Shown: piece by piece, positions 1 to 60,073 of the stretch
Layout of the letters: the number at the start of each line of letters is the position of its first letter
Numbering within the stretch: position 1 is the first letter of the stretch
Assembly: GCA_902536575.1 (NCBI GenBank)
Contig: CACAYA010000002.1
Location: 1 to 60,073 of the forward strand
Source: an uncultured Pelagibacteraceae bacterium
GTDB lineage: Bacteria; Pseudomonadota; Alphaproteobacteria; Pelagibacterales; Pelagibacteraceae
DNA length: 60,073 nt
Reading direction: 5' to 3'
Translations under genes and position numbers: made by a program
The notes under the pieces: model-generated
The model's database searches: none
Seen by the model: only the letters and a program-made list of their open reading frames with translations
What the model was told of the DNA's origin: nothing

Positions 1-1065
1 GCAATACTTCAAGATTTCTATTCTGGCGAAGTTTTGTATGAAAAAGAGCCCGACCGATCAATTTATCCTGCTTCTATGACCAAAATTATGACCTCTATAA
101 TAGCTTTTGATTTACTTAAATCAGGCGATTTAAGTCTAGACGAAAAATTTATTATTTCTGAAAAAGCTTGGAGATTGTCTACCTCTGGTTATTCCTCCAT
201 GTTCATTATGGTGGGAGATCAAGTTTCTGTAGAAAATTTGCTCAAAGGTATAATTATAGCTTCAGGTAATGATGCTTGCATAGCTTTAGCTGAAGGTATT
301 GCCGGCACTGAAGAAGAATTTGCTTTGTTAATGACAGCAAAAGCAAGAGAAATAGGTATGGAAAATACTAACTTTACAAATTCCTCAGGTATTAATGATC
401 CTGATAATTATTCTACTGTCAGAGACATAATGATTATGTCTAGATACTTAATTGAAAAACACCCCGAGTTTTATAAAATGTTTGCCGAAAAAGAATTCAC
501 TTGGGATCGCACAGGTGGCAATCCAATTACGCAAGGTAACAGAAACCCTCTTTTATACAAAAACCTAGGAGCAGATGGGATTAAAACAGGTTATCTTGCG
601 GTTGAAAAATACTCATTAGCATCTTCTATAGAGAGAAATGGAAGACGATTGATAGCAGTAGGTAGTGGTTTTAATACAAAAAATGCACGATCTAAGGAAA
701 GTACAAAGCTTTTGACATATGGTTTAACTAACTTTGATTTAGTTGAAATAGCAAAGTCAAACACACCTTTTCAAAAAATAAATGTCTGGCTTGGTAAACA
801 AGACACAGTTTATGCTTATACAGATCAAGATATTTATAAAACAATCAAAAAAGCTAAAAAAAAATTACTAAAAGTTTCTGTCAAATATGAAGGACCTGTA
901 GAAGCGCCAATTCTTAAAGACCAAAAAATAGCAACATTAAGATTAATTTATGATCAAGAATTAGTGGGTGAGTACGATCTCTTGTCCTCAAAAGAGGTTA
1001 AAAAAGTAAATTTTATATCCAGATTAATTAAATCTATCAACTATTTAATCTGGGGTGATGTCTAA
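1..1065 (+). CDS. dacA: D-alanyl-D-alanine carboxypeptidase (PBP5/6 family), 5' end outside window
   Basis: Penicillin-binding serine DD-carboxypeptidase that trims the terminal D-Ala from peptidoglycan stem peptides in the periplasm. The reading frame is open from base 1, so the start codon and signal peptide lie to the left of the window. All three active-site motifs are present: SMTK (about residues 25-28 counted from base 1), SGN (88-90) and KTG (195-197), followed by the beta-rich C-terminal PBP5-type domain. It is the first visible gene of a + strand operon with tmk, holB, metG and tatD; its TAA stop overlaps the tmk start. Family assignment is secure; the exact paralogue (dacA, dacC or dacF) cannot be decided here. 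Confidence 0.92.
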   Translation, partial: AILQDFYSGEVLYEKEPDRSIYPASMTKIMTSIIAFDLLKSGDLSLDEKFIISEKAWRLSTSGYSSMFIMVGDQVSVENLLKGIIIASGNDACIALAEGIAGTEEEFALLMTAKAREIGMENTNFTNSSGINDPDNYSTVRDIMIMSRYLIEKHPEFYKMFAEKEFTWDRTGGNPITQGNRNPLLYKNLGADGIKTGYLAVEKYSLASSIERNGRRLIAVGSGFNTKNARSKESTKLLTYGLTNFDLVEIAKSNTPFQKINVWLGKQDTVYAYTDQDIYKTIKKAKKKLLKVSVKYEGPVEAPILKDQKIATLRLIYDQELVGEYDLLSSKEVKKVNFISRLIKSINYLIWGDV

Positions 1066-1669
1066 AAAACCTATAATTGTTTTTGAAGGGATAGAGGGCA
1101 GTGGCAAAAGTCTACATTTGTCTTTAGTAGCAAATTATTTGAAACAAAAAAAAATAAAGTTTATCAAAATAAGAGAACCAGGCGGCAGCCTTAATTCTGA
1201 GAAAATTAGAAAACTAATTTTAAATAACAAATCCAATTTTAATGAGATTACTGATTTATTGTTATTTTTAGCATCAAGAAGTGAAAATATAAATTTAATT
1301 AAAAAAAATTATAATAAAAAAATTATACTTATTGATAGATTTACTGATTCAACTATTGCATACCAACATTATGGTATGGGCGTTAATTTAAATTTAATTA
1401 ATTTATTAAATAACTATTTGATTAATGATATCAAAATAAATTTTACATTCTTAAATACAGTAAACAATAAAAACTTATTTTTAAGGCTAAAAAAAAGAAA
1501 GTCACTTAATAGGTATGATAAATTTAATTCAGCATTTTACAATAAAGTGCAAAAAGGTTTTATTAAATTAGCTAATTCAAAAAAAAAATCATATATGATA
1601 GTTGATTCAAATTTGGAAATTGAAAAAAATAAAAAATTAATCTTAAATAAAATAAAAAAAATAATTTAG
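1058..1669 (+). CDS. tmk: Thymidylate kinase
   Basis: Phosphorylates dTMP to dTDP in the cytoplasm for DNA synthesis. The P-loop EGIEGSGKS lies at about residues 10-18, a REPGGS substrate motif at about 40, and a DRFTDST motif at about 95-101, all normal for bacterial Tmk of about 200 residues. I chose ATG at 1058 over an in-frame GTG one codon upstream. It overlaps the end of the carboxypeptidase gene by 8 nt and is followed 5 nt later by holB, the usual alphaproteobacterial order dac-tmk-holB-metG-tatD. The second half is very rich in Lys, Asn and Ile, as expected from the AT bias. Confidence 0.95.
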   Translation: MSKKPIIVFEGIEGSGKSLHLSLVANYLKQKKIKFIKIREPGGSLNSEKIRKLILNNKSNFNEITDLLLFLASRSENINLIKKNYNKKIILIDRFTDSTIAYQHYGMGVNLNLINLLNNYLINDIKINFTFLNTVNNKNLFLRLKKRKSLNRYDKFNSAFYNKVQKGFIKLANSKKKSYMIVDSNLEIEKNKKLILNKIKKII

Positions 1670-1674
1670 TATAA

Positions 1675-2598
1675 ATGGAGACTTTTTTACAACAAAGTTT
1701 ATTTGGACATTATCAAATTTTTGACACATTAAAAAATTTATATATAAGAAAAAAGTTTCCTAGTAAAATAATTCTATCAGGTGAAAAGGGTATAGGTAAA
1801 TGTACTTTAGCTTATCATTTAATTAATTATACTTTATCTTTAAATGAAGATCATAGTTATGATGCAAAAAATTATAAAATTAATAGTGAAAACAAATCTT
1901 TTAAATTAATTAAGAATAAATCTAATCCTAATTTTAATCTCATTGATGTAGAGGAAGGAAAAAAAAATATTGATATTAATCAAATCAGAGATCTAATTTC
2001 TGATTTAAACAAATCGTCATTTAACAAAAACCCAAGATTTGTTTTGATTGATAATATTAATTTGCTTAATCTTAATTCTGTTAACGCATTGCTTAAAGTA
2101 ATTGAGGAACCAAATGATAATATAAACTTTATTTTAATTAATAGTAATAAACGTGTACTTTCTACCTTAAAATCGAGATGTATAAATTTTAAAGTCTCTC
2201 TTTCTCAAAAGCAAGCTATAGAAATATCTAACAGAATTATTGATCAAGATATCTACGAGTTATTTAATCAAGAATTAATTAATTATTATAATACACCCGG
2301 AGAATTATTGAAAATCTTAAAACTTTCAGAAAAGTTTGAAATCGACATAAAAAATTTATCGTTAAAAAATTTCCTATCATTGATAATTAAAAATAAACTT
2401 TACAAAAAAGATAAAATATTAATTGAATTGACTTACTCATTTATTGAAAATTACTTTAGGAATAAAGTTAACATTAAAAATGTTGAAATATTAAATTTTT
2501 ATAACATTTTTTTAAAAAAAATTATAAATACTAAAATTTATAATTTAGACGAAGAAACTCTTTTTATGGAATTTGAAGATCGAATATTAAATGGGTAA
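1675..2598 (+). CDS. holB: DNA polymerase III subunit delta'
   Basis: Clamp-loader subunit, AAA+ fold, that helps load the beta clamp. The N-terminus has the FGHY segment typical of HolB, a P-loop-like GEKGIGK at about residues 36-42, a DNI/NLLN Walker-B region near 125 and the SRC sensor motif (LKSRC) near 165, which provides the arginine finger in the clamp-loader ring. At 307 residues it is normal length. Its end overlaps metG by 8 nt. I see no obvious four-cysteine zinc module after the P-loop, which other delta' and tau proteins usually carry. Confidence 0.9.
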   Translation: METFLQQSLFGHYQIFDTLKNLYIRKKFPSKIILSGEKGIGKCTLAYHLINYTLSLNEDHSYDAKNYKINSENKSFKLIKNKSNPNFNLIDVEEGKKNIDINQIRDLISDLNKSSFNKNPRFVLIDNINLLNLNSVNALLKVIEEPNDNINFILINSNKRVLSTLKSRCINFKVSLSQKQAIEISNRIIDQDIYELFNQELINYYNTPGELLKILKLSEKFEIDIKNLSLKNFLSLIIKNKLYKKDKILIELTYSFIENYFRNKVNIKNVEILNFYNIFLKKIINTKIYNLDEETLFMEFEDRILNG

Positions 2599-4132
2599 AA
2601 ATTATTATATAACAACTCCAATATACTACCCCTCTGCAAGACCTCATATGGGTCATGCTTATTCAAGTATTATTGCTGATTTTTTTTCACGTTTTAAAAC
2701 GATTGATGGTTATAAAGTTCATTTCCTAACTGGGACTGACGAACATGGACTTAAAATTCAAAGAGCAGCTGAGAAAGAAGGACTAGATCCTCTTAAATTC
2801 TGTGATCAAATTAGTAAAACTTTTAAAGATTTATCTAAAACTTTAAATTTAACCAATACTGATTTTATACGAACTACTGAGGAGAGGCACAAGAAAACAG
2901 TTCAACATTTATGGAGAGAACTAGAGAAAAATGATGATATTTATCTTTCCAATTATTCAGGATGGTATTCTGTTTCAGATGAAGCTTTTTATAATGAAGA
3001 TGAAATAGAGGAAGTAGAGGGTAAAAAAATTTCAATTAGTTCTAAATCAACAGTCGAATGGATAGAGGAGGAGTCATATTTTTTTAGACTTTCCAAATGG
3101 GAAAAGCCTTTATTAGATTTTTATAAAAAAAACCCTAATTTTATTTCACCTGCATCAAGAAAAAATGAGGTAATAAGTTTTGTTAAAAGTGGACTTAAAG
3201 ATCTATCAGTAAGCAGAAAATCTTTTTCGTGGGGTATTCAGGTGCCCGGGAATGATCAGCATGTTATCTATGTTTGGCTTGACGCACTAACCAATTATAT
3301 AAGTGCTTTAAACTACCCTAATAAAGAAGATGAATTATTTAAAAAATTTTGGCCTGCTTCAATACATTTAATTGGTAAAGATATATTAAGATTTCACGCT
3401 GTTTATTGGCCAGCTTTTTTATTAGCTGCTAAAATTCAATTACCAAAAAAAGTTTATGGTCATGGATGGATACTTTCAGGTGATGAGAAAATGTCTAAAT
3501 CTAAAGGTAATATTTTAGACCCATTACAAATTATTGATGAATATGGCCTAGATCCATTAAGATATTATTTGATAAAAGAAGTTTCTTTTGGAAATGATGG
3601 AAATATATCCCAAGATAGACTTGAGGATTGTATAAATAGTGATTTAGCAAATAATTATGGAAATTTATGCCAACGTGTTACTGCTTTTGCAATAAAGAAT
3701 TGTGACGGAAAAATTCCGGAAAAAATAAAATTTGAAGGAGATGATTTAATTATTTTAGATAAATTTAAAGATAATTTAGAAAACATTAGATCTAAAATAG
3801 ACCAACAAAATTTAAATTACTACATTGACTATATAGTTAACTCACTTTTTGAGGCTAATAAATATTTTAATGATCAAGAACCTTGGAAAAAGAAAGACGA
3901 TATCATTAGATTAAATACCATCGTTTTTACTTCCCTAGAAATTATTAGAAAAATAAGTTTTTTGCTTTATCCAATAATTCCAGGTTCTGTGTTAAAGGCA
4001 TTAAAAATATTCAATCTTGCAGAAAATAATATAAAATTAGAAGATATATCTAAAAATGAATATTTAATTAAAGGAAATAAAATAAATAAAATAGATATAC
4101 TCTTTAAAAAAATAGAAAAAGATAATGATTGA
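2591..4132 (+). CDS. metG: Methionine--tRNA ligase
   Basis: Class I aminoacyl-tRNA synthetase that charges tRNA-Met. The HIGH-type motif reads HMGH (residues 19-22) and the KMSKS loop is KMSKS at about residue 300; the anticodon-binding helical domain follows. At 513 residues it has no C-terminal tRNA-binding (Trbp111-like) extension. The connective-peptide region (about 120-170) lacks the CxxC zinc knuckles of the E. coli type. It sits between holB and tatD with 8-nt overlaps at both ends, so translation is probably coupled along the operon. Confidence 0.96.
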   Translation: MGKNYYITTPIYYPSARPHMGHAYSSIIADFFSRFKTIDGYKVHFLTGTDEHGLKIQRAAEKEGLDPLKFCDQISKTFKDLSKTLNLTNTDFIRTTEERHKKTVQHLWRELEKNDDIYLSNYSGWYSVSDEAFYNEDEIEEVEGKKISISSKSTVEWIEEESYFFRLSKWEKPLLDFYKKNPNFISPASRKNEVISFVKSGLKDLSVSRKSFSWGIQVPGNDQHVIYVWLDALTNYISALNYPNKEDELFKKFWPASIHLIGKDILRFHAVYWPAFLLAAKIQLPKKVYGHGWILSGDEKMSKSKGNILDPLQIIDEYGLDPLRYYLIKEVSFGNDGNISQDRLEDCINSDLANNYGNLCQRVTAFAIKNCDGKIPEKIKFEGDDLIILDKFKDNLENIRSKIDQQNLNYYIDYIVNSLFEANKYFNDQEPWKKKDDIIRLNTIVFTSLEIIRKISFLLYPIIPGSVLKALKIFNLAENNIKLEDISKNEYLIKGNKINKIDILFKKIEKDND

Positions 4133-4886
4133 TTCACACTGTCATCTAGATCATGAACCATTAATGAGTGACCTATCTAATGTAATTCAAAGATCTAAAA
4201 ACGTTGGTATAGAAAAATTATTAACAATATCAACATCCTTTGAGAGTTTTGCTAGAGTTAAAGAATTAATAAAAAAGGATGATATGATCTATGGCACTAT
4301 AGGAATTCATCCCCATGAAAGTTCAACTAATATAATTACTGCAAAACAAATAATCGATTGTTTGAGTGAAAATTCAAAAATTATTGGAATTGGAGAAACA
4401 GGTTTGGACTTTTATTACAATAATAGTGAAAAAAAAAAACAGATATCAAGTTTTGAGGAGCATATAGAGGCTTCTGTTCAAGCAAATATACCATTAATTG
4501 TTCATTCAAGAGATGCTGAAAAAGAAACTTTTGAAATTTTAAATAAATATAAAAATAAAAATCTTAAAATTTTGATGCATTGTTTTACTGGAACAAAAGA
4601 ATTTTCAGAAAAACTAATGACCTTAAATTCATTTTTTTCAGCTAGCGGTATCATTACTTTTAAAAATTCATTAAATTTACAAGATACTTTCAAATCTATT
4701 CCAATGAACAACATTTTAATTGAGACCGATAGTCCTTTTTTAGCACCTGTTCCTAAAAGAGGAAAAAAAAATGAACCATCATTTATTGATTTTACAGCTG
4801 CAAAATTAGCTCAAATTAAAAATATTTCAAAAGAAGATCTTGTAAAAATAACCACAGATAATTTTAATAAACTTTTTTTTAGTTAA
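4125..4886 (+). CDS. tatD: TatD family metal-dependent hydrolase (deoxyribonuclease)
   Basis: Amidohydrolase-fold protein of the TatD/YcfH family, which has metal-dependent DNase activity in studied members. Metal ligands are visible in order: the N-terminal HCH motif (SHCHLD), GETGLDFYY near residue 93, HSRD near 126, HCFTG near 151, and the ETDSPFLAP signature near 205. Length (253 residues) is normal. It starts inside the end of metG and is followed 5 nt later by an MBL-fold hydrolase, the arrangement common in Alphaproteobacteria. The physiological substrate is not settled for this subfamily. Confidence 0.92.
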   Translation: MIDSHCHLDHEPLMSDLSNVIQRSKNVGIEKLLTISTSFESFARVKELIKKDDMIYGTIGIHPHESSTNIITAKQIIDCLSENSKIIGIGETGLDFYYNNSEKKKQISSFEEHIEASVQANIPLIVHSRDAEKETFEILNKYKNKNLKILMHCFTGTKEFSEKLMTLNSFFSASGIITFKNSLNLQDTFKSIPMNNILIETDSPFLAPVPKRGKKNEPSFIDFTAAKLAQIKNISKEDLVKITTDNFNKLFFS

Positions 4887-4891
4887 AAATT

Positions 4892-5662
4892 ATGAAATTT
4901 ATAATTTTAGGTTGTGGTAGTTCAATGGGCGTTCCTAGACCGGACGGTTTTTTTGGTAATTGTGACCCTAATAATAAAAAAAATTATAGAACAAGGTGCT
5001 CAGCTTTAATTAAAACTGATGACGAAAATATTCTGATTGATACATCTCCTGATCTAAGACAACAACTTCTAAGACATAAAATAAAAAAAATTAATAAAGT
5101 ACTATTTTCTCATATGCATGGTGATCAAACGCATGGAATAAATGACTTAAGATCATTTTATATTAACAGTAGAAAACAACTTAATGTTTATGCTGACAAG
5201 CATACATCTAAATACCTTTCAAATACATTTTCTTATATATTCAACAGTTATTCAAAAGAATATCCTGCAACCTTAAAACTTAATATTTTACCAAAAAATA
5301 TATCTATAAAAAATAAAAATAGAAAAAGTGGTATTAAATCAATCATGGTAGAACATGGAAAAGTTAAATCAAATTGTTTTATTATTAATAAAAAATTAGC
5401 TTATATAAGTGATGTCAGCAAAATTTATCAGAGAGATTTTAAATACTTTAAAAATTTAAATTATTTAATAATTGACTGTTTGTGGTACAATTTTCATCCA
5501 TCACACTTTAACCTAGAAACTTCATTATCTGTCATTAAACAATTTAAACCCAAAAAAGCTATTCTTACAAATTTATCACCAGTATTAGATTATAAAGTTC
5601 TTAAAAAAATTATACCTAAAAATGTTACCCCAGCACATGATGGATTGACTATAAATTTATAA
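4892..5662 (+). CDS. MBL-fold metallohydrolase (PhnP / RNase Z-like)
   Basis: Metallo-beta-lactamase-fold phosphodiesterase-like protein, 256 residues, the last gene of the dac-tmk-holB-metG-tatD operon. The N-terminus has the LGCGSSMGVPR motif of the PhnP/RNase Z-like group. The metal motif near residue 76 reads HMHGDQTHG rather than the usual HxHxDH, so the final histidine is replaced by glutamine. Later ligands look intact (VEHG, SDVSK, HPSH and the C-terminal AHDG). Substrate unknown; cyclic phosphate or RNA phosphodiesters are known for relatives. Its 3' end overlaps the convergent glutathione peroxidase gene by 6 nt. Confidence 0.85.
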   Translation: MKFIILGCGSSMGVPRPDGFFGNCDPNNKKNYRTRCSALIKTDDENILIDTSPDLRQQLLRHKIKKINKVLFSHMHGDQTHGINDLRSFYINSRKQLNVYADKHTSKYLSNTFSYIFNSYSKEYPATLKLNILPKNISIKNKNRKSGIKSIMVEHGKVKSNCFIINKKLAYISDVSKIYQRDFKYFKNLNYLIIDCLWYNFHPSHFNLETSLSVIKQFKPKKAILTNLSPVLDYKVLKKIIPKNVTPAHDGLTINL

Positions 5663-6199
5663 GATATTTTCGATAGTTTTAATTATTTTTTTTGACATTG
5701 GTTTTGTCATAGATGAAAACGTATCTTCTACCTTACCTTCTTTATTAATTAGAATTTTATGAAAGTTCCATTTAGGAACAGCTGATTTTCCATGATTTTC
5801 TTTGGCCCATTTGAAAATTTCGTGGGCATTTTTGCCTTTAACTTCTGTTATGGTTGCGAGAGGAAAGTTAATGTTAAAATTTACTTCACAAAATTCTTTA
5901 ATATCCGCATCATTATTTTTTTCTTGATTAAATGAATTAGATGGAATTCCAAGAACAATTAAACCTTTTTTTTTATATAAATCCCACAATTCTTGTAACT
6001 CATCGTATTGTCTAGTAAATCCACAATAACTAGCAGTATTCACAACTAAGATAATTTTATTTTTGTAATCTTTGAAATTTATTGTCTCACCAGTTATGCT
6101 TTCTATACTGAAATCATAAATTATTTTATCATAATTTGCTGAAACAGGGCTTTTAAAAAAAAACATAATTATAGATAATAAAAATATTACTTTTCTCAT
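5657..6199 (-). CDS. Glutathione peroxidase family protein, secreted
   Basis: Thioredoxin-fold peroxidase (GPx/BtuE family) that reduces peroxides with thiols. An N-terminal hydrophobic signal segment (about residues 3-20) ends in an SPVSA-like cleavage site, suggesting periplasmic location. The catalytic segment NTASYCGFT carries cysteine rather than selenocysteine, and the partner WNFHK motif lies near residue 143. At 180 residues the length fits. Its start overlaps nhaA by 4 nt, so it is the last gene of the zinc-ribbon protein-nhaA-gpx unit. Confidence 0.9.
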   Translation of the reverse strand: MRKVIFLLSIIMFFFKSPVSANYDKIIYDFSIESITGETINFKDYKNKIILVVNTASYCGFTRQYDELQELWDLYKKKGLIVLGIPSNSFNQEKNNDADIKEFCEVNFNINFPLATITEVKGKNAHEIFKWAKENHGKSAVPKWNFHKILINKEGKVEDTFSSMTKPMSKKIIKTIENIL

Positions 6200-7377
6200 T
6201 TACTAGGTTTATTCGGTGTAAGTAATATCAAAAAGTAACCAAATAAAGTTGACAACAATGACCCAGTTAATACTCCTATTTTTACACCATCCATATATTG
6301 CATATTTTCAACAAAAGCCAAGTTTCCAACAAATAAACTCATTGTGAAACCAATACCTGTTAGAACTCCTACACCATAAAAATTATACCAACTGGTATCG
6401 TTTGGCATTTGGGCTACTTTTAACTTTATAGATATATAAGAAAATATAAAAACTCCTAGCTGTTTACCAACAAATAGTCCTAACACGATACCTAAGGGAA
6501 CCTTATCTAATAAAGACTCAAAAGTTAAACCCTCTAAAGAGACACCTGCATTAGCAAAAGCAAATATTGGCATTATACCAAAAGCAACATAAGGACTGAT
6601 CGCATGTTCAATTTTAATTAATAATGAAAAATCTTTTTCTTTTTTTCTATGGGGTATTGTCATAGCTAGCAGAACACCAGCAATGGTTGCGTGTACACCT
6701 GAGTTATGAGTAAAATCCCATAGAAACAACCCTACAATTAAATAAGGTAAAAATTTTTTTATATTAAATTTATTGATCAATAATAAAATGATAAATGCCG
6801 TTAGCATTAAAATTAAATATTTTATACTTAATTCCCCTGAGTAAAAAAGAGCTATAATAACTATCGCTCCTAAGTCATCTATAATTGCAAGTGCAGTCAA
6901 AAAAACTTTTAAGGATAAAGGTACTCTTTTTCCAAGTAGTGACAAAACACCTAGTGAAAAAGCTATATCTGTAGCTGAAGGTATAGCCCAACCTTTTAAA
7001 GTTTCACTATCACCAAAATTTATAAAAACATAAAATAATGCAGGTACCAACATTCCACCTACTGCTGCAATGATTGGTAGTAAGGCTTGTTTTATATTTG
7101 AAAGTTCTCCCTGTAAAAATTCTCTTTTAATCTCAAGGGTTACAAAGAAGAAAAATATTGCCATTAAAGCATCATTAATCCAATGAATTACAGACAGTTT
7201 TAATCCAAAATTATTAATACCAATAAATAAATATTTATTTAATGTAGAGAAATATAGATCTGCAAGGTTTGAATTGCTTATAAATAAAGCAATAATAGCG
7301 GCAAATAACAAAACTAATCCACTAGCTGCCTCTAATTTAAAAAACCACCTAAAAGGTTTTGAAATATAATTGATCAT
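6196..7377 (-). CDS. nhaA: Na+/H+ antiporter NhaA
   Basis: Inner-membrane electrogenic sodium/proton antiporter for pH and sodium homeostasis. The conserved SATDIAFSLG segment near residue 135 and the IDDLGAI motif near 165 hold the two adjacent aspartates that bind Na+ or H+. About 11-12 hydrophobic helices are visible and the 393-residue length is typical. It lies 4 nt after a zinc-ribbon membrane protein and overlaps a peroxidase gene downstream. Na+ handling fits a marine habitat. Confidence 0.95.
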   Translation of the reverse strand: MINYISKPFRWFFKLEAASGLVLLFAAIIALFISNSNLADLYFSTLNKYLFIGINNFGLKLSVIHWINDALMAIFFFFVTLEIKREFLQGELSNIKQALLPIIAAVGGMLVPALFYVFINFGDSETLKGWAIPSATDIAFSLGVLSLLGKRVPLSLKVFLTALAIIDDLGAIVIIALFYSGELSIKYLILMLTAFIILLLINKFNIKKFLPYLIVGLFLWDFTHNSGVHATIAGVLLAMTIPHRKKEKDFSLLIKIEHAISPYVAFGIMPIFAFANAGVSLEGLTFESLLDKVPLGIVLGLFVGKQLGVFIFSYISIKLKVAQMPNDTSWYNFYGVGVLTGIGFTMSLFVGNLAFVENMQYMDGVKIGVLTGSLLSTLFGYFLILLTPNKPSK

Positions 7378-7381
7378 AAAA

Positions 7382-7873
7382 TTATGAAAGGTCTATAATA
7401 AATAGTTTAATATCTTTCAATGTTTCATATAGGTTGAAAAGCAACACTTCTAATCCAGGAAATATGTTGATTAAGGGTGCTTTTAGAGTGTCTAATAAAA
7501 TAATAAGTGCCCCTAATGAAATTATAAATACAATTAAATATGAAAAAAATTTACTACTTTGAGTTTTTTTAATTAATTCAGGTTTACTCTCAGTTTCTTT
7601 GATAGCTGATAATTCAGATTTTGCTTTTTTATTTTCTTTGACTGGTTGTTTTATTTCTTGATCATTAGATTTATTATCATCTAAATTATCAATTTCTTCA
7701 TTTTCTTTGATAGCAATATCCTCATTTATTTCTAGAGTTTCTGGTATTGGATCTTCTTTTTTATAAAACCAAACACGATCACACGAACCACATTGAAGAT
7801 TTCGCCCCTCAGATGGAATTAAATTAATATCTATATTGAATTTTTTTTTTTTACAAGGACATTCAATAATCAT
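7382..7873 (-). CDS. Zinc-ribbon (MJ0042-type) single-pass membrane protein
   Basis: A 163-residue protein of unknown function. The N-terminus has a small zinc ribbon: CPC at residues 5-7, then CGSC at about 28-31 followed by the VWF segment that marks the MJ0042 family. A long acidic, Lys/Glu/Asn-rich linker (about 40-110) leads to one hydrophobic transmembrane segment (about 113-135). Proteins of this layout are common in Alphaproteobacteria, often near cell-division or transport genes, but no role is established. It is the first gene of the minus-strand unit with nhaA and the peroxidase. Confidence 0.75.
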   Translation of the reverse strand: MIIECPCKKKKFNIDINLIPSEGRNLQCGSCDRVWFYKKEDPIPETLEINEDIAIKENEEIDNLDDNKSNDQEIKQPVKENKKAKSELSAIKETESKPELIKKTQSSKFFSYLIVFIISLGALIILLDTLKAPLINIFPGLEVLLFNLYETLKDIKLFIIDLS

Positions 7874-7929
7874 AAATTCTTATATACCAGATATTTATTA
7901 AAATTCTTTTAATTTCGAAGCTTTAATCA

Positions 7930-7957
7930 TTGAAAATATCAATAACTACTGTATTAG
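7930..7957 (+). promoter_or_regulatory. Sigma-70-type promoter for tRNA-Pro
   Basis: TTGAAA (7930-7935), a 16-nt spacer, then TATTAG (7952-7957). Initiation about 7 nt later would fall at about 7964, directly before the tRNA at 7967. The short, GC-containing stretch before the tRNA fits a stable-RNA promoter. Predicted by eye only. Confidence 0.6.
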
Positions 7958-7966
7958 TAATGCTCT

Positions 7967-8043
<77 letters not shown>

Positions 8044-8048
8044 TCATT

Positions 8049-8330
8049 ATGAAAAAAGCGATAATTTATATTCCTAATAAAAGTCCGATGCAATCAGGTC
8101 TTGCAAAAACTAATAAGTGGATACTAGAGTTTAAAACAAATGATCCAACTAAGAATCCTCTTATGGGATGGGAAAGTTCTGATGATACATTAACTGAATT
8201 AAAATTAGAATTTTCATCTAAAGACCTTGCTATAAGTTATGCAAAAAAGAAAAAAATAGAATATGAGATAATTGAACCTAAAAAAAGAAAAACTGTAAAA
8301 AAATCTTATGCAGATAATTTCTTAAAATAA
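8049..8330 (+). CDS. NDUFS4-like respiratory complex I accessory subunit
   Basis: Small (93-residue) protein of the 'ETC complex I subunit conserved region' family, the alphaproteobacterial counterpart of mitochondrial NDUFS4, a peripheral accessory subunit that stabilises the NADH-binding arm. Characteristic features are the SGLAKTNKW segment, the MGWESSDDT motif near residue 40 and the ALAYA/AISYAKKK helix leading to a basic tail. It begins 5 nt after the tRNA-Pro CCA end with no Shine-Dalgarno sequence, and is followed 4 nt later by sbmA. It is not in a nuo operon here. Confidence 0.85.
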   Translation: MKKAIIYIPNKSPMQSGLAKTNKWILEFKTNDPTKNPLMGWESSDDTLTELKLEFSSKDLAISYAKKKKIEYEIIEPKKRKTVKKSYADNFLK

Positions 8331-8334
8331 TAAT

Positions 8335-9327
8335 ATGTTTAGATTTTTTACTGAAAGAGATTGGTATTTATGGTCATGGTTAGGGTCTGCTATAATACTT
8401 TCATCACTATGGATTCAAGTTAAAATTGATGTTAAAATAAATGAGTGGTTTGGTGAATTTTACGATATGATTCAAAAAGCATTGGGTTCTCCTAATGCTA
8501 TAACAATTGAAGAATATTGGGCGAGTTTATTGTCATTTATAATCTTGGCTGCCATGTACGTTGGTGTTGCAGTACTAGTAAGTTTTTTTACTTCACATTA
8601 TTTATTTAGGTGGAGAGCTGCAATGGTTGAATGGTACCATTCTGTTTATGACAAAGCTCGAAAGATAGAAGGTGCGGCACAAAGAGTTCAAGAGGATACT
8701 ATAAAATTTTCAAGGATAATGGAGTCATTGGGAACGAGTTTAATTGAAGCTTTAATGATTTTAATTGAATTTATGCCAATTTTATTTGGTTTAAGTATTG
8801 GTATTCCAATTTTCTTTTTTGGGAATTGGGATTATGGATTAATTGTTGGTGCTCTCATTTGGTCAATTGGTGGAACTATCTTTCTAATAATTTTAGGTCT
8901 GATTTTAAGGTTGGTTGGTGTTGAATATGATTTACAGAAAAAAGAGGCCGCATATAGAAAAATATTAGTTATAGCTGAGGATGATGGAACAATAAGGCCT
9001 AAAACTATAGATGAATTATTTGAAGATGTTAGGGGTATTCATTATCTAAGTTACCTAAGGTATTTATATTTTAACATTGGAAGAATTGCTTACCTACAAG
9101 CCAATGTTTTGTCTGCATACGTGTTCTTGGCTCCTGCAATAGTAGCAGGTGCTGTTACCCTAGGAGTTATGCAACAAATAATTCGAGCCTTTGGAAGGGT
9201 AGAGGGATCAATGCAATATATATTGAAAGCTTGGCCCACAATTATTGAACTTGCTAGCGTTTATAAACGTTTAAGAGAATTTGAATATAAAATTAAGCAA
9301 GAAGAATTTGTTGATGAAAAAATTTAA
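8335..9327 (+). CDS. sbmA: SbmA/BacA-like peptide transporter
   Basis: Integral inner-membrane transporter of the SbmA/BacA family, proton-driven importers of peptides and peptide antibiotics in studied species. Diagnostic points are the FFTERDWYLWSWLGS-type N-terminus, the RWRAAMVEWYH motif near residue 92, the ARKIEGAAQRVQEDT segment near 112, and the C-terminal AFGRVEGSM and LRFE-like end. About seven or eight hydrophobic helices are visible, and the ABC ATPase domain of the related YddA/ABCD proteins is absent. It overlaps glpX as TAATG. Its natural substrate in a streamlined marine bacterium is unknown. Confidence 0.88.
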   Translation: MFRFFTERDWYLWSWLGSAIILSSLWIQVKIDVKINEWFGEFYDMIQKALGSPNAITIEEYWASLLSFIILAAMYVGVAVLVSFFTSHYLFRWRAAMVEWYHSVYDKARKIEGAAQRVQEDTIKFSRIMESLGTSLIEALMILIEFMPILFGLSIGIPIFFFGNWDYGLIVGALIWSIGGTIFLIILGLILRLVGVEYDLQKKEAAYRKILVIAEDDGTIRPKTIDELFEDVRGIHYLSYLRYLYFNIGRIAYLQANVLSAYVFLAPAIVAGAVTLGVMQQIIRAFGRVEGSMQYILKAWPTIIELASVYKRLREFEYKIKQEEFVDEKI

Positions 9328-10268
9328 TGGTAATTGACGAAAAATTTATAGATCAATTTGTGAATGTTACATCAAAAGCAGCTATTGCTTCATATCCTTT
9401 AGTTGGAAAAAATGACAAAGTTGCAGCAGATAAAGCAGCTGTTGACTCGATGAGAAACGAATTAAATCAATTAAATGTTAATGGTAAAATAGTTATTGGT
9501 GAAGGTGAACTTGACGAAGCTCCAATGTTATATATTGGAGAAAAAGTTGGCACAACTAATGGGCCTGAAATTGATATTGCTGTTGATCCTTTAGAGGGTA
9601 CTAATTTTGCTGCAAATAATCTCCCAGGTGCTTTGTCAGTCATTGCTATAGCTGAAAAAAGTAATCTCTTCAACGCTCCAGAAACATATATGGAAAAAAT
9701 TTCTGCAAAAGTAAGTGAAACGGGCATTATTGATTTAGATTACTCGGTTAAGGAAAATATTTTTAATTTATCTGAATATTTAAATAAAAAACCTGAAAAT
9801 ATAACTGCCTGTGTTATGGATAGACCAAGGCATAAAGATATCATAAATGAATTAAATATATTAGGAGTTAATATAAAATTAATTGCTGATGGTGATGTAT
9901 CAGGGGCCTTATTAGTAACTGATGATAAATATGGTGTAGATATTTTTCTTGGTATAGGAGGTGGTCCAGAAGGTGTTTTAGCTGCAGCTGCCCTTGACAC
10001 CTTTAAATGTAGTTTTCAGGGAAGATTTTTATTTAATACTGATGAAGATAAGATTAGAGCTAATAAAATGGGAATTCAAAATTTAACAAAAAAATATGAA
10101 TTAAAGGAAATTGTCAAAGGTGATTCAATTTTTTGTGCAACAGGCATAACATCAGGGGATTTAGTTTCAGGTATAAAAATTGAAAATAATGAATTCATCA
10201 CTGAAACTTTGGTAACGCATAAGAGCTCAGGTATGAAAAAAGTAATTAAAAAAGTTATAAATAGATGA
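9327..10268 (+). CDS. glpX: Class II fructose-1,6-bisphosphatase
   Basis: Hydrolyses fructose 1,6-bisphosphate to fructose 6-phosphate, the committed step of gluconeogenesis. GlpX-type motifs are present: GEGELDEAPML near residue 58, DPLEGTN near 88, MDRPRHK near 168, and GIGGGPEG near 212. The 313-residue length is normal. Its ATG overlaps the sbmA stop codon, suggesting coupled translation. It is the last protein gene before tRNA-Glu, which has about 70 nt of upstream spacer. Confidence 0.94.
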   Translation: MVIDEKFIDQFVNVTSKAAIASYPLVGKNDKVAADKAAVDSMRNELNQLNVNGKIVIGEGELDEAPMLYIGEKVGTTNGPEIDIAVDPLEGTNFAANNLPGALSVIAIAEKSNLFNAPETYMEKISAKVSETGIIDLDYSVKENIFNLSEYLNKKPENITACVMDRPRHKDIINELNILGVNIKLIADGDVSGALLVTDDKYGVDIFLGIGGGPEGVLAAAALDTFKCSFQGRFLFNTDEDKIRANKMGIQNLTKKYELKEIVKGDSIFCATGITSGDLVSGIKIENNEFITETLVTHKSSGMKKVIKKVINR

Positions 10269-10337
10269 TGTTAAATATTATCATAAATCTATTAAGGCTT
10301 GATTAATATACTTTTTTACAATAAAAAACAGCAATTT

Positions 10338-10412
10338 GGTCCCTTCGTCTATCGGTTAGGACACGTGGTTTTCATCCTCGAAAGAGGGGTTCGATTCCCC
10401 TAGGGACCGCCA
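10338..10412 (+). tRNA. tRNA-Glu (anticodon TTC)
   Basis: A 75-nt cloverleaf. The acceptor GGTCCCT (10338-10344) pairs with AGGGACC (10402-10408), with discriminator G and encoded CCA (10410-10412). The anticodon arm CGTGG-TTTTCAT-CCTCG gives anticodon TTC, with a T-T mismatch in the middle of the stem. The T-arm is AGGGG-TTCGATT-CCCCT. The GIY-YIG gene starts 5 nt after CCA. The tRNA marks the left border of the accessory region. Confidence 0.97.
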
Positions 10413-10417
10413 AACTT

Positions 10418-10672
10418 ATGCATTATTTTACATATATGCTAAAATCAGTTTCTCCTGGCATTAAAAAAACTTACGTTGGTTATACTAATAATATTAGAAA
10501 AAGATTATTAAAACACAATTCAAATGCTGGAGCAAAAACTACAAAAGGATATAAATGGGTAGTTATATATTTTAAAAAATTTAAAAATAAACATGAAGCA
10601 ATGTCATATGAATATAAACTTAAAAACAATAGATCTCTTAGAAAACAAATATTAAATAAATCAAAAGAATGA
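10418..10672 (+). CDS. GIY-YIG domain protein (UPF0213/YhbQ-like)
   Basis: An 84-residue stand-alone GIY-YIG nuclease domain. The GIY and YIG strands appear as YML near residue 6 and YVGYT near 19-23, followed by NNIRKRLLKHN, the GAKTTKGYKW segment and a conserved EYKLK helix. Relatives are small proteins of unclear role, some with DNA strand-cleavage activity. The start is 5 nt after the tRNA-Glu CCA end, and the stop overlaps the next glycosyltransferase start (ATGA). It may be an ordinary housekeeping gene or the left end of the accessory region. Confidence 0.85.
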   Translation: MHYFTYMLKSVSPGIKKTYVGYTNNIRKRLLKHNSNAGAKTTKGYKWVVIYFKKFKNKHEAMSYEYKLKNNRSLRKQILNKSKE

Positions 10673-12777
10673 AAATTTCAATTTTACTACCTTATAAAGA
10701 AAATTTTTCAAAAACATATGCTGGGGCAGTTTCTATTTCAATAAGAGATACAGTTAAAGAAAGTAAGTATAAAAAAAACATTTATATTTACGGAAATACA
10801 AATTTTAAAAACAAACTTTTAAAGAATTATATAAATATTAAATTTTCTACAAATTTTCTACAAAGTTCCTCAAAAAATTATATTTTAAGTTTTTTAGAAG
10901 AAGAAAGTAAAAATAGATCATCATTAATCGAAATGCATAATAGGCCATCATATGTTAAATTTTTATCAAATTTGAAGTATACAAAAAAAGTTCTTTATTT
11001 TCACAATGATCCACTTGAAATGAGTGGTTCAAGGACAATTGACGAAAGGCTATTTCTAATAAATAATTTAGATAAAATTATTTTCAATAGCAATTGGTCT
11101 AAAAGTAGATTTATTAACAATCTGAGTGTAAAAAATAAAATTTCCCCAAAATTAATTGTTATTAAACAGTCAATAAATAAACCGAAAATCAATTTAAAGA
11201 CAAAAAAAAAAATTATAACTTTTATTGGTAAACTTAATTCAGCAAAAGGTTATGATCTTTTTGGAAAAGCAATTTTAAAGATTTTAAATAAATATCCCGA
11301 ATGGAAATCTGTAGTTATTGGTGATGAACCAAGAGAAAAAATTTTTTTTAGACATAAGAGACTAAAAATTCTTGGCTTCCAAAGTCATGATAAAGTCTTA
11401 TCATATTTGAGAAGTGCATCTATATCAGTAACATGCTCAAGATGGAATGAGCCTTTTGGAAGATCTAGTTTGGAGGCTGCTAGTAGAGGCTGTGCTGTTA
11501 TAATTAGTAATAAAGGAGGTCTCCCTGAAACAATAACAGATGGTATTATTTTAAAGAAACTTAATGTAATTAATATTTTTAAAAGTATAGAAAAAGTAAT
11601 TTTAAATAAAAAATATAGAAAAAATTTACAGGAATTATCTTTAAAAAATTTTTTTTTAACAAATAAATTTGCAAGTAAAAAAATTGACCAATATAGAGAT
11701 TTAATTATCGGTTCACAAAATAATAATAATAAAAATAAACATTTAAAAATTTTGCACGTCACAAATCTAAATGAGAGACATAATGGAAGGCTTTTTTATA
11801 ATACTGGTAGAAGAATTAATAATGGTCTTATTAGGTTAAGCCATAATGTAATGACAATTAGTGATCGAGATATTGTCAGTAATAATAGAAAATTATCTGA
11901 TATAGACGGTTCAAAAACTTTAAATGAAATTTTTATTAAAACCGTGGATACTTTTAACCCAGATTTAATTATTTTAGGTCATGCTGATTTAATTAAAAAA
12001 AAATCTATTCAAGATATCAAGAAAAATAATCCAGAAATCAAAGTCTGTCAGTGGTTTCTTGATAGAATGGACTCTCAATGGATGATAAACAAAAAAAGAT
12101 TTTTAGAAAAAATTGATGCAATCGACGCAAGTTTTTGCACAACAGATCCAAATGTTCTTAATTTTAATAAGAAGAACAAAGTTTTTTATATACCTAATCC
12201 TGTTGATGCTTCTTTTGAAAATTTAAAAGTTTATGAAAATAAAAATCCTGAATATGACCTTTTTTTTGCAATGTCCCATGGCGTACACAGAGGTAGGTTG
12301 AAGAGGGGGAAATTTGATCAACGAGAAATATTTTTAAAAAAATTGATTAAAAATAATCCCAATAAAAAATATGATTTTTATGGTTTTGATAATACAGAAC
12401 CTTTATGGGGGGATGATTTTAAAAAGCAAATTTACAAATCGAAAATGGCACTCAATTTGAGCCAAGGAAAACCTTTAAAATATTATAGTAGTGATAGAAT
12501 TGCACAATTAATTGGAAATGGTTTATTAACTTTTATAGATGAAAAAACTAAATATAACGATTTTTTTTCTAAAGATGAAGTTGTATTTTATAAAAATCAA
12601 AATGATCTAAAAAAGAAAATAAATTTGATGCTAAAAAATGACAAATTAAGAGTATCCATGTCAAAAAAAGGTCGAAACAAATACCATAAATACTTTAATT
12701 CCGATCTTGTTGCAGAATATATAATTAATAAAACTTTTAATATTAAAAAAAAATATTACTGGGAAAAAAAAAATTAA
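10669..12777 (+). CDS. Two-domain glycosyltransferase (GT4 plus CgeB-like GT)
   Basis: A 702-residue protein made of two glycosyltransferase units. The N-terminal half (about 1-345) is a GT-B fold GT4-type enzyme: an FIGKLNSAKGYD segment near 185, a GFQSHDKVLSYL motif near 240, and EPFGRSSLEAASRG near 262, which holds the paired glutamates of the nucleotide-sugar site. The C-terminal half (about 358-700) begins anew with LKILHVTNLN and resembles CgeB/DUF3880-like transferases (LILGHAD, CQWFLDR, YIPNPVD, LNLSQG and YYSSDRIAQLIGNG). It overlaps genes on both sides. Probably cytoplasmic; it would build a surface polysaccharide or LPS. Sugar specificity cannot be read from sequence. Confidence 0.82.
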   Translation: MKISILLPYKENFSKTYAGAVSISIRDTVKESKYKKNIYIYGNTNFKNKLLKNYINIKFSTNFLQSSSKNYILSFLEEESKNRSSLIEMHNRPSYVKFLSNLKYTKKVLYFHNDPLEMSGSRTIDERLFLINNLDKIIFNSNWSKSRFINNLSVKNKISPKLIVIKQSINKPKINLKTKKKIITFIGKLNSAKGYDLFGKAILKILNKYPEWKSVVIGDEPREKIFFRHKRLKILGFQSHDKVLSYLRSASISVTCSRWNEPFGRSSLEAASRGCAVIISNKGGLPETITDGIILKKLNVINIFKSIEKVILNKKYRKNLQELSLKNFFLTNKFASKKIDQYRDLIIGSQNNNNKNKHLKILHVTNLNERHNGRLFYNTGRRINNGLIRLSHNVMTISDRDIVSNNRKLSDIDGSKTLNEIFIKTVDTFNPDLIILGHADLIKKKSIQDIKKNNPEIKVCQWFLDRMDSQWMINKKRFLEKIDAIDASFCTTDPNVLNFNKKNKVFYIPNPVDASFENLKVYENKNPEYDLFFAMSHGVHRGRLKRGKFDQREIFLKKLIKNNPNKKYDFYGFDNTEPLWGDDFKKQIYKSKMALNLSQGKPLKYYSSDRIAQLIGNGLLTFIDEKTKYNDFFSKDEVVFYKNQNDLKKKINLMLKNDKLRVSMSKKGRNKYHKYFNSDLVAEYIINKTFNIKKKYYWEKKN

Positions 12778-13664
12778 TGTTTTCAATTTTAATTCCCACA
12801 TTCAATAACCTAGAATATTTAAAATTATGCATATCAAGTCTAGAGAAAAACTCAAAATATTCCCATCAAATTGTACCCCATGTTAATATCGGAGATGATG
12901 GAACTCTAGAATATCTAAAAAAAAAAAATATAGAATATAGTTATACAAAATATAATTCAGGCATATGCGAAGGTATAAACAAAGCTTCTAAATTGAGTAA
13001 ATTTGATTATATTTTATATGCACATGATGATTTTTACTTTTGTCCTAACTGGGATGAAATTTTATTTAATGAGGTAAAAAATATTGGTCACAATAATTTC
13101 TACTTATCTGGTACCATGATGCACGCAGGTCAAATTTCATTTAATTGTGGTGACAACGCATCAAATTTCGATGAAAAAAAATTTTTAAATAATTATAAAA
13201 ATTTTAATTATTTTGATTTTCAAGGATCCACATGGGCACCGCATCTAATACATAAAGATTTATGGAAAAAGGTAGGTGGTTTAAGCGAGGAATACTTTCC
13301 TGGTACTGGTTCTGATCCAGATCTTAATATGAAGCTGTGGAGGGAAGGTGTAAGAATATTTAAAGGATTAAATAATTTTAAAGTATATCATTTTGGTTCT
13401 ATTGTGACAAGAAAGTATAAATATCACCCCTCCGTAACAACTGAGTCCGGAAGTAAAGGTGGAAAAATATTTTTATTAAAGTGGGGTATCTCAATTAAAT
13501 TCTTTAAAAAATTTTATCTTCAATCTAATATAAAATATGAGAGAGAACTTACACACCCTAAATATACTATAAATTTTTTATTAAATTACCTGGTTTGTAA
13601 ACTATCTTTTTTTTATTTAAAATTTTTTTATAGAAAAATTTCAATTAGAAGGGGTTCAACATAA
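12777..13664 (+). CDS. Glycosyltransferase family 2
   Basis: GT-A fold transferase, 295 residues. The N-terminus FSILIPTFNNLEYLK is the usual GT2 start. An AHDD sequence near residue 82 fills the place of the DXD metal/nucleotide-sugar motif, and GTGSDPDLNMKLW near 178 corresponds to the catalytic-base region. A hydrophobic, basic C-terminus (about 262-290) may anchor it to the membrane. It starts on the last base of the upstream transferase stop codon and precedes the 2OG oxygenase by 15 nt. Probably part of surface-glycan assembly. Confidence 0.85.
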   Translation: MFSILIPTFNNLEYLKLCISSLEKNSKYSHQIVPHVNIGDDGTLEYLKKKNIEYSYTKYNSGICEGINKASKLSKFDYILYAHDDFYFCPNWDEILFNEVKNIGHNNFYLSGTMMHAGQISFNCGDNASNFDEKKFLNNYKNFNYFDFQGSTWAPHLIHKDLWKKVGGLSEEYFPGTGSDPDLNMKLWREGVRIFKGLNNFKVYHFGSIVTRKYKYHPSVTTESGSKGGKIFLLKWGISIKFFKKFYLQSNIKYERELTHPKYTINFLLNYLVCKLSFFYLKFFYRKISIRRGST

Positions 13665-13679
13665 AAAATTTTTACTCTC

Positions 13680-14480
13680 ATGAATATAATAAATAAAAGG
13701 TATTATAATTTAGAGCAATTTTCAAAAAATTTTAAAGATGCTAAACCATATCCTCATATAGTATTAGACAACTTTTTAATTGATTCCTTTTTTAAAAATT
13801 TAAATTTAGAAAATTATAAATTAAGTCAAAACACTGGAAGATCCTTTAACACCAATCTAGAAAAGAATAAATGGACTAGTAAGAATGAAATTTTGTCTAA
13901 AAATCTAAAATTAATTATTGATGAGCTAAATAAAAAAGATTTTTTGGAAAACTTATACAAGTTAACAGGTATTACTGATCTGTTTTCAACAACCGAAGGC
14001 AATACATCTTTGGCAAATTACCATGAAATGTATGAATCTGGTTTTTTAGGCACGCATGTGGATCATTCATCAGAACCAATTACTGGCTTACCTCATGTTT
14101 TAAATATAATTCTCTATTTATCCAAAGACTGGAAAAGTTTGTGGGGAGGGTCGACTATACTTGCTGATAAAAATGGTCGTAAAATTGAAAAATTAATAGA
14201 TTTTGTTCCTAACCGCGCAGTAATTTTTTTACATACTCCATTCTCGTTTCATGGGGTTACTGAAATTAAAAAAAGTCCAATAAAAAGATCAACTATATAT
14301 GTTGATTATTACTCTAAAAATAAAGATCCATATAATCATTTCAATCTACTATTTAAAAAAGTATGGTTCAAACACCCTACAACATTTATACTTCCTAATT
14401 TAAAAGATTATTTTCAAATAAAAAATCAAAGTTATTTAAAAAAAATGATTAAACATAAGGTTAAAGCCTTTTTTTCTTAA
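13680..14480 (+). CDS. 2OG-Fe(II) oxygenase (prolyl 4-hydroxylase-like)
   Basis: A 266-residue non-heme iron dioxygenase of the 2-oxoglutarate family. The iron triad is visible as H126-x-D128 (THVDHS) and H191 (FHGV), with R203 (KRSTIYVDYY) as the likely 2-oxoglutarate carboxylate ligand. A WGGSTIL segment near 155 fits the double-stranded beta-helix of P4H-type enzymes. It lies between glycosyltransferases, so a sugar, lipid or glycopeptide substrate is plausible, but the substrate is unknown. Its end is 20 nt from the convergent GT2 gene, leaving no room for a separate terminator. Confidence 0.82.
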   Translation: MNIINKRYYNLEQFSKNFKDAKPYPHIVLDNFLIDSFFKNLNLENYKLSQNTGRSFNTNLEKNKWTSKNEILSKNLKLIIDELNKKDFLENLYKLTGITDLFSTTEGNTSLANYHEMYESGFLGTHVDHSSEPITGLPHVLNIILYLSKDWKSLWGGSTILADKNGRKIEKLIDFVPNRAVIFLHTPFSFHGVTEIKKSPIKRSTIYVDYYSKNKDPYNHFNLLFKKVWFKHPTTFILPNLKDYFQIKNQSYLKKMIKHKVKAFFS

Positions 14481-14500
14481 CTATACTTTATCGAGTAACA

Positions 14501-15355
14501 TTATAAATTAAAGTTTTTATCGTATTTTGATCTTTTGTACGAGCTATAACCAAAAATTGATACTACTAATCCTTCTATTTTGAAATATAGATATTTTGTT
14601 TTTTTAGGATTTATTAATAAATTTAAAATCATTTGAAAAAAATTCATTATTAAACTAGGTAAACATTTTTTTAAACTAGCAAAATATCCTAAATATTTTT
14701 TATAGTAATAAAATTTCGACCATTGTCCATGCCATCCAGATAAATAATATGCGTAATCTTTCTCATCTTTATTTTTAAATATCGCTGAACCACTACCTCT
14801 CTTTTTATGGAAATGATATGAATTTGAAATTAAAAATAATTTATACTTTTTTAATCTGCACTTAGTAAAATAATCATTATCCTCATAATATAGAAATATA
14901 TTTTTATCAAAACCATTTAGTTTCTTAAATATTTTAGTATTAAATAGCATTGCACCACCTGTCAATGTTTCTTGTTCGACTATAATTTTTTTTTTATAAG
15001 TTTTTTTATTACCCTTAAGATTAGGACTTACTGCACCGAATTTTTTTATTCTTTTACAACTATTTAATAATAATGTTATTGTGTTCTTATATATTTTTGT
15101 ATCTGGATTGATGACAAAAAAATATTTAGTTTTTATGAGTTTTGAGGCATGATTAATTGCATTACCATATCCAATATTGTTTCTTAATATAACTTTCACG
15201 TTTTTATTTTTTTTTTCTAATTTATCTTTAAGTTTTTTGTCTTGGGAATTTTCAACAATAATAATTTTTGTTTTTTTTGAAATATTTTTAACATGCCTAA
15301 TAATTCTTTTTTTTGAATTGTAAGACGGAATAACGACAGTAACAGATCTTGTCAT
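14501..15355 (-). CDS. Glycosyltransferase family 2 (rhamnosyltransferase-like)
   Basis: GT-A fold transferase, 284 residues. The N-terminus VTVVIPSYNS is the GT2 nucleotide-binding start; NPDT near residue 90 matches the DXD position, a GGAMLF segment near 140 and LYYEDNDYF near 162 resemble rhamnosyl- or galactofuranosyltransferase-type GT2 enzymes. The C-terminal third is basic and aromatic with a hydrophobic stretch near 240. Its ATG is immediately next to the stop of the tyrosine recombinase, with no spacing, so the two are very probably co-transcribed, an odd pairing. Confidence 0.84.
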   Translation of the reverse strand: MTRSVTVVIPSYNSKKRIIRHVKNISKKTKIIIVENSQDKKLKDKLEKKNKNVKVILRNNIGYGNAINHASKLIKTKYFFVINPDTKIYKNTITLLLNSCKRIKKFGAVSPNLKGNKKTYKKKIIVEQETLTGGAMLFNTKIFKKLNGFDKNIFLYYEDNDYFTKCRLKKYKLFLISNSYHFHKKRGSGSAIFKNKDEKDYAYYLSGWHGQWSKFYYYKKYLGYFASLKKCLPSLIMNFFQMILNLLINPKKTKYLYFKIEGLVVSIFGYSSYKRSKYDKNFNL

Positions 15356-16309
15356 TTAAATTTTGATTTTATTAAGTGGATTATTTTTAAATAAATTTGC
15401 TTCTTTAATATATCTTCTTACCATTTCTGTTGTTTTATGGCCTGTCATTGCCATAATACTTCTTTCATCAGCCCCAGACTCAGCAGCTACTGTTGCAAAA
15501 CCTGACCTTAAACTATGACCTGCAAAATTTTTGTTTTCGATTCCTGCTAACTTTAAATACTCTTTCATTAATAAAACTACAGATTGGTCAGTTAATCTTT
15601 TGTCTGTTAATGATAAACCTTTAGAAAATCTTCTAAAAATAGGTCCAGACTTAATTTTAGAAATTTCTAACCATTTTTTTAGATTTGTAACAGGACAGTA
15701 AATTTCATTATCGAAGTAGGGTAGTCCTTTAGTCATTCCTTCTCCGAATTGATCAGTTTTTGATCTTTTAATAATGATTTTTAAACCTTCAGGAACAAAT
15801 TCTAAATCTTCATGATCAATTGAAATCAGTTCGGTTCTTCTAAAGCCTCCACCAAAGCCAATTAAGATTAATGATTTATCTCTAAGTTTTTTTATTTCCT
15901 CAGTTTTTTGTTCATTTATTACATTAATAATTAATTTTAAATGATTGATTAATATAGGTTTTTTACCTTTCTGAATGCTACCTTTAACTCTTCTTATTCC
16001 CATTAAATTTTCAACTATGATTGGATGTTTAGTGTCTAGATAATGCCCTTTCAACTTATGAACCATGCTTATTGATACTAATCTTCGTCTTAAAGTGCTT
16101 ATTTTTGAGTTTTTAGAGAGATGGGTAAGGTACAATGAAACTATTTTCGGCTCTGTTGGTAATGAATTTAATCCATGTTTTGCACAAAAAGCTCCAAAGT
16201 CTTTAAAGTCCGACTTATAAGCTCTTAACGTATTATTTGCCTTTGAGCTTTTAAGATTATTTAAAGTTGCCTCATGAAGTGATTTTAGGTCTGTTGTCAG
16301 TTCATTCAT
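15356..16309 (-). CDS. Tyrosine recombinase / site-specific integrase
   Basis: A 317-residue tyrosine recombinase. An N-terminal SAM-like core-binding domain (about 5-105, with NNTLRAYKSDFKDF) precedes the catalytic domain. All active-site residues are present: Arg (about 157/158, FRRTEL), Lys 184 (SKTDQ), H265-x-x-R268 (HSLR), H291 (GHKT) and the nucleophile Tyr 300 (RRYI), so the enzyme looks functional. A good promoter and an inverted repeat lie directly upstream. It probably integrates or rearranges the surrounding glycan island. It is more like mobile-element integrases than XerC/XerD; no excisionase or phage genes are nearby. Confidence 0.92.
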   Translation of the reverse strand: MNELTTDLKSLHEATLNNLKSSKANNTLRAYKSDFKDFGAFCAKHGLNSLPTEPKIVSLYLTHLSKNSKISTLRRRLVSISMVHKLKGHYLDTKHPIIVENLMGIRRVKGSIQKGKKPILINHLKLIINVINEQKTEEIKKLRDKSLILIGFGGGFRRTELISIDHEDLEFVPEGLKIIIKRSKTDQFGEGMTKGLPYFDNEIYCPVTNLKKWLEISKIKSGPIFRRFSKGLSLTDKRLTDQSVVLLMKEYLKLAGIENKNFAGHSLRSGFATVAAESGADERSIMAMTGHKTTEMVRRYIKEANLFKNNPLNKIKI

Positions 16310-16320
16310 ATAATTACTAT

Positions 16321-16339
16321 TGATAACAATTAATTATCA
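16321..16339. promoter_or_regulatory. Inverted repeat before the recombinase gene (operator or core site)
   Basis: TGATAA, a 7-nt spacer, then TTATCA, 12 nt before the recombinase start codon and just downstream of its predicted -10 box. The position suits an autoregulatory operator. The arm and spacer lengths also resemble a tyrosine-recombinase core site. Sequence alone does not separate the two. Confidence 0.4.
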
Positions 16340-16342
16340 TTA

Positions 16343-16371
16343 GTAATATATTAGATGATTTTTAATGTCAA
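16343..16371 (-). promoter_or_regulatory. Promoter of the recombinase-GT2 unit
   Basis: On the minus strand: TTGACA (16371-16366), 17 nt, then TATTAC (16348-16343). The -35 box is a perfect consensus. An alternative -10, TATATT, would give a 15-nt spacer. Initiation would fall at about 16336, inside the inverted repeat. Confidence 0.55.
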
Positions 16372-16390
16372 TAGTTTAAAAAAATAAATT

Positions 16391-16567
16391 ATGGCTTCAA
16401 TGAACGGATTAATAGAACCTAATTATTTTCTTATTACAGCTATAGCTTTTGCAATTCTAAGCATTATTCAATATAAGAAAGCTGGAAAAACTATTGAGAC
16501 AATATATTTGTCAATTCTATTTATATTTTTTCTAATAAGCTATTTTATACTTGTGTTTGGTGATTAG
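16391..16567 (+). CDS. Small two-helix membrane protein, unknown function
   Basis: A 58-codon reading frame from ATG to TAG. It encodes two hydrophobic segments (about residues 11-26 and 39-56) separated by a short basic hinge (QYKKAGKT), the layout of a small hairpin membrane protein. I do not recognise the family. It is divergent from the recombinase with about 80 nt between them and precedes the GC-rich element. Its composition and clear two-helix pattern favour a real gene over chance, but it is short and has no obvious Shine-Dalgarno sequence. Confidence 0.5.
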   Translation: MASMNGLIEPNYFLITAIAFAILSIIQYKKAGKTIETIYLSILFIFFLISYFILVFGD

Positions 16568-16661
16568 AATTATCCCCATCATTCACAGGTCATAATCAAA
16601 AAATAAAAAAACAACTAAAAAGTGATACAAATAGATAATATAGCTGATATATTACAATTAA

Positions 16662-16792
16662 TTAAGGGGCAACCCTTAACTGGCCAGCTGGAGAAAAACC
16701 GCAAGGAACAATTTCAGAGGGCAGAAAGTTTCGCGGGGGATCGCTGAACGCGCGAAGCGGGTGGCATGGCGATAGCGAGTCAACGACGTGCC
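16662..16792 (+). ncRNA. GC-rich structured element, candidate non-coding RNA (unassigned)
   Basis: About 127 nt (16666-16792) with roughly 59% G+C by hand count, in a surrounding near 25-30%. It opens with a perfect 7-bp hairpin, TTAAGGG-GCAA-CCCTTAA (16662-16679), closed by a GNRA tetraloop. A second small CC-GCAA-GG hairpin follows near 16699-16706, then CGCT/AGCG and CGCG/CGCG pairings (16732-16760) and a GGCA/TGCC closure (16763-16792). The high G+C and hairpins point to selection on RNA structure. I see no T-loop, SRP, RNase P, tmRNA or known riboswitch signature. Strand is taken as + because the following hairpin and gene read that way, and this is not certain. Confidence 0.5.
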
Positions 16793-16803
16793 TATAACTA
16801 CAG

Positions 16804-16829
16804 TTTTATGCACTAAAAAGTGCATAAAA
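16804..16829. terminator. Perfect 10-bp hairpin after the GC-rich element
   Basis: TTTTATGCAC, loop TAAAAA, GTGCATAAAA. A T6 run starts 7 nt after the stem (16836-16841), so it could end transcription of the GC-rich element on the + strand. A second weak hairpin (TGGTG 16830-16834 with CACCA 16844-16848) covers the region just before the MGMT start codon. It might instead be an RNA 3' stabilising stem or a leader structure of the next gene. Confidence 0.45.
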
Positions 16830-16851
16830 TGGTGGTTTTTTCTCACCAAAT

Positions 16852-17121
16852 ATGAATGGAACTAAATTTCAACTAAAAGTTTGGAAATATCTTAAAACTA
16901 TACCAAGAGGTACTGTTAAAAACTACAAACAGGTAGCGATTGCAATAAAAAGACCTAAATCAGCCCGAGCTGTAGCTAATGCATGTGGAAAAAACCCTTA
17001 TGCACCAAAAATACCTTGTCATAGAGTAATTCGGTCCGATGGAGGCCTTGGTGGATACTCAGGCAGAGGTGGAATTAAGACAAAGCTGCGTTTATTGAGA
17101 TCTGAAAAAGTTGATATTTAG
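16852..17121 (+). CDS. Methylated-DNA--protein-cysteine methyltransferase, DNA-binding domain only
   Basis: An 89-residue suicide alkyltransferase-type protein that would remove O6-alkyl groups from guanine. The winged-helix domain is complete: VWKYLKTIPRG near residue 10, the RAVANACGKNP arginine-finger region near 39, and the active-site PCHRV with its cysteine near residue 61, then GGYSGR. The N-terminal RNase H-like domain of Ogt/Ada enzymes is missing. Keeping the cysteine separates it from the alkyltransferase-like (ATL) proteins, which have Trp or Ala there. There is no clear Shine-Dalgarno; hairpins lie right upstream. Confidence 0.85.
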   Translation: MNGTKFQLKVWKYLKTIPRGTVKNYKQVAIAIKRPKSARAVANACGKNPYAPKIPCHRVIRSDGGLGGYSGRGGIKTKLRLLRSEKVDI

Positions 17122-17126
17122 TGGCT

Positions 17127-17152
17127 TTTTTGACCTATTTTATGGTCAAAAA
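17127..17152. terminator. Hairpin after the MGMT gene
   Basis: TTTTTGACC, 8-nt loop, GGTCAAAAA, a perfect 9-bp stem starting 5 nt after the MGMT stop codon. The flanking T and A runs let it act as a terminator or 3' end stem on either strand. Confidence 0.5.
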
Positions 17153-17636
17153 TACTAATAAAATCAACGTTTTTTCAATATTTAAGCTTATTTAAATATG
17201 AATAGTAATATTCACCCTTCAGTTGTACTATATATTGAGATATAACAAAATAAAGTACCTCTATGGCCGCTTAAAACATATATTCTATAACTGCATTGCT
17301 CTACTTTTCAACGATAGTAAGACTATATTTCAGTGTCAAATTTCATAGAATTTTTTAAAAATTTTTGTTCCCCTACCCACTTATTAAAATAAAAATTTTG
17401 AATTTTGTGTTTAATTAACTAATAATACCATTGGTATTAAACACTTTTAACTATTATGGTTTATTTTCCTTATTAAGTTTTCTATATTTGCCTTTATCTA
17501 TTTAAAATAATAGTTATCAATTGGATAATTTGTATTAATTTATCTATATATAAAATATTAAAAATGACATAATTACAATAGTTTAAAAGTATATATTAAA
17601 GTATTAAATTATATATTAGTAACTATTTATTTACTA
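17153..17636. other. Gene-free AT-rich stretch at the right border of the island
   Basis: About 480 nt with no reading frame longer than a few tens of codons and no RNA gene that I can recognise. It contains nested inverted repeats at 17407-17444 (listed separately) and many runs of A and T. In a genome whose other spacers are mostly under 80 nt, this is a conspicuous gap. It ends at the stop codon of the minus-strand EamA gene. Confidence 0.6.
17407..17444. repeat. Nested inverted repeats
   Basis: Outer arms GTGTTTAAT (17407-17415) and ATTAAACAC (17436-17444) are perfect complements 20 nt apart. An inner palindrome, TAATACCA-t-TGGTATTA (17423-17439), shares bases with the right outer arm, so the two hairpins exclude each other. 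Could be an operator, a recombinase site or an RNA switch. Confidence 0.5.
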
Positions 17637-18488
17637 TTAATTAGAACTAGTAAGTAAATATTCTCTTCTGGAAATGTATAAACCACTGAGAATAATAATA
17701 AATAGACCTAAATAAGTCCAATTATCAGGTAATTCATTAAAGAAATAATAACTAATTAGTATGTTGGTAATTATCTCTGTGTAGCCTAAAGGAGCTAATT
17801 TAGATGCATCAGCATATTTGAGTGATAATATTAAGAAAAGATGCGCTAGAGCGGCTATAAAGCCGATTAAAGCCATTAAAACCCATTCAGTTAAAGAAGG
17901 TGTAACCCATACAGATGGCACAAATAAGCTAATTATTGTTAAACCTACTAAACTAGTAAATAATAAAGTTAAAAAGGAATTATCAGAAATGCTCAATTTC
18001 CTAGTTATAATAAAATAGAACCCATAACAAATTCCGCAAGTAACTGCGGCTAAAGTTGCTAAATTTACCTCAATAAAACCAGGTCTAATTACAATCAAAG
18101 CACCCAAGAAACCAACTAGAACAGCGGACCATCTTCTAATACCAACCTTCTCGTTTAGAAATATTGGAGAAAAAGCAGTACAAATTATAGGTGCTACAAA
18201 TGCTAAAGTTAAAGCTTTTGGAAGAGAAATAACAGAGATTGCATAAAAGAAACATAAGGTAGAAAAGAATAGAACAAAACCTCTAATCAATTGTAATTTA
18301 GGGTTTTTACTCCAAACAAGAGTTTTTCTATAAAAAATTAACATTAAAGATAATGTAAAAAGTGCTGAAAAGAAATATCTCGCCCATACAATCTGAAAAA
18401 CATCTATTGAAGAACTTAAATGTTTAGCAAACGCGTCCATAACTGGAACAATCATCCAAGCTGAAGCATTTAATATTATAGCTTTCAT
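17637..18488 (-). CDS. EamA/DMT family transporter
   Basis: A 283-residue inner-membrane protein of the drug/metabolite transporter superfamily with two EamA repeats (about residues 5-135 and 145-275) and about ten hydrophobic helices. Family landmarks are the VWARYFFSALF segment near 40, a PKALTLAFVAP segment near 90, the EKVGIRRWSAVLVGFLGALIVIRPG end of repeat one and the LKYADASKLAPLGYTEI segment near 225. Substrate unknown: amino acids, nucleosides or other small metabolites are all possible. It ends a long minus-strand run, 16 nt after the AEC transporter. Confidence 0.88.
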   Translation of the reverse strand: MKAIILNASAWMIVPVMDAFAKHLSSSIDVFQIVWARYFFSALFTLSLMLIFYRKTLVWSKNPKLQLIRGFVLFFSTLCFFYAISVISLPKALTLAFVAPIICTAFSPIFLNEKVGIRRWSAVLVGFLGALIVIRPGFIEVNLATLAAVTCGICYGFYFIITRKLSISDNSFLTLLFTSLVGLTIISLFVPSVWVTPSLTEWVLMALIGFIAALAHLFLILSLKYADASKLAPLGYTEIITNILISYYFFNELPDNWTYLGLFIIILSGLYISRREYLLTSSN

Positions 18489-18504
18489 AAAAAAAGGATA
18501 TAAT

Positions 18505-19404
18505 TTAATAAAAGTATTTTAAAGCAAAGAATACAACAACTGGTAATGTTATGAACGACATAATTGTTGAAACTACAATCATACTTGCAATGCTATCAAC
18601 AATTTTTTTAGGTGAATACATTGATCCAATTAAATAAGTTAAAACTGCACTTGGCATAGCACATTGTATTAAAAATACACCTGCTGCAAAACCAGATAAA
18701 TTAAATATTTTTATGATACCTAGGCCAATTAATGGACCAATAAAAACTCTACATATAGACGAAATAAAAGCAGATTTAAATGAAAAAACTTTCAATCTTG
18801 TAAGAGCAATTCCTAAAGACATCAATATTAAAAATATTGCAGTATAGGCAGTGATCATTGTTGTATTTACTAAAAACACCGGGGTTTTAATTTCATAATA
18901 TATAAAGATAATTGAAATTATTATTGCGTATACAGGTGGACTTTTTAACAAAAGTTTAAAATCAAACTTTTTACTAGCTAAAAAAACATTTACTGTAAAA
19001 TGAAAAAATATAACCAATGAAGAAATTGTTGCTGCAATGCCTAAACCTAAATTACCATAAGCAAATAAGCAGATTGGTAGTCCCATGTTACCTACATTAG
19101 GTAAAACAAATGGAGGAAGTTCTCGTATAACTTCTTTTTTTAAAAAAATTAAAAAGACTACTCCTACTAAAGCAAAGGCGAATATTGCAATTAATGAATA
19201 CCAAAAATACTCAATAAACAAAGAAAAAGTAACCCCAGTAGTAGTGATAGCATAAAAAACCATTGCAGGGCTGCCAATATTTGCTGCAAAATTTGTGATA
19301 AAAGAAGTATCTAGCTTTGGGTTTTTTTTACCAATAAAGTAACCAATACCAACCATAAAAAAAACAGGAAATAAAACTTCAAAAAGTTTTAAATAAATAT
19401 CCAT
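18505..19404 (-). CDS. AEC family (auxin efflux carrier-like) transporter
   Basis: A 299-residue membrane protein with about ten hydrophobic segments in two inverted halves, matching AEC/YfdV-type transporters (PF03547). The FPVFFMVGIGYFIGKKNP start, the LPNVGNMGLPICLFAYG segment near 100 and the QCAMPSAVLTYLIGSMY segment near 245 are typical. Bacterial members move dicarboxylates or other organic anions; the substrate here is unknown. Its ATG overlaps the hom stop codon, so it belongs to the rplM-hom unit. Confidence 0.87.
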   Translation of the reverse strand: MDIYLKLFEVLFPVFFMVGIGYFIGKKNPKLDTSFITNFAANIGSPAMVFYAITTTGVTFSLFIEYFWYSLIAIFAFALVGVVFLIFLKKEVIRELPPFVLPNVGNMGLPICLFAYGNLGLGIAATISSLVIFFHFTVNVFLASKKFDFKLLLKSPPVYAIIISIIFIYYEIKTPVFLVNTTMITAYTAIFLILMSLGIALTRLKVFSFKSAFISSICRVFIGPLIGLGIIKIFNLSGFAAGVFLIQCAMPSAVLTYLIGSMYSPKKIVDSIASMIVVSTIMSFITLPVVVFFALKYFY

Positions 19405-20696
19405 TAACCAATCACTCTAATAAGTGTTGGTGTTTTTAAAATATTTTTATTTTTTTTAAATATAGATAAACAATTCTTAGAATTTATCTCAGAGGTTTTA
19501 TGAGTTATAATTACTATTGTTGCTTTATTTGTTTTTTTATCAGGTGTTTGGATAAGTCTTTTAACAGATATTTTATATTTAGCTAAACGGTTAGTAATTT
19601 TAGATAAAACTCCTGGGCGATCTCTTACTTCAAATCTTAAATATAAAGAATTTATATAATTGTTAATGTTATAAGATTTTAGAGCTTTTAATTGCGCAAA
19701 AGGAATTCCAAAAGGTTTTTTAATATTCCCTCTAAGTATGGACAATAAGTCAGAAAGTAAAGAAGATGAAGTAGGACCAGGACCTGCTCCTTCGCCTTGC
19801 AGAATACTTTCACCAACTGGTTTACCTTCAAGAATTACAGCATTCATTACACCGTTAACATTACCAATATAAGATTTTTTGTTTACTAAACATGGGTGAA
19901 CTGTTTCAAAAAGTTGATTATTTTTTAATTCCGTTATGCCAAGAAGTTTTATTCTTAAATCTAATTGATTAGCAATTTTTATATCTTTCAATTCAATTTT
20001 TTCTATCCCTTCCATTAAACATTTGTGGTGAGAAATTTTACTATTAAATGCAAGTGCAGATAAAATTCTTACCTTTGCAAAAGCATCAAAACCATTTAAA
20101 TCTAATTTAGGATTACCTGGTTCAGCATAGCCGAGTTTTTGTGCTTTAATAAGAACATCGTTAAATTTTTGATTAGAATTTTCCATTTCAGATAAAATAT
20201 AATTTGAGGTTCCATTTAATATTCCATAAATTTTTGAGATCTTATTTGTTGCCAATCCCTCCTTAATAGATCTTAATATTGGGATACCCCCTGCTACAGA
20301 TGCTTCAAACTCTAAATTAACATTATTTTTTTCAGCTAATTTTGCTAAATAATTTCCGTGTTTAGAAATTAGAGCTTTATTTGGTGTTATAACGTGAACT
20401 TTACTTTTTAAAGCTTTCTCAACAATCTTTTTAGATACACCATCAGATAACCCTATTGCTTCAAATAAAATATCGACCTTATGTTTTTTTAATATGTCAA
20501 AAGGATTGGTATAAAAAATTTTCTTATTAATTTTGAATTTTCTTTTTTTTTTAATATTTTTTGCTGATATCGCGACTACGTTAATTTTTGTTCCTGTTTT
20601 TGTTTCAATATTTTTTTTTTTAGTATTTAACTCATTGAGCAGATAAATACCAACTTGTCCTAAACCAACTACTGCAATATTATATATTTTTTTCAT
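19404..20696 (-). CDS. hom: Homoserine dehydrogenase
   Basis: NAD(P)H-dependent reduction of aspartate semialdehyde to homoserine, the branch point to threonine and methionine. The Rossmann start GLGQVG lies near residue 11, the catalytic-domain segment EASVAGGIPILR near 130 and GILNGTSNYIL near 155, with GYAEPGNPKLDLNGFD near 188. A C-terminal ACT domain (about 350-425, FEVRDRPGVLSKI) indicates feedback control, usually by threonine. At 430 residues it is full length. It overlaps a small lipoprotein gene upstream by 4 nt. Confidence 0.95.
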   Translation of the reverse strand: MKKIYNIAVVGLGQVGIYLLNELNTKKKNIETKTGTKINVVAISAKNIKKKRKFKINKKIFYTNPFDILKKHKVDILFEAIGLSDGVSKKIVEKALKSKVHVITPNKALISKHGNYLAKLAEKNNVNLEFEASVAGGIPILRSIKEGLATNKISKIYGILNGTSNYILSEMENSNQKFNDVLIKAQKLGYAEPGNPKLDLNGFDAFAKVRILSALAFNSKISHHKCLMEGIEKIELKDIKIANQLDLRIKLLGITELKNNQLFETVHPCLVNKKSYIGNVNGVMNAVILEGKPVGESILQGEGAGPGPTSSSLLSDLLSILRGNIKKPFGIPFAQLKALKSYNINNYINSLYLRFEVRDRPGVLSKITNRLAKYKISVKRLIQTPDKKTNKATIVIITHKTSEINSKNCLSIFKKNKNILKTPTLIRVIG

Positions 20697-20920
20697 TTGC
20701 TAATATCAGGATATTTACTTTTTTTTGTATAGTCTTCTATATATATTTTATATTCTTCCAATGTCATTGACGTTATATCTTTTGATTTCTCTAATATTTT
20801 TGAAAAATTTTTTTGTTCATCTTTTTTTTTAATAGTATCTTCAGTCCAATACTGAGAATCTTTATTTAAAGAACAGTTGCTAATAAATAATAGTGAAAAT
20901 AAATAAAATATTAATCTCAT
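20693..20920 (-). CDS. Small putative lipoprotein, unknown function
   Basis: A 75-residue protein. The N-terminus is hydrophobic (about residues 2-15) and ends in a lipobox-like ISNC-S sequence with Cys at 16, suggesting export and lipid attachment. The rest is Lys/Glu/Asp-rich with no recognised domain. It is fitted between argC and hom with 4-nt ATGA overlaps on both sides, which strongly supports it being a translated gene. I do not know a function. Confidence 0.65.
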   Translation of the reverse strand: MRLIFYLFSLLFISNCSLNKDSQYWTEDTIKKKDEQKNFSKILEKSKDITSMTLEEYKIYIEDYTKKSKYPDISK

Positions 20921-21939
20921 ATTAATCCGGTTGTTTCTGGAAAGTTAAATCTATTGTTTAGACTTTGTACTGCTTGACCTGCGCCACCTTTTATTAAATT
21001 ATCTATAGCTGAAAGTATTATAATTTTATTCTTAAATTTAGATTTACAGACTGATATTAGACAATTGTTGGTATTAATAACATTATTTGTGCTTATGAGA
21101 GTATTTGATTTAGAAATCTTAATAAATTTCTCGTTTTTGTAAAATTTTGATAATAAACTTATTATCTTTGATAGATTTACATTTTTATTCAAATCTAAAT
21201 ATATAGTACTTAGAATTCCTTTAAACATTGGTGATAAATGTGGCGTAAAACTTACCTCAATTTTTTTCTTAGAAAATTTTTTTAACATTTGGTCAATTTC
21301 TGAATTATGACGATGATTTCCAACACCATATGCGCTTAAAGATTCATATAAATTTTTATTTTTATATTTTTTGTGAACACTTCTACCAGCACCAGAATAA
21401 CCTGATTTTGAGTCTATTATAATATTTGAAACTTTAACTAAATTTTTATTAATCAAAGGTATTAAAGGCAAAAGTATAGATGTTGGATAACAACCAGGAC
21501 ATGAAATTATATTATACTTTTTAAGTTCTTTTCTATTAATTTCAGGAAGTGAATAAATACTTTTATTTATAAGTTTAACTGCTCGATGTTTCTGCTTATA
21601 CCATTTTTTATATTCTGAAGCTTTTTCAAGTCTAAAATCTGCAGCTAAATCAATTAAAATATTTTTATTATTAAGATGTTTAGATATATCTTGCGCTTCA
21701 CCATTAGGTAGTGCAGTAAAAATTATATCAACATCATTTAATAAATTTTTATTTAATTTTTTTATTTTAGGTAATTTATATTTTGATAATGACTTTTCAT
21801 AAGAAGAAATACTCTTACCTACTGAAGAATTACCACATAGATATTTAATCTTTATATATTTGTGCTTAACTAATATCTTAACTAATTGAGTACCAATATA
21901 TCCAGTTGATCCAGCGACTAACGCATTGAGCTTAGGCAT
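20917..21939 (-). CDS. argC: N-acetyl-gamma-glutamyl-phosphate reductase
   Basis: Third step of arginine biosynthesis: NADPH reduction of N-acetylglutamyl phosphate to the semialdehyde. The Rossmann start AGSTGYIGTQLV lies near residue 8, the catalytic cysteine in SCPGCYPTS near 145, and a GNHRHNSEID segment with the conserved histidine near 207. At 340 residues it matches the long form of ArgC. It is 33 nt downstream of rpsI, the usual alphaproteobacterial arrangement rplM-rpsI-argC. Confidence 0.93.
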   Translation of the reverse strand: MPKLNALVAGSTGYIGTQLVKILVKHKYIKIKYLCGNSSVGKSISSYEKSLSKYKLPKIKKLNKNLLNDVDIIFTALPNGEAQDISKHLNNKNILIDLAADFRLEKASEYKKWYKQKHRAVKLINKSIYSLPEINRKELKKYNIISCPGCYPTSILLPLIPLINKNLVKVSNIIIDSKSGYSGAGRSVHKKYKNKNLYESLSAYGVGNHRHNSEIDQMLKKFSKKKIEVSFTPHLSPMFKGILSTIYLDLNKNVNLSKIISLLSKFYKNEKFIKISKSNTLISTNNVINTNNCLISVCKSKFKNKIIILSAIDNLIKGGAGQAVQSLNNRFNFPETTGLI

Positions 21940-21972
21940 TTTATATTATAACAGTTAAATATTAAAAAAAAA

Positions 21973-22410
21973 TTATCTTTTAGAGAATTGAAAGCTTCTT
22001 CTAGCTTTTCTTCTACCTGGTTTTTTCCTCTCAACTGCTCGAGAGTCTCTCGTGGTAAGTTTTTCTGTTTTTAATGCACCTTTTAAATTTCCATCAAATA
22101 AAACTAATGCTTTTGATATACCATGGACCATTGCACCAGCTTGACCAGTTGGTCCACCACCTTTAACACTACATTTAACATCGTAATCTGTAGACTGATT
22201 TATAATCTCAAAAGGTCTTGTGATTTGCATTTTATGGGTTTCGTCTGCAAAATAATCACTAAATAACTTTCCATTTACATATATTTTACCTGATCCTTTT
22301 TTTAACCAAACTCTCGCAATAGAAGTTTTTCTTCTACCAGTTGCATATTTACTGTCTTTAAAATCTAATTTAAGTTTAGGAGATTTTGATGATGTTTGAG
22401 TATTTTCCAT
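21973..22410 (-). CDS. rpsI: Ribosomal protein S9
   Basis: Small-subunit protein whose C-terminal tail reaches the P-site tRNA. The hallmark YATGRRKTSIARVWLKKG is at about residues 22-39 and the chain ends in the expected RRSFQFSKR, a basic tail. The N-terminus has an extra acidic/basic leader of about 20 residues before the conserved core, as in other alphaproteobacterial S9. It is 1 nt from the rplM stop and co-transcribed with it. Confidence 0.97.
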   Translation of the reverse strand: MENTQTSSKSPKLKLDFKDSKYATGRRKTSIARVWLKKGSGKIYVNGKLFSDYFADETHKMQITRPFEIINQSTDYDVKCSVKGGGPTGQAGAMVHGISKALVLFDGNLKGALKTEKLTTRDSRAVERKKPGRRKARRSFQFSKR

Positions 22411-22411
22411 A

Positions 22412-22870
22412 TTAATTTCTAGCTAAGTTTTTGCTGTTCAATTTATTTAATTCAATGACTGTAGGATTTTGTGCAGAATGCGGGTGATCATTTCCTGCAT
22501 AAATCTTTAATTTAGTTAATTGTTTTCGACCCAACACGCCGGCAGGCAACATTCTTTTAACTGCAAGTTTTAGAGTTTCACCTGGTTTTTTTTCATGTAA
22601 TTTTTCAGGTGTAGCAATCTTGATACCACCAGGGTGACCTGTATGTCTGTAATACTTCTTGTCTTGAAACTTTTTTCCTGTGAATTTTACTTGTTCAATA
22701 TTTTTAACAACAACAAAATCGCCATCGTCCATGTGTGGTGTATATGTAGTTTTATTTTTTCCTCTTATAATATTTGAAACAACAGTTGCCAATCTACCAA
22801 CAACTGCATTAGTCGCATCAATTTCATACCAAGATGATTTTATTTGGTCTTTTTTAAGGAATTTTGTCAT
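22412..22870 (-). CDS. rplM: Ribosomal protein L13
   Basis: Large-subunit protein, 152 residues, an early 23S rRNA binder. The segments WYEIDATNAVVGRLATVVS near 14, YYRHTGHPGGIK near 77 and AVKRMLPAG/LGR near 103-115 are diagnostic. A strong promoter (TTGACT-N16-TATTAA) ends only about 10 nt before the ATG, and no Shine-Dalgarno sequence is visible, so the mRNA may be almost leaderless. It heads the minus-strand run rplM-rpsI-argC-hom-transporters. Confidence 0.97.
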   Translation of the reverse strand: MTKFLKKDQIKSSWYEIDATNAVVGRLATVVSNIIRGKNKTTYTPHMDDGDFVVVKNIEQVKFTGKKFQDKKYYRHTGHPGGIKIATPEKLHEKKPGETLKLAVKRMLPAGVLGRKQLTKLKIYAGNDHPHSAQNPTVIELNKLNSKNLARN

Positions 22871-22880
22871 TGTGCGAGGA

Positions 22881-22908
22881 TTAATACTATTATTAAAATC
22901 AAAGTCAA
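22881..22908 (-). promoter_or_regulatory. Promoter of the rplM-rpsI operon
   Basis: Minus strand: TTGACT (22908-22903), 16 nt, TATTAA (22886-22881), then a GC-rich stretch (TCCTCGC) before the start codon at 22870. GC-rich discriminators are typical of promoters under stringent (ppGpp) control, which would suit a ribosomal operon. Confidence 0.6.
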
Positions 22909-22950
22909 TTTTATATTTATCTTGAAAATTAGTCTTAATTTGATAAAAAG

Positions 22951-22998
22951 TTAATGCCGATTTGATCCTATTGCGGGCTTTAAACTGCTAAAAAGGAG
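22951..22998 (+). promoter_or_regulatory. SAM-II riboswitch aptamer (first of a tandem)
   Basis: Matches the SAM-II layout: TTAA(T)GCC pairs with GGC(T)TTAA to form P1, around the conserved GATTTGATCC-TATTGC loop, followed by AAACTGCTAAAAAGGAG, the 3' pseudoknot strand with its A-run. It lies in the leader of metY. In known SAR11 tandems SAM-II controls transcription and the following SAM-V controls translation. I identify it from memory of the consensus, not from a covariance search. Confidence 0.85.
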
Positions 22999-23012
22999 TT
23001 TTCTTAAATTAT

Positions 23013-23072
23013 CGGTAGGCATTTGAACTATATTGTGCGCCTTACATTAAGTTAAAGCACTAAAAAAGGAGT
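23013..23072 (+). promoter_or_regulatory. SAM-V riboswitch covering the metY ribosome-binding site
   Basis: GTAGGC pairs with GCCTTAC to form P1, GTGC (23035-23038) pairs with GCAC (23057-23060) as the pseudoknot, and the conserved ATTTGAAC loop and A-run with AAGGAG follow. The Shine-Dalgarno AAGGAG (23066-23071) is inside the aptamer, 6 nt before the metY ATG, so SAM binding should block translation. It is directly behind the SAM-II element, the tandem arrangement described for marine SAR11 bacteria. Confidence 0.88.
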
Positions 23073-23077
23073 ATATT

Positions 23078-24406
23078 ATGAGCACTAAAAGAAATAATCC
23101 AGAGACCATTGCAGTACATGGTGGGGATTACAGAAGCGATCCTGCAACAAATGCTGTTGCTGTCCCTATATATAGAACCACATCTTATGAGTTTAACAGC
23201 ACAGAACATGCAGCTAATTTGTTTTCACTAAAAGAGTTTGGAAACATTTATACCAGAATAATGAATCCAACAAATGATGTATTAGAGAAAAGGGTTGCTG
23301 CCCTTGAAGGTGGTTTATCATGTGTGACTGTCTCATCAGGTCAAACAGCCTCATCTTTTGCTGTATTAAATGTTGCTCAAGCAGGTGATAATATCATTAG
23401 TTCTACTGATTTATATGGTGGAACAGTATCATTATTTAACAATACACTCAGTAAACTCGGAATAGAGATAAGATATGCAGATCCAAGTGATCCTAAAAAT
23501 TTTGAAAAACTAATTGATAATAATACGCGTGCTTTTTATGGAGAAACTCTACCTAATCCATATTTAAGAGTTTTCCCCATTAAAGAAGTTTCAGATATTG
23601 GAAGAAGATATAATATTCCTCTTATAATGGACAATACTGCCGCCCCTGTTATATGTAAGCCCATAGAACATGGTGCTGCAGTAGTTATTCATTCTTTGAC
23701 AAAATATATTGGTGGACATGGAACGGCAATAGCTGGAAGCATTGTTGATAGTGGAAATTTCGATTGGACAGCTGACCCCAAAAGACAACCATTATTTAAT
23801 GAACCAGATGCAAGTTATAATAATGTTGTATGGGGAAAGGCAGTACCTGAGATGACAGGTGCCAATGTTCCTTTTGCTGTACGTGCAAGAGTTTGCTTGT
23901 TGAGAGATCTAGGATCAGCATGTGCACCAGATAATGCTTTTACAATTATACAAGGTCTTGAAACTGTGGCTTTAAGAATGAAACAGCACTGTGAAAATGC
24001 TCAAAAGGCTGTTAATTTTTTAAAAAAACATAAAGAAGTAACCAAAGTAATTTACTCAACAGAGCATAATAAACATATTTCAGACAGAGCTAAACAATAC
24101 TTAAAAGGTGGAAATGGACCAATGGTTGGTATTGAGCTTAAAGGTGGAATTGAAGCAGGTAAAAAATTTATCGAGTCTTTAAAAATGTTTTATCATGTTG
24201 CAAACATTGGGGATGCTAGAAGTTTAGCTATCCACCCAGCTAGTACAACACACAGTCAATTAAATGAAAAAGAGCTTATTGCATCTGGTGTAACACAAAG
24301 TTATGTTAGACTGTGTATAGGTATTGAGCATATAGATGATATTATTGAAGATTTAGATCAAGCTTTAAACAAATCTTCAAAAGGTGAGCTTAAAGCTGTT
24401 AGCTAG
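23078..24406 (+). CDS. metY: O-acetylhomoserine sulfhydrylase
   Basis: PLP enzyme of the Cys/Met metabolism family (442 residues) that makes homocysteine directly from O-acetylhomoserine and sulfide. The long form, the N-terminal ETIAVHGG motif, VSSGQTAS near residue 86, and the PLP-lysine segment HSLTKYIGGHG near 205 all match. The ATG follows an ideal Shine-Dalgarno held inside a SAM-V riboswitch. Its 3' end overlaps the convergent heme A synthase gene by 8 nt. SAM control fits a role in methionine supply. Confidence 0.95.
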   Translation: MSTKRNNPETIAVHGGDYRSDPATNAVAVPIYRTTSYEFNSTEHAANLFSLKEFGNIYTRIMNPTNDVLEKRVAALEGGLSCVTVSSGQTASSFAVLNVAQAGDNIISSTDLYGGTVSLFNNTLSKLGIEIRYADPSDPKNFEKLIDNNTRAFYGETLPNPYLRVFPIKEVSDIGRRYNIPLIMDNTAAPVICKPIEHGAAVVIHSLTKYIGGHGTAIAGSIVDSGNFDWTADPKRQPLFNEPDASYNNVVWGKAVPEMTGANVPFAVRARVCLLRDLGSACAPDNAFTIIQGLETVALRMKQHCENAQKAVNFLKKHKEVTKVIYSTEHNKHISDRAKQYLKGGNGPMVGIELKGGIEAGKKFIESLKMFYHVANIGDARSLAIHPASTTHSQLNEKELIASGVTQSYVRLCIGIEHIDDIIEDLDQALNKSSKGELKAVS

Positions 24407-25415
24407 TTCTGGTATTTATAAAGAAAAAATAAATAGAAGAAGTTACTAAAAAAATGGAACTTACTTGGTGTACTGCAGCAATATAAATTTGTGCACCAAG
24501 TGTAATCGTAAAAATTCCTAAAATAATCTGTAAGATTATAAAAAAACCTAAAATATTAACTGATCTGTATAATTTAGTTATTTTATTTTTATATACTTTA
24601 AAAAATATCATCATATAAAATAATCCAATTAGATATGCTAGATTTCTGTGAATAAACTGAACTAAAGATGGATCGCTAAAAGCAGATAATTTAAATAAAT
24701 TTTCAAAATTATTATCATTTGGAAAATAGGTATTTCCCATCAGGGGCCAGGAATTATAAATTTTTCCAGCATCCATTCCTGAGACGAATGCACCAATTAC
24801 AATTTGTATTAATATTAATAATAAAAATACAAAAGGAATAATTGAATTTATCCCATCTGCAACCTGGTTATAATTTTGATATTTTAAGTAATTCCAAAAA
24901 ATTAATGATAAAATTAAAAAAGCAATTAACAAATGGACAGATAATCTAAAGTGACTAACATCTACCCTGTCAACTAAACCGCTACTGACCATATACCAAC
25001 CAATAAAGCCTTGGAAACAAATAAGAAAAAAAACAAAATACAAATCTAGTATTTTTGAGATTTGTATTTTACAGGAAAAATATATAAGTGGAATCAAAAA
25101 ACATAATCCTATTACTCTACCTAAAAATCTGTGCGCCCACTCCCACCAGAAAATAATCTTAAATTCTTCTAGTGTCATGTTGAAATTCTGTAATTTAAAC
25201 TCAGGAATTTCTTTGTATAAATTAAAGTATAATATCCAATCGTTCTGATTTAGAGGAGGAAACAATCCAGAAAATAATTGCCATTCTGTTATTGAAAGAC
25301 CGGAGTCAGTTAGTCTAGTTAAACCACCAACTACAATCATAATAGAAATTATAATAAACATTGTAATTAACCATAAAGACAATTGATTATTAATTTTTGT
25401 ATTAACAGTGTACAT
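24399..25415 (-). CDS. ctaA: Heme A synthase (COX15/CtaA)
   Basis: Inner-membrane monooxygenase that converts heme O to heme A for cytochrome c oxidase. The signature GGLTRLTDSGLSITEW lies at about residues 29-44, the EWAHRFLGRVIG segment with a heme-ligand histidine near 92, and a second HRNLAYLIGL segment near 255; about eight hydrophobic helices are visible. At 338 residues it is the long COX15-type form found in Alphaproteobacteria and mitochondria. It is divergent from the chorismate mutase gene (43-nt gap). Confidence 0.94.
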   Translation of the reverse strand: MYTVNTKINNQLSLWLITMFIIISIMIVVGGLTRLTDSGLSITEWQLFSGLFPPLNQNDWILYFNLYKEIPEFKLQNFNMTLEEFKIIFWWEWAHRFLGRVIGLCFLIPLIYFSCKIQISKILDLYFVFFLICFQGFIGWYMVSSGLVDRVDVSHFRLSVHLLIAFLILSLIFWNYLKYQNYNQVADGINSIIPFVFLLLILIQIVIGAFVSGMDAGKIYNSWPLMGNTYFPNDNNFENLFKLSAFSDPSLVQFIHRNLAYLIGLFYMMIFFKVYKNKITKLYRSVNILGFFIILQIILGIFTITLGAQIYIAAVHQVSSIFLVTSSIYFFFINTRTS

Positions 25416-25458
25416 AAGCGTTTAAATATAATATTTTTTTAAAAATCCAAATATATAA

Positions 25459-25749
25459 ATGTCGCCTTTAAAAAGAAAAAAATTAAGTAAAATTAGAATT
25501 GAATTAGATAAGCTTGATAATTCTCTCATCAAAATTATAAAAAAAAGAACAAATCTTGTTAAAAAGGTTTTAGAATTAAAAGATAAAAAAAACCAGATTA
25601 TTGATCAAAAAAGAATAAATAATATTTTAAGAAATATAAAAAAGAAATCTGTTAAAAATAAAATTGATCCAAAAATAACAAATAGAATATGGAAGAATAT
25701 GATTTGGGCTTATATTGAATACGAAAAAAGAAACTTTAAAAAGAAATAA
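25459..25749 (+). CDS. Chorismate mutase (AroQ class)
   Basis: A 96-residue all-helical chorismate mutase that converts chorismate to prephenate for Phe and Tyr synthesis. The pattern matches the AroQ family: R-x-E-L-D-K-L-D-N-S-L near residues 12-22, a KKRTNLVKKVLELK helix near 30 and D-Q-K-R near 50, positions of the active-site Arg/Lys residues. The C-terminal helix is basic. It converges with rpmG with no gap between the stop codons. Confidence 0.85.
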   Translation: MSPLKRKKLSKIRIELDKLDNSLIKIIKKRTNLVKKVLELKDKKNQIIDQKRINNILRNIKKKSVKNKIDPKITNRIWKNMIWAYIEYEKRNFKKK

Positions 25750-25941
25750 TTATTTACTGTGCGGTGGTAACTTCTTTTCCACAAACAATTCATGTTTTCT
25801 TGTATCAGGATTATATTTTTTAGCTGAAAGTTTTACTTTAGCTTTCTCACCTCCTGCAGGCTTTTTTACATAATAAAAGAAGGAACTATCAGGCTTAGCT
25901 TCAGGAACAAGTCTTACTTTGACATGTGTTTTTTTTGCCAT
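25750..25941 (-). CDS. rpmG: Ribosomal protein L33
   Basis: A 63-residue large-subunit protein near the E site. The sequence AKKTHVKVRLVPEA, the SSFFYYVKKP segment and KKYNPDTRKHELFVEKK are typical of L33; it lacks the four-cysteine zinc ribbon, so it is the zinc-independent (C-) form. It lies 1 nt after the MerR-type regulator on the same strand and abuts the convergent chorismate mutase gene. Confidence 0.95.
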   Translation of the reverse strand: MAKKTHVKVRLVPEAKPDSSFFYYVKKPAGGEKAKVKLSAKKYNPDTRKHELFVEKKLPPHSK

Positions 25942-25942
25942 A

Positions 25943-26305
25943 TTATTTTAATTCTTTTATAATTTTAGAAATTTTAACTAATTTATTTTTTAAATTTTCA
26001 GCCTTTATAGATTTATCTGCAATTTCGTCAAGCTTTAAAGAAACTTCATTATTAAGCATCTTTTTTACACCATTAATTGTCATACCTTGGTCCTTTAAAA
26101 GGAACTTAATTTTTTTTAGAAGATTAATCGTTTTTTCATCATAATATCTTCTGTTTGAGTTTAATATTTTAGGTTTAATTTGCTTAAATTGTGTTTCCCA
26201 AAATCTAATTATATGCGTTGGAAGGATACCCTTTTTATTTACTTGTAATTTTAAAATTTTTGCAACTTCACCAATTGTTTTATAAGCATTTTCTGACTTA
26301 TCCAT
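25943..26305 (-). CDS. MerR family transcriptional regulator
   Basis: A 120-residue protein with an N-terminal winged helix-turn-helix: IGEVAKIL near residue 12, then the IRFWETQF segment near 43 that is the 'wing' motif, and a C-terminal coiled-coil (about 75-118) for dimerisation. No metal-binding cysteines or effector domain follow. In Alphaproteobacteria a MerR gene of this type regularly follows ihfA, and its target is not known. It overlaps ihfA by 8 nt. Confidence 0.88.
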   Translation of the reverse strand: MDKSENAYKTIGEVAKILKLQVNKKGILPTHIIRFWETQFKQIKPKILNSNRRYYDEKTINLLKKIKFLLKDQGMTINGVKKMLNNEVSLKLDEIADKSIKAENLKNKLVKISKIIKELK

Positions 26306-26597
26306 TTTCTTTCATATTGACAAATTCTTTAAATTCTTTTGAGGGCTTAAATAAAACAACTTCTCTGCTTGATATTACTTTTGACTCTTTGGTTTTAGGG
26401 TTTCTTCCTATTCTTGATTTTTTCTGTCTTATAGAAAACGTACCAAATTTTGATAATTTTAATTTTTTTTCAGATTTAATATTTTTGACTATTGTTGATA
26501 GAAAATCATCAATTAAGTTTTCTGAAATTTGCTTAGAAAATCCAAGCTGCATATAAACTAAATTAACTAAGTCCTTTTTAGTTAAGTTTATTCTCAT
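26298..26597 (-). CDS. ihfA: Integration host factor subunit alpha
   Basis: A 99-residue HU/IHF-family DNA-bending protein. The conserved beta-arm sequence IGRNPKTKE near residue 66, with the intercalating proline, and the N-terminal TKKDLVNLVYMQLGFSK helix fit IhfA; SKFGTFSIRQKK precedes the arm. It sits between plsX and the MerR gene as in other Alphaproteobacteria, but fabH, which normally separates plsX from ihfA, is missing here. Confidence 0.93.
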   Translation of the reverse strand: MRINLTKKDLVNLVYMQLGFSKQISENLIDDFLSTIVKNIKSEKKLKLSKFGTFSIRQKKSRIGRNPKTKESKVISSREVVLFKPSKEFKEFVNMKENG

Positions 26598-26598
26598 T

Positions 26599-27600
26599 TT
26601 AAATATTGTGCTTTATCTTTTCTATCAAATTACCCTTTACAATTCTATAACAAACATCAAGTGAGTTTGAAAAACCCACATAATCAGTTCCACCATGACT
26701 CTTAACTACTGGTGAGTCTAACCCAATAAAAATTGCACCATTATATAATCTTGGATCTAATCTTTTTTTAAATTTCTTAAGATTGGAAATGTTTAATAAC
26801 GCAGAAATTTTACCCATAATATTTCCAGTCATAGTTTTTTTTAATTCACTAGTAATAAAATTTGCCGTTCCCTCAGCAGTTTTTAATGCGACATTTCCTG
26901 TAAAACCATCAGAAACAATTACATTTACATCTCCATCCATTAGATGATTTCCTTCAATGTAGCCTGCAAAATTATAATTATTAGAATTTTTATCATTTAA
27001 AATTTGAAAGGTTTCTTTAATTGTTTCATTTCCTTTTAATTCTTCAGAACCAATATTTAATAATGCAACGTTAGGTTTATCATCAGGATATAGTGATGTG
27101 TATAATGAAGCACCCATTATTGAAAAATCTATCAAATTCTTTGAACTACATTCAATATTAGCACCTAAATCTAATACTACACTCATTCCTTTTTTGTTTG
27201 GCCAAAGAGCAGACAAAGCTGGTTTGTCAATATTTTCAATCATTTTTAAATTTAGTTTAGCAACCACTAATAAAGCACCAGTGTTTCCAGCCGATATAAC
27301 TATATCAGCCTTCTTTTCTTTAACACTCTGAATTGCAAGCCACATACTTGTTTCTTTACCTCTTTTTGCTCCTTCTAAAGGGCTATCGGTACTTTTGATT
27401 ACTTTATCAGTATGAATAATTTCGTAAAATTTAATATCAATTTTGTTTTTAATTAATTCTAAAATTTGATTTTGGTCACCAAAAATTTTGTAAAAAACTT
27501 TTTTATTTGATTTATTATTTAGAATAATCCCATCAATAATTTTTTTAGGTGAACCATCACCTCCCATTGCATCAACTGCAATTTTAATTAAGTCTGACAT
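26599..27600 (-). CDS. plsX: Phosphate acyltransferase PlsX
   Basis: Makes acyl-phosphate from acyl-ACP, the first acyl donor for phospholipid synthesis. The start IKIAVDAMGGDGSPK, the SAGNTGALLVVA segment near 103, and the DVNVIVSDGFTGNVALKTAEG motif near 222 are characteristic, and the 333-residue length is typical. It is 17 nt downstream of rpmF in the standard rpmF-plsX order and 1 nt before ihfA. Confidence 0.96.
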   Translation of the reverse strand: MSDLIKIAVDAMGGDGSPKKIIDGIILNNKSNKKVFYKIFGDQNQILELIKNKIDIKFYEIIHTDKVIKSTDSPLEGAKRGKETSMWLAIQSVKEKKADIVISAGNTGALLVVAKLNLKMIENIDKPALSALWPNKKGMSVVLDLGANIECSSKNLIDFSIMGASLYTSLYPDDKPNVALLNIGSEELKGNETIKETFQILNDKNSNNYNFAGYIEGNHLMDGDVNVIVSDGFTGNVALKTAEGTANFITSELKKTMTGNIMGKISALLNISNLKKFKKRLDPRLYNGAIFIGLDSPVVKSHGGTDYVGFSNSLDVCYRIVKGNLIEKIKHNI

Positions 27601-27617
27601 TTTATTGTAATATTATA

Positions 27618-27800
27618 CTATTCTTTTGGGTCTAAAACTTGTCTTCCCTTATACATGCCAGTTTTTAAATCAAGATGGTGGGATAGTCTATACTCACCAG
27701 ATTTTTTATCCTCAACTATATTTTTAGTTGAATACTTCATAGTTTGAGCCCTTCTCATCCCAGTTCGGGAAGGGGTTTGTTTACGTTTTGGTACAGCCAT
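27618..27800 (-). CDS. rpmF: Ribosomal protein L32
   Basis: A 60-residue large-subunit protein: [18 protein letters not shown] at the N-terminus and a [18 protein letters not shown] segment are diagnostic. It has no zinc-binding cysteines. It is 2 nt downstream of the bc1 chaperone gene; the DUF177/YceD gene that often precedes rpmF is not present at this position. Confidence 0.96.
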
Positions 27801-27802
27801 AA

Positions 27803-28270
27803 TTAAAGGTTACTTACACTTTTTAAATAAGAATTCAAAGTTTTTTTTGATAAATCATCATTAAAATTCTCAAAATAATCAAGTAAATATTCGATATTTT
27901 TGAAATCACTTAAAAAAGAAGAAATCTTTTTTAATTTATCAGATTTTGACAAATCTTCCCAGAAATGTATTTCTGAGACCATTGAGTGAAATAAATTTAT
28001 GTAATCTTTCATTTTTTTATTAATTGACTGGTCTCCATAACCAATTTCTCTGATACTTAATTCAAGTTGCCGAAAATTAAAATCATAAATTTCTTGTAAT
28101 ACCCTCTTATTTTCATCATTTTTGTAATTTTTTAAAAAAAAAGAAAAATGAAGTAAAAATAAGGTTAATCGATCTGAAAAATTATCTTCTCTATTTAAAT
28201 TTTTGTATAGTTCTTTATTTCTAGTGTAATTTATTAAATTGTTATAAAGATATAGATAATTTTTGTTCAT
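27803..28270 (-). CDS. Ubiquinol-cytochrome c chaperone (CBP3-like) family protein
   Basis: A 155-residue mostly helical protein of the CBP3/UQCC1 family (PF03981), assembly factors for the cytochrome bc1 complex. The [16 protein letters not shown] helix near residue 32, the [30 protein letters not shown] segment near 68-98 (quoted in full only as landmarks NFRQLE, GYGDQSI, MKDYIN) and FYSRV-like end fit. In Alphaproteobacteria it stands divergent from bamE and before rpmF-plsX, as here. Its ATG overlaps the bamE ATG on the other strand. Confidence 0.8.
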
Positions 28271-28754
28271 GTTCAGAATATTATATATAATTTTTTTTTC
28301 ATTAACAGTTACTAATTGCTCTTTTAAACCAGTGATAGATCATCATGGTGTACCTTTTTTAGAAAAAAAACAACTTTTACTAATTGTAAACAAGAGTAAT
28401 AAGAACGATATTAAAAAAACACTTGGAATACCATCTACTAAAAGCAAGTTTAATAATGATATTTGGATTTATATTGAAAGAAAACAAAGTCAATCAAAAC
28501 TTAAGGAATTGGGTAAAATGAAAATAGTTAAAAATGATGTATTAATTTTAGAAATAGACAAATATGGTATTCTTAAAAAAAAAGAATTTTTTAACAAAGA
28601 TGATATGAAAAAAATAAAATTTGCTAAAAATAATACTGAAGATAAATTTGGAAAGAATAGTTTTATATATGAATTTTTATCAAGTATGAGGCAAAAAATG
28701 AATGACCCTCTTGGTCAGAGGGCCAAAAAACGTAAAGATATTAGCCAGCGATAA
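28269..28754 (+). CDS. bamE: Outer membrane assembly lipoprotein BamE (SmpA/OmlA)
   Basis: A small lipoprotein of the BAM complex that inserts outer-membrane beta-barrel proteins. A short signal peptide ends in VTNC with the lipidated cysteine at about residue 17, followed by the SmpA/OmlA fold with [16 protein letters not shown] near 49 and IWIYIERK near 72. ATG at 28269 is preferred; an in-frame TTG lies two codons earlier. The start codon overlaps that of the divergent bc1 chaperone by 2 nt, and the 3' end overlaps hppA by 14 nt. Confidence 0.85.
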
Positions 28755-30846
28755 CAGCTAATAATAGTAGAGCAACTATATTTGTAATTTTTATCATCGG
28801 ATTTACAGCAGGTCCTGCTGTGTCTTTGTATGGGTCACCAACTGTATCTCCAGTAACAGCTGCTTTATGTGCATCAGAACCTTTACCACCATGATTACCA
28901 TCTTCGATGTATTTTTTTGCATTGTCCCAAGCTCCACCACCTGCAGTCATTGAAACTGCAACAAATAAACCAGTTATGATTACTCCTAACAACATTGCTC
29001 CTACTGCTGCAAGAGCTGCTACTTGACCACCAATAGCTAAAATTATGAAATATAAAACAACTGGCGAAAGTACAGGTAATAAAGATGGAATAATCATCTC
29101 TTTAATTGCTGCTACTGTTAATAAATCCACTAATTTTGCATAATCAGGTTTTTGTTTTCTTTTCATTATTCCTGGGTATTTTTTAAATTGTCTTCTTACT
29201 TCAACAACTACAGCTCCACCTGCTCTACCGACGGCTTGCATTCCCATTGAACCAAACAAATAAGGTAACATTCCACCGATTAATAAACCAACTACAACAT
29301 AAGGATTTGATAAATCAAAAGTTACAACAATACCCTCAAGAGCTGAACCAGCTTCTTTAGAGAAGTGTTTAATATCTTCTGTATAGGCAGCAAATAAAAC
29401 TAGAGCACCTAACCCAGCTGATCCAATTGCATAACCTTTTGTTACAGCTTTTGTTGTGTTTCCAACTGCATCTAAAGCGTCAGTTGTTTTTCTTACTTTT
29501 TTATCTAAATTTGACATTTCTGCGATACCACCTGCATTATCAGTAACAGGACCATAAGCATCTAATGCAACAACCATACCAGCTAATGCAAGCATCGTAG
29601 TTACAGCGATGGCTATACCAAAAAGACCAGCAATGGAATTAGTGATAAGAATACCTGCAACAATTATTAGAGCTGGAATTGCTGTGGCCTCCATTGATAC
29701 AGCTAATCCTTGAATAACGTTTGTTCCATGTCCAGTTGTTGATGATAAAGCAACAGATTTAACAGGCCTGTAATTAGTTCCTGTGTAATATTCTGTTATC
29801 CAGATTAATAATCCTGTAATTACCAAACCAATTACTCCACAATAGTACAGGTTCATACCGTTAAAAGTTTTGCCATTAACTGTATATTCATTTCCAAAAC
29901 CTATTACATGATCTGTCACAGGCCATAAAATTACTAATGACGCTACAGCAGATACTACAAAACCTTTATACAGGGCATTCATGACATTTTTAGTTTTACC
30001 TAATTTAACAAAAAAAGTACCAAGTATTGAAGTTAGCAAACATGCAGCACCAATACTTAATGGATAAATCATCATATTTAAATCACCCACAAAGAAGATT
30101 GATGATAAAACCATTGTAGCAACAATAGTTACTGCATATGTTTCAAATAAGTCTGCTGCCATACCTGCACAATCACCCACGTTATCGCCTACGTTGTCAG
30201 CTATGACGGCTGGATTTCTTGGGTCATCTTCTGGAATACCTGCTTCTACTTTGCCTACTAAATCAGCACCTACATCTGCTCCCTTTGTAAAAATTCCCCC
30301 ACCTAACCTTGCAAAAATTGAAATTAAAGAAGCACCAAAACCTAATGCAACAAGAGCATTAACAATTTCTCTTTCATTAATATTAAATTTTATTAATAGA
30401 AAGTAATAAACAGCTATAGCTAATAATGCTAAACCAGCAACCAACATACCAGTTACTGCACCTGATTTAAAAGCAATAGAAAGACCTTGGGCTAAACCTT
30501 TTCTTGAGGCTTCTGCTGTTCTTACATTGGCTTCAACAGAAACCAACATCCCAACATAGCCAGCAATACCTGACAAAGCAGCACCAATTAAATATCCTAA
30601 ACCAACTAAAGGACTAAATGCAATACTAACAATTACTAAAACAACAACACCTACAATTGCTATTGTTTTATATTGTCTTGCCAAATAGGCTTTTGCACCA
30701 ATTTGAATAGCAGATGCAATATCTTGCATTTTTTTATTACCTGAACTTGAATTAAGAATATTTTTTCCAGTGAAAAATCCATAGACAATGGATAAAAAAC
30801 CAGCTGCAATTGTATATAATAAAATCGTTTCGACTGTTGAACTCAT
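28741..30846 (-). CDS. hppA: Proton-translocating membrane pyrophosphatase, K+-independent
   Basis: Integral membrane H+ pump driven by PPi hydrolysis (701 residues, about 16 helices). The substrate-binding [11 protein letters not shown] motif near residue 192, [12 protein letters not shown] near 218 and the C-terminal [19 protein letters not shown] motif near 668 are complete. The diagnostic segment reads [10 protein letters not shown], with Lys where K+-dependent enzymes have Ala, so this is the K+-independent class. It has its own likely promoter at 30887-30914 but also lies behind thiL. Recovering energy from PPi fits a nutrient-limited lifestyle. Confidence 0.97.
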
Positions 30847-30886
30847 GAAAACCTTAATGTTGTTGGTTGTTAAATTTTAAGCCCGC

Positions 30887-30914
30887 ACAATACAAAAAAA
30901 GCTAAAAAAGACAA
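30887..30914 (-). promoter_or_regulatory. Promoter of hppA
   Basis: Minus strand: TTGTCT (30914-30909), 16 nt, TATTGT (30892-30887), followed by GCGGGC. It lies in the 78-nt gap between thiL and hppA and would give a leader of about 35 nt. Confidence 0.5.
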
Positions 30915-30924
30915 TAATTAACTT

Positions 30925-31884
30925 TTAGAATTGATGAACATAACCTTTATTTTTAGGTGCTATTTCCTTACCTTTTTTGTCAATTATTACAGATCTTTTT
31001 TTATTTGAACAAATTTTACCTATTTTAGAAATTTTAATACCAAGATTTTTAGATGTTCGAGTTATGATTCTAGATTTATCTTTGCTTGCAGTAAATAAAA
31101 TTTCATAATCATCACCATTTGATACCAGTTTAATCTTATTCATAGTTTTCATTTTTATTATTTTTAACAAATTCTTTGAAATTGGTATTTTGTTTTCATT
31201 CAAGATAAATGATAAATTTTGATTGTTTATCATTTTATTCAAATCATCAATCAAACCATCAGACAAATCAATCGAGGAATTCGCAAAGTTTAATAGCTTT
31301 TTAGTCAATTTTATTTGTATATCGGGTAGATAATATTTTTGAACAAAATAGTTTTTTAGTTTTTTAGATACTTTAATTTTGTTTTTTAAAATTTGTAAGC
31401 CCATAAAGCTATCACCTAAATTACCCGTTACATAAATATCATCATTTATCAAAGCTTTATTTCTATAAATAATATTTTTTGAATAACCTACTGATGTAAT
31501 GGTAAAACTAAGTTTATTAGAAAAAGTGGTATCACCACCACATAAAGAAATATTATATTTATTTTGTTCCTGTGCTAAAGACTTTGAAACTAGAGATAGG
31601 TTTTTTTTTGAAAAAGTTTTATTATTACCTGAACCAGCTATAAAATAAAATTTTGGCAACACGCCTTTACAAATTAGATCTGATATAGAAGATCTTAAAA
31701 TTTTTTTGATAACTAAATGAGGATGCTTAAAATCAATAAAGTGATAGCCTAAATTATATGTATCAACAGAAATAGCTATACCCTTTTTCTTATCAAAAAA
31801 AATATCGTCATTTAAATTAAGGGCAGATTTATTTTCTTTTGAGATCTTTGAAAAATAATTTTTAATTAATTCAAATTCATGCAT
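30925..31884 (-). CDS. thiL: Thiamine-monophosphate kinase
   Basis: ATP-dependent phosphorylation of thiamine monophosphate to thiamine pyrophosphate, the last step to the cofactor. Expected segments are LNDDIFF near residue 25 (the metal-binding DD), SVDTYNLGYHF near 39, LCGGDTT near 115, a SIDLSDGLIDDL motif near 208, and SNGDDYEILFT near 255. At 319 residues it is normal. It overlaps nusB upstream by 8 nt, the usual ribH-nusB-thiL order. Confidence 0.92.
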   Translation of the reverse strand: MHEFELIKNYFSKISKENKSALNLNDDIFFDKKKGIAISVDTYNLGYHFIDFKHPHLVIKKILRSSISDLICKGVLPKFYFIAGSGNNKTFSKKNLSLVSKSLAQEQNKYNISLCGGDTTFSNKLSFTITSVGYSKNIIYRNKALINDDIYVTGNLGDSFMGLQILKNKIKVSKKLKNYFVQKYYLPDIQIKLTKKLLNFANSSIDLSDGLIDDLNKMINNQNLSFILNENKIPISKNLLKIIKMKTMNKIKLVSNGDDYEILFTASKDKSRIITRTSKNLGIKISKIGKICSNKKRSVIIDKKGKEIAPKNKGYVHQF

Positions 31885-32281
31885 TTTTAGATCTTAATTT
31901 TTTTCCAATATTGTCTAATAAGGCATTTAAATATTTTGTCTGAGAATTTTCTAAAAAAAAATTAGATGAATTTAAATATTCCTTTATAATTATATTCAGT
32001 GATAATTGGGGTTTGTACATGAATTCATAAGTTGCTGCTTTAAGAATAGTTTGAAAAACCTTATCAAGATTTTCAAATACAAAATCATCACCTAGTTTTG
32101 TTTTTAATTCATCTAATATAAGGTCATTTCTTTCTACAGTTCCTGTTACAATATCTTTGATAAATTTTTTAAATCGATGTTTTGGAAAATCTAAGGTATC
32201 ATCTTCATTATAAAATTTACCATATAATTTTTGGATAATTATAACTCTTGGATTGTTTTTTGGATTAAAATAAGTTCTCAT
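31877..32281 (-). CDS. nusB: Transcription antitermination factor NusB
   Basis: A 134-residue all-helical protein that binds boxA RNA with S10 in rRNA antitermination. The N-terminus has the ARxxAxQ-like region replaced by NPRVIIIQKLYGKFYN; later segments AATYEFMYKPQLSLNIIIKEYL (read as landmarks AATYEF and IIKEYLN) and KYLNALLDNIGKKLR match the conserved second half. The first motif is diverged, but the place between ribH and thiL is the usual one and makes the call secure. Confidence 0.88.
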   Translation of the reverse strand: MRTYFNPKNNPRVIIIQKLYGKFYNEDDTLDFPKHRFKKFIKDIVTGTVERNDLILDELKTKLGDDFVFENLDKVFQTILKAATYEFMYKPQLSLNIIIKEYLNSSNFFLENSQTKYLNALLDNIGKKLRSKNA

Positions 32282-32667
32282 TTTTGAGACAAAATAGAAA
32301 TTACAGCTTTAGCAGCTTCGGCGCCTTTCCTTTTTCTTGCTTTAGCTTGTTTCATATTAAGACATGTGATTACGCCGTTACCTACAGGCTTTTTGTTATT
32401 TACAGATATGTACATTATTGCATTTGTGGTTGCCTGAGAAATAAAATCAAAATGAGGGGTTTGTCCCTTGATAACACAACCGAGTGCCAAAAATGCATCG
32501 TACTTTTTAATATTTTTTGAGATTGTAACTGGTATTTCAAATACACCTGGAACAGTTATAATTTTAATTATGTTTGATTTTGGGATTAAATTTAGGGCGC
32601 TACTTAATAATCCCTTTGATATATCTTTATAATAATCTGCTATAACTATTAAATATTTTTTTTTCAT
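32278..32667 (-). CDS. ribH: 6,7-dimethyl-8-ribityllumazine synthase
   Basis: Condenses the ribityl pyrimidine with dihydroxybutanone phosphate, the penultimate riboflavin step. The PGVFEIP motif near residue 40, the ALGCVIKGQTPHFDFIS segment near 60-76 with the catalytic histidine, and the PVGNGVITC segment near 92 are typical. The chain is short (129 residues versus about 150) mainly at the N-terminus. It overlaps nusB by 4 nt and touches the ribB stop. Confidence 0.93.
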   Translation of the reverse strand: MKKKYLIVIADYYKDISKGLLSSALNLIPKSNIIKIITVPGVFEIPVTISKNIKKYDAFLALGCVIKGQTPHFDFISQATTNAIMYISVNNKKPVGNGVITCLNMKQAKARKRKGAEAAKAVISILSQK

Positions 32668-33767
32668 TAAATTAATTCCTGTTTAGTAATCTTTATATCA
32701 TATCCTTCTAAACCAATAACTTTTTTTGGTGACTTGGTAATCAATATCATATTTTTAATTTTTAAATCTTTAATTATTTGAGCACCTATTCCATAATTTT
32801 TTATGAGTTTGTCATTACCTGTTTTATAAAATTCTTTGTTTTTGTAATCTTTCAGAGTTTGAGTAACGGATCGAAGATTAGAGTCTTTAATAAAAACTAA
32901 AACACAACAAGGATGTTTTTTAAAATAATTTAAAGTTTTATTGAATGAATTTGGTAATTGTTGATTGATTAAATAGTTTTGAACTACATTAGACGAAATT
33001 ACTCTAACTCTAGGTGTAGCACCTTTTTTAATATTTCCTTTTATTAATGCAAAATGCTCAGCACCATCTAATAAATTTTCATATATTCTTATTTTATATT
33101 TTTGATCCTTTACCTCAATATTACTTTGCTTTTTTAAACGTATTAATTTTTCTTTTTTAAGTCTGTAAGCTATTAGATCTTCAATTTTTCCAATTTTCAG
33201 TTTATGTTTTTTTGCAAAATTAAAAAGATTGTCACCTTTTGCCATTGTTCCATCTTCATTCATAATTTCACAAATAACTGCAGAATTATTTTTTTTAGCT
33301 AATCTAGATATATCTACTGATGCCTCTGTATGTCCTGCTCTGACTAATACTCCGCCATCTTTGGCTATAATTGGAAAAATATGACCAGGGGAAACAATAT
33401 CATTTTTATTAGCATTTTTTTTTGATGCAATTTTAATTGTTCTAGATCTATCTTTTGCTGAAATTCCTGTGGTTATTCCTTTTTTGGCCTCTATTGAAAT
33501 TGTAAATGCAGTTTTATTTCTCGATTGATTGATAGGTGACATTAAACTTAAATTTAATTTTTTTGCCTGCACGCTATCTAAAGCAAGACAAATTAATCCA
33601 CGGCCATACCTAGCCATAAAATTTATATTTTTTGCATTAGTGTCAGAAGTAGAAATAACTAAATCACCTTCATTCTCTCTTTTTTCATCATCTACAAGGA
33701 TGAACATACCACCCTTTTTGGCTTCATTGATTATTTGTTCAATTTTAGCAAAATTATTTTTTTTCAT
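32667..33767 (-). CDS. ribB: 3,4-dihydroxy-2-butanone 4-phosphate synthase with degenerate RibA-like domain (RibBX type)
   Basis: The N-terminal domain (about residues 1-200) is a complete RibB: DDEKRENEGDLV near 27, GRGLICLAL near 56, and the SPGHIFP and GGVLVRAGHTEASVDI segments near 127-150. The C-terminal domain (about 215-366) aligns in position with GTP cyclohydrolase II but lacks the zinc-binding CLTGD/RCDC cysteines and the QEGRGIGL motif, keeping only late segments such as NYGIGAQIIKDL and GLEGYDI. That is the pattern of RibBX proteins, whose second domain is catalytically dead. GTP cyclohydrolase II must then be encoded elsewhere. Confidence 0.88.
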   Translation of the reverse strand: MKKNNFAKIEQIINEAKKGGMFILVDDEKRENEGDLVISTSDTNAKNINFMARYGRGLICLALDSVQAKKLNLSLMSPINQSRNKTAFTISIEAKKGITTGISAKDRSRTIKIASKKNANKNDIVSPGHIFPIIAKDGGVLVRAGHTEASVDISRLAKKNNSAVICEIMNEDGTMAKGDNLFNFAKKHKLKIGKIEDLIAYRLKKEKLIRLKKQSNIEVKDQKYKIRIYENLLDGAEHFALIKGNIKKGATPRVRVISSNVVQNYLINQQLPNSFNKTLNYFKKHPCCVLVFIKDSNLRSVTQTLKDYKNKEFYKTGNDKLIKNYGIGAQIIKDLKIKNMILITKSPKKVIGLEGYDIKITKQELI

Positions 33768-34347
33768 TAAAATAATTTCTAACGTATTTAGATAAGATAT
33801 CTATCTCAATATTAACTAAGCTCGATTTCTTTAAAGTATATAAATTTGTTTCTTTATACGTATGGGGGATAATCCAAATTTGAAATCCTTTTTTTGTAAC
33901 TTTTGAAATTGTAAGAGATATACCATTTACACTGATAGATGCTTTTTCTATTAAATGTTTTCTTTCCTTCTTAGGAATTTCAAACTCAAAAACGTATGAT
34001 TTATCAACTTTAGAGATCCTCAATACTTTACCAACAGTGTCTACATGGCCCTGACATATATGTCCTGAAATTTTAGTGCCGTATTTTAAGGGTAATTCTA
34101 AGTTTATAATATCTCTAGGTTTTAAAAATTTAAACTTTGATCGTTTGATTGTTTCATTTGAAAGATAAAATTCCATATTTTTTTTTTTAAACGAAATCAA
34201 GGTTAAGCACACGCCATCACATGCCACAGATAAACCCATATCTCTACTTGAAACTTTAAGTTTACTTTTTACAAAAATATTAAGGCCCTTATCTCTTTTG
34301 ACGATTTTAGAAATAGACCCTTGATTATAAATAATTCCATTAAACAT
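33754..34347 (-). CDS. ribE: Riboflavin synthase, alpha chain type
   Basis: Dismutates two lumazine molecules to riboflavin. The N-terminus MFNGII is the trimerisation start, and the two tandem lumazine-binding barrels (about residues 1-95 and 96-190) each carry a conserved segment: SVACDGVCLTL near 38 and SVNGISLTI near 137, with GHICQGHVDT in between near 95. At 197 residues it is standard. It overlaps ribB by 14 nt and lies 1 nt from the ribD 3' part. Confidence 0.94.
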   Translation of the reverse strand: MFNGIIYNQGSISKIVKRDKGLNIFVKSKLKVSSRDMGLSVACDGVCLTLISFKKKNMEFYLSNETIKRSKFKFLKPRDIINLELPLKYGTKISGHICQGHVDTVGKVLRISKVDKSYVFEFEIPKKERKHLIEKASISVNGISLTISKVTKKGFQIWIIPHTYKETNLYTLKKSSLVNIEIDILSKYVRNYFNEKK

Positions 34348-34348
34348 A

Positions 34349-34669
34349 TTATTTGTTATAATGAGTTATTGTATCATTTCCATAGTAAGAATTAAGATTT
34401 TGTCTAAATGGATATTTTTTATTTAAGACATTTAATCCATTAAATTTAACAAAATCTGAATTTGTTGGCAGTTTTTTTTGACTTTTAAATAAATAAAATT
34501 TATCAAATATTTTATCCTTTAATAAGTTTGTAGTAAGAAAATCTCCTCCTTCCACTAAAGTGTTTCTAAAACCTAAAGAATAAAGTTTTTTTATAATTAG
34601 TCTTAGATCTAGTTGCTTACTATTATTTAATTTTGCTTTAATAAGTTCTATTTTCTTTTTTTTAAACAT
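34349..34669 (-). CDS. ribD: RibD C-terminal reductase part (out of frame with the N-terminal part)
   Basis: The last part of the pyrimidine reductase domain of RibD. The first ATG in this frame is at 34669, but the frame is open further upstream to about 34718 and reads as a natural RibD continuation there (NTIIFYNNANKSR). The conserved RNTLVEGGDFL segment is present. It is separated from the rest of RibD only by a one-base shift at a run of seven A, so it is probably not an independent gene. It becomes part of RibD if the frame is restored by slippage, ribosomal frameshifting, or correction of a sequence error. Confidence 0.7.
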   Translation of the reverse strand: MFKKKKIELIKAKLNNSKQLDLRLIIKKLYSLGFRNTLVEGGDFLTTNLLKDKIFDKFYLFKSQKKLPTNSDFVKFNGLNVLNKKYPFRQNLNSYYGNDTITHYNK

Positions 34670-35454
34670 AGAAATTCTTGACTTATTTGCATTATTATAA
34701 AAAATGATTGTATTTTTTTGTTAGCTGACTTAAAAATATAAGTATTTTTGTTTAAACTTAGGTTTTTATCTAAAATAATTCTTACTGGAGAAAATTTTTC
34801 AAACCCTTTTATTCTGCAATTTAATTTAGGGTTATCAATATTTACAGTTTTGCTTGATGTCATAATTGAATCGTTTTTGTATCTTAATAAATGAGTAAAT
34901 TTATCAGAATATTTGTTAGTTATTTTTGTTTTAAATTTACTATAAATAAGTTTGTTTTTTGAAATAGCCATTTTGCCAGTAACAAATGGTTTTTTATTTT
35001 TTCTATTAAAAAAATATGGAATATAAAATTTTTTTACTTTATTTTTTAGAAGACCTATTGAAACATTAATATTATGAGATTTTAAAATTTTAAAACTTTT
35101 TTTTCTTACTCTTTTATCAGTATCTTCAAGTGCGTAAAACACTTCAGATATTTTTGATTTAATTATTTCATTTGTACATGGTGGAGTTAAACCTTGGTGG
35201 CTACATGGTTCCAATGTTACAAACAATTTTGCACCATTAAGTTTTGTATTACAATTTTTAATTGCATTAAATTCTGCATGAGGTCTTCCATTATAAGAAG
35301 TTTGACCAATTGAAATAATATTATCGTTTTTAACTATTACACATCCAACAGATGGATTTGTTCCTGTTAATCCTTCACGAGCTTTTGCCAAGTCCAAGGC
35401 AATATCCATGTATAGTTTATCTTTTTTTGAAAATTTATTTTTTTTTGAAGACAT
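34648..35454 (-). CDS. ribD: RibD deaminase plus first part of reductase (frameshifted)
   Basis: Bifunctional riboflavin enzyme: the N-terminal deaminase domain (about residues 10-150) has the zinc motifs PHAEFNAI near 67 and LEPCSHQGLTPPC near 91-103. The reductase domain begins at about 158 (VTGKMAISKNK) and runs to about residue 246. There the frame hits a run of seven A (34713-34719), after which the reading turns to unrelated residues and stops. The correct continuation is in the -1 frame. The 5' end overlaps nrdR by 20 nt. The neighbouring rib genes are intact. Confidence 0.85.
   Translation of the reverse strand: MSSKKNKFSKKDKLYMDIALDLAKAREGLTGTNPSVGCVIVKNDNIISIGQTSYNGRPHAEFNAIKNCNTKLNGAKLFVTLEPCSHQGLTPPCTNEIIKSKISEVFYALEDTDKRVRKKSFKILKSHNINVSIGLLKNKVKKFYIPYFFNRKNKKPFVTGKMAISKNKLIYSKFKTKITNKYSDKFTHLLRYKNDSIMTSSKTVNIDNPKLNCRIKGFEKFSPVRIILDKNLSLNKNTYIFKSANKKIQSFFIIMQISQEFLCLKKRK
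34713..34719 (-). other. ribD: A7 frameshift site in ribD
   Basis: In the ribD reading frame the codons are AAC AAA AAA ATA. Re-reading one A (-1 frameshift), or one extra A in the mRNA, gives AAC AAA AAA AAT ACA and restores a full-length RibD. A-AAA-AAA is both a classic -1 slippery heptamer and a homopolymer prone to polymerase slippage or sequencing error. Confidence 0.75.
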
Positions 35455-35893
35455 CTATCTTGTCCACGAATTGAACAAAGTCTTGTTCTTCTCTGAAGTT
35501 ACGATAAACAGATGCAAAACGAACATAAGCAACAGGATCTAATTCTTTTAAACCCTCCATTACCATTGTGCCAATTGTACTTGTTGAAATTTCACTTTGA
35601 CCAAGTTCTTCTAAAGCTCTTGAAATTTTGCTGATGAATTTTTCAGCAGTACCAGTATCTATAGGTCTTTTTTTAAGAGCAATGTATATTGATTTAGAAA
35701 GTTTATCTCTATCAAATGCAGATTTTCTCCCATTCTTTTTAACTACCATCAACTCTCTAAATTGTATTCTCTCAAATGTAGTAAATCTTTCACCACATAC
35801 ACACATTCTTCTTCTTCTTATAGCAGTACCATCTTCGGTAGGACGTGAGTCAACAACAGAGGTCTCACCTTTTTTTTCGCAGGGGCAAATCAT
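35435..35893 (-). CDS. nrdR: Transcriptional repressor NrdR
   Basis: Zinc-ribbon/ATP-cone repressor of ribonucleotide reductase genes. The VVDSR-TEDG-AIRRRR segment near residues 13-29, the FTTFER motif near 38, and the ATP cone (about 48-138) are clear. Both zinc knuckles differ from the usual CxxC: here they are CPC (3-5) and CVC (30-32). It lies 3 nt after glyA and overlaps ribD, the standard glyA-nrdR-ribD order. At 152 residues the length is normal. Confidence 0.94.
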   Translation of the reverse strand: MICPCEKKGETSVVDSRPTEDGTAIRRRRMCVCGERFTTFERIQFRELMVVKKNGRKSAFDRDKLSKSIYIALKKRPIDTGTAEKFISKISRALEELGQSEISTSTIGTMVMEGLKELDPVAYVRFASVYRNFREEQDFVQFVDKIDVFKKK

Positions 35894-35896
35894 TAA

Positions 35897-37204
35897 TTAA
35901 AGATTCTTATATATCGGAAATGAAGAAGTTAAAGCAATAACTTCATTTCTCACTTCATCTTCTACTTTACTGTTGTCATCTGGGTTTTCTGATAACCCTT
36001 TTAGAGTTTTTGTAATTAATTCACCAACTTTTTTACATTCATTTAAACCAAAACCACGTGTTGTAATAGCTTGAGTTCCTAGTCTTATACCAGAAGTTAT
36101 CATTGGTTTTTCTGTATCAAAAGGAATACCATTTTTATTACATGTAATATTAGCTCTTGATAAGCTTTCAGCTGCTAAGTTTCCTTTTACATTGTAAGGT
36201 CGTAAATCAACCAACATAAGATGAGTATCGGTTCCATCAGAATAAATTTTAAAACCATTATTTTTTAAAGTTTCTGCTAAAATTTTTGCATTTGCTAAAA
36301 CAGATTTAATATAGTCTTGAAAATCAGGTTGAAGAGCTTCTAAAAAACCAGCTGCTTTAGCTGCAATAACGTGCATTAATGGTCCACCCTGGTAACCAGG
36401 AAAAACTGCTGTGTTAAATTTTTTTGATAATTCTTCGTGATTAGTTAAAATTATTCCACCCCTTGCACTTCTAAAAACTTTATGAGTAGTAGATGTTACT
36501 ACATGAGCATAGTCACATGGGTTTGGATATCCCTTTCCAGCAACCAAACCAGAAAAATGTGCCATATCAACCATTAGATATGCTCCAACTTTATCTGCAA
36601 TTTCTCTAAATCTTTTAAAATCTATAATTCTAGAATATGCACTACCACCTGCAATTATCAATTTTGGTTTATGTTCTAAGGCAAGTTTTTCAACATTGTC
36701 ATAATCTATAAGTTCAGATTTTTTATCAACGTCATACCCTATCGGGTTAAACCATTTTCCTGACATTGAAATTTTTAAACCATGAGTAATATGGCCTCCT
36801 GAATTTAGACTCATACCCATAAAAGTATCACCAGGTTTTAGCAATGCCAAAAATACAGCACCATTAGCTTGTGCGCCTGAGTGTGGCTGCGCATTAGCAA
36901 ATTTACAATTGAAAAGTTTTTTTAATCTTTCTATTGCTAAATTTTCAGCAACGTCAACATGTTCACATCCATTATAATATCTTTTACCAGGGTAACCTTC
37001 TGCATATTTATTAGTTAGCACCGAGCCTTGAGCCTCCAAAACAGCTTGAGAAACAATATTCTCTGAAGCAATCAATTCTATATGTTGTTGCTGTCTCAGT
37101 AGTTCATCTTGAATTGCTTTATAAAGGTCAGGGTCTTTTGAAGATAAACTGTCTTCAAAAAAACTTTTATAGCTATCATTTATATAATTTTTTTCACTAG
37201 ACAT
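35897..37204 (-). CDS. glyA: Serine hydroxymethyltransferase
   Basis: PLP enzyme that interconverts serine and glycine with tetrahydrofolate, the main source of one-carbon units. Landmarks are [10 protein letters not shown] near residue 42, [17 protein letters not shown] near 65-82, and the PLP-lysine region TSTTHKVF near 236-243. At 435 residues it is full length. It overlaps rpiB by 1 nt. With the sarcosine oxidase locus in this window it links glycine, serine and folate metabolism. Confidence 0.97.
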
Positions 37205-37629
37205 TATATTTTTTTAATCCTTTTTAAGTGTCTACCACCTTCAAATTTAGTATTCAAAAAAACACTAACACAATTTAAAGCATTTTTTTTAGTTAACAAC
37301 CTTGAACCTAATGTAATGATATTTGCATCATTATGCAATCTTGATAATTTTGTTGATTTTAAATTAAAACATTGAGCAGCACGAATATTTTTATGTTTAT
37401 TTGCAGCAATATTCATCCCCATACCAGATCCACAAACTAAAATTCCAACATTATTTTTGCTAATTTTTACTTTTCGAGCAACCTTGTGTGCGTAATCAGG
37501 GTAATCTACTCTGTAATCAGAGGACGGTCCTAGATCAAAATAATTCATTTTTTTTTTAAGAAGGTATTTTTTAATGATTTCCTTTAATTTAAAACCAGCG
37601 TGATCAGAGGAAATATATATTTTTTTCAA
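37204..37629 (-). CDS. rpiB: Ribose-5-phosphate isomerase B
   Basis: Interconverts ribose 5-phosphate and ribulose 5-phosphate (pentose phosphate pathway). The start [19 protein letters not shown] near residue 43 and the catalytic-cysteine segment [17 protein letters not shown] near 62-78 are diagnostic of RpiB/LacAB, as is LGSRLL near 107. At 141 residues it is normal. In Alphaproteobacteria rpiB commonly precedes glyA, as here. Confidence 0.95.
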
Positions 37630-37630
37630 A

Positions 37631-38272
37631 CTAATTAAATTTATAATCTAGAACACAAGCTACAAGGTGAATTCTATTTTCTTCACCTCCATTAAATGCA
37701 TTGTGATATTTAGTATTATTTGTAACCCATACAGAACCATCTGCGGGCATATGTTTTGCGACATTATCTATCACCATTAAACAACCTGGGTTAGTAATAA
37801 TTGGTATATGAAGTCTTGGCTCAGGATCTCTATGCCAACTCAAGGTAGATCTTGGTTCTTTTAAAAGAATTCTTATTCTACCCAATTTATATTTTGAAGA
37901 AAGCACATCATATACTTCCTTAAAATATGTGTTTTCATAATCTTTAATAAATTCAGAATATTGCGACTCATCAACCTTAATATCTCTTGAAACTTCTTTT
38001 CCAGTTTTATCAGGCTTAGTCCAGTAAACTCCTCTAGCCTTGCTGCCTTTGATAGAATCTGGATCACCAGGAATTTGAGTTAGCGAAATGGCACCAAAGT
38101 GAGTTACACCCCCACCATCATCAAATTTTTTAATATTTACAATTTGATTGTATGCTTCTTGTAACTTATCTATGTCAAATTTTATGTTCTGTTTTTGAAA
38201 ATCTCTGAAATCTAAAATTCTCTCTTCTTTTTTTATATTCAGGTCTACAATTTTTGTGTTATCTATAGTCAT
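37631..38272 (-). CDS. Aspartyl/asparaginyl beta-hydroxylase-like 2OG oxygenase
   Basis: A 213-residue protein that fits the Asp/Asn beta-hydroxylase (cupin-like double-stranded beta-helix) family. The likely iron ligands are H147-x-D149 (WHRDPEP) and H190 (KYHNAFN), with R200 (ENRIHLV) in the 2-oxoglutarate position; the spacing and the NA-N...RIHL ending match the family. A LHIPI strand near 154 follows. It heads the rpiB-glyA-nrdR-rib operon, an unusual neighbour. The substrate (peptide or small molecule) is unknown. Confidence 0.7.
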   Translation of the reverse strand: MTIDNTKIVDLNIKKEERILDFRDFQKQNIKFDIDKLQEAYNQIVNIKKFDDGGGVTHFGAISLTQIPGDPDSIKGSKARGVYWTKPDKTGKEVSRDIKVDESQYSEFIKDYENTYFKEVYDVLSSKYKLGRIRILLKEPRSTLSWHRDPEPRLHIPIITNPGCLMVIDNVAKHMPADGSVWVTNNTKYHNAFNGGEENRIHLVACVLDYKFN

Positions 38273-38345
38273 AGAAATTGTGTTGTACTTATAATTTTAT
38301 ATATTTGTATAATACTTTTGTCGCATTAATAGAGTATATTTGAAC

Positions 38346-39335
38346 ATGATTACAGGAAAATATCCAAATTTAAGATTGAGAAGAAACAGAAAGGAATCAT
38401 GGACTAGAAGGTTGATTCAAGAAAACACACTCAGTCCAAATGATTTTATATTACCAATTTTCTTAATAGATGGATCAAATAAAAAAGAATCAATATCCAC
38501 AATGCCAGGTGTTTTTAGATACACAATAAATAGAATTTCTCAAATAGTAGATAAAGCAATTAAAAAAGGTATTCCAATGGTTGCTCTTTTCCCCAAAACG
38601 AAAAATACTTTAAAAAATAATTTAGGTACTGAGTCACTAAATGAAAATAATTTAGTTTGCAGAGCCATAGTAGAAATCAAAAAAAGATATAAAAACCAAA
38701 TTGGGATTATGTGCGATGTTGCACTTGATCCTTATACCTCACATGGTCATGATGGATTAATAAAGTCCAATCAAATAATTAATGATGAAACAATTGAAGT
38801 GCTAATAAATCAATCTCTACTACAGGCTGAAATGGGATGTGATGTTCTTGCACCTTCAGATATGATGGATGGAAGAATAGGAAAAATAAGAAAAGCACTT
38901 GATAATTCTAATTTTAAAAACACACAAATTTTATCCTATGCCGCAAAGTATGCCTCTAGTTTTTATGGCCCCTTTAGAGATGCTGTCGGTTCTAAAAGCT
39001 CACTTAAAGGTGATAAAAAAACCTATCAAATGGACTTTAGAAATAACGATGAGGCTATACGGGAAGTTGCTTTAGATATAAAGGAAGGTGCAGATATGAT
39101 TATGGTTAAACCAGGGATGCCATATTTAGACATAATTAAATCAATAAAAGAAAAATTTAAAATTCCAGTTTTGGCATACCAAGTTTCTGGTGAATATAGT
39201 CTTTTAGAAACTGCTATTAATAAAAAACTAATACAAAAAAATGCAGTTTATGAAAGTTTAGTTTCTTTTAAACGTGCAGGAGCAAATGCTATTGTTTCAT
39301 ATTATGCTGATAGAATAGACAAAATTTTAGAATAA
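38346..39335 (+). CDS. hemB: Delta-aminolevulinic acid dehydratase (porphobilinogen synthase)
   Basis: Condenses two aminolevulinate molecules to porphobilinogen in heme synthesis. The catalytic-lysine segments (SYAAKYASSFYGPFRDA near residue 200 and MVKPGMPYLD near 253) are intact. The metal site near 124 reads DVALDPYTSHGHDG, with aspartates rather than the cysteines of zinc enzymes, so it is the Mg2+-type HemB usual in Alphaproteobacteria. I prefer ATG 38346 to a TTG two codons earlier. A perfect TATAAT (38308-38313) lies upstream. It abuts recO with no gap. Confidence 0.95.
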   Translation: MITGKYPNLRLRRNRKESWTRRLIQENTLSPNDFILPIFLIDGSNKKESISTMPGVFRYTINRISQIVDKAIKKGIPMVALFPKTKNTLKNNLGTESLNENNLVCRAIVEIKKRYKNQIGIMCDVALDPYTSHGHDGLIKSNQIINDETIEVLINQSLLQAEMGCDVLAPSDMMDGRIGKIRKALDNSNFKNTQILSYAAKYASSFYGPFRDAVGSKSSLKGDKKTYQMDFRNNDEAIREVALDIKEGADMIMVKPGMPYLDIIKSIKEKFKIPVLAYQVSGEYSLLETAINKKLIQKNAVYESLVSFKRAGANAIVSYYADRIDKILE

Positions 39336-40016
39336 CTATTTCAAAGAATTTAAAAAAATTACTCTACTACTAGGATAATTTAAATTATTTGGCTTCAGGA
39401 TAGTTTTATCTAAATAATCTCCAACCAATTTCAATCCACTTAATAAAATATTAATATCTGTTACCTCTAAATCCTTTTCGATAAGAAAGTTAGGGACATA
39501 TTTCTTTTCAGCATAAGAGGTTGCGAAATAAACAGTTTTGTTATCTTCTAAATTTTTTTCTACCAAATTTTCTAGCTCAAGATCGTAACCTAGTAATTTT
39601 AGTAACTCTAATTCCCAAAAAATATATTTTTTAAGCCAATTTTGATCATTTACTAAATTAAAAAGGTCTTCGATAAGAAAGTAAACTTTTTTATTTGTCT
39701 GTGCTTCAGCTGTTAATATTTTAATTAAGTTCATTGCTGAAGTAATGCAAGAAAGCTTTTGCTTATGATCAAAATAAAATGGAGTATAAGCATTTAAGAT
39801 TTCAATTTTAAAATAACCCATTCTATTATCGTTTTTGGAGTTGTAATTGACATGAAGTTCATTACCTACTTGAAGATAATTTTTAATTTTCTTAGATGTT
39901 CCTCCAAATATAATGCCTGAAACTTTACCTCTATCCAAAGTATATAATTCAGCAATTATAGAGTTTTCACTATACCTACTTTTGCTAACTAAAAAACCTT
40001 GATCAATCCAATTCAT
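39336..40016 (-). CDS. recO: DNA repair protein RecO
   Basis: Mediator of RecA loading in the RecFOR pathway. An OB-fold N-terminus (W-x-D-x-G-F-L-V near residues 3-10, then the LYTLDRGKVSGIIFGG segment) and a helical C-terminal domain (about 80-220) fit RecO. The zinc-binding cysteines of some RecO proteins are absent. It is the last gene of the rel-pyrE-pdxJ-acpS-lepB-rnc-recO run; era, which normally stands between rnc and recO, is missing here. Confidence 0.88.
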   Translation of the reverse strand: MNWIDQGFLVSKSRYSENSIIAELYTLDRGKVSGIIFGGTSKKIKNYLQVGNELHVNYNSKNDNRMGYFKIEILNAYTPFYFDHKQKLSCITSAMNLIKILTAEAQTNKKVYFLIEDLFNLVNDQNWLKKYIFWELELLKLLGYDLELENLVEKNLEDNKTVYFATSYAEKKYVPNFLIEKDLEVTDINILLSGLKLVGDYLDKTILKPNNLNYPSSRVIFLNSLK

Positions 40017-40023
40017 ATTTTTT

Positions 40024-40689
40024 TCAATTTATATTTTTTAGACATTCAATAGCAGCATTTTGCTCAGCATCTTTTTTTGACTTACCTGATGATATAAAAA
40101 ATTTGGTGTTAGGAAGCTTAACTCCAACTTTAAAAATAGGTTTATGACGTGGGCCTGTATTAGAAATTATTTTATAAGTTGGTAATTTTTTAAATTTTTT
40201 TAAAGCTAGTTCTTGAAGTTTTGTTTTTGCATCAATTTGGGTAACAACACTTTTTTCAATATGACTACCCCAAAGTTTTAAGATAACTTTTTCAGCTATA
40301 TTTAATCCTTTATCTAAATAAATAGCTCCCATTAATGCCTCACAACTATCTGAAATAATTTTATCTTCGATTTTGATAATTTTATTTTTTGGGTTGAAGG
40401 TTTTTATATATTTTTCTAATTCAATGGCTTTTGCAACTTCTAAACATGTTTTTTTATTTACTAATGATGCAAATTTTTTATCAAGTATACCCTCTTTTTC
40501 ATTAGGATAGATTTTTAAAAGTTTTTGAGCAATAACTAAGCCAAGCACTCTATCTCCTAAAAATTCAATCTTTTCATTATTTTCATTTGGGTTGAAACTT
40601 TTGTGGGTTAACGATTGAATTAACAAATTTTTATTTCTAAATTTTATGTTTAGTTTTTTTTCCAATTTTTGATAGTTTATTTTCATCAA
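40024..40689 (-). CDS. rnc: Ribonuclease III
   Basis: Double-stranded RNA endonuclease for rRNA and mRNA processing. The signature NEKIEFLGDRVLGLVIA is at about residues 38-54, a second acidic site (DSCEALMGAIYLD) near 112-124, and the C-terminal dsRNA-binding domain at about 150-218. At 221 residues it is normal length. It overlaps lepB by 4 nt and is followed directly by recO. Confidence 0.95.
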   Translation of the reverse strand: MMKINYQKLEKKLNIKFRNKNLLIQSLTHKSFNPNENNEKIEFLGDRVLGLVIAQKLLKIYPNEKEGILDKKFASLVNKKTCLEVAKAIELEKYIKTFNPKNKIIKIEDKIISDSCEALMGAIYLDKGLNIAEKVILKLWGSHIEKSVVTQIDAKTKLQELALKKFKKLPTYKIISNTGPRHKPIFKVGVKLPNTKFFISSGKSKKDAEQNAAIECLKNIN

Positions 40690-41423
40690 TTAATTTTATC
40701 AAATGTTCTATTAAATCTAATTGTTTTATGCCATTTCCAAAATTCAAAAATACTACCCATCTTTGTATCAGATGAAAAAAAAATAAATTGGGCTTTACCA
40801 ACTAAATTATCTTTATGAACATAACCAACACTTGTTAGATATCTGCTGTCTTTAGAGCAATCTCTATTGTCACCTAAAAAAAAATAATGATCATCAGGGA
40901 CAGTAAAGATGTCTGAATTCTTATAGGAGTATTCTTTTAAGTAGACAGTGTGAAATTTTTTTCCATTAGGCAATTTTTCCTCAAATTTCAAAACATCAAT
41001 AATTTCACTTCCACAATAAATATTACTTTTGCTAAGAGTTTTTGACTTTAATATTTCACCGTTATTTAAATATAAATTAGAGTCTATAAATTGAATCTTA
41101 TCACCTGGTAGACCAATAAGTCTTTTTATATAATCTGTTCTATTATCTGCTGGTGTTTTAAAAACAACTACATCTCCACGTTTTGGACTATTGAACATTA
41201 CTCTTTTGCTGAGTAATGGAGGACTAAAAGGAAAAGAATGCTTACTATAGCCGTAGGAATATTTTGTAACAAATAACCTATCACCTACTAGCAATGTTGG
41301 CTCCATCGATGATGAAGGAATATAAAATGGTTGGATTAAAAGAGATCTTATTATTATGGCAATTATTAAAGCATAAAATAAAGTTTTTATATTTTCAAAA
41401 AAAAAATTTTTATCTAGCTTCAT
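40686..41423 (-). CDS. lepB: Signal peptidase I
   Basis: Inner-membrane serine protease that removes signal peptides. One transmembrane helix (about residues 10-30) precedes the catalytic domain; the nucleophile serine is in PSSSMEPTLLVGD near 38, the general-base lysine in YIKRLIGLPGD near 95, and the C-terminal GDNRDCSKDSR box near 188 is present. At 245 residues it is typical of Alphaproteobacteria. It overlaps acpS and rnc by 4 nt each. Confidence 0.95.
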   Translation of the reverse strand: MKLDKNFFFENIKTLFYALIIAIIIRSLLIQPFYIPSSSMEPTLLVGDRLFVTKYSYGYSKHSFPFSPPLLSKRVMFNSPKRGDVVVFKTPADNRTDYIKRLIGLPGDKIQFIDSNLYLNNGEILKSKTLSKSNIYCGSEIIDVLKFEEKLPNGKKFHTVYLKEYSYKNSDIFTVPDDHYFFLGDNRDCSKDSRYLTSVGYVHKDNLVGKAQFIFFSSDTKMGSIFEFWKWHKTIRFNRTFDKIN

Positions 41424-41806
41424 ATGGATTGAATAATTGCAAATGCTATTGAATAATCTTTTTCATCTGAAATTGACAGAAAAGAATTAAACTTTTTAAT
41501 TTTATATTTTTTTTGTACAATTTTTATAATTTTTTTATTATCAACATATTTAGGCATACCTTTGTTATCATTTGTGATTTCAATGTCTTTAAATCTTAAA
41601 TTGGAAGAAAATCCAGTCCCTAATGCTTTAGAAAAAGCTTCTTTAGCTGCAAATCTCTTCGAAAAAAAAGCTACTTTATTTTTGGTTTTTTTTGATAATT
41701 TAAGTTCATTACTACTATAAGTTCGATTTTTAAATTTATTGTTCTTAATAGATTCCTTGATCCTATTATTATCAATGATGTCAATCCCAATTCCAAGAAT
41801 TTTCAT
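41420..41806 (-). CDS. acpS: Holo-[acyl-carrier-protein] synthase
   Basis: Transfers phosphopantetheine from CoA to apo-ACP. The ILGIGIDIIDNNRI start with the Mg2+-binding aspartate near residue 9, and FAAKEAFSKALGTG near 53-66 with the catalytic glutamate, are diagnostic. A C-terminal SISDEKDYSIAFAI strand is present. At 128 residues it is normal. It is 1 nt after pdxJ. Confidence 0.94.
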   Translation of the reverse strand: MKILGIGIDIIDNNRIKESIKNNKFKNRTYSSNELKLSKKTKNKVAFFSKRFAAKEAFSKALGTGFSSNLRFKDIEITNDNKGMPKYVDNKKIIKIVQKKYKIKKFNSFLSISDEKDYSIAFAIIQSI

Positions 41807-41807
41807 A

Positions 41808-42524
41808 TTAATTCAATAATTTTTTAAAATTTTTAATCACTTTTGATAAACCATGAAATACTGATTCCCCTATTATGAAATGACCAATATTATATTCGTG
41901 AATTTCTTTTATTTTTGACAGTAATTTAGTGGTTTTATAATCCAAACCATGCCCCGCATGAACTTCTATACCCAAAGAATTTGCAAGCTTAGAGCTATTT
42001 TTTATTCTTTGAAGTTCTTTGTTATGCTTTTGTTTTGATTTAACCTTATTTGATAAATTTCCTGTATGGATTTCAATACAATCTACTCCAAGTAATTTTG
42101 AAATTTTAATATCTTTTAATGATGGATTAATAAATAAACTGGTTCTTATTTTAGCTTTTTTGAATTTAAGAACTATTTTTTTTAATTTATTAAAATTTTT
42201 TTTTAAATTTAAACCTCCTTCGGTGGTAATTTCTTTTCTATTTTCTGGTACTATGCAAATGTAATTTGGTTTAATTCTTAGAGCATTAGATATAATACTT
42301 TCATTCATTGAAACTTCGAGATTAACTAAAACATTTTTCAAATTACATATCCTTTTTGCATCTTTGTCATTAATGTGTCTTCTATCCTCTCTTAGATGTA
42401 TTGTTACAGAGTCTGCTCCACACTTGACTACATGTAATGCAGCACTGATTGGGTCTGGATGTTTTTCACCTCTTGCATTTCTTAAAGTTGCAACGTGATC
42501 AATATTTACACCTAGTCTTTTCAC
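41808..42524 (-). CDS. pdxJ: Pyridoxine 5'-phosphate synthase
   Basis: TIM-barrel enzyme that makes pyridoxine 5'-phosphate from deoxyxylulose 5-phosphate and 3-hydroxyaminoacetone phosphate. The start LGVNIDHVATLRNARG, the PDPISAALH segment near 23, HLREDRRHI near 43, and the AGHGLDY motif near 189 with conserved histidine are clear. At 238 residues it is standard. It overlaps pyrE by 4 nt. Confidence 0.95.
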   Translation of the reverse strand: MKRLGVNIDHVATLRNARGEKHPDPISAALHVVKCGADSVTIHLREDRRHINDKDAKRICNLKNVLVNLEVSMNESIISNALRIKPNYICIVPENRKEITTEGGLNLKKNFNKLKKIVLKFKKAKIRTSLFINPSLKDIKISKLLGVDCIEIHTGNLSNKVKSKQKHNKELQRIKNSSKLANSLGIEVHAGHGLDYKTTKLLSKIKEIHEYNIGHFIIGESVFHGLSKVIKNFKKLLN

Positions 42525-43108
42525 TTGATAAATCTACTTCCTGGTGTTGTTATTGGTATAGATTTAAGTGTTTCAGGTAATTTTTTTGGGCTATATACAG
42601 GCACATCTATTTTTAAATGAGATACAATTTTTGTTTTTATTTTTAAAGATTTTTTAGTCGATCTATCTATGATAGATGCAAATCCTAATAAGTGAGCATT
42701 TGCTTTCTTTATTAGTTTAACACATTCTAAACTTGATTTTCCTGTGGTAATAACATCTTCGATAATTAAAACTCTAGCACCTTTATTAATATAAAAACCT
42801 CGTCTGAGTGTAAATTTTCCCTTAACTCGCTCACAAAAAATTGTTTCTTTTTTAAGAAGTCTACCAATTTCATATCCAATAATTATTCCACCCATCGCTG
42901 GAGCTAGAATTAAGTCTATTTTTTTATATTTTTTTTTAATTTGGTTTGCTAATGATTTACAAATTTTTTCAGCTTGGTTCGGGAAACTTAGAAGTTTTGC
43001 GCATTGAATATATTTTGATGAATGCAACCCTGATGATAAAATGAAGTGACCTTCCAATAATGCATTAGTTTTTTTTAAAATATTTAAGGATTTTTTGTGT
43101 GAATGCAT
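42521..43108 (-). CDS. pyrE: Orotate phosphoribosyltransferase
   Basis: Adds phosphoribose to orotate in UMP synthesis. The N-terminal ALLEGHFILSSGLHS segment (about residues 17-31) and the PRPP-binding loop VLIIEDVITTGKSS near 113-126 are typical. The start ATG at 43108 gives the usual lead before ALLEGHF, so the 44-nt overlap with the rel gene appears real. At 195 residues it is normal. Confidence 0.94.
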   Translation of the reverse strand: MHSHKKSLNILKKTNALLEGHFILSSGLHSSKYIQCAKLLSFPNQAEKICKSLANQIKKKYKKIDLILAPAMGGIIIGYEIGRLLKKETIFCERVKGKFTLRRGFYINKGARVLIIEDVITTGKSSLECVKLIKKANAHLLGFASIIDRSTKKSLKIKTKIVSHLKIDVPVYSPKKLPETLKSIPITTPGSRFIK

Positions 43109-44810
43109 TTCTTTTTTCTTCGTGTCTAATTATCTTAAATTTTATACTCTTTTGTTTTAGCACTGCAATAAAATTTGTGAAATTTTTAAGGTTTCTTATA
43201 ATTAATTTAAATTTAAAATTAATGTAGTTTGGATTTTTGCCTACCATTTCTAAACTAGAGATATTTAATTTATGACTTCCAATTAACGAACTTATATCGC
43301 CAAGTTGACCAGGTTTATCAGGTAAAGACATCCATAGCGTTGTATTATATTTTTTAATTTTTTCCTCTTTTTGTTCACCCTTATCATGCCAATAACGTCT
43401 TATGGCAGCTCTAGCTTTTCCAGTTTTAGTAGTAGGTATCCAATGGAGTGATGGGGAATTATTTTTTGATGTGATGATATTTACACGATCACCATTATGC
43501 AGAATTGTTTGAAGATCGCTTTTGTTTCCATTTATTTCACATCCAGTTGCAGAGTTACCAATTTTTGTATGTACAGCATAAGCAAAATCAATAGCGGTCG
43601 CTTCTTTAGGTAATTTGATCACTGAACCTTTAGGTGTAAAACAAAAAACGTTTTCCTGGAACATCTGAAGTTTAGTGTATTCATATGAATGCTCTGGATT
43701 TTCATTTTTTTCTATAATTTCAACTAAATCTTTTAACCAATCATATTCTTTCCAGCTTAATGAACTAAACTTTTCTGAAGATTTATATTTCCAATGTGAT
43801 GCAATACCTCTTTCTGCAAATTCATGCATTTCACTTGTTCTTATTTGAATTTCAATTGGTTTTTTGTTTGAACCAATTACTGAAGTATGAATAGACTCAT
43901 ATCCGTTAATTTTAGGAGAAGATATATAATCTTTAAACTTTCCAGGAATACAATTCCATTTTTTATGAAATATACCTAGCGTTTTATAACAGTCATCAAT
44001 ATTTTTTAAAATTACTCTAAATCCAATAATGTCGGTTACTTGTTCTAGAGAAACTCTTTTTTTTTGAACTTTTCTCCAAATTGAAAATGGAGTTTTTTCT
44101 CTTCCATAAATTTCTGAGTTGATATGATTTTCATTTAATATAGAGCTTAGCTCAAAAGAAAGTTCTTCAAATAAATTTTTCTTATCAAGTTTGATTTCGT
44201 CCAATCTTTTTTTAATTAATTTTCTTGCATCATTATTTAAAATTTCAAAAGATAAATCTTCAAGCTCATCACGGATTCTATGCATCCCCATTCTGTCTGC
44301 AAGTGGTGCATATATTTCCATTGTTTCTTGGGCAATCCTTTTTCTTTTATCCTCCTTAGTTATTGCTTTGATGGTTCTCATATTATGAAGTCGATCAGCA
44401 ATTTTAACTAATAAAACTCTAATATCTTTAGAAGTTGCTAAAATTAATTTTCTAAAATTTTCTGCTTTTGAGTTAAAACTTGCAGTGTTTTCAAATACAG
44501 AAATTTTAGTAACCCCATCTACTAAATCTGCTACCTCAGGTCCAAATTCATTTTTAATTGTCTCATATGTAGCAACAGTATCTTCAATTGTATCATGTAA
44601 TAATCCGGTAGTAATAGTTGCACTATCTAATTTTAATTCAGTAAGAATATTTGCAACCTCAATCGGATGAACAGAGTAAGGGTCACCAGATGCTCTTTTT
44701 TGATTTTGATGTGCCTTAATAGCAAAGTTATATGCTTTATCTAATCTCTCATGATTAAGAAATTTGTTATATACTTTAACTTTATTAATAAGTTCATTAG
44801 AATTCAACAT
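43065..44810 (-). CDS. Bifunctional (p)ppGpp synthetase/hydrolase, short form
   Basis: RelA/SpoT family enzyme of the stringent response, 581 residues. Order: HD hydrolase domain (about 20-195, HDTIED at 72-77 and RLHNMRT near 140), synthetase domain (about 235-345, with GKFKDYISSPK near 290, the Lys-type motif of bifunctional Rel enzymes), TGS domain (about 388-448) and a C-terminal ACT domain (about 490-570). Usual Rel/SpoT proteins are about 700-750 residues; most of the helical region and the zinc-finger/RIS ribosome-binding region between TGS and ACT are missing. It overlaps pyrE by 44 nt. Confidence 0.93.
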   Translation of the reverse strand: MLNSNELINKVKVYNKFLNHERLDKAYNFAIKAHQNQKRASGDPYSVHPIEVANILTELKLDSATITTGLLHDTIEDTVATYETIKNEFGPEVADLVDGVTKISVFENTASFNSKAENFRKLILATSKDIRVLLVKIADRLHNMRTIKAITKEDKRKRIAQETMEIYAPLADRMGMHRIRDELEDLSFEILNNDARKLIKKRLDEIKLDKKNLFEELSFELSSILNENHINSEIYGREKTPFSIWRKVQKKRVSLEQVTDIIGFRVILKNIDDCYKTLGIFHKKWNCIPGKFKDYISSPKINGYESIHTSVIGSNKKPIEIQIRTSEMHEFAERGIASHWKYKSSEKFSSLSWKEYDWLKDLVEIIEKNENPEHSYEYTKLQMFQENVFCFTPKGSVIKLPKEATAIDFAYAVHTKIGNSATGCEINGNKSDLQTILHNGDRVNIITSKNNSPSLHWIPTTKTGKARAAIRRYWHDKGEQKEEKIKKYNTTLWMSLPDKPGQLGDISSLIGSHKLNISSLEMVGKNPNYINFKFKLIIRNLKNFTNFIAVLKQKSIKFKIIRHEEKRNAFTQKILKYFKKN

Positions 44811-44829
44811 TCTTTATTATATCATTAAA

Positions 44830-45348
44830 TTAAATTTGTTTAATAGATGTAATATCGTCCACAGGAAGTAATGAAATTAGGGTCTTAATATCTAATTTTT
44901 TTGATGGGTGTTTCCAGTTTTTTTCAATCTCAAACAAGGGGAGTAAAACAAAATTTCTTTTATGCATTCTTTTATGAGGTAAATTTAGCTTACTTTTGAT
45001 ATTTATTTTCATTCCATGAAAATCAATAATGTCAATATCACATATACGGGGAGAGTTTTTTTTTGATTTTTTTCTACCTAAGCTGATCTCAATTTTTTTA
45101 CAAATATTGAGCAAACATAAAGGATCATCATAACTAATAATTTTCAATATTATATTTAAATATTTTGGATAATTGGGGTTAGGCCATGATGGTGTTTCAT
45201 AGTATTTTGAAATTGAAACAAATTTTATATTATTTTCTTTCAAAAGAAATTTAGCTTTTTCAATATTTTCACTTCTAACACCAAGATTTGATCCTATGCC
45301 TAAATAAACAATTTTAGCTAGATTTTCTGATATATCTTGATTTTTCAC
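44830..45348 (-). CDS. folK: 2-amino-4-hydroxy-6-hydroxymethyldihydropteridine diphosphokinase
   Basis: Pyrophosphorylates hydroxymethyl-dihydropterin in folate synthesis. [16 protein letters not shown] is at about residues 14-29 and the active-site [14 protein letters not shown] near 100, with [17 protein letters not shown] features near 130 (RNFVLLPL). I chose GTG at 45348 (172 residues), which puts the conserved core near the N-terminus; an ATG at 45408 would add 20 unrelated residues and overlap smpB by 95 nt. It stands where rpoZ is found in related genomes. Confidence 0.88.
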
Positions 45349-45784
45349 GGTTCCAATCTCTGTTTTTTTTTGTAGCTCTTTTATCGTATTGTTTTTTCCC
45401 TTTAGCAACTGCTAGTTCAATTTTAGCTTTACCTTTTTTAAAGTACATTTTTGTAGGTACAATGGTAAAGCCGTCTCTTTGCATTTTTCCAATAAGTTTA
45501 TTTATCTCTCTTTTGTTTAACAAAAGTTTTCTTGCATCTGTTGGATTGTGATTTGAATAGCTTGCTTGTTTATATGGAGAAATATGTGAATTAATAAGTA
45601 CTATTTCACCTTTTTTTTCAACTGCATATGCATCCGCTATATTAACTTTACCATCTCTGATAGACTTAATTTCAGAACCTTTTAAAACTATTCCTGCCTC
45701 TAAAAAATCTTCAAAAAAATAATTGAAACTTGCTTTTCTGTTTAAACAAATAATCTTTAAACCAGAATTGGTTTTTTTGTTCAT
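45314..45784 (-). CDS. smpB: SsrA-binding protein SmpB
   Basis: Binds tmRNA and brings it to stalled ribosomes. The N-terminal NRKASFNYF segment near residue 16, [16 protein letters not shown] near 34-49, and the [22 protein letters not shown] core near 110-131 (landmarks [17 protein letters not shown]) are conserved; the C-terminal basic tail is [14 protein letters not shown]. At 156 residues it is normal. It is directly downstream of dapA and overlaps folK. Confidence 0.95.
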
Positions 45785-46665
45785 TAAATAAGTTTTGCAG
45801 ACTCTATGGCTTTTTTTATAATTATTTTATTCTCTTCTGTAACTTTAACCAATGGTAATCTAACTTCATCGTCACACAAATTCATTAGTTTGGCAGCATA
45901 TTTTACTGGACTAGGGTTGCTCTCTACAAACATTGCAGTATGTACTGGTTGTAAAATGTCGTCTAATTCTTTTGCTTTAGCAAGACACTCGTCATTTTTT
46001 GATGTTGAATTTTTTTGAAATTCTGAGCAAAGCTTAGGTGCTATATTTGCAGTTACACTAATAGTCCCAACGCCTCCTCTTTTATTAAATTCAAATGCGT
46101 TATCATCGTTTCCTGTTAATTGAATAAAATCATTACCCATTTTCTTTAACTGTTGATCAACTCTGTCTAAATCACCAGTGGCATCTTTTACACCAACAAT
46201 ATTCTTTAATTCATATAGTCTTGCCATTGTATCAACTGACATATCAATTACTGACCTCCCCGGTATATTGTAAATTATAATAGGAATTCCACATTTGTCA
46301 TTAATAGCTTTATAATGTTGATATAGTCCCTCTTGAGTGGGCTTGTTATAATATGGTGTTACAATTAATGCACCATTTGCACCTGCCTTTTCAGCATGAG
46401 AAGTTAGAGAAATGGCCTCCTCAGTAGAGTTAGAGCCCGTACCAGCGATAACTGGTATTTTTCCATTACTCTCTTTAATGCATAAATCAATCACACGCTC
46501 ATGTTCAGTATGGCTGAGGGTTGGAGACTCTCCAGTAGTACCTGCAGGGACTAGTCCAGACGTACCATTGTCAATATGAAAATGAATTAGCTTTATATAT
46601 GCATCTTCATCTAGTCCATTATTCTTAAATGGAGTGATTAAGGCAACATTTGATCCTTTGAACAT
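45784..46665 (-). CDS. dapA: 4-hydroxy-tetrahydrodipicolinate synthase
   Basis: First committed step of the lysine/diaminopimelate pathway. [13 protein letters not shown] near residue 43, the [12 protein letters not shown] segment with the catalytic tyrosine near 133, and the Schiff-base lysine in VGVKDATGD near 160 are all present. At 293 residues it is typical. It heads the dapA-smpB-folK-rel-pyrE-pdxJ-acpS-lepB-rnc-recO run and is divergent from the transglycosylase gene with a 43-nt gap. Confidence 0.96.
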
Positions 46666-46708
46666 AAATACTTATAACATAGTTTAGAGATTCATATACT
46701 AAAAGATT

Positions 46709-48913
46709 ATGTGCAAAAAAATATTATTTATTCTTGGAATGGTCTTATTTGTTTCTCTTAAAATAACTAACCTTTACTCAGAGACCATACAAATTATTCC
46801 TCCTCAAAAACCTACTTTATCATCAGAAGAGATAATTAAAAAAATATCAAAAAATATTATTACTCCTCTTAAAAAACCTACGAAATTAAAAAAAGTTGTT
46901 GTTAAGGAAATAAAAGAGAAAAAATTAAGTTTTAAAATTCCTAAAAAAAAACCAAGCGTTGCAGGAGTAACAACTACTAAAAACATTAAAATATCTAAAT
47001 ATTATAGCAAAAAAGATTTTGGTTTGGCAAAAAAAGCGATTTCTGAAATGCAAAAAAGTAAATGGACTTCAGCTTTAAATATTTCCAAAAAAGCTAAAGA
47101 TAAATCTATTTATAATTTTATTCAATGGAGACATCTATTAACAACTGGAAATCAAGCCTCTTTTTACGATTATAAGGTTTTTATAGACAGTAATCCTGAA
47201 TATCCAAGAATTGATAGATTAAGATATTTGGCGGAACATAAATTGTCTACGGCTAATGTTTCTCCCAAGAAGATCATTAAATGGTTTGGAGCTAACAAAC
47301 CGCTTAGTGGATATGGTAAAATGATATTAGGTGAAAGTCACCTATTAATTGGTGATAAATCTAAGGGTACAAATTTAATTAAAGAAGGTTGGATTACAGC
47401 AAAATTATCTAGGAATGATTTAAAGTTTTTTAGAAAAAAATTTAAAAAAAATCTAAATGCAGATGATTATATTAAAAGAGCAGATTATCTTGCATGGAAT
47501 GGAAAACATTGGGATCTTAAAAGACTAACAAGATATTTACCAAAAGATTACGAGCTTTTATATACGGCTAGACAAATACTAATAAGTAAGGGATATGGAG
47601 TTGATCAAGCAATTAAAAATGTACCACAAAAATTTAAAAATGATGCAGGTCTTAATTATGATCGTTTGAAATGGAGAAGAAAAAAAGGTCGTGTAGACTC
47701 TTCAACAGAGATTCTACTAAAAATTAGAAATGATAAAGATTATTTAGTAATGCCAGAAAAATGGTGGAAAGAAAGAGAAATAATTTCACGGGCTCTAATT
47801 TATAAAAAAAAATACGAAATTGCTTATAAAATTTCAAGTAATCACGGTATGACTAAAGGGTCAGACTTTGCAGCAGCAGAGTGGATGAGTGGCTGGATAG
47901 CTTTGAGTTTTTTAAATGACCCTTTAACAGCAAAAAATCATTTTAAAAATTTTTATGACAACGTTAACTATCCAATTAGTTCCTCTAGAGGAGCTTATTG
48001 GCTTGCTAGTGCATATGAGAGACTTGGAGATAAAGAGCAATCGAATAAATGGTATTTAGAAGCATCAAAATATTTAACTACTTATTATGGTCAATTAGCA
48101 TTTTTAAAAATCAATCCAAATGGAAAATTTGAACTTAATAAAGACATGGAAGTTGATAAAAAATATCGACTTATTTTTTTTAATAAAGAACTGGTTAAAA
48201 TTATTTATCTTTTAGATGAGCTTAAAAAAGATAAATATACTAAATTTATTTTAAGACATCTGGCCAATGATGATATTTCCAAAGGTAGTGAAATACTAGC
48301 AGCTGAACTTGCAACAAATATAAATAGATATGACTTTGCTATACAAGTTTCTAAAATTGCTTCCTATCAAAAAAGGTTTCATAATAAATTTAATTATCCA
48401 ATTATTAGTACGCCAAAAAGTATTAATGGAAGAAAAATCCCAGATAGTGCTTTAATTTTATCTATTATAAGACAAGAAAGTGAGTTTGATTTAGAAGCCA
48501 GCAGTCACGCAGGTGCAAAAGGATTAATGCAACTAATGCCCTACACCGCAAAATTAGTTTCTAAACAAGCAAAACTTCCTTATTCAAAATCAAGATTAAC
48601 TACTGATCCTGAATATAATATCAATTTAGGTTCTCATTATATTGCAGGCCTTATCTTGCAATATGATGGTGCGTACCCTTTTGCAGTTGCCGCTTATAAT
48701 GCAGGACCAAACCGAGTTAAGTATTGGAAAAAAATTAATAAAAATCCACAAAAGAAACAAATTAATTATGTTGATTGGGTTGAGTTAATAAAATTTAGGG
48801 AAACACGAAACTATGTTCAGCGGGTAATGGAAAACTACAATGTTTACAGATATATATTAGAACAAAGGCCTATTCCAATGAGAAATTTCTTTAAAGATCG
48901 TCCTCTATTTTAA
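46709..48913 (+). CDS. Soluble lytic murein transglycosylase (Slt family)
   Basis: A 734-residue periplasmic enzyme that cleaves peptidoglycan glycan strands. A signal peptide (about residues 4-24) is followed by a Lys/Pro-rich linker, a long superhelical U-domain (about 95-560) and a C-terminal lysozyme-like domain: catalytic Glu in IIRQESEFD near 592, GAKGLMQLMPYTA near 606 and AVAAYNAGPNRV near 662. At its 3' end the stop codon directly abuts the tRNA-Ser gene on the other strand. Confidence 0.93.
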   Translation: MCKKILFILGMVLFVSLKITNLYSETIQIIPPQKPTLSSEEIIKKISKNIITPLKKPTKLKKVVVKEIKEKKLSFKIPKKKPSVAGVTTTKNIKISKYYSKKDFGLAKKAISEMQKSKWTSALNISKKAKDKSIYNFIQWRHLLTTGNQASFYDYKVFIDSNPEYPRIDRLRYLAEHKLSTANVSPKKIIKWFGANKPLSGYGKMILGESHLLIGDKSKGTNLIKEGWITAKLSRNDLKFFRKKFKKNLNADDYIKRADYLAWNGKHWDLKRLTRYLPKDYELLYTARQILISKGYGVDQAIKNVPQKFKNDAGLNYDRLKWRRKKGRVDSSTEILLKIRNDKDYLVMPEKWWKEREIISRALIYKKKYEIAYKISSNHGMTKGSDFAAAEWMSGWIALSFLNDPLTAKNHFKNFYDNVNYPISSSRGAYWLASAYERLGDKEQSNKWYLEASKYLTTYYGQLAFLKINPNGKFELNKDMEVDKKYRLIFFNKELVKIIYLLDELKKDKYTKFILRHLANDDISKGSEILAAELATNINRYDFAIQVSKIASYQKRFHNKFNYPIISTPKSINGRKIPDSALILSIIRQESEFDLEASSHAGAKGLMQLMPYTAKLVSKQAKLPYSKSRLTTDPEYNINLGSHYIAGLILQYDGAYPFAVAAYNAGPNRVKYWKKINKNPQKKQINYVDWVELIKFRETRNYVQRVMENYNVYRYILEQRPIPMRNFFKDRPLF

Positions 48914-49005
48914 TGGCGGAAGAGGAGGGATTCGAACCCTCGGTACAAGTTTCCTCGCACGGTCATTTAGCAAACGACTGGTTTCAGCCTCTCACCCACT
49001 CTTCC
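48914..49005 (-). tRNA. tRNA-Ser (anticodon GCT)
   Basis: A 92-nt class II tRNA with a long variable arm, minus strand. The acceptor GGAAGAG (49005-48999) pairs with CTCTTCC (48924-48918), discriminator G, encoded CCA (48916-48914). The anticodon arm GTCGT-TTGCTAA-ATGAC gives anticodon GCT, and the T-loop GGTTCGAATCC is present. It directly follows the transglycosylase stop codon. Confidence 0.97.
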
Positions 49006-49017
49006 GTATGACATTGT

Positions 49018-49045
49018 GTAATAAGCGATTGTATTGAAAATTCAA
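49018..49045 (-). promoter_or_regulatory. Promoter for tRNA-Ser
   Basis: Minus strand: TTGAAT (49045-49040), 16 nt, TATTAC (49023-49018). Initiation would fall about 5-7 nt before the mature tRNA 5' end. It shares the 67-nt spacer with the soxB start region on the + strand. Confidence 0.55.
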
Positions 49046-49072
49046 TCTTTATAAAGTAATTATTCAAGTAAT

Positions 49073-50326
49073 ATGAGAAATAAGTACTCTATATTTTCTT
49101 TATTTAAAAATGCTTTGTCGTATCATGAAAATTGGCAAAGAGCCTGGAAAGATCCAGCGCCTAAAAAAGAATATGATGCTGTAATTGTTGGTGGCGGTGG
49201 TCACGGTTTAGCAACAGCATATTACCTAGCAAAAAAGCATAATATGCAAAATATTGCTGTTGTAGAAAAAGGTTGGATTGGTGGTGGAAACACCGGTCGT
49301 AATACAACAATTATTAGATCAAATTATTTATGGGACGCTAGTGCAGGTTTGTATGATCATGCCTTAAAAATATGGGAAGGTTTATCACAAGAACTAAATT
49401 ATAATGTTATGTTTAGTCAAAGAGGTGTAATGAATCTTGCTCACAATTTACAAGATGTAAGAGATTTAAAAAGAAGAACTCATGCTAACAGACTGAATGG
49501 AATAGATGCGGTTTATTTAAACACTAAGGAAGTAAAAAAATTTTGTCCAATTATAAATACATCGCAAGATATTAGATATCCTGTTTTGGGTGGTACTTTA
49601 CAAAGAAGAGCTGGCACAGCTAGACATGATGCAGTTGCATGGGGATATGCAAGGGGTGCAGATGAAATGGGAGTTGATATTATTCAAAACTGTGAAGTTA
49701 AAGGTATCAAGAGAAGTGGTGATACAGTTGAGGGTATAGAAACAACAAAAGGATTTATTAAAACTAAAAAAATTGGTGTAGTTGCAGCAGGACATTCAAG
49801 CGTTGTTGCTAATATGGCAGGTTTAAAACTTCCACTTGAAAGTAAACCATTGCAAGCATTAGTTTCTGAACCTGTGAAACCAATTATTGACACTGTTGTT
49901 ATGTCAAATGCTGTTCATGCATATGTTAGTCAATCAGATAAAGGTGAGCTAGTTATAGGTGCTGGTACAGATGATTATATTTCTTATTCTCAAAAAGGTA
50001 GTCATCAAATTGTAGAAGGGACTTTGAATGCAATTTTAGAACTATATCCAATTTTTAGTCGTATGAAAATGCTAAGGCAATGGGGTGGTATTGTTGATAT
50101 ATGCCCTGATGCAAGTCCTATTCTAAGTAAAACATCAATCAAAGGATTATATTTTAATTGTGGTTGGGGTACAGGTGGATTTAAAGCGACACCTGGTTCT
50201 GGAGACTTATTTGCTCATACTATTGCTAATGACGAACCACATAAACTTAATGCTGCATTTAATTTAAATAGATTTGTAAGTGGTGACCTTGTAGATGAAC
50301 ATGGTGCTGCAGCAGTTGCACATTAA
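49073..50326 (+). CDS. soxB: Sarcosine oxidase subunit beta
   Basis: FAD/FMN-carrying subunit of heterotetrameric sarcosine oxidase, which demethylates sarcosine (N-methylglycine) to glycine. The dinucleotide-binding [19 protein letters not shown] segment is at about residues 35-53; the family's [18 protein letters not shown] segment (landmarks [13 protein letters not shown]) near 72 and a [14 protein letters not shown] segment near 364 are typical. At 417 residues it is standard. The order B-D-A-G with overlapping ends is the usual sox operon. Confidence 0.95.
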
Positions 50327-50601
50327 TGTTTTTAATTAATTGTCCGTATTGTGGAGAAAGAGATCAGCAAGAATTTAAAGCTGGTGGAGAAGCTCACATT
50401 GAAAGACCCAAACAACCAACTGAATTAAGTGATGATGAATGGGCAGAATATTTATTTATGAGAAAAAATATTAAAGGTGTGCAGTTTGAAAGATGGAACC
50501 ATGCTCATGGTTGTCGTAAATGGTTTAATATGGCCAGAGATACATCTAATGATGAAATAAAAGCAATTTATAAAATGGGTGAAAAACCACCAACACAATA
50601 A
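50326..50601 (+). CDS. soxD: Sarcosine oxidase subunit delta
   Basis: Small zinc-binding subunit (91 residues) of heterotetrameric sarcosine oxidase. The zinc ligands are visible as CPYCGERD near residue 6-9, a histidine in GGEAHIERP near 25, and HAHGCRKWFNMARDT with Cys near 63. Its start overlaps the soxB stop by 1 nt and its stop is 1 nt before the soxA ATG. Confidence 0.94.
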   Translation: MFLINCPYCGERDQQEFKAGGEAHIERPKQPTELSDDEWAEYLFMRKNIKGVQFERWNHAHGCRKWFNMARDTSNDEIKAIYKMGEKPPTQ

Positions 50602-50602
50602 A

Positions 50603-53600
50603 ATGACACAAAATCTAAGAGTAAAATCAAGTGAATTTATAGATGAGACTAATAGAATTTCCTTTAAGTTTGATGGAAAAACATACTATGGTTTTAAAGG
50701 AGATACTTTAGCATCTGCTTTAATAGCAAATAATATTCATTTAGTTGGTAGAAGTTTTAAATATCATCGACCACGAGGAATTATGACTTCTGGTTCTGAG
50801 GAACCGAATGCAATTGTTCAAATAAATCCTAATTCAAATATTACAGAACCTAATGCAAGAGCAACAGAAATAGAAATTTACGAAGGTTTAGAAGCATCTA
50901 GCCAAAATTGTTGGCCAAGTGTTAATTTTGATATAGGTGGAATAAACAATTTTTTAGCTCCCCTCTTTCCAGCAGGCTTTTATTATAAAACTTTTATGTG
51001 GCCTAAAAGTTTTTGGGAAAAGTATGAATTTTTAATTAGACATTCTGCAGGTCTTGGCAAATCTCCAAATACAAGAGATCCCGATATATATGACCATAGA
51101 AATATTCATTGTGATGTATTAGTTGTGGGTGCCGGTATATCTGGAATATTAGCAGCAAGAAATGCAGCAAAAAATAATTTCAAAACATTACTTTTAGATG
51201 AAAAGAATGAACTTGGTGGATCAACAATATTTGAAGCGAATGAAGACAATAAAATTAACAATAATTTAGCATCTGAATGGTTGAAAAAAGAAATTAACGA
51301 ACTTAAGAATATTAAGAATCTTGAGATTAAAACTAGAACAAGCGTAGCAGCATATCATCAATATAATTATTTACTTGCTAGAGAAAATTTAACAGATCAT
51401 TTAGACAAAAAAGATAAAAAAAATAAGATTAGACAACGACTTCTTAAGATTAGAGCTAAAAAAGTGATTTTAGCAACTGGTGCACTAGAAAGACCTTTAA
51501 TTTTTAATAATAATGATAGACCTGGTATCATGCTCTCTTCAGCTATTAAAAAATATAGTAATTTCTATGGTGTTGTATGTGGAACTAAAAATATTTTTTT
51601 CACAAATAATGATAGTGCTTATGAAAGTGCTTTATCATTGCATAATAAAGGAATTAAGGTTGAAGCTGTTATAGATATAAGGGAAAATTCTGATGCAAAA
51701 ATAATTAAAAAAATTAGTGATGCCGGCATAAAAATATACTGGTCACATACAATTGTTGATACTAAAGGATATAAAAGGATAAGTAGCATATCTATAATGA
51801 GACTTTCAAATGACGGTACATCTGTTACTGGCAGTAAAATTTCTATTTCTTGTGATTGCTTAGGCATTGCAGGCGGTTGGACACCTGCCGTACATTTATG
51901 CACACAATCTGGTAGTAAACTAACCTTTGATGAAGAACGAAAAATTTTTATTCCTAAAGCCGATACAAAAGAACAAATTAGTGTTGGCTCCTGCGGGGGC
52001 GACTTTGAATTAGACGAAATAATTAAAAATTTAAATTATAAATTAAAAAATTTTTTAAATATCAATAAAACTGATTTTGACAGTATTGCTTTAGAAAATG
52101 ATCATGAAACCTCAAAAAGAAATATTTGGCTTTTACCCTCTGATCAGAGTATTGGTAAGACTAAGCCTTTTGTAGATTATCAAAATGATGCTACTGCAAA
52201 AGACATAAAACTCGCATTAAGAGAAGGCTTTAGATCAATCGAGCATGTTAAAAGATATACAACAACAGGAATGGGCACTGACCAAGGTAAACTTGGAAAT
52301 ATGCATGCTTTAGGAATCATTGCAGATACAGCAGGTGTAAAAATGGGAGAATTAGGGACGACAACTTTTAGACCACCATACACTCCACTAACCTTTGGAA
52401 CTATTGTTGGAAGAAATGTAGGAAAATTTTTTGATACATTTCGAAGAACTCCCATGAATGATTGGCACATTAAAAATAAAGCTGAATTTGAAAATGTTGG
52501 TCAGTGGAAAAGATCTTGGTATTACCCTAAAGAAGATGAAACAATGCATCAAGCCGTTCAAAGAGAAAGTAAAGCAGCTAGACAGAGTGCTGGAATATTA
52601 GACGCTTCTACCTTAGGTAAAATTGATATTCAGGGAAGTGATGCTTCTGAATTTTTAAATAGAGTTTATACCAATGCATGGTCAAAACTTGCTATTGGTA
52701 AATGCAGATATGGATTGATGCTTAATGAGGACGGTATGGTTTATGATGATGGTGTTACGACAAGACTAGGTGAAAATCATTATATTATGACTACTACAAC
52801 AGGTGGTGCCGCAAATGTTATGGGGAAACTTGAAGATTACCTTCAGACTGAATGGCCCGAGTTAGACGTATATTTAACTTCTGTTACAGATCATTTTGCA
52901 ACAGCTAGCTTATGTGGTCCTAACAGTAAAAAAATTTTAAATAAAATTATTCCTGATTTAGATTTATCAGATGACAATTTCCCCCACATGTCTTTTAAAG
53001 AAGTATTAATTGATAAAATCAAATGTAGAGTTATGAGAATAAGTTTTACGGGTGAGCTTAGTTATGAGATTAATGCACCAGCAAGTTATGGAGAAGCTAT
53101 ATGGGAAAAATGTATAGAGGCCGGAAAAGAATTTAATATTACTCCCTATGGAACAGAGACAATGCATTTATTAAGAGCAGAAAAAGGTTTTATAATTGTA
53201 GGTCAAGATACAGATGGAACAATGACACCTAATGATCTTCAAATGGACTGGATTGTAAGTAAGAAAAAATATGACTTTATTGGAAAAAGATCACTTTATA
53301 GATCTGACACAATGAAACAAAATAGAAAACAATTAGTAGGTTTATTGACTGAAGATCCAAATATTGTTTTAGAAGAAGGCGCTCAAATTGTTTCTGAATT
53401 AAATCAAAAACCAGTTGAAATGCTTGGTCATGTAACATCAAGTTATTTCAGTCCAAATCTTAACAAATCAATTGCTCTAGCAGTTGTTAAAGATGGAAAA
53501 AATATGAGAGGTAAAAAACTTTTTATTCCAATGGAAAATAAAAATATTAGTGTCACAGTTTCAAATACTATTTTTTTTGATGAAGAAAATAAAAGGATAA

Positions 53601-53608
53601 ATGCTTAA
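50603..53608 (+). CDS. soxA: Sarcosine oxidase subunit alpha
   Basis: Large subunit (about 1001 residues). The N-terminus holds the 2Fe-2S-ferredoxin-like segment (GRSFKYHRPRGIMTSG near 45) without its cysteines, then a NAD+-binding Rossmann domain (DVLVVGAGISGILAARNA near 173), and a C-terminal half of GcvT type (about 600-990) that binds tetrahydrofolate and takes up the methyl group. I chose the ATG at 50603; a GTG eight codons earlier would overlap soxD. It overlaps soxG by 8 nt. Confidence 0.95.
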   Translation: MTQNLRVKSSEFIDETNRISFKFDGKTYYGFKGDTLASALIANNIHLVGRSFKYHRPRGIMTSGSEEPNAIVQINPNSNITEPNARATEIEIYEGLEASSQNCWPSVNFDIGGINNFLAPLFPAGFYYKTFMWPKSFWEKYEFLIRHSAGLGKSPNTRDPDIYDHRNIHCDVLVVGAGISGILAARNAAKNNFKTLLLDEKNELGGSTIFEANEDNKINNNLASEWLKKEINELKNIKNLEIKTRTSVAAYHQYNYLLARENLTDHLDKKDKKNKIRQRLLKIRAKKVILATGALERPLIFNNNDRPGIMLSSAIKKYSNFYGVVCGTKNIFFTNNDSAYESALSLHNKGIKVEAVIDIRENSDAKIIKKISDAGIKIYWSHTIVDTKGYKRISSISIMRLSNDGTSVTGSKISISCDCLGIAGGWTPAVHLCTQSGSKLTFDEERKIFIPKADTKEQISVGSCGGDFELDEIIKNLNYKLKNFLNINKTDFDSIALENDHETSKRNIWLLPSDQSIGKTKPFVDYQNDATAKDIKLALREGFRSIEHVKRYTTTGMGTDQGKLGNMHALGIIADTAGVKMGELGTTTFRPPYTPLTFGTIVGRNVGKFFDTFRRTPMNDWHIKNKAEFENVGQWKRSWYYPKEDETMHQAVQRESKAARQSAGILDASTLGKIDIQGSDASEFLNRVYTNAWSKLAIGKCRYGLMLNEDGMVYDDGVTTRLGENHYIMTTTTGGAANVMGKLEDYLQTEWPELDVYLTSVTDHFATASLCGPNSKKILNKIIPDLDLSDDNFPHMSFKEVLIDKIKCRVMRISFTGELSYEINAPASYGEAIWEKCIEAGKEFNITPYGTETMHLLRAEKGFIIVGQDTDGTMTPNDLQMDWIVSKKKYDFIGKRSLYRSDTMKQNRKQLVGLLTEDPNIVLEEGAQIVSELNQKPVEMLGHVTSSYFSPNLNKSIALAVVKDGKNMRGKKLFIPMENKNISVTVSNTIFFDEENKRINA

Positions 53609-54164
53609 TTATAAAACAGCTGTAAGTGGTGAAATTAATTACAACGGCATCGTTGTGAAAGAAATTTCACCTACAATGAAATTAAATTTAAGAGGTAAAA
53701 AAAGAGAATTCTTTACAAATATAGGTAAAAATCTAAATATGCTTCTTCCAACAGAAGCTAATACCTCAACAATCGGTGATAAATTAACAGCTATATGGCT
53801 TAGCCCTGATGAATGGATGATAGTTACTAACGAAGTGGTAAAAAAAGATACAAATGAATATGAATTAAATAAAATACTTTTTAATGATATATCAAAAGTA
53901 GATTTAGGTTCCGTAGTTGATGTTACAGACCAATTTGTTCAATTAGAAATTAAAGGAAAAAATATCTACGAAATATTTTCAGCAGGAAGTCCATTCAATT
54001 TTAATGAATTTAGAGTTAAAAAAGGTTCATCTGTGCAAACAATTTTGAATCATATAGACGTCATTGTTCACAATAAAGGAGATCAACTAGTTAATTTATT
54101 TGTTAGAAGATCTTTTGCTGAACATCTTTGGTCCTGGATTAGTGACAGTTCTTCAAGATTATAA
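53601..54164 (+). CDS. soxG: Sarcosine oxidase subunit gamma
   Basis: A 187-residue subunit of heterotetrameric sarcosine oxidase with a GcvT-like fold. LWLSPDEWM-type residues (IWLSPDEWMIV near 67), VDVTDQFVQLEIKG near 111, and the C-terminal FVRRSFAEHLWSWI segment near 168 are typical of SoxG. It ends the operon, two bases before the convergent nuclease gene. Confidence 0.9.
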   Translation: MLNYKTAVSGEINYNGIVVKEISPTMKLNLRGKKREFFTNIGKNLNMLLPTEANTSTIGDKLTAIWLSPDEWMIVTNEVVKKDTNEYELNKILFNDISKVDLGSVVDVTDQFVQLEIKGKNIYEIFSAGSPFNFNEFRVKKGSSVQTILNHIDVIVHNKGDQLVNLFVRRSFAEHLWSWISDSSSRL

Positions 54165-54166
54165 AT

Positions 54167-54694
54167 TTAATTTTTTCTTCTAAAATTCCAAGGCATTTCA
54201 AATTTTCCCTGCCAAATTCCAAGCTTATTATTCTTTGCATTTATTTCGTCTGAAATATATTTTTTAGAATATTTTCTATAAGCAACTGCATAACCGTTTT
54301 TTACTAACCAAGAATTAAGATTCTCATTTTTTTTATAACATTCTCCAATAAGCCTATTATATCTATCAACATCCTTTATCATACATTTTATAATTTGATT
54401 ATTAATTTTTTTAGTTAATTTATTAGTAGAAACTTGTCCACATAAGTAGCTCTTGTTGAACGAAAAAACACTAATTGTTAGGTAAGGCTTTTTACATGTT
54501 TGTTTTTTTTCTGGAGCATCTATTCCATGCAACCTTACTTTTTTATTACTTATTTTAATTGTATCTCCGTCAATAATTTTTGCAAAACCAGTAATTTCAT
54601 TAATTTCTTCTGACTTAACATCATTGTAAGTAAATATAAAAAAAACTAAACAAATTATAATCTTTATTAAAACTTTTTTTTTGGTAAAAAACAT
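54167..54694 (-). CDS. Secreted thermonuclease (staphylococcal nuclease-like)
   Basis: A 175-residue SNase-fold nuclease. An N-terminal hydrophobic segment (about residues 7-26) suggests export. Active-site features are visible: IDGDTIKI near 42 (metal aspartates), VRLHGIDAPEKKQ near 53 (catalytic Arg and Glu region) and DRYNRLIGEC near 110 with the second catalytic arginine, then WLVKNGYAVAYRKYS near 130. It may degrade environmental DNA/RNA for phosphorus or nucleosides. Confidence 0.9.
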   Translation of the reverse strand: MFFTKKKVLIKIIICLVFFIFTYNDVKSEEINEITGFAKIIDGDTIKISNKKVRLHGIDAPEKKQTCKKPYLTISVFSFNKSYLCGQVSTNKLTKKINNQIIKCMIKDVDRYNRLIGECYKKNENLNSWLVKNGYAVAYRKYSKKYISDEINAKNNKLGIWQGKFEMPWNFRRKN

Positions 54695-54715
54695 CTTTAA
54701 GTAATTTAGATCAAA

Positions 54716-56053
54716 TTATGTGATGACTAATTTATTTTTTATATAATATTTAACGTAAAGGAATAAAATAATTGATATCGACCATTGAAATGCAGCCCAA
54801 ATATAAAAAAACGTTTTGAAATCTGCATTAATATACCTTGCAATATGAAATGACAATATGGGTACTATAACGTTTCTTATAATATTATTTAACATGGCTT
54901 TTTCTGATTTTTTTAAAGCCATAAAAAAACCATTTGAAAGAAAGAAAATTGGATATGCTGGTAAAATAAAAGCTGATATTTTCAGGTACATAGAACCATA
55001 TGCGATTACTTCAGAGTTAGAAGAGAAGAATTTTGGCACAATGTCAGCACTTAAATATACAAGAACACCTGAAAGTAACATTAAATACAAACCGTATTTT
55101 ACTGATGTAAAATATGATTGTTCAACTCGCTTATAATATTTAGCTCCAATATTTTGAGCAATTATAGAAATAATTGCTGTATTTATTCCTAAAATAGGGA
55201 GTAGAACAACCTGTTCAATTCTAGTTGCAGACCCATAACCTGCTACCGCATATTCGCTAGAAAAACCAACATAAGTAAAAACAATAGCAGCAGCTACTGA
55301 GTATCCTAAAATAGCAACCGTTATTGGCATAGATTGAAAGAAAATATTTTTTAGAAAAAAATATTTTACTTTAAAATAACTAAAAGTAATTTTCTTTATT
55401 CTTTCATTAGTTAAAATTTTTCTAAGTACAATTAAAAGAGATACGAATTGAGCAATTAAAGTTGCTACTCCAATTCCCGATATTCCTAAAGCTGGTATAA
55501 ATAAAAAACCAAAAATAAAAATAGGATTTAAGATTATATTCAGAAAAAATGATAAAATTAAAGCATTTCTATATGTCACTGTGTCTCCTTCTGCATGTAA
55601 AAAAGAATTTAGTGCTACAACTAAAATAAACAATATTGTACCCAAGAAAATTATATTTATATATTTTAGACCTAGACTGGTAACCTCTATCGTTGAATTC
55701 ATTAATAGAAATACTTTTTCACCAAAGGTAAAACCAAATATTGATACGATTAACGAAATAATTATTGCATAGAAAATAACGTTCACAAAATAACCTAAAA
55801 CATTTTTTTCATTTTTCTCTCCAATACTACTACCAATCAAAGATGTACCAGCTACTGTAACACCAATAGATGTAGCAATTATTATAAAGAAAATTGGAAA
55901 TGACTTACTTAAAGCAGAAAGAGCTTCAGGAGATATTTTTCCAGCATAAAAGGTATCAACTATTGTATATAGGGTTTGAAAAAGGGTTCCTATACTAGCT
56001 GGTATTGCAAGCTTTCTAACTAAAGTTGAAACCTCATCTTTTAATAAGTTCAT
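54716..56053 (-). CDS. MATE family efflux transporter
   Basis: A 445-residue membrane protein with about 12 hydrophobic helices in two similar halves, matching MATE multidrug/organic-cation efflux pumps (Na+ or H+ coupled). The first half has LAIPASIGTLFQTLYTIVD near 14-32, and paired GTSLIGSSIGEKN near 68 and IISIIAQNIGAKYY near 285 mark the symmetrical repeats. Substrate unknown. It has no strong linkage to neighbours; it is 18 nt after trhO on the same strand. Confidence 0.92.
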   Translation of the reverse strand: MNLLKDEVSTLVRKLAIPASIGTLFQTLYTIVDTFYAGKISPEALSALSKSFPIFFIIIATSIGVTVAGTSLIGSSIGEKNEKNVLGYFVNVIFYAIIISLIVSIFGFTFGEKVFLLMNSTIEVTSLGLKYINIIFLGTILFILVVALNSFLHAEGDTVTYRNALILSFFLNIILNPIFIFGFLFIPALGISGIGVATLIAQFVSLLIVLRKILTNERIKKITFSYFKVKYFFLKNIFFQSMPITVAILGYSVAAAIVFTYVGFSSEYAVAGYGSATRIEQVVLLPILGINTAIISIIAQNIGAKYYKRVEQSYFTSVKYGLYLMLLSGVLVYLSADIVPKFFSSNSEVIAYGSMYLKISAFILPAYPIFFLSNGFFMALKKSEKAMLNNIIRNVIVPILSFHIARYINADFKTFFYIWAAFQWSISIILFLYVKYYIKNKLVIT

Positions 56054-56071
56054 CTAGTTTGTTAAATAATA

Positions 56072-56977
56072 TTAATATTCTTTTTGGAAGATATGTCTTT
56101 TTCCAACTTTTTTAGCAAGGTTAATTTGCTTTTGTCTCATTCTAAATCTTGTTTTTTGTTGATCTGTTAATTTATCGTGACAATTTGGACATGAAACGCC
56201 TTCTTCATATTTTTTTGAATTTTTAATCTGTGGAGAAATTGGCTTTCTGCAACCACTACAAATTGAATAAGTACCAGATTTTAGACCATGTTTTAAACTA
56301 ACTCTGTTATCAAAAACAAAACATTCACCTTTCCATAAACTTTTTTTTTTATCGGTTTTTTTTAAATAATTTAAAATTCCACCTTTTAATTGATATACGT
56401 TACTAAAGCCTTTTTTTTCTAAATAAACAGAAGCTTTCTCACATCGAATACCACCAGTACAAAACATTGCTATAGGCTTATTTTTTTTAAGTTTTTTTAA
56501 ATATTTTGGAAAATCCCTGAAATTATCAACATTTGGATTCGTAGAACCTTTAAAAGTACCCACATCATATTCAAATGGTTTTCTAACATCAATAACAAGT
56601 GTTTTTTTATTTCTTATTAATTTATTCCATCTGTTTGGGTCTACATGACTGTCTTTTTTTTTTAACATTTGACTGAGTTTTAAGTTCATGGGAACAACTT
56701 CGGTCTTAATTTTCACTCTAGGTTTATGAAACGGTTGAAACAAACTTTTTGATTTATTGAAACTATTAAAATCTTTAAATTTTAAAATTTTTTTTAACTT
56801 ATTAATAGTAGTTTTAATATCTGGTCCCTTACCAGAAATAGTGCCATTTGCACCTTCTTTTGAGATTATTACTGTTCCTAGAATATTATTTTTTATTAAA
56901 ATTTCATTTATCAATCTCTTATTTTTTTGTAAATACTTAATATTTAAAAACTTATAGAAACCAAACACTTCGTACAT
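56072..56977 (-). CDS. trhO: tRNA uridine(34) hydroxylase (rhodanese-related, YceA/TrhO)
   Basis: Oxygen-dependent hydroxylation of U34 in a subset of tRNAs (first step to the cmo5U/mo5U modification). The layout is an N-terminal ferredoxin-like domain (about 1-95), a rhodanese domain (about 115-210) with the active-site cysteine in MFCTGGIRCEKA near 178, and a C-terminal region with two cysteine pairs (CSGCRKP near 250 and CPNCHDK near 273) that could bind zinc. At 301 residues it is normal. Confidence 0.92.
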   Translation of the reverse strand: MYEVFGFYKFLNIKYLQKNKRLINEILIKNNILGTVIISKEGANGTISGKGPDIKTTINKLKKILKFKDFNSFNKSKSLFQPFHKPRVKIKTEVVPMNLKLSQMLKKKDSHVDPNRWNKLIRNKKTLVIDVRKPFEYDVGTFKGSTNPNVDNFRDFPKYLKKLKKNKPIAMFCTGGIRCEKASVYLEKKGFSNVYQLKGGILNYLKKTDKKKSLWKGECFVFDNRVSLKHGLKSGTYSICSGCRKPISPQIKNSKKYEEGVSCPNCHDKLTDQQKTRFRMRQKQINLAKKVGKRHIFQKEY

Positions 56978-57624
56978 TACAATTTCCTACATATAGTCAT
57001 TCCATCCCCTAGCGGAATTATGATTTTCTCCACTCTTTTATCGTTAGAGACAAATTCGTTAAAATTTTTAATCGTCTTAGTAATTTTGTCATGTTCTTTT
57101 TTCTTTGCCACTTCTCCATACCAAAGGACATTATCAATTATAATTAAGCCACTTGTCTCAAGCAAACTCAATGATGTTTCATAGTATTCTTTATAGTTTC
57201 CTTTATCGGCATCTATGAATATAAGTTCAAATTTTTCTTTAATTTCATCTAAACTCTCTAGAGCTGGTTTAATTAAAGTTGTAATTTTATGTTCTTGTTT
57301 TGCTTTTTTAAAAAAATTAATAGCAACTTTATTTGTTTGCTCATTTTTATCTAATGCAATTATTTTACCATCATCAGGTAATGCTAGTGACATAGATAAA
57401 GTACTTAAACCTGTAAATGTGCCAATTTCTAATACTTTTTTTATATTAGAAACTTTAATAATTAAATGAAGTAACTGAGTTTGTGAGATTGATATCTGCA
57501 TTCTTTTTATGTCACCAAGTGATGTATTATACTCAATTATTTCTTTTTGAACTGGGTGAAGATTATGTCCATGATCTAAAATATAATCTTGCAGCTCTTC
57601 TGTAATATTAAGGTCTGAACCCAT
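56977..57624 (-). CDS. Class I SAM-dependent O-methyltransferase
   Basis: A 215-residue methyltransferase of the caffeoyl-CoA/catechol O-methyltransferase-like family (PF01596). The SAM-binding motif I VLEIGTFTGLSTLSM is near residue 63, ALDKNEQTNK near 93, and the metal-binding FIDADKGNYKEYYE segment near 135, then IIIDNVLWYGEV near 160. The substrate is unknown. It touches trhO and lies 5 nt after gatB on the same strand. Confidence 0.88.
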   Translation of the reverse strand: MGSDLNITEELQDYILDHGHNLHPVQKEIIEYNTSLGDIKRMQISISQTQLLHLIIKVSNIKKVLEIGTFTGLSTLSMSLALPDDGKIIALDKNEQTNKVAINFFKKAKQEHKITTLIKPALESLDEIKEKFELIFIDADKGNYKEYYETSLSLLETSGLIIIDNVLWYGEVAKKKEHDKITKTIKNFNEFVSNDKRVEKIIIPLGDGMTICRKL

Positions 57625-57629
57625 AAACT

Positions 57630-59093
57630 TTAAAGTTTCTTCTTTAAAATCTCATTTACTAATTGAGGGTTGGCTTTTCCACCTGATACCTTCATTACTT
57701 GTCCAACAAAAAAACCAAATAATTTTACTTTACCTGATTTGTATTCAGTGGCTTTTTCTCGGTTGTCGTCAATAACTTTATCAACTAGTGATTCTAGAGC
57801 TTTAGGATCACTCTCTTGTTTTAATCCTTTTTCTTCGACTATTTTTTTTGGGTCTTTGTCCCCCTCCATCATGTTTTCAAAAACAGTTTTAGCTATTTTC
57901 CCTGAAATAGTTCCATCTTTAATTAAATTTATTAATTTTGATAAATTACCTGCACTTATGGGGCTTTCAGTGATTTCTAGATTCTTTTCATTTAAAGCAG
58001 CAAACAACTCACCAATTATCCAGTTAGTAGCAAGTTTCACATCTGATTTTTTTATTACATTTTCAAAATAATTAGAGGTTTCATTATCTGAAACTAAAAT
58101 GGTTGCCTCATAAGGAGATAGTTTGAATTTTTCAATAAATCTTTTTTTCTTTTCATCAGGTAACTCTGGAATTTCTAATTTTAACTTTTCTATAAAATCA
58201 TCTGAAACTTCTAAAGGTAAAAGATCTGGATCAGGAAAATATCTATAGTCATGTGCATCTTCTTTTGATCGCATTGATCTTGTCTCATTTTTTTTAGTAT
58301 CAAAAAGTCTAGTCTCTTGATCAATAGATTGACCCTCTTCGATAAGATCTACTTGTCTATTAGCTTCGTGTTCAATAGCCATTTGCATGAATTTTATTGA
58401 GTTTACATTTTTAATTTCACATCTAGTTCCAAATGCTTTAGATCCTTTTTTTCTAACAGATACATTCACATCAGCTCGTAATGAACCCTCTTGCATATTC
58501 CCATCACACGTTCCAAGGTATCTCATTATTGATCTTAATTTTTTTACATAAGCATTTACTTCATCAGGTGATCTTAAATCTGGCTTACTAACAATTTCCA
58601 TTAAGGCAACACCTGATCTATTAAGATCTACAAATGTATTTTTTGGGTCTAAATCATGTATACTTTTACCTGCATCTTGTTCTAAGTGTAATCTTTCAAT
58701 ACCAACCTCTTTTTGACCATCTGGCATATCTAATATAACTTTACCTTCACCAACAATTGGATCTTTAAATTGAGATATTTGGTATCCTTGTGGAAGATCT
58801 GCATAAAAATAATTTTTTCGATCAAAAACAGAACGTTTATTAATTTTAGCTTTAAGTCCTATGCCAGTTTTTATTGCTTGTTTTACACAATATTCATTTA
58901 TAACTGGCAGCATACCAGGTAAAGCAGCATCTACTAAACTTACCTGAGTATTGGGTTCTGCACCAAATTTAGTTGATGATGTTGAAAATAACTTTGATTC
59001 TGAAGTAACTTGTGCATGAACCTCTAAGCCTATTACAACTTCATATTGATTATCTTTTCTAGTGATTAGATACTCTGATTTATCCTTACTCAT
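57630..59093 (-). CDS. gatB: Asp-tRNA(Asn)/Glu-tRNA(Gln) amidotransferase subunit B
   Basis: Kinase/tRNA-recognition subunit of GatCAB, which amidates Glu-tRNA-Gln (and Asp-tRNA-Asn). The [12 protein letters not shown] start, [16 protein letters not shown] segment near 85 and the [10 protein letters not shown] motif near 139 are typical; a C-terminal YqeY-like tail domain (about 345-487) is present. ATG at 59093 overlaps the gatA stop as ATGA and is preferred to a GTG four codons upstream. Needed because many Alphaproteobacteria lack GlnRS. Confidence 0.96.
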
Positions 59094-60073
59094 TTTATCC
59101 ACCAATCAGTAATTTTATTTTTAAAATTTATCTTTTCTTCCATGGCATAGGCAATATTTAAAATATTCTGTTCATCAAATGCTTTACCAATTATTTGTAA
59201 TCCCAAAGGATAACCCTTTGCATCATGACCAGCAGGTATCGAAATTCCAGGCAAACCTGCTAAATTTACTGGTACTGTAAAAATATCATTTAAATACATA
59301 GAAATAGGATCGTTTGTTTTTTCACCAATTTTAAATGCAGAACTTGGCGTTGATGGAGTTAATATAGCATCTACCTTCTTGTAAGCTTCGTCAAAATCAT
59401 TTTTAATTAGTTTTCTTACTTTTTGAGCTTTAAGATAATAAGCATCATAATATCCAGAGGATAAAACATAAGTACCAATCATTATTCTTCTTTGCACTTC
59501 TGCTCCAAAACCCTCAGATCTAGTTTTTTCATACATGTCTATTAGATTCTCTCCATCAGCTCTAAATCCATATTTAACACCATCATATCTTGCAAGGTTA
59601 GATGAAGCTTCTGCAGGTGCTACAATATAATAAGTAGGTAAAGAGTAATTGGTATGAGGAAGAGAAATATCTATAATTTTTGCACCACTGTCTTTTACAT
59701 ACTCAATTCCTTTTTTCCAAAGGTCATCTATTTCTTTAGGCATACCATCTACTCTATATTCTTTAGGAATACCTATTTTTTTTCCTTTAATATTTTTAGT
59801 TAATTCTTTACTGTAATTGTTTCTTTTAAAATCAATAGAAGTTGAGTCTTTTTCATCATAAGAACTAATAACCTCGTGTAATAATGCACAATCTTTAACA
59901 TTTTGAGCCATTGGTCCAGCTTGATCTAATGAAGACGCAAATGCTACAATTCCATATCTTGAACAACTTCCATAAGTTGGCTTTAAGCCTACAGTCCCTG
60001 TAAAAGATGCTGGTTGCCTAATTGAGCCTCCAGTATCTGTACCTATAGTGATTGGTGTTAATTGTGCAGCAAC
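59090..60073 (-). CDS. gatA: Asp-tRNA(Asn)/Glu-tRNA(Gln) amidotransferase subunit A, 5' end outside window
   Basis: Amidase subunit of GatCAB. The gene runs off the right edge; the frame stays open to base 60073, and the missing N-terminal part lies beyond. The amidase signature is seen in the first visible residues: [15 protein letters not shown] with the catalytic serine, then [26 protein letters not shown] (landmarks SRYG, ASSLDQ). The C-terminus has the [10 protein letters not shown] and [13 protein letters not shown] segments. An internal ATG at 59911 is not the start. Confidence 0.95.

Follow-up and report, generated by a model that had tools for sequence, protein, structure and literature searches.

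Results

The locus and its RNA

The window analysed here is a stretch of 60,073 nucleotides from an uncultured Pelagibacteraceae bacterium with a mean G+C content of 28.2%. Its most GC-rich 127-nt stretch begins at position 16666 and reaches 59.1% G+C, the next separate peak being 48.8%. This agrees with the original prediction, which had been made from the sequence letters and had described a GC-rich element of about 127 nt. The hairpins listed there are also found to the letter: TTAAGGG-GCAA-CCCTTAA at 16662–16679, CC-GCAA-GG at 16699–16706, and a 10-bp hairpin whose arms, 16804–16813 and 16820–16829, are exact reverse complements. The two neighbouring genes were likewise confirmed by Pfam search. 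On the minus strand lies a tyrosine recombinase of 317 aa (15356–16309; PF00589, E 2.2e-19), and on the plus strand, outside the RNA gene, an MGMT-type protein of 89 aa with the Ada/Atl C-terminal domain (16852–17121; PF01035, E 8.7e-32). A membrane-protein-like open reading frame of 58 aa, to which no Pfam family matched, precedes the RNA on the plus strand (16391–16567). Adjoining the recombinase, a run of glycosyltransferase-like and related open reading frames (10669–15355), which differs between relatives, looks by eye like a variable surface-polysaccharide region, and a SAM-V riboswitch (84 bits) is found at 23008–23074 on the plus strand.

A cmscan search against Rfam identified positions 16655–16794 of the plus strand as the core of IMES-2 (RF02035, Rfam type 'Gene') with 124.3 bits and an E value of 1.4e-31, far above the curated cut-off of 54.7 bits and covering model positions 1–141 of 141. 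IMES-2 is the sole Rfam family above its own cut-off at these positions, and our own covariance model R1 detects it as well. The window RNA thus fits the family over its full length, with a score above the cut-off and with the same four hairpins. The statement that the element matches no known RNA motif was wrong, since Rfam names the stretch IMES-2; the RNA is indeed structured, as the full-length match and the covariation described below demonstrate, yet it is not new.

IMES-2 was reportedly first described by Weinberg and colleagues in Nature in 2009, and IMES-1, a marine environmental RNA, was named in the same series. IMES-1 (RF02034) was above its cut-off in none of 48 genomes, the one weak match having 27.4 bits where 81 are required. 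In the literature searched we found no functional study of IMES-2, which is there a name without a function. The word IMES is absent from the main text of a survey of GC-rich intergenic regions in P. ubique (PMC2704228) and of a survey that includes HIMB5 (PMC6429828), and IMES-2 is not named in the accessible parts, SAR11 section included, of a Red Sea study of transcript starts (PMC5069720). The available portion of a report on a giant squid assembly mentions IMES-2 as a probable contaminant.

Distribution of IMES-2

Among 197 genomes sampled from the window's family, 134 carry IMES-2, with one match each and in 12 of 14 genera. When the sample was drawn from the order, 140 of 297 genomes carried the RNA and every carrier belonged to the same family. 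A pattern search gave at least 120 matches on genome contigs, and all 80 that were listed are titled Pelagibacteraceae, Pelagibacter or Pelagibacterales. The class-wide search of 385 genomes with R1, which at that number uses stricter filters and can lose weak matches, yielded three clear matches, all in the window's own family; a fourth match with an E value of 0.095 was treated as noise.

Within the genus of the window, 29 genomes, counting that of the window, carry IMES-2 and at least 20 lack it. As the latter are all 94% or more complete, IMES-2 is dispensable in these genomes. Searching 20 genomes lacking IMES-2 with R1 for a diverged copy gave nothing better than an E value of 0.045, while four carriers added to the same search were all detected. 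IMES-1 was considered as a substitute in the genomes without IMES-2 and rejected, none being above cut-off.

Secondary structure and covariation

The core folds into four hairpins on the plus strand. P1 (16662–16679) has seven pairs and a GCAA loop, and in 52 relatives 100% of its cells are paired. P2 (16680–16724) contains a 4x4 internal loop and a GNRA tetraloop. P3 (16728–16758) and P4 (16763–16792) hold UCGCU (16741–16745) and AGCGA (16774–16778), respectively, in their loops; P2, P3 and P4 follow from the Rfam alignment and covariation. For the covariation analysis 190 full-length sequences were reduced to 55 below 93% identity and then to 52, as three cut or chimeric rows (L045, L044 and L121) were excluded from the structure and terminator counts. 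In these 52 relatives 94.3% of cells pair, compared to 79.7% in shuffles. Compensatory base changes, which had been asked for as a check on the structured RNA, are present: of 44 pairs, six of which belong to the loop contact described below, 33 are changed on both sides (21.9 in shuffles), as are 370 cells (104 in shuffles). RNAalifold alone predicted 35 pairs, and double-sided changes are seen in 28 of these. As evidence the fold energy is weak, since the core is only moderately more stable than its shuffles (z −1.9; 8 of 200 equally good). Covariation is strong evidence for the four-hairpin fold, which is the fold expected of an IMES-2 member.

The copy in the window is a somewhat divergent one. 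It departs from the consensus at 8 of 67 near-invariant columns, where the median of 52 rows is 0 and more departures are seen only in the four rows from the distant genera g7 and g9. The apical stem of its P2 has two A–A mismatches, its score of 124.3 bits compares with 135–166 for nearly all full-length copies of the genus (one other has 124.7), and in its tree no end branch but this one is flagged as long. Together with the patchy presence of IMES-2 in the genus, these features raise the possibility that the RNA, functional in the family at large, is under relaxed selection in this lineage, so that the window copy may be drifting towards loss. We regard such decay, which would be compatible with the explanation preferred below, as rather unlikely: P1, P3 and P4, the promoter blocks and the terminator-like stem are all kept, as is the contact between the loops, where the window has a U–A pair at a place at which three relatives have U–C.

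The loops of P3 and P4

P3 and P4 have loops that are alike in sequence, and the covariation of these loops shows that they pair with each other (16741–16745 with 16774–16778, five pairs in the window copy, plus strand; whole element 16741–16778). In the 52 relatives the five inner pairs are formed in 98.1% of cells, compared to 90.2% in shuffles, and 24 cells have double-sided changes where shuffles have 5.1, none of 500 shuffles reaching 24. Two other measures do not stand out: 114 of 500 shuffles have as many contact pairs with double-sided changes (three), and 431 of 500 have as many further pair types (five). The outermost of the six contact pairs was left out of the five-pair test, as it is formed in 0 of 38 cells with 14 gaps in the alignment as made; when all six pairs are counted 85.5% of cells are paired. 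Loop 3 has six different central dinucleotides with at least eight changes on a tree built without these columns, and loop 4 follows every time. All 52 relatives keep at least four contiguous pairs. Loop 3 lacks full self-complementarity in 11 rows; with loop 4 it forms six pairs in seven of them, five in the window and four in the three others. For this reason selection looks to act on loop 3 together with loop 4 and not on loop 3 with itself.

The contact may lie within one molecule or between two molecules, as the covariation fits either arrangement. Kissing loops with covariation are common to IMES-2 and the bacterial RNAs GOLLD, ROOL and OLE, which are far larger than IMES-2 and form homo-oligomers. 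As described in the available part of the respective report, the loops of these RNAs are supported by covariation, and a contact of GOLLD that was found by covariation proved to be intermolecular (PMC12286853). The structure line of RF02035 as returned, to which our comparison with Rfam is limited, includes neither the P3–P4 contact nor the promoter blocks and the terminator.

The 3′ end

Directly downstream of the core lies a terminator-like element (16796–16841, plus strand), recognised by folding and in relatives, with a stem at 16796–16837 and a T run at 16836–16841. The 10-bp hairpin at 16804–16829 is the core of this longer stem. The segment 16794–16840 folds with −20.5 kcal/mol (z −6.8; none of 200 shuffles folds as well), and a run of six T directly follows the stem in the window. 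A stem ended by a T-rich tract is found just 3′ of the core in 49 of 52 relatives versus 15 of 520 shuffled segments (all but L041, L056 and L143), by a test that is lenient about the T tract, as several rows (among them L021, L053, L128 and L140) have few T after the stem. Folding replaced an earlier bulge-free scan, which had caught 19 of 52. A terminator-like end with a U tract, as is found in Hfq-dependent small RNAs, is thus present by this lenient test and with six T in the window.

Upstream blocks and predicted promoter

Two conserved blocks precede the RNA on the plus strand. Block A (TTATCCCCATCATTCACAGG, 16570–16589) is a predicted protein-binding site which resembles two DnaA boxes in a row. 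The DnaA box consensus is TTATNCACA. Of 54 upstream regions 17 contain this sequence without a mismatch; the window itself has TTATCCCCA, which deviates from the consensus. Block B (ACAACTAAAAAGTGATAC, 16611–16628) forms an imperfect dyad that spans the predicted −35 element (GTGATA, 16622–16627). The predicted −10 region (16643–16653), whose position is taken from relatives only, is weak in the window copy and TATGAT- or TCTGAT-like in many relatives.

Row L045 was excluded from the promoter counts. Block A scores at least 14 of 16 in 41 of 54 upstream regions versus 2 of 2700 shuffles, and block B at least 14 of 18 in 45 of 54 versus 0.5% of 2700 shuffles; this comparison is flattered, as the blocks were spotted by eye and scored with a consensus from the same sequences. 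A more independent check is given by scans of whole genomes. Allowing one mismatch, block A has eight matches in 22 genomes, six of them just upstream of IMES-2 (6 of 17 carriers searched). An exact search for block B gave 20 matches in 48 genomes, of which 16 are just upstream of IMES-2 (16 of 32 carriers). Reversed controls gave three matches for block A and four for block B. From these scans and controls it follows that both blocks are nearly private to IMES-2. A shared regulon of block A or B was rejected, as the other two and four matches are at the level of the reversed controls.

The blocks recur across the genera sampled, including loci with differing neighbours, and are weaker in some rows. 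The spacing between the two blocks is 22–24 bp in 16, 30–34 bp in 37 and 20 bp in one of the 54 regions. The two spacing groups are about one helical turn apart, and the 10-bp step may go back to one or a few inherited insertions or deletions. We also considered a link to the replication origin. IMES-2 lies near the plus-to-minus skew switch in G043 and the picture in G009 is unclear, with 20 stretches sampled per genome, about a third of each; the link was dropped as not consistent.

Gene neighbourhood and the ~290-bp cassette

The neighbourhood of the RNA was surveyed in 41 loci using open frames of 60 aa or more. The recombinase and MGMT flank IMES-2 in nine of them, all from the window's genus, and within this set of loci it is only in this genus that a tyrosine recombinase stands beside the RNA. 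Upstream, a PF03054 gene, which we take to be mnmA, is found in 22 loci and SelO in three; six loci have an SNase-like gene upstream together with SRAP downstream, and one locus is cut by the contig end. The next downstream gene is on the opposite strand in 27 of the 41 loci, so that the RNA cannot be the leader of that gene. As the neighbours differ from genus to genus and often point the other way, a stand-alone gene is predicted which is neither an MGMT leader nor a part of the recombinase.

In the window's genus itself a cis-acting leader of MGMT, that is, a riboswitch or attenuator, might be considered, as in nine loci MGMT is the next gene on the same strand with a terminator-like stem in between. 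The longest MGMT frame starts 13–59 nt downstream in eight of these loci and overlaps by 7 nt in one. Against this, no same-strand downstream gene is conserved over the loci, the opposite orientation prevails in the 27 loci mentioned, and relatives without the RNA retain MGMT. As a general function the leader is refuted, and we give this reading next to no credence.

Where IMES-2 is missing, the site can be compared directly. A search of 22 genomes detected MGMT in 20, among them two carriers of IMES-2. Thirteen of the 18 RNA-less MGMT loci were inspected in detail, taking the stop of the small open reading frame relative to the MGMT start: seven have a one-base overlap and four a gap of 6 nt, and in the remaining two the script detected no small open reading frame before MGMT. 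In RNA-bearing loci the gap is 284–293 nt in seven of 11 inspected, the other four not being resolved by the script. Between the same two genes, 11 of the 18 RNA-less loci thus lack the whole cassette including the promoter blocks; other RNA-less loci have differing upstream sequence. In the window's genus a cassette of ~290 bp is therefore present or absent at one site.

In seven RNA-less loci (L072–L075 and L077–L079) a membrane-like open reading frame of 56–62 aa ends overlapping the MGMT start (TGATG or TAATG), a possible sign of translational coupling between the two genes.

Presence or absence of the cassette as one piece between related genomes and the adjacent recombinase in the window's genus might suggest an RNA of a mobile element tied to the tyrosine recombinase, as had been proposed originally. 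Furthermore, on a tree of the recombinase (89 rows with and 11 without the RNA) presence is scattered and not clustered, with 10 changes against a shuffled mean of 10.6; the well-supported branches force only three changes, and the recombinase gene may itself recombine. Nevertheless, the proposal was not supported. The recombinase is adjacent in nine of 41 loci and is retained in 11 loci without the RNA, and in other genera the RNA has unrelated neighbours. Neither a constant association with a mobility gene nor several copies per genome were found, all 134 carriers having a single match. There is no match in 50,697 phage records, a pattern scan of a viral collection yielded one doubtful viral contig, and no end repeats or target duplications were evident in an unsystematic look by eye. 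A mobile-element RNA is accordingly very improbable.

Two unusual junctions were seen. In the viral contig (L212, IMG/VR, 2149 bp), which is phage-like with T4-like genes by eye, IMES-2 P2–P4 are joined inside a dam-like open reading frame at about 2049–2149; this is probably a chimeric assembly. In one genome record (L121, about 270–370) IMES-2 breaks off within P3 and the sequence passes into the recombinase gene, the likely cause being a chimera of amplification or assembly.

Discussion

The IMES-2 copy described here appears to be a stand-alone, trans-acting gene with its own promoter and terminator, and its predicted product is a folded RNA that is bound by protein. We would give this explanation an even chance. 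Judged from the upstream and downstream elements, IMES-2 would be transcribed from its own promoter, and transcription would be stopped by its own terminator. An activator at block A, perhaps DnaA, may switch on the weak −35/−10 promoter. The RNA, with P3 and P4 side by side and held by the loop contact, would then act in trans as a compact scaffold for a cellular protein, which it would bind and either control or stabilise. The GAAA linker, the internal loop of P2 and the flanks of the loops are candidate binding places for the protein or another partner.

A base-pairing RNA that acts on mRNAs without Hfq is a less probable reading, though not a negligible one. The terminator-like end and the regulated-looking promoter are typical of such RNAs, and as the loops of P3 and P4 are mutually complementary, their opening would free a seed. 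On the other hand, no long conserved unpaired stretch that could serve as a free seed is found on reading the alignment of the relatives. In addition, the variable loop bases covary, with at least four contiguous pairs kept in 52 of 52 relatives, and are thus tied up inside the RNA. Hfq, the chaperone for which we searched (PF17209), was found in none of 48 genomes of the window's family, so that the host requirement of Hfq-dependent small RNAs is lacking there; the same search was positive in five of 14 known genomes. Most of the conserved unpaired bases sit in loops or linkers of the fold, again by reading of the alignment. For these reasons, the missing free seed and the conserved linker and loop bases, we consider the protein-bound scaffold to be likelier than the pairing RNA.

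6S RNA is likewise a stand-alone bacterial RNA gene of similar size, and IMES-2 could stand in for it by binding RNA polymerase. RF00013 found nothing in the window's genome (68.8% complete) nor in any of 15 other genomes, while the same search was positive in five of 14 control genomes, Caulobacter included (four over cut-off). The shape of 6S RNA is one long hairpin with a central bubble, and IMES-2 with its four hairpins has an unlike architecture; the window RNA does not match RF00013. Moreover, eight of the 15 genomes have neither IMES-2 nor a recognisable 6S RNA, so that IMES-2 is no obligatory substitute. The model may also miss a 6S RNA that has diverged. We therefore hold such a substitution to be improbable. 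That neither Hfq nor a recognisable 6S RNA turned up in the genomes examined speaks against two common mechanisms, and the protein-bound scaffold remains the explanation that we prefer.

A more far-reaching version of the scaffold is conceivable and, in our opinion, quite unlikely: IMES-2 would be a global regulator found only in SAR11, with a private promoter activated by a factor linked to replication or growth (DnaA) and a compact RNA built by pairing of its two similar loops within or between molecules, perhaps as a dimer, whose ready-made ~290-bp cassette is dropped or regained in Pelagibacter.

IMES-2 is now provided with a host family and with a gene anatomy of promoter blocks, loop contact and terminator. 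Pairs of close isolates with and without the RNA occur naturally, and their comparison makes the role of IMES-2 testable. Furthermore, as neither Hfq nor a recognisable 6S RNA was found in the genomes examined, fewer modes of action are left for IMES-2. In the ocean, SAR11 bacteria rank among the most numerous cells. If the far-reaching version were true, IMES-2 would be a global RNA regulator in bacteria without Hfq and without a recognisable 6S RNA.
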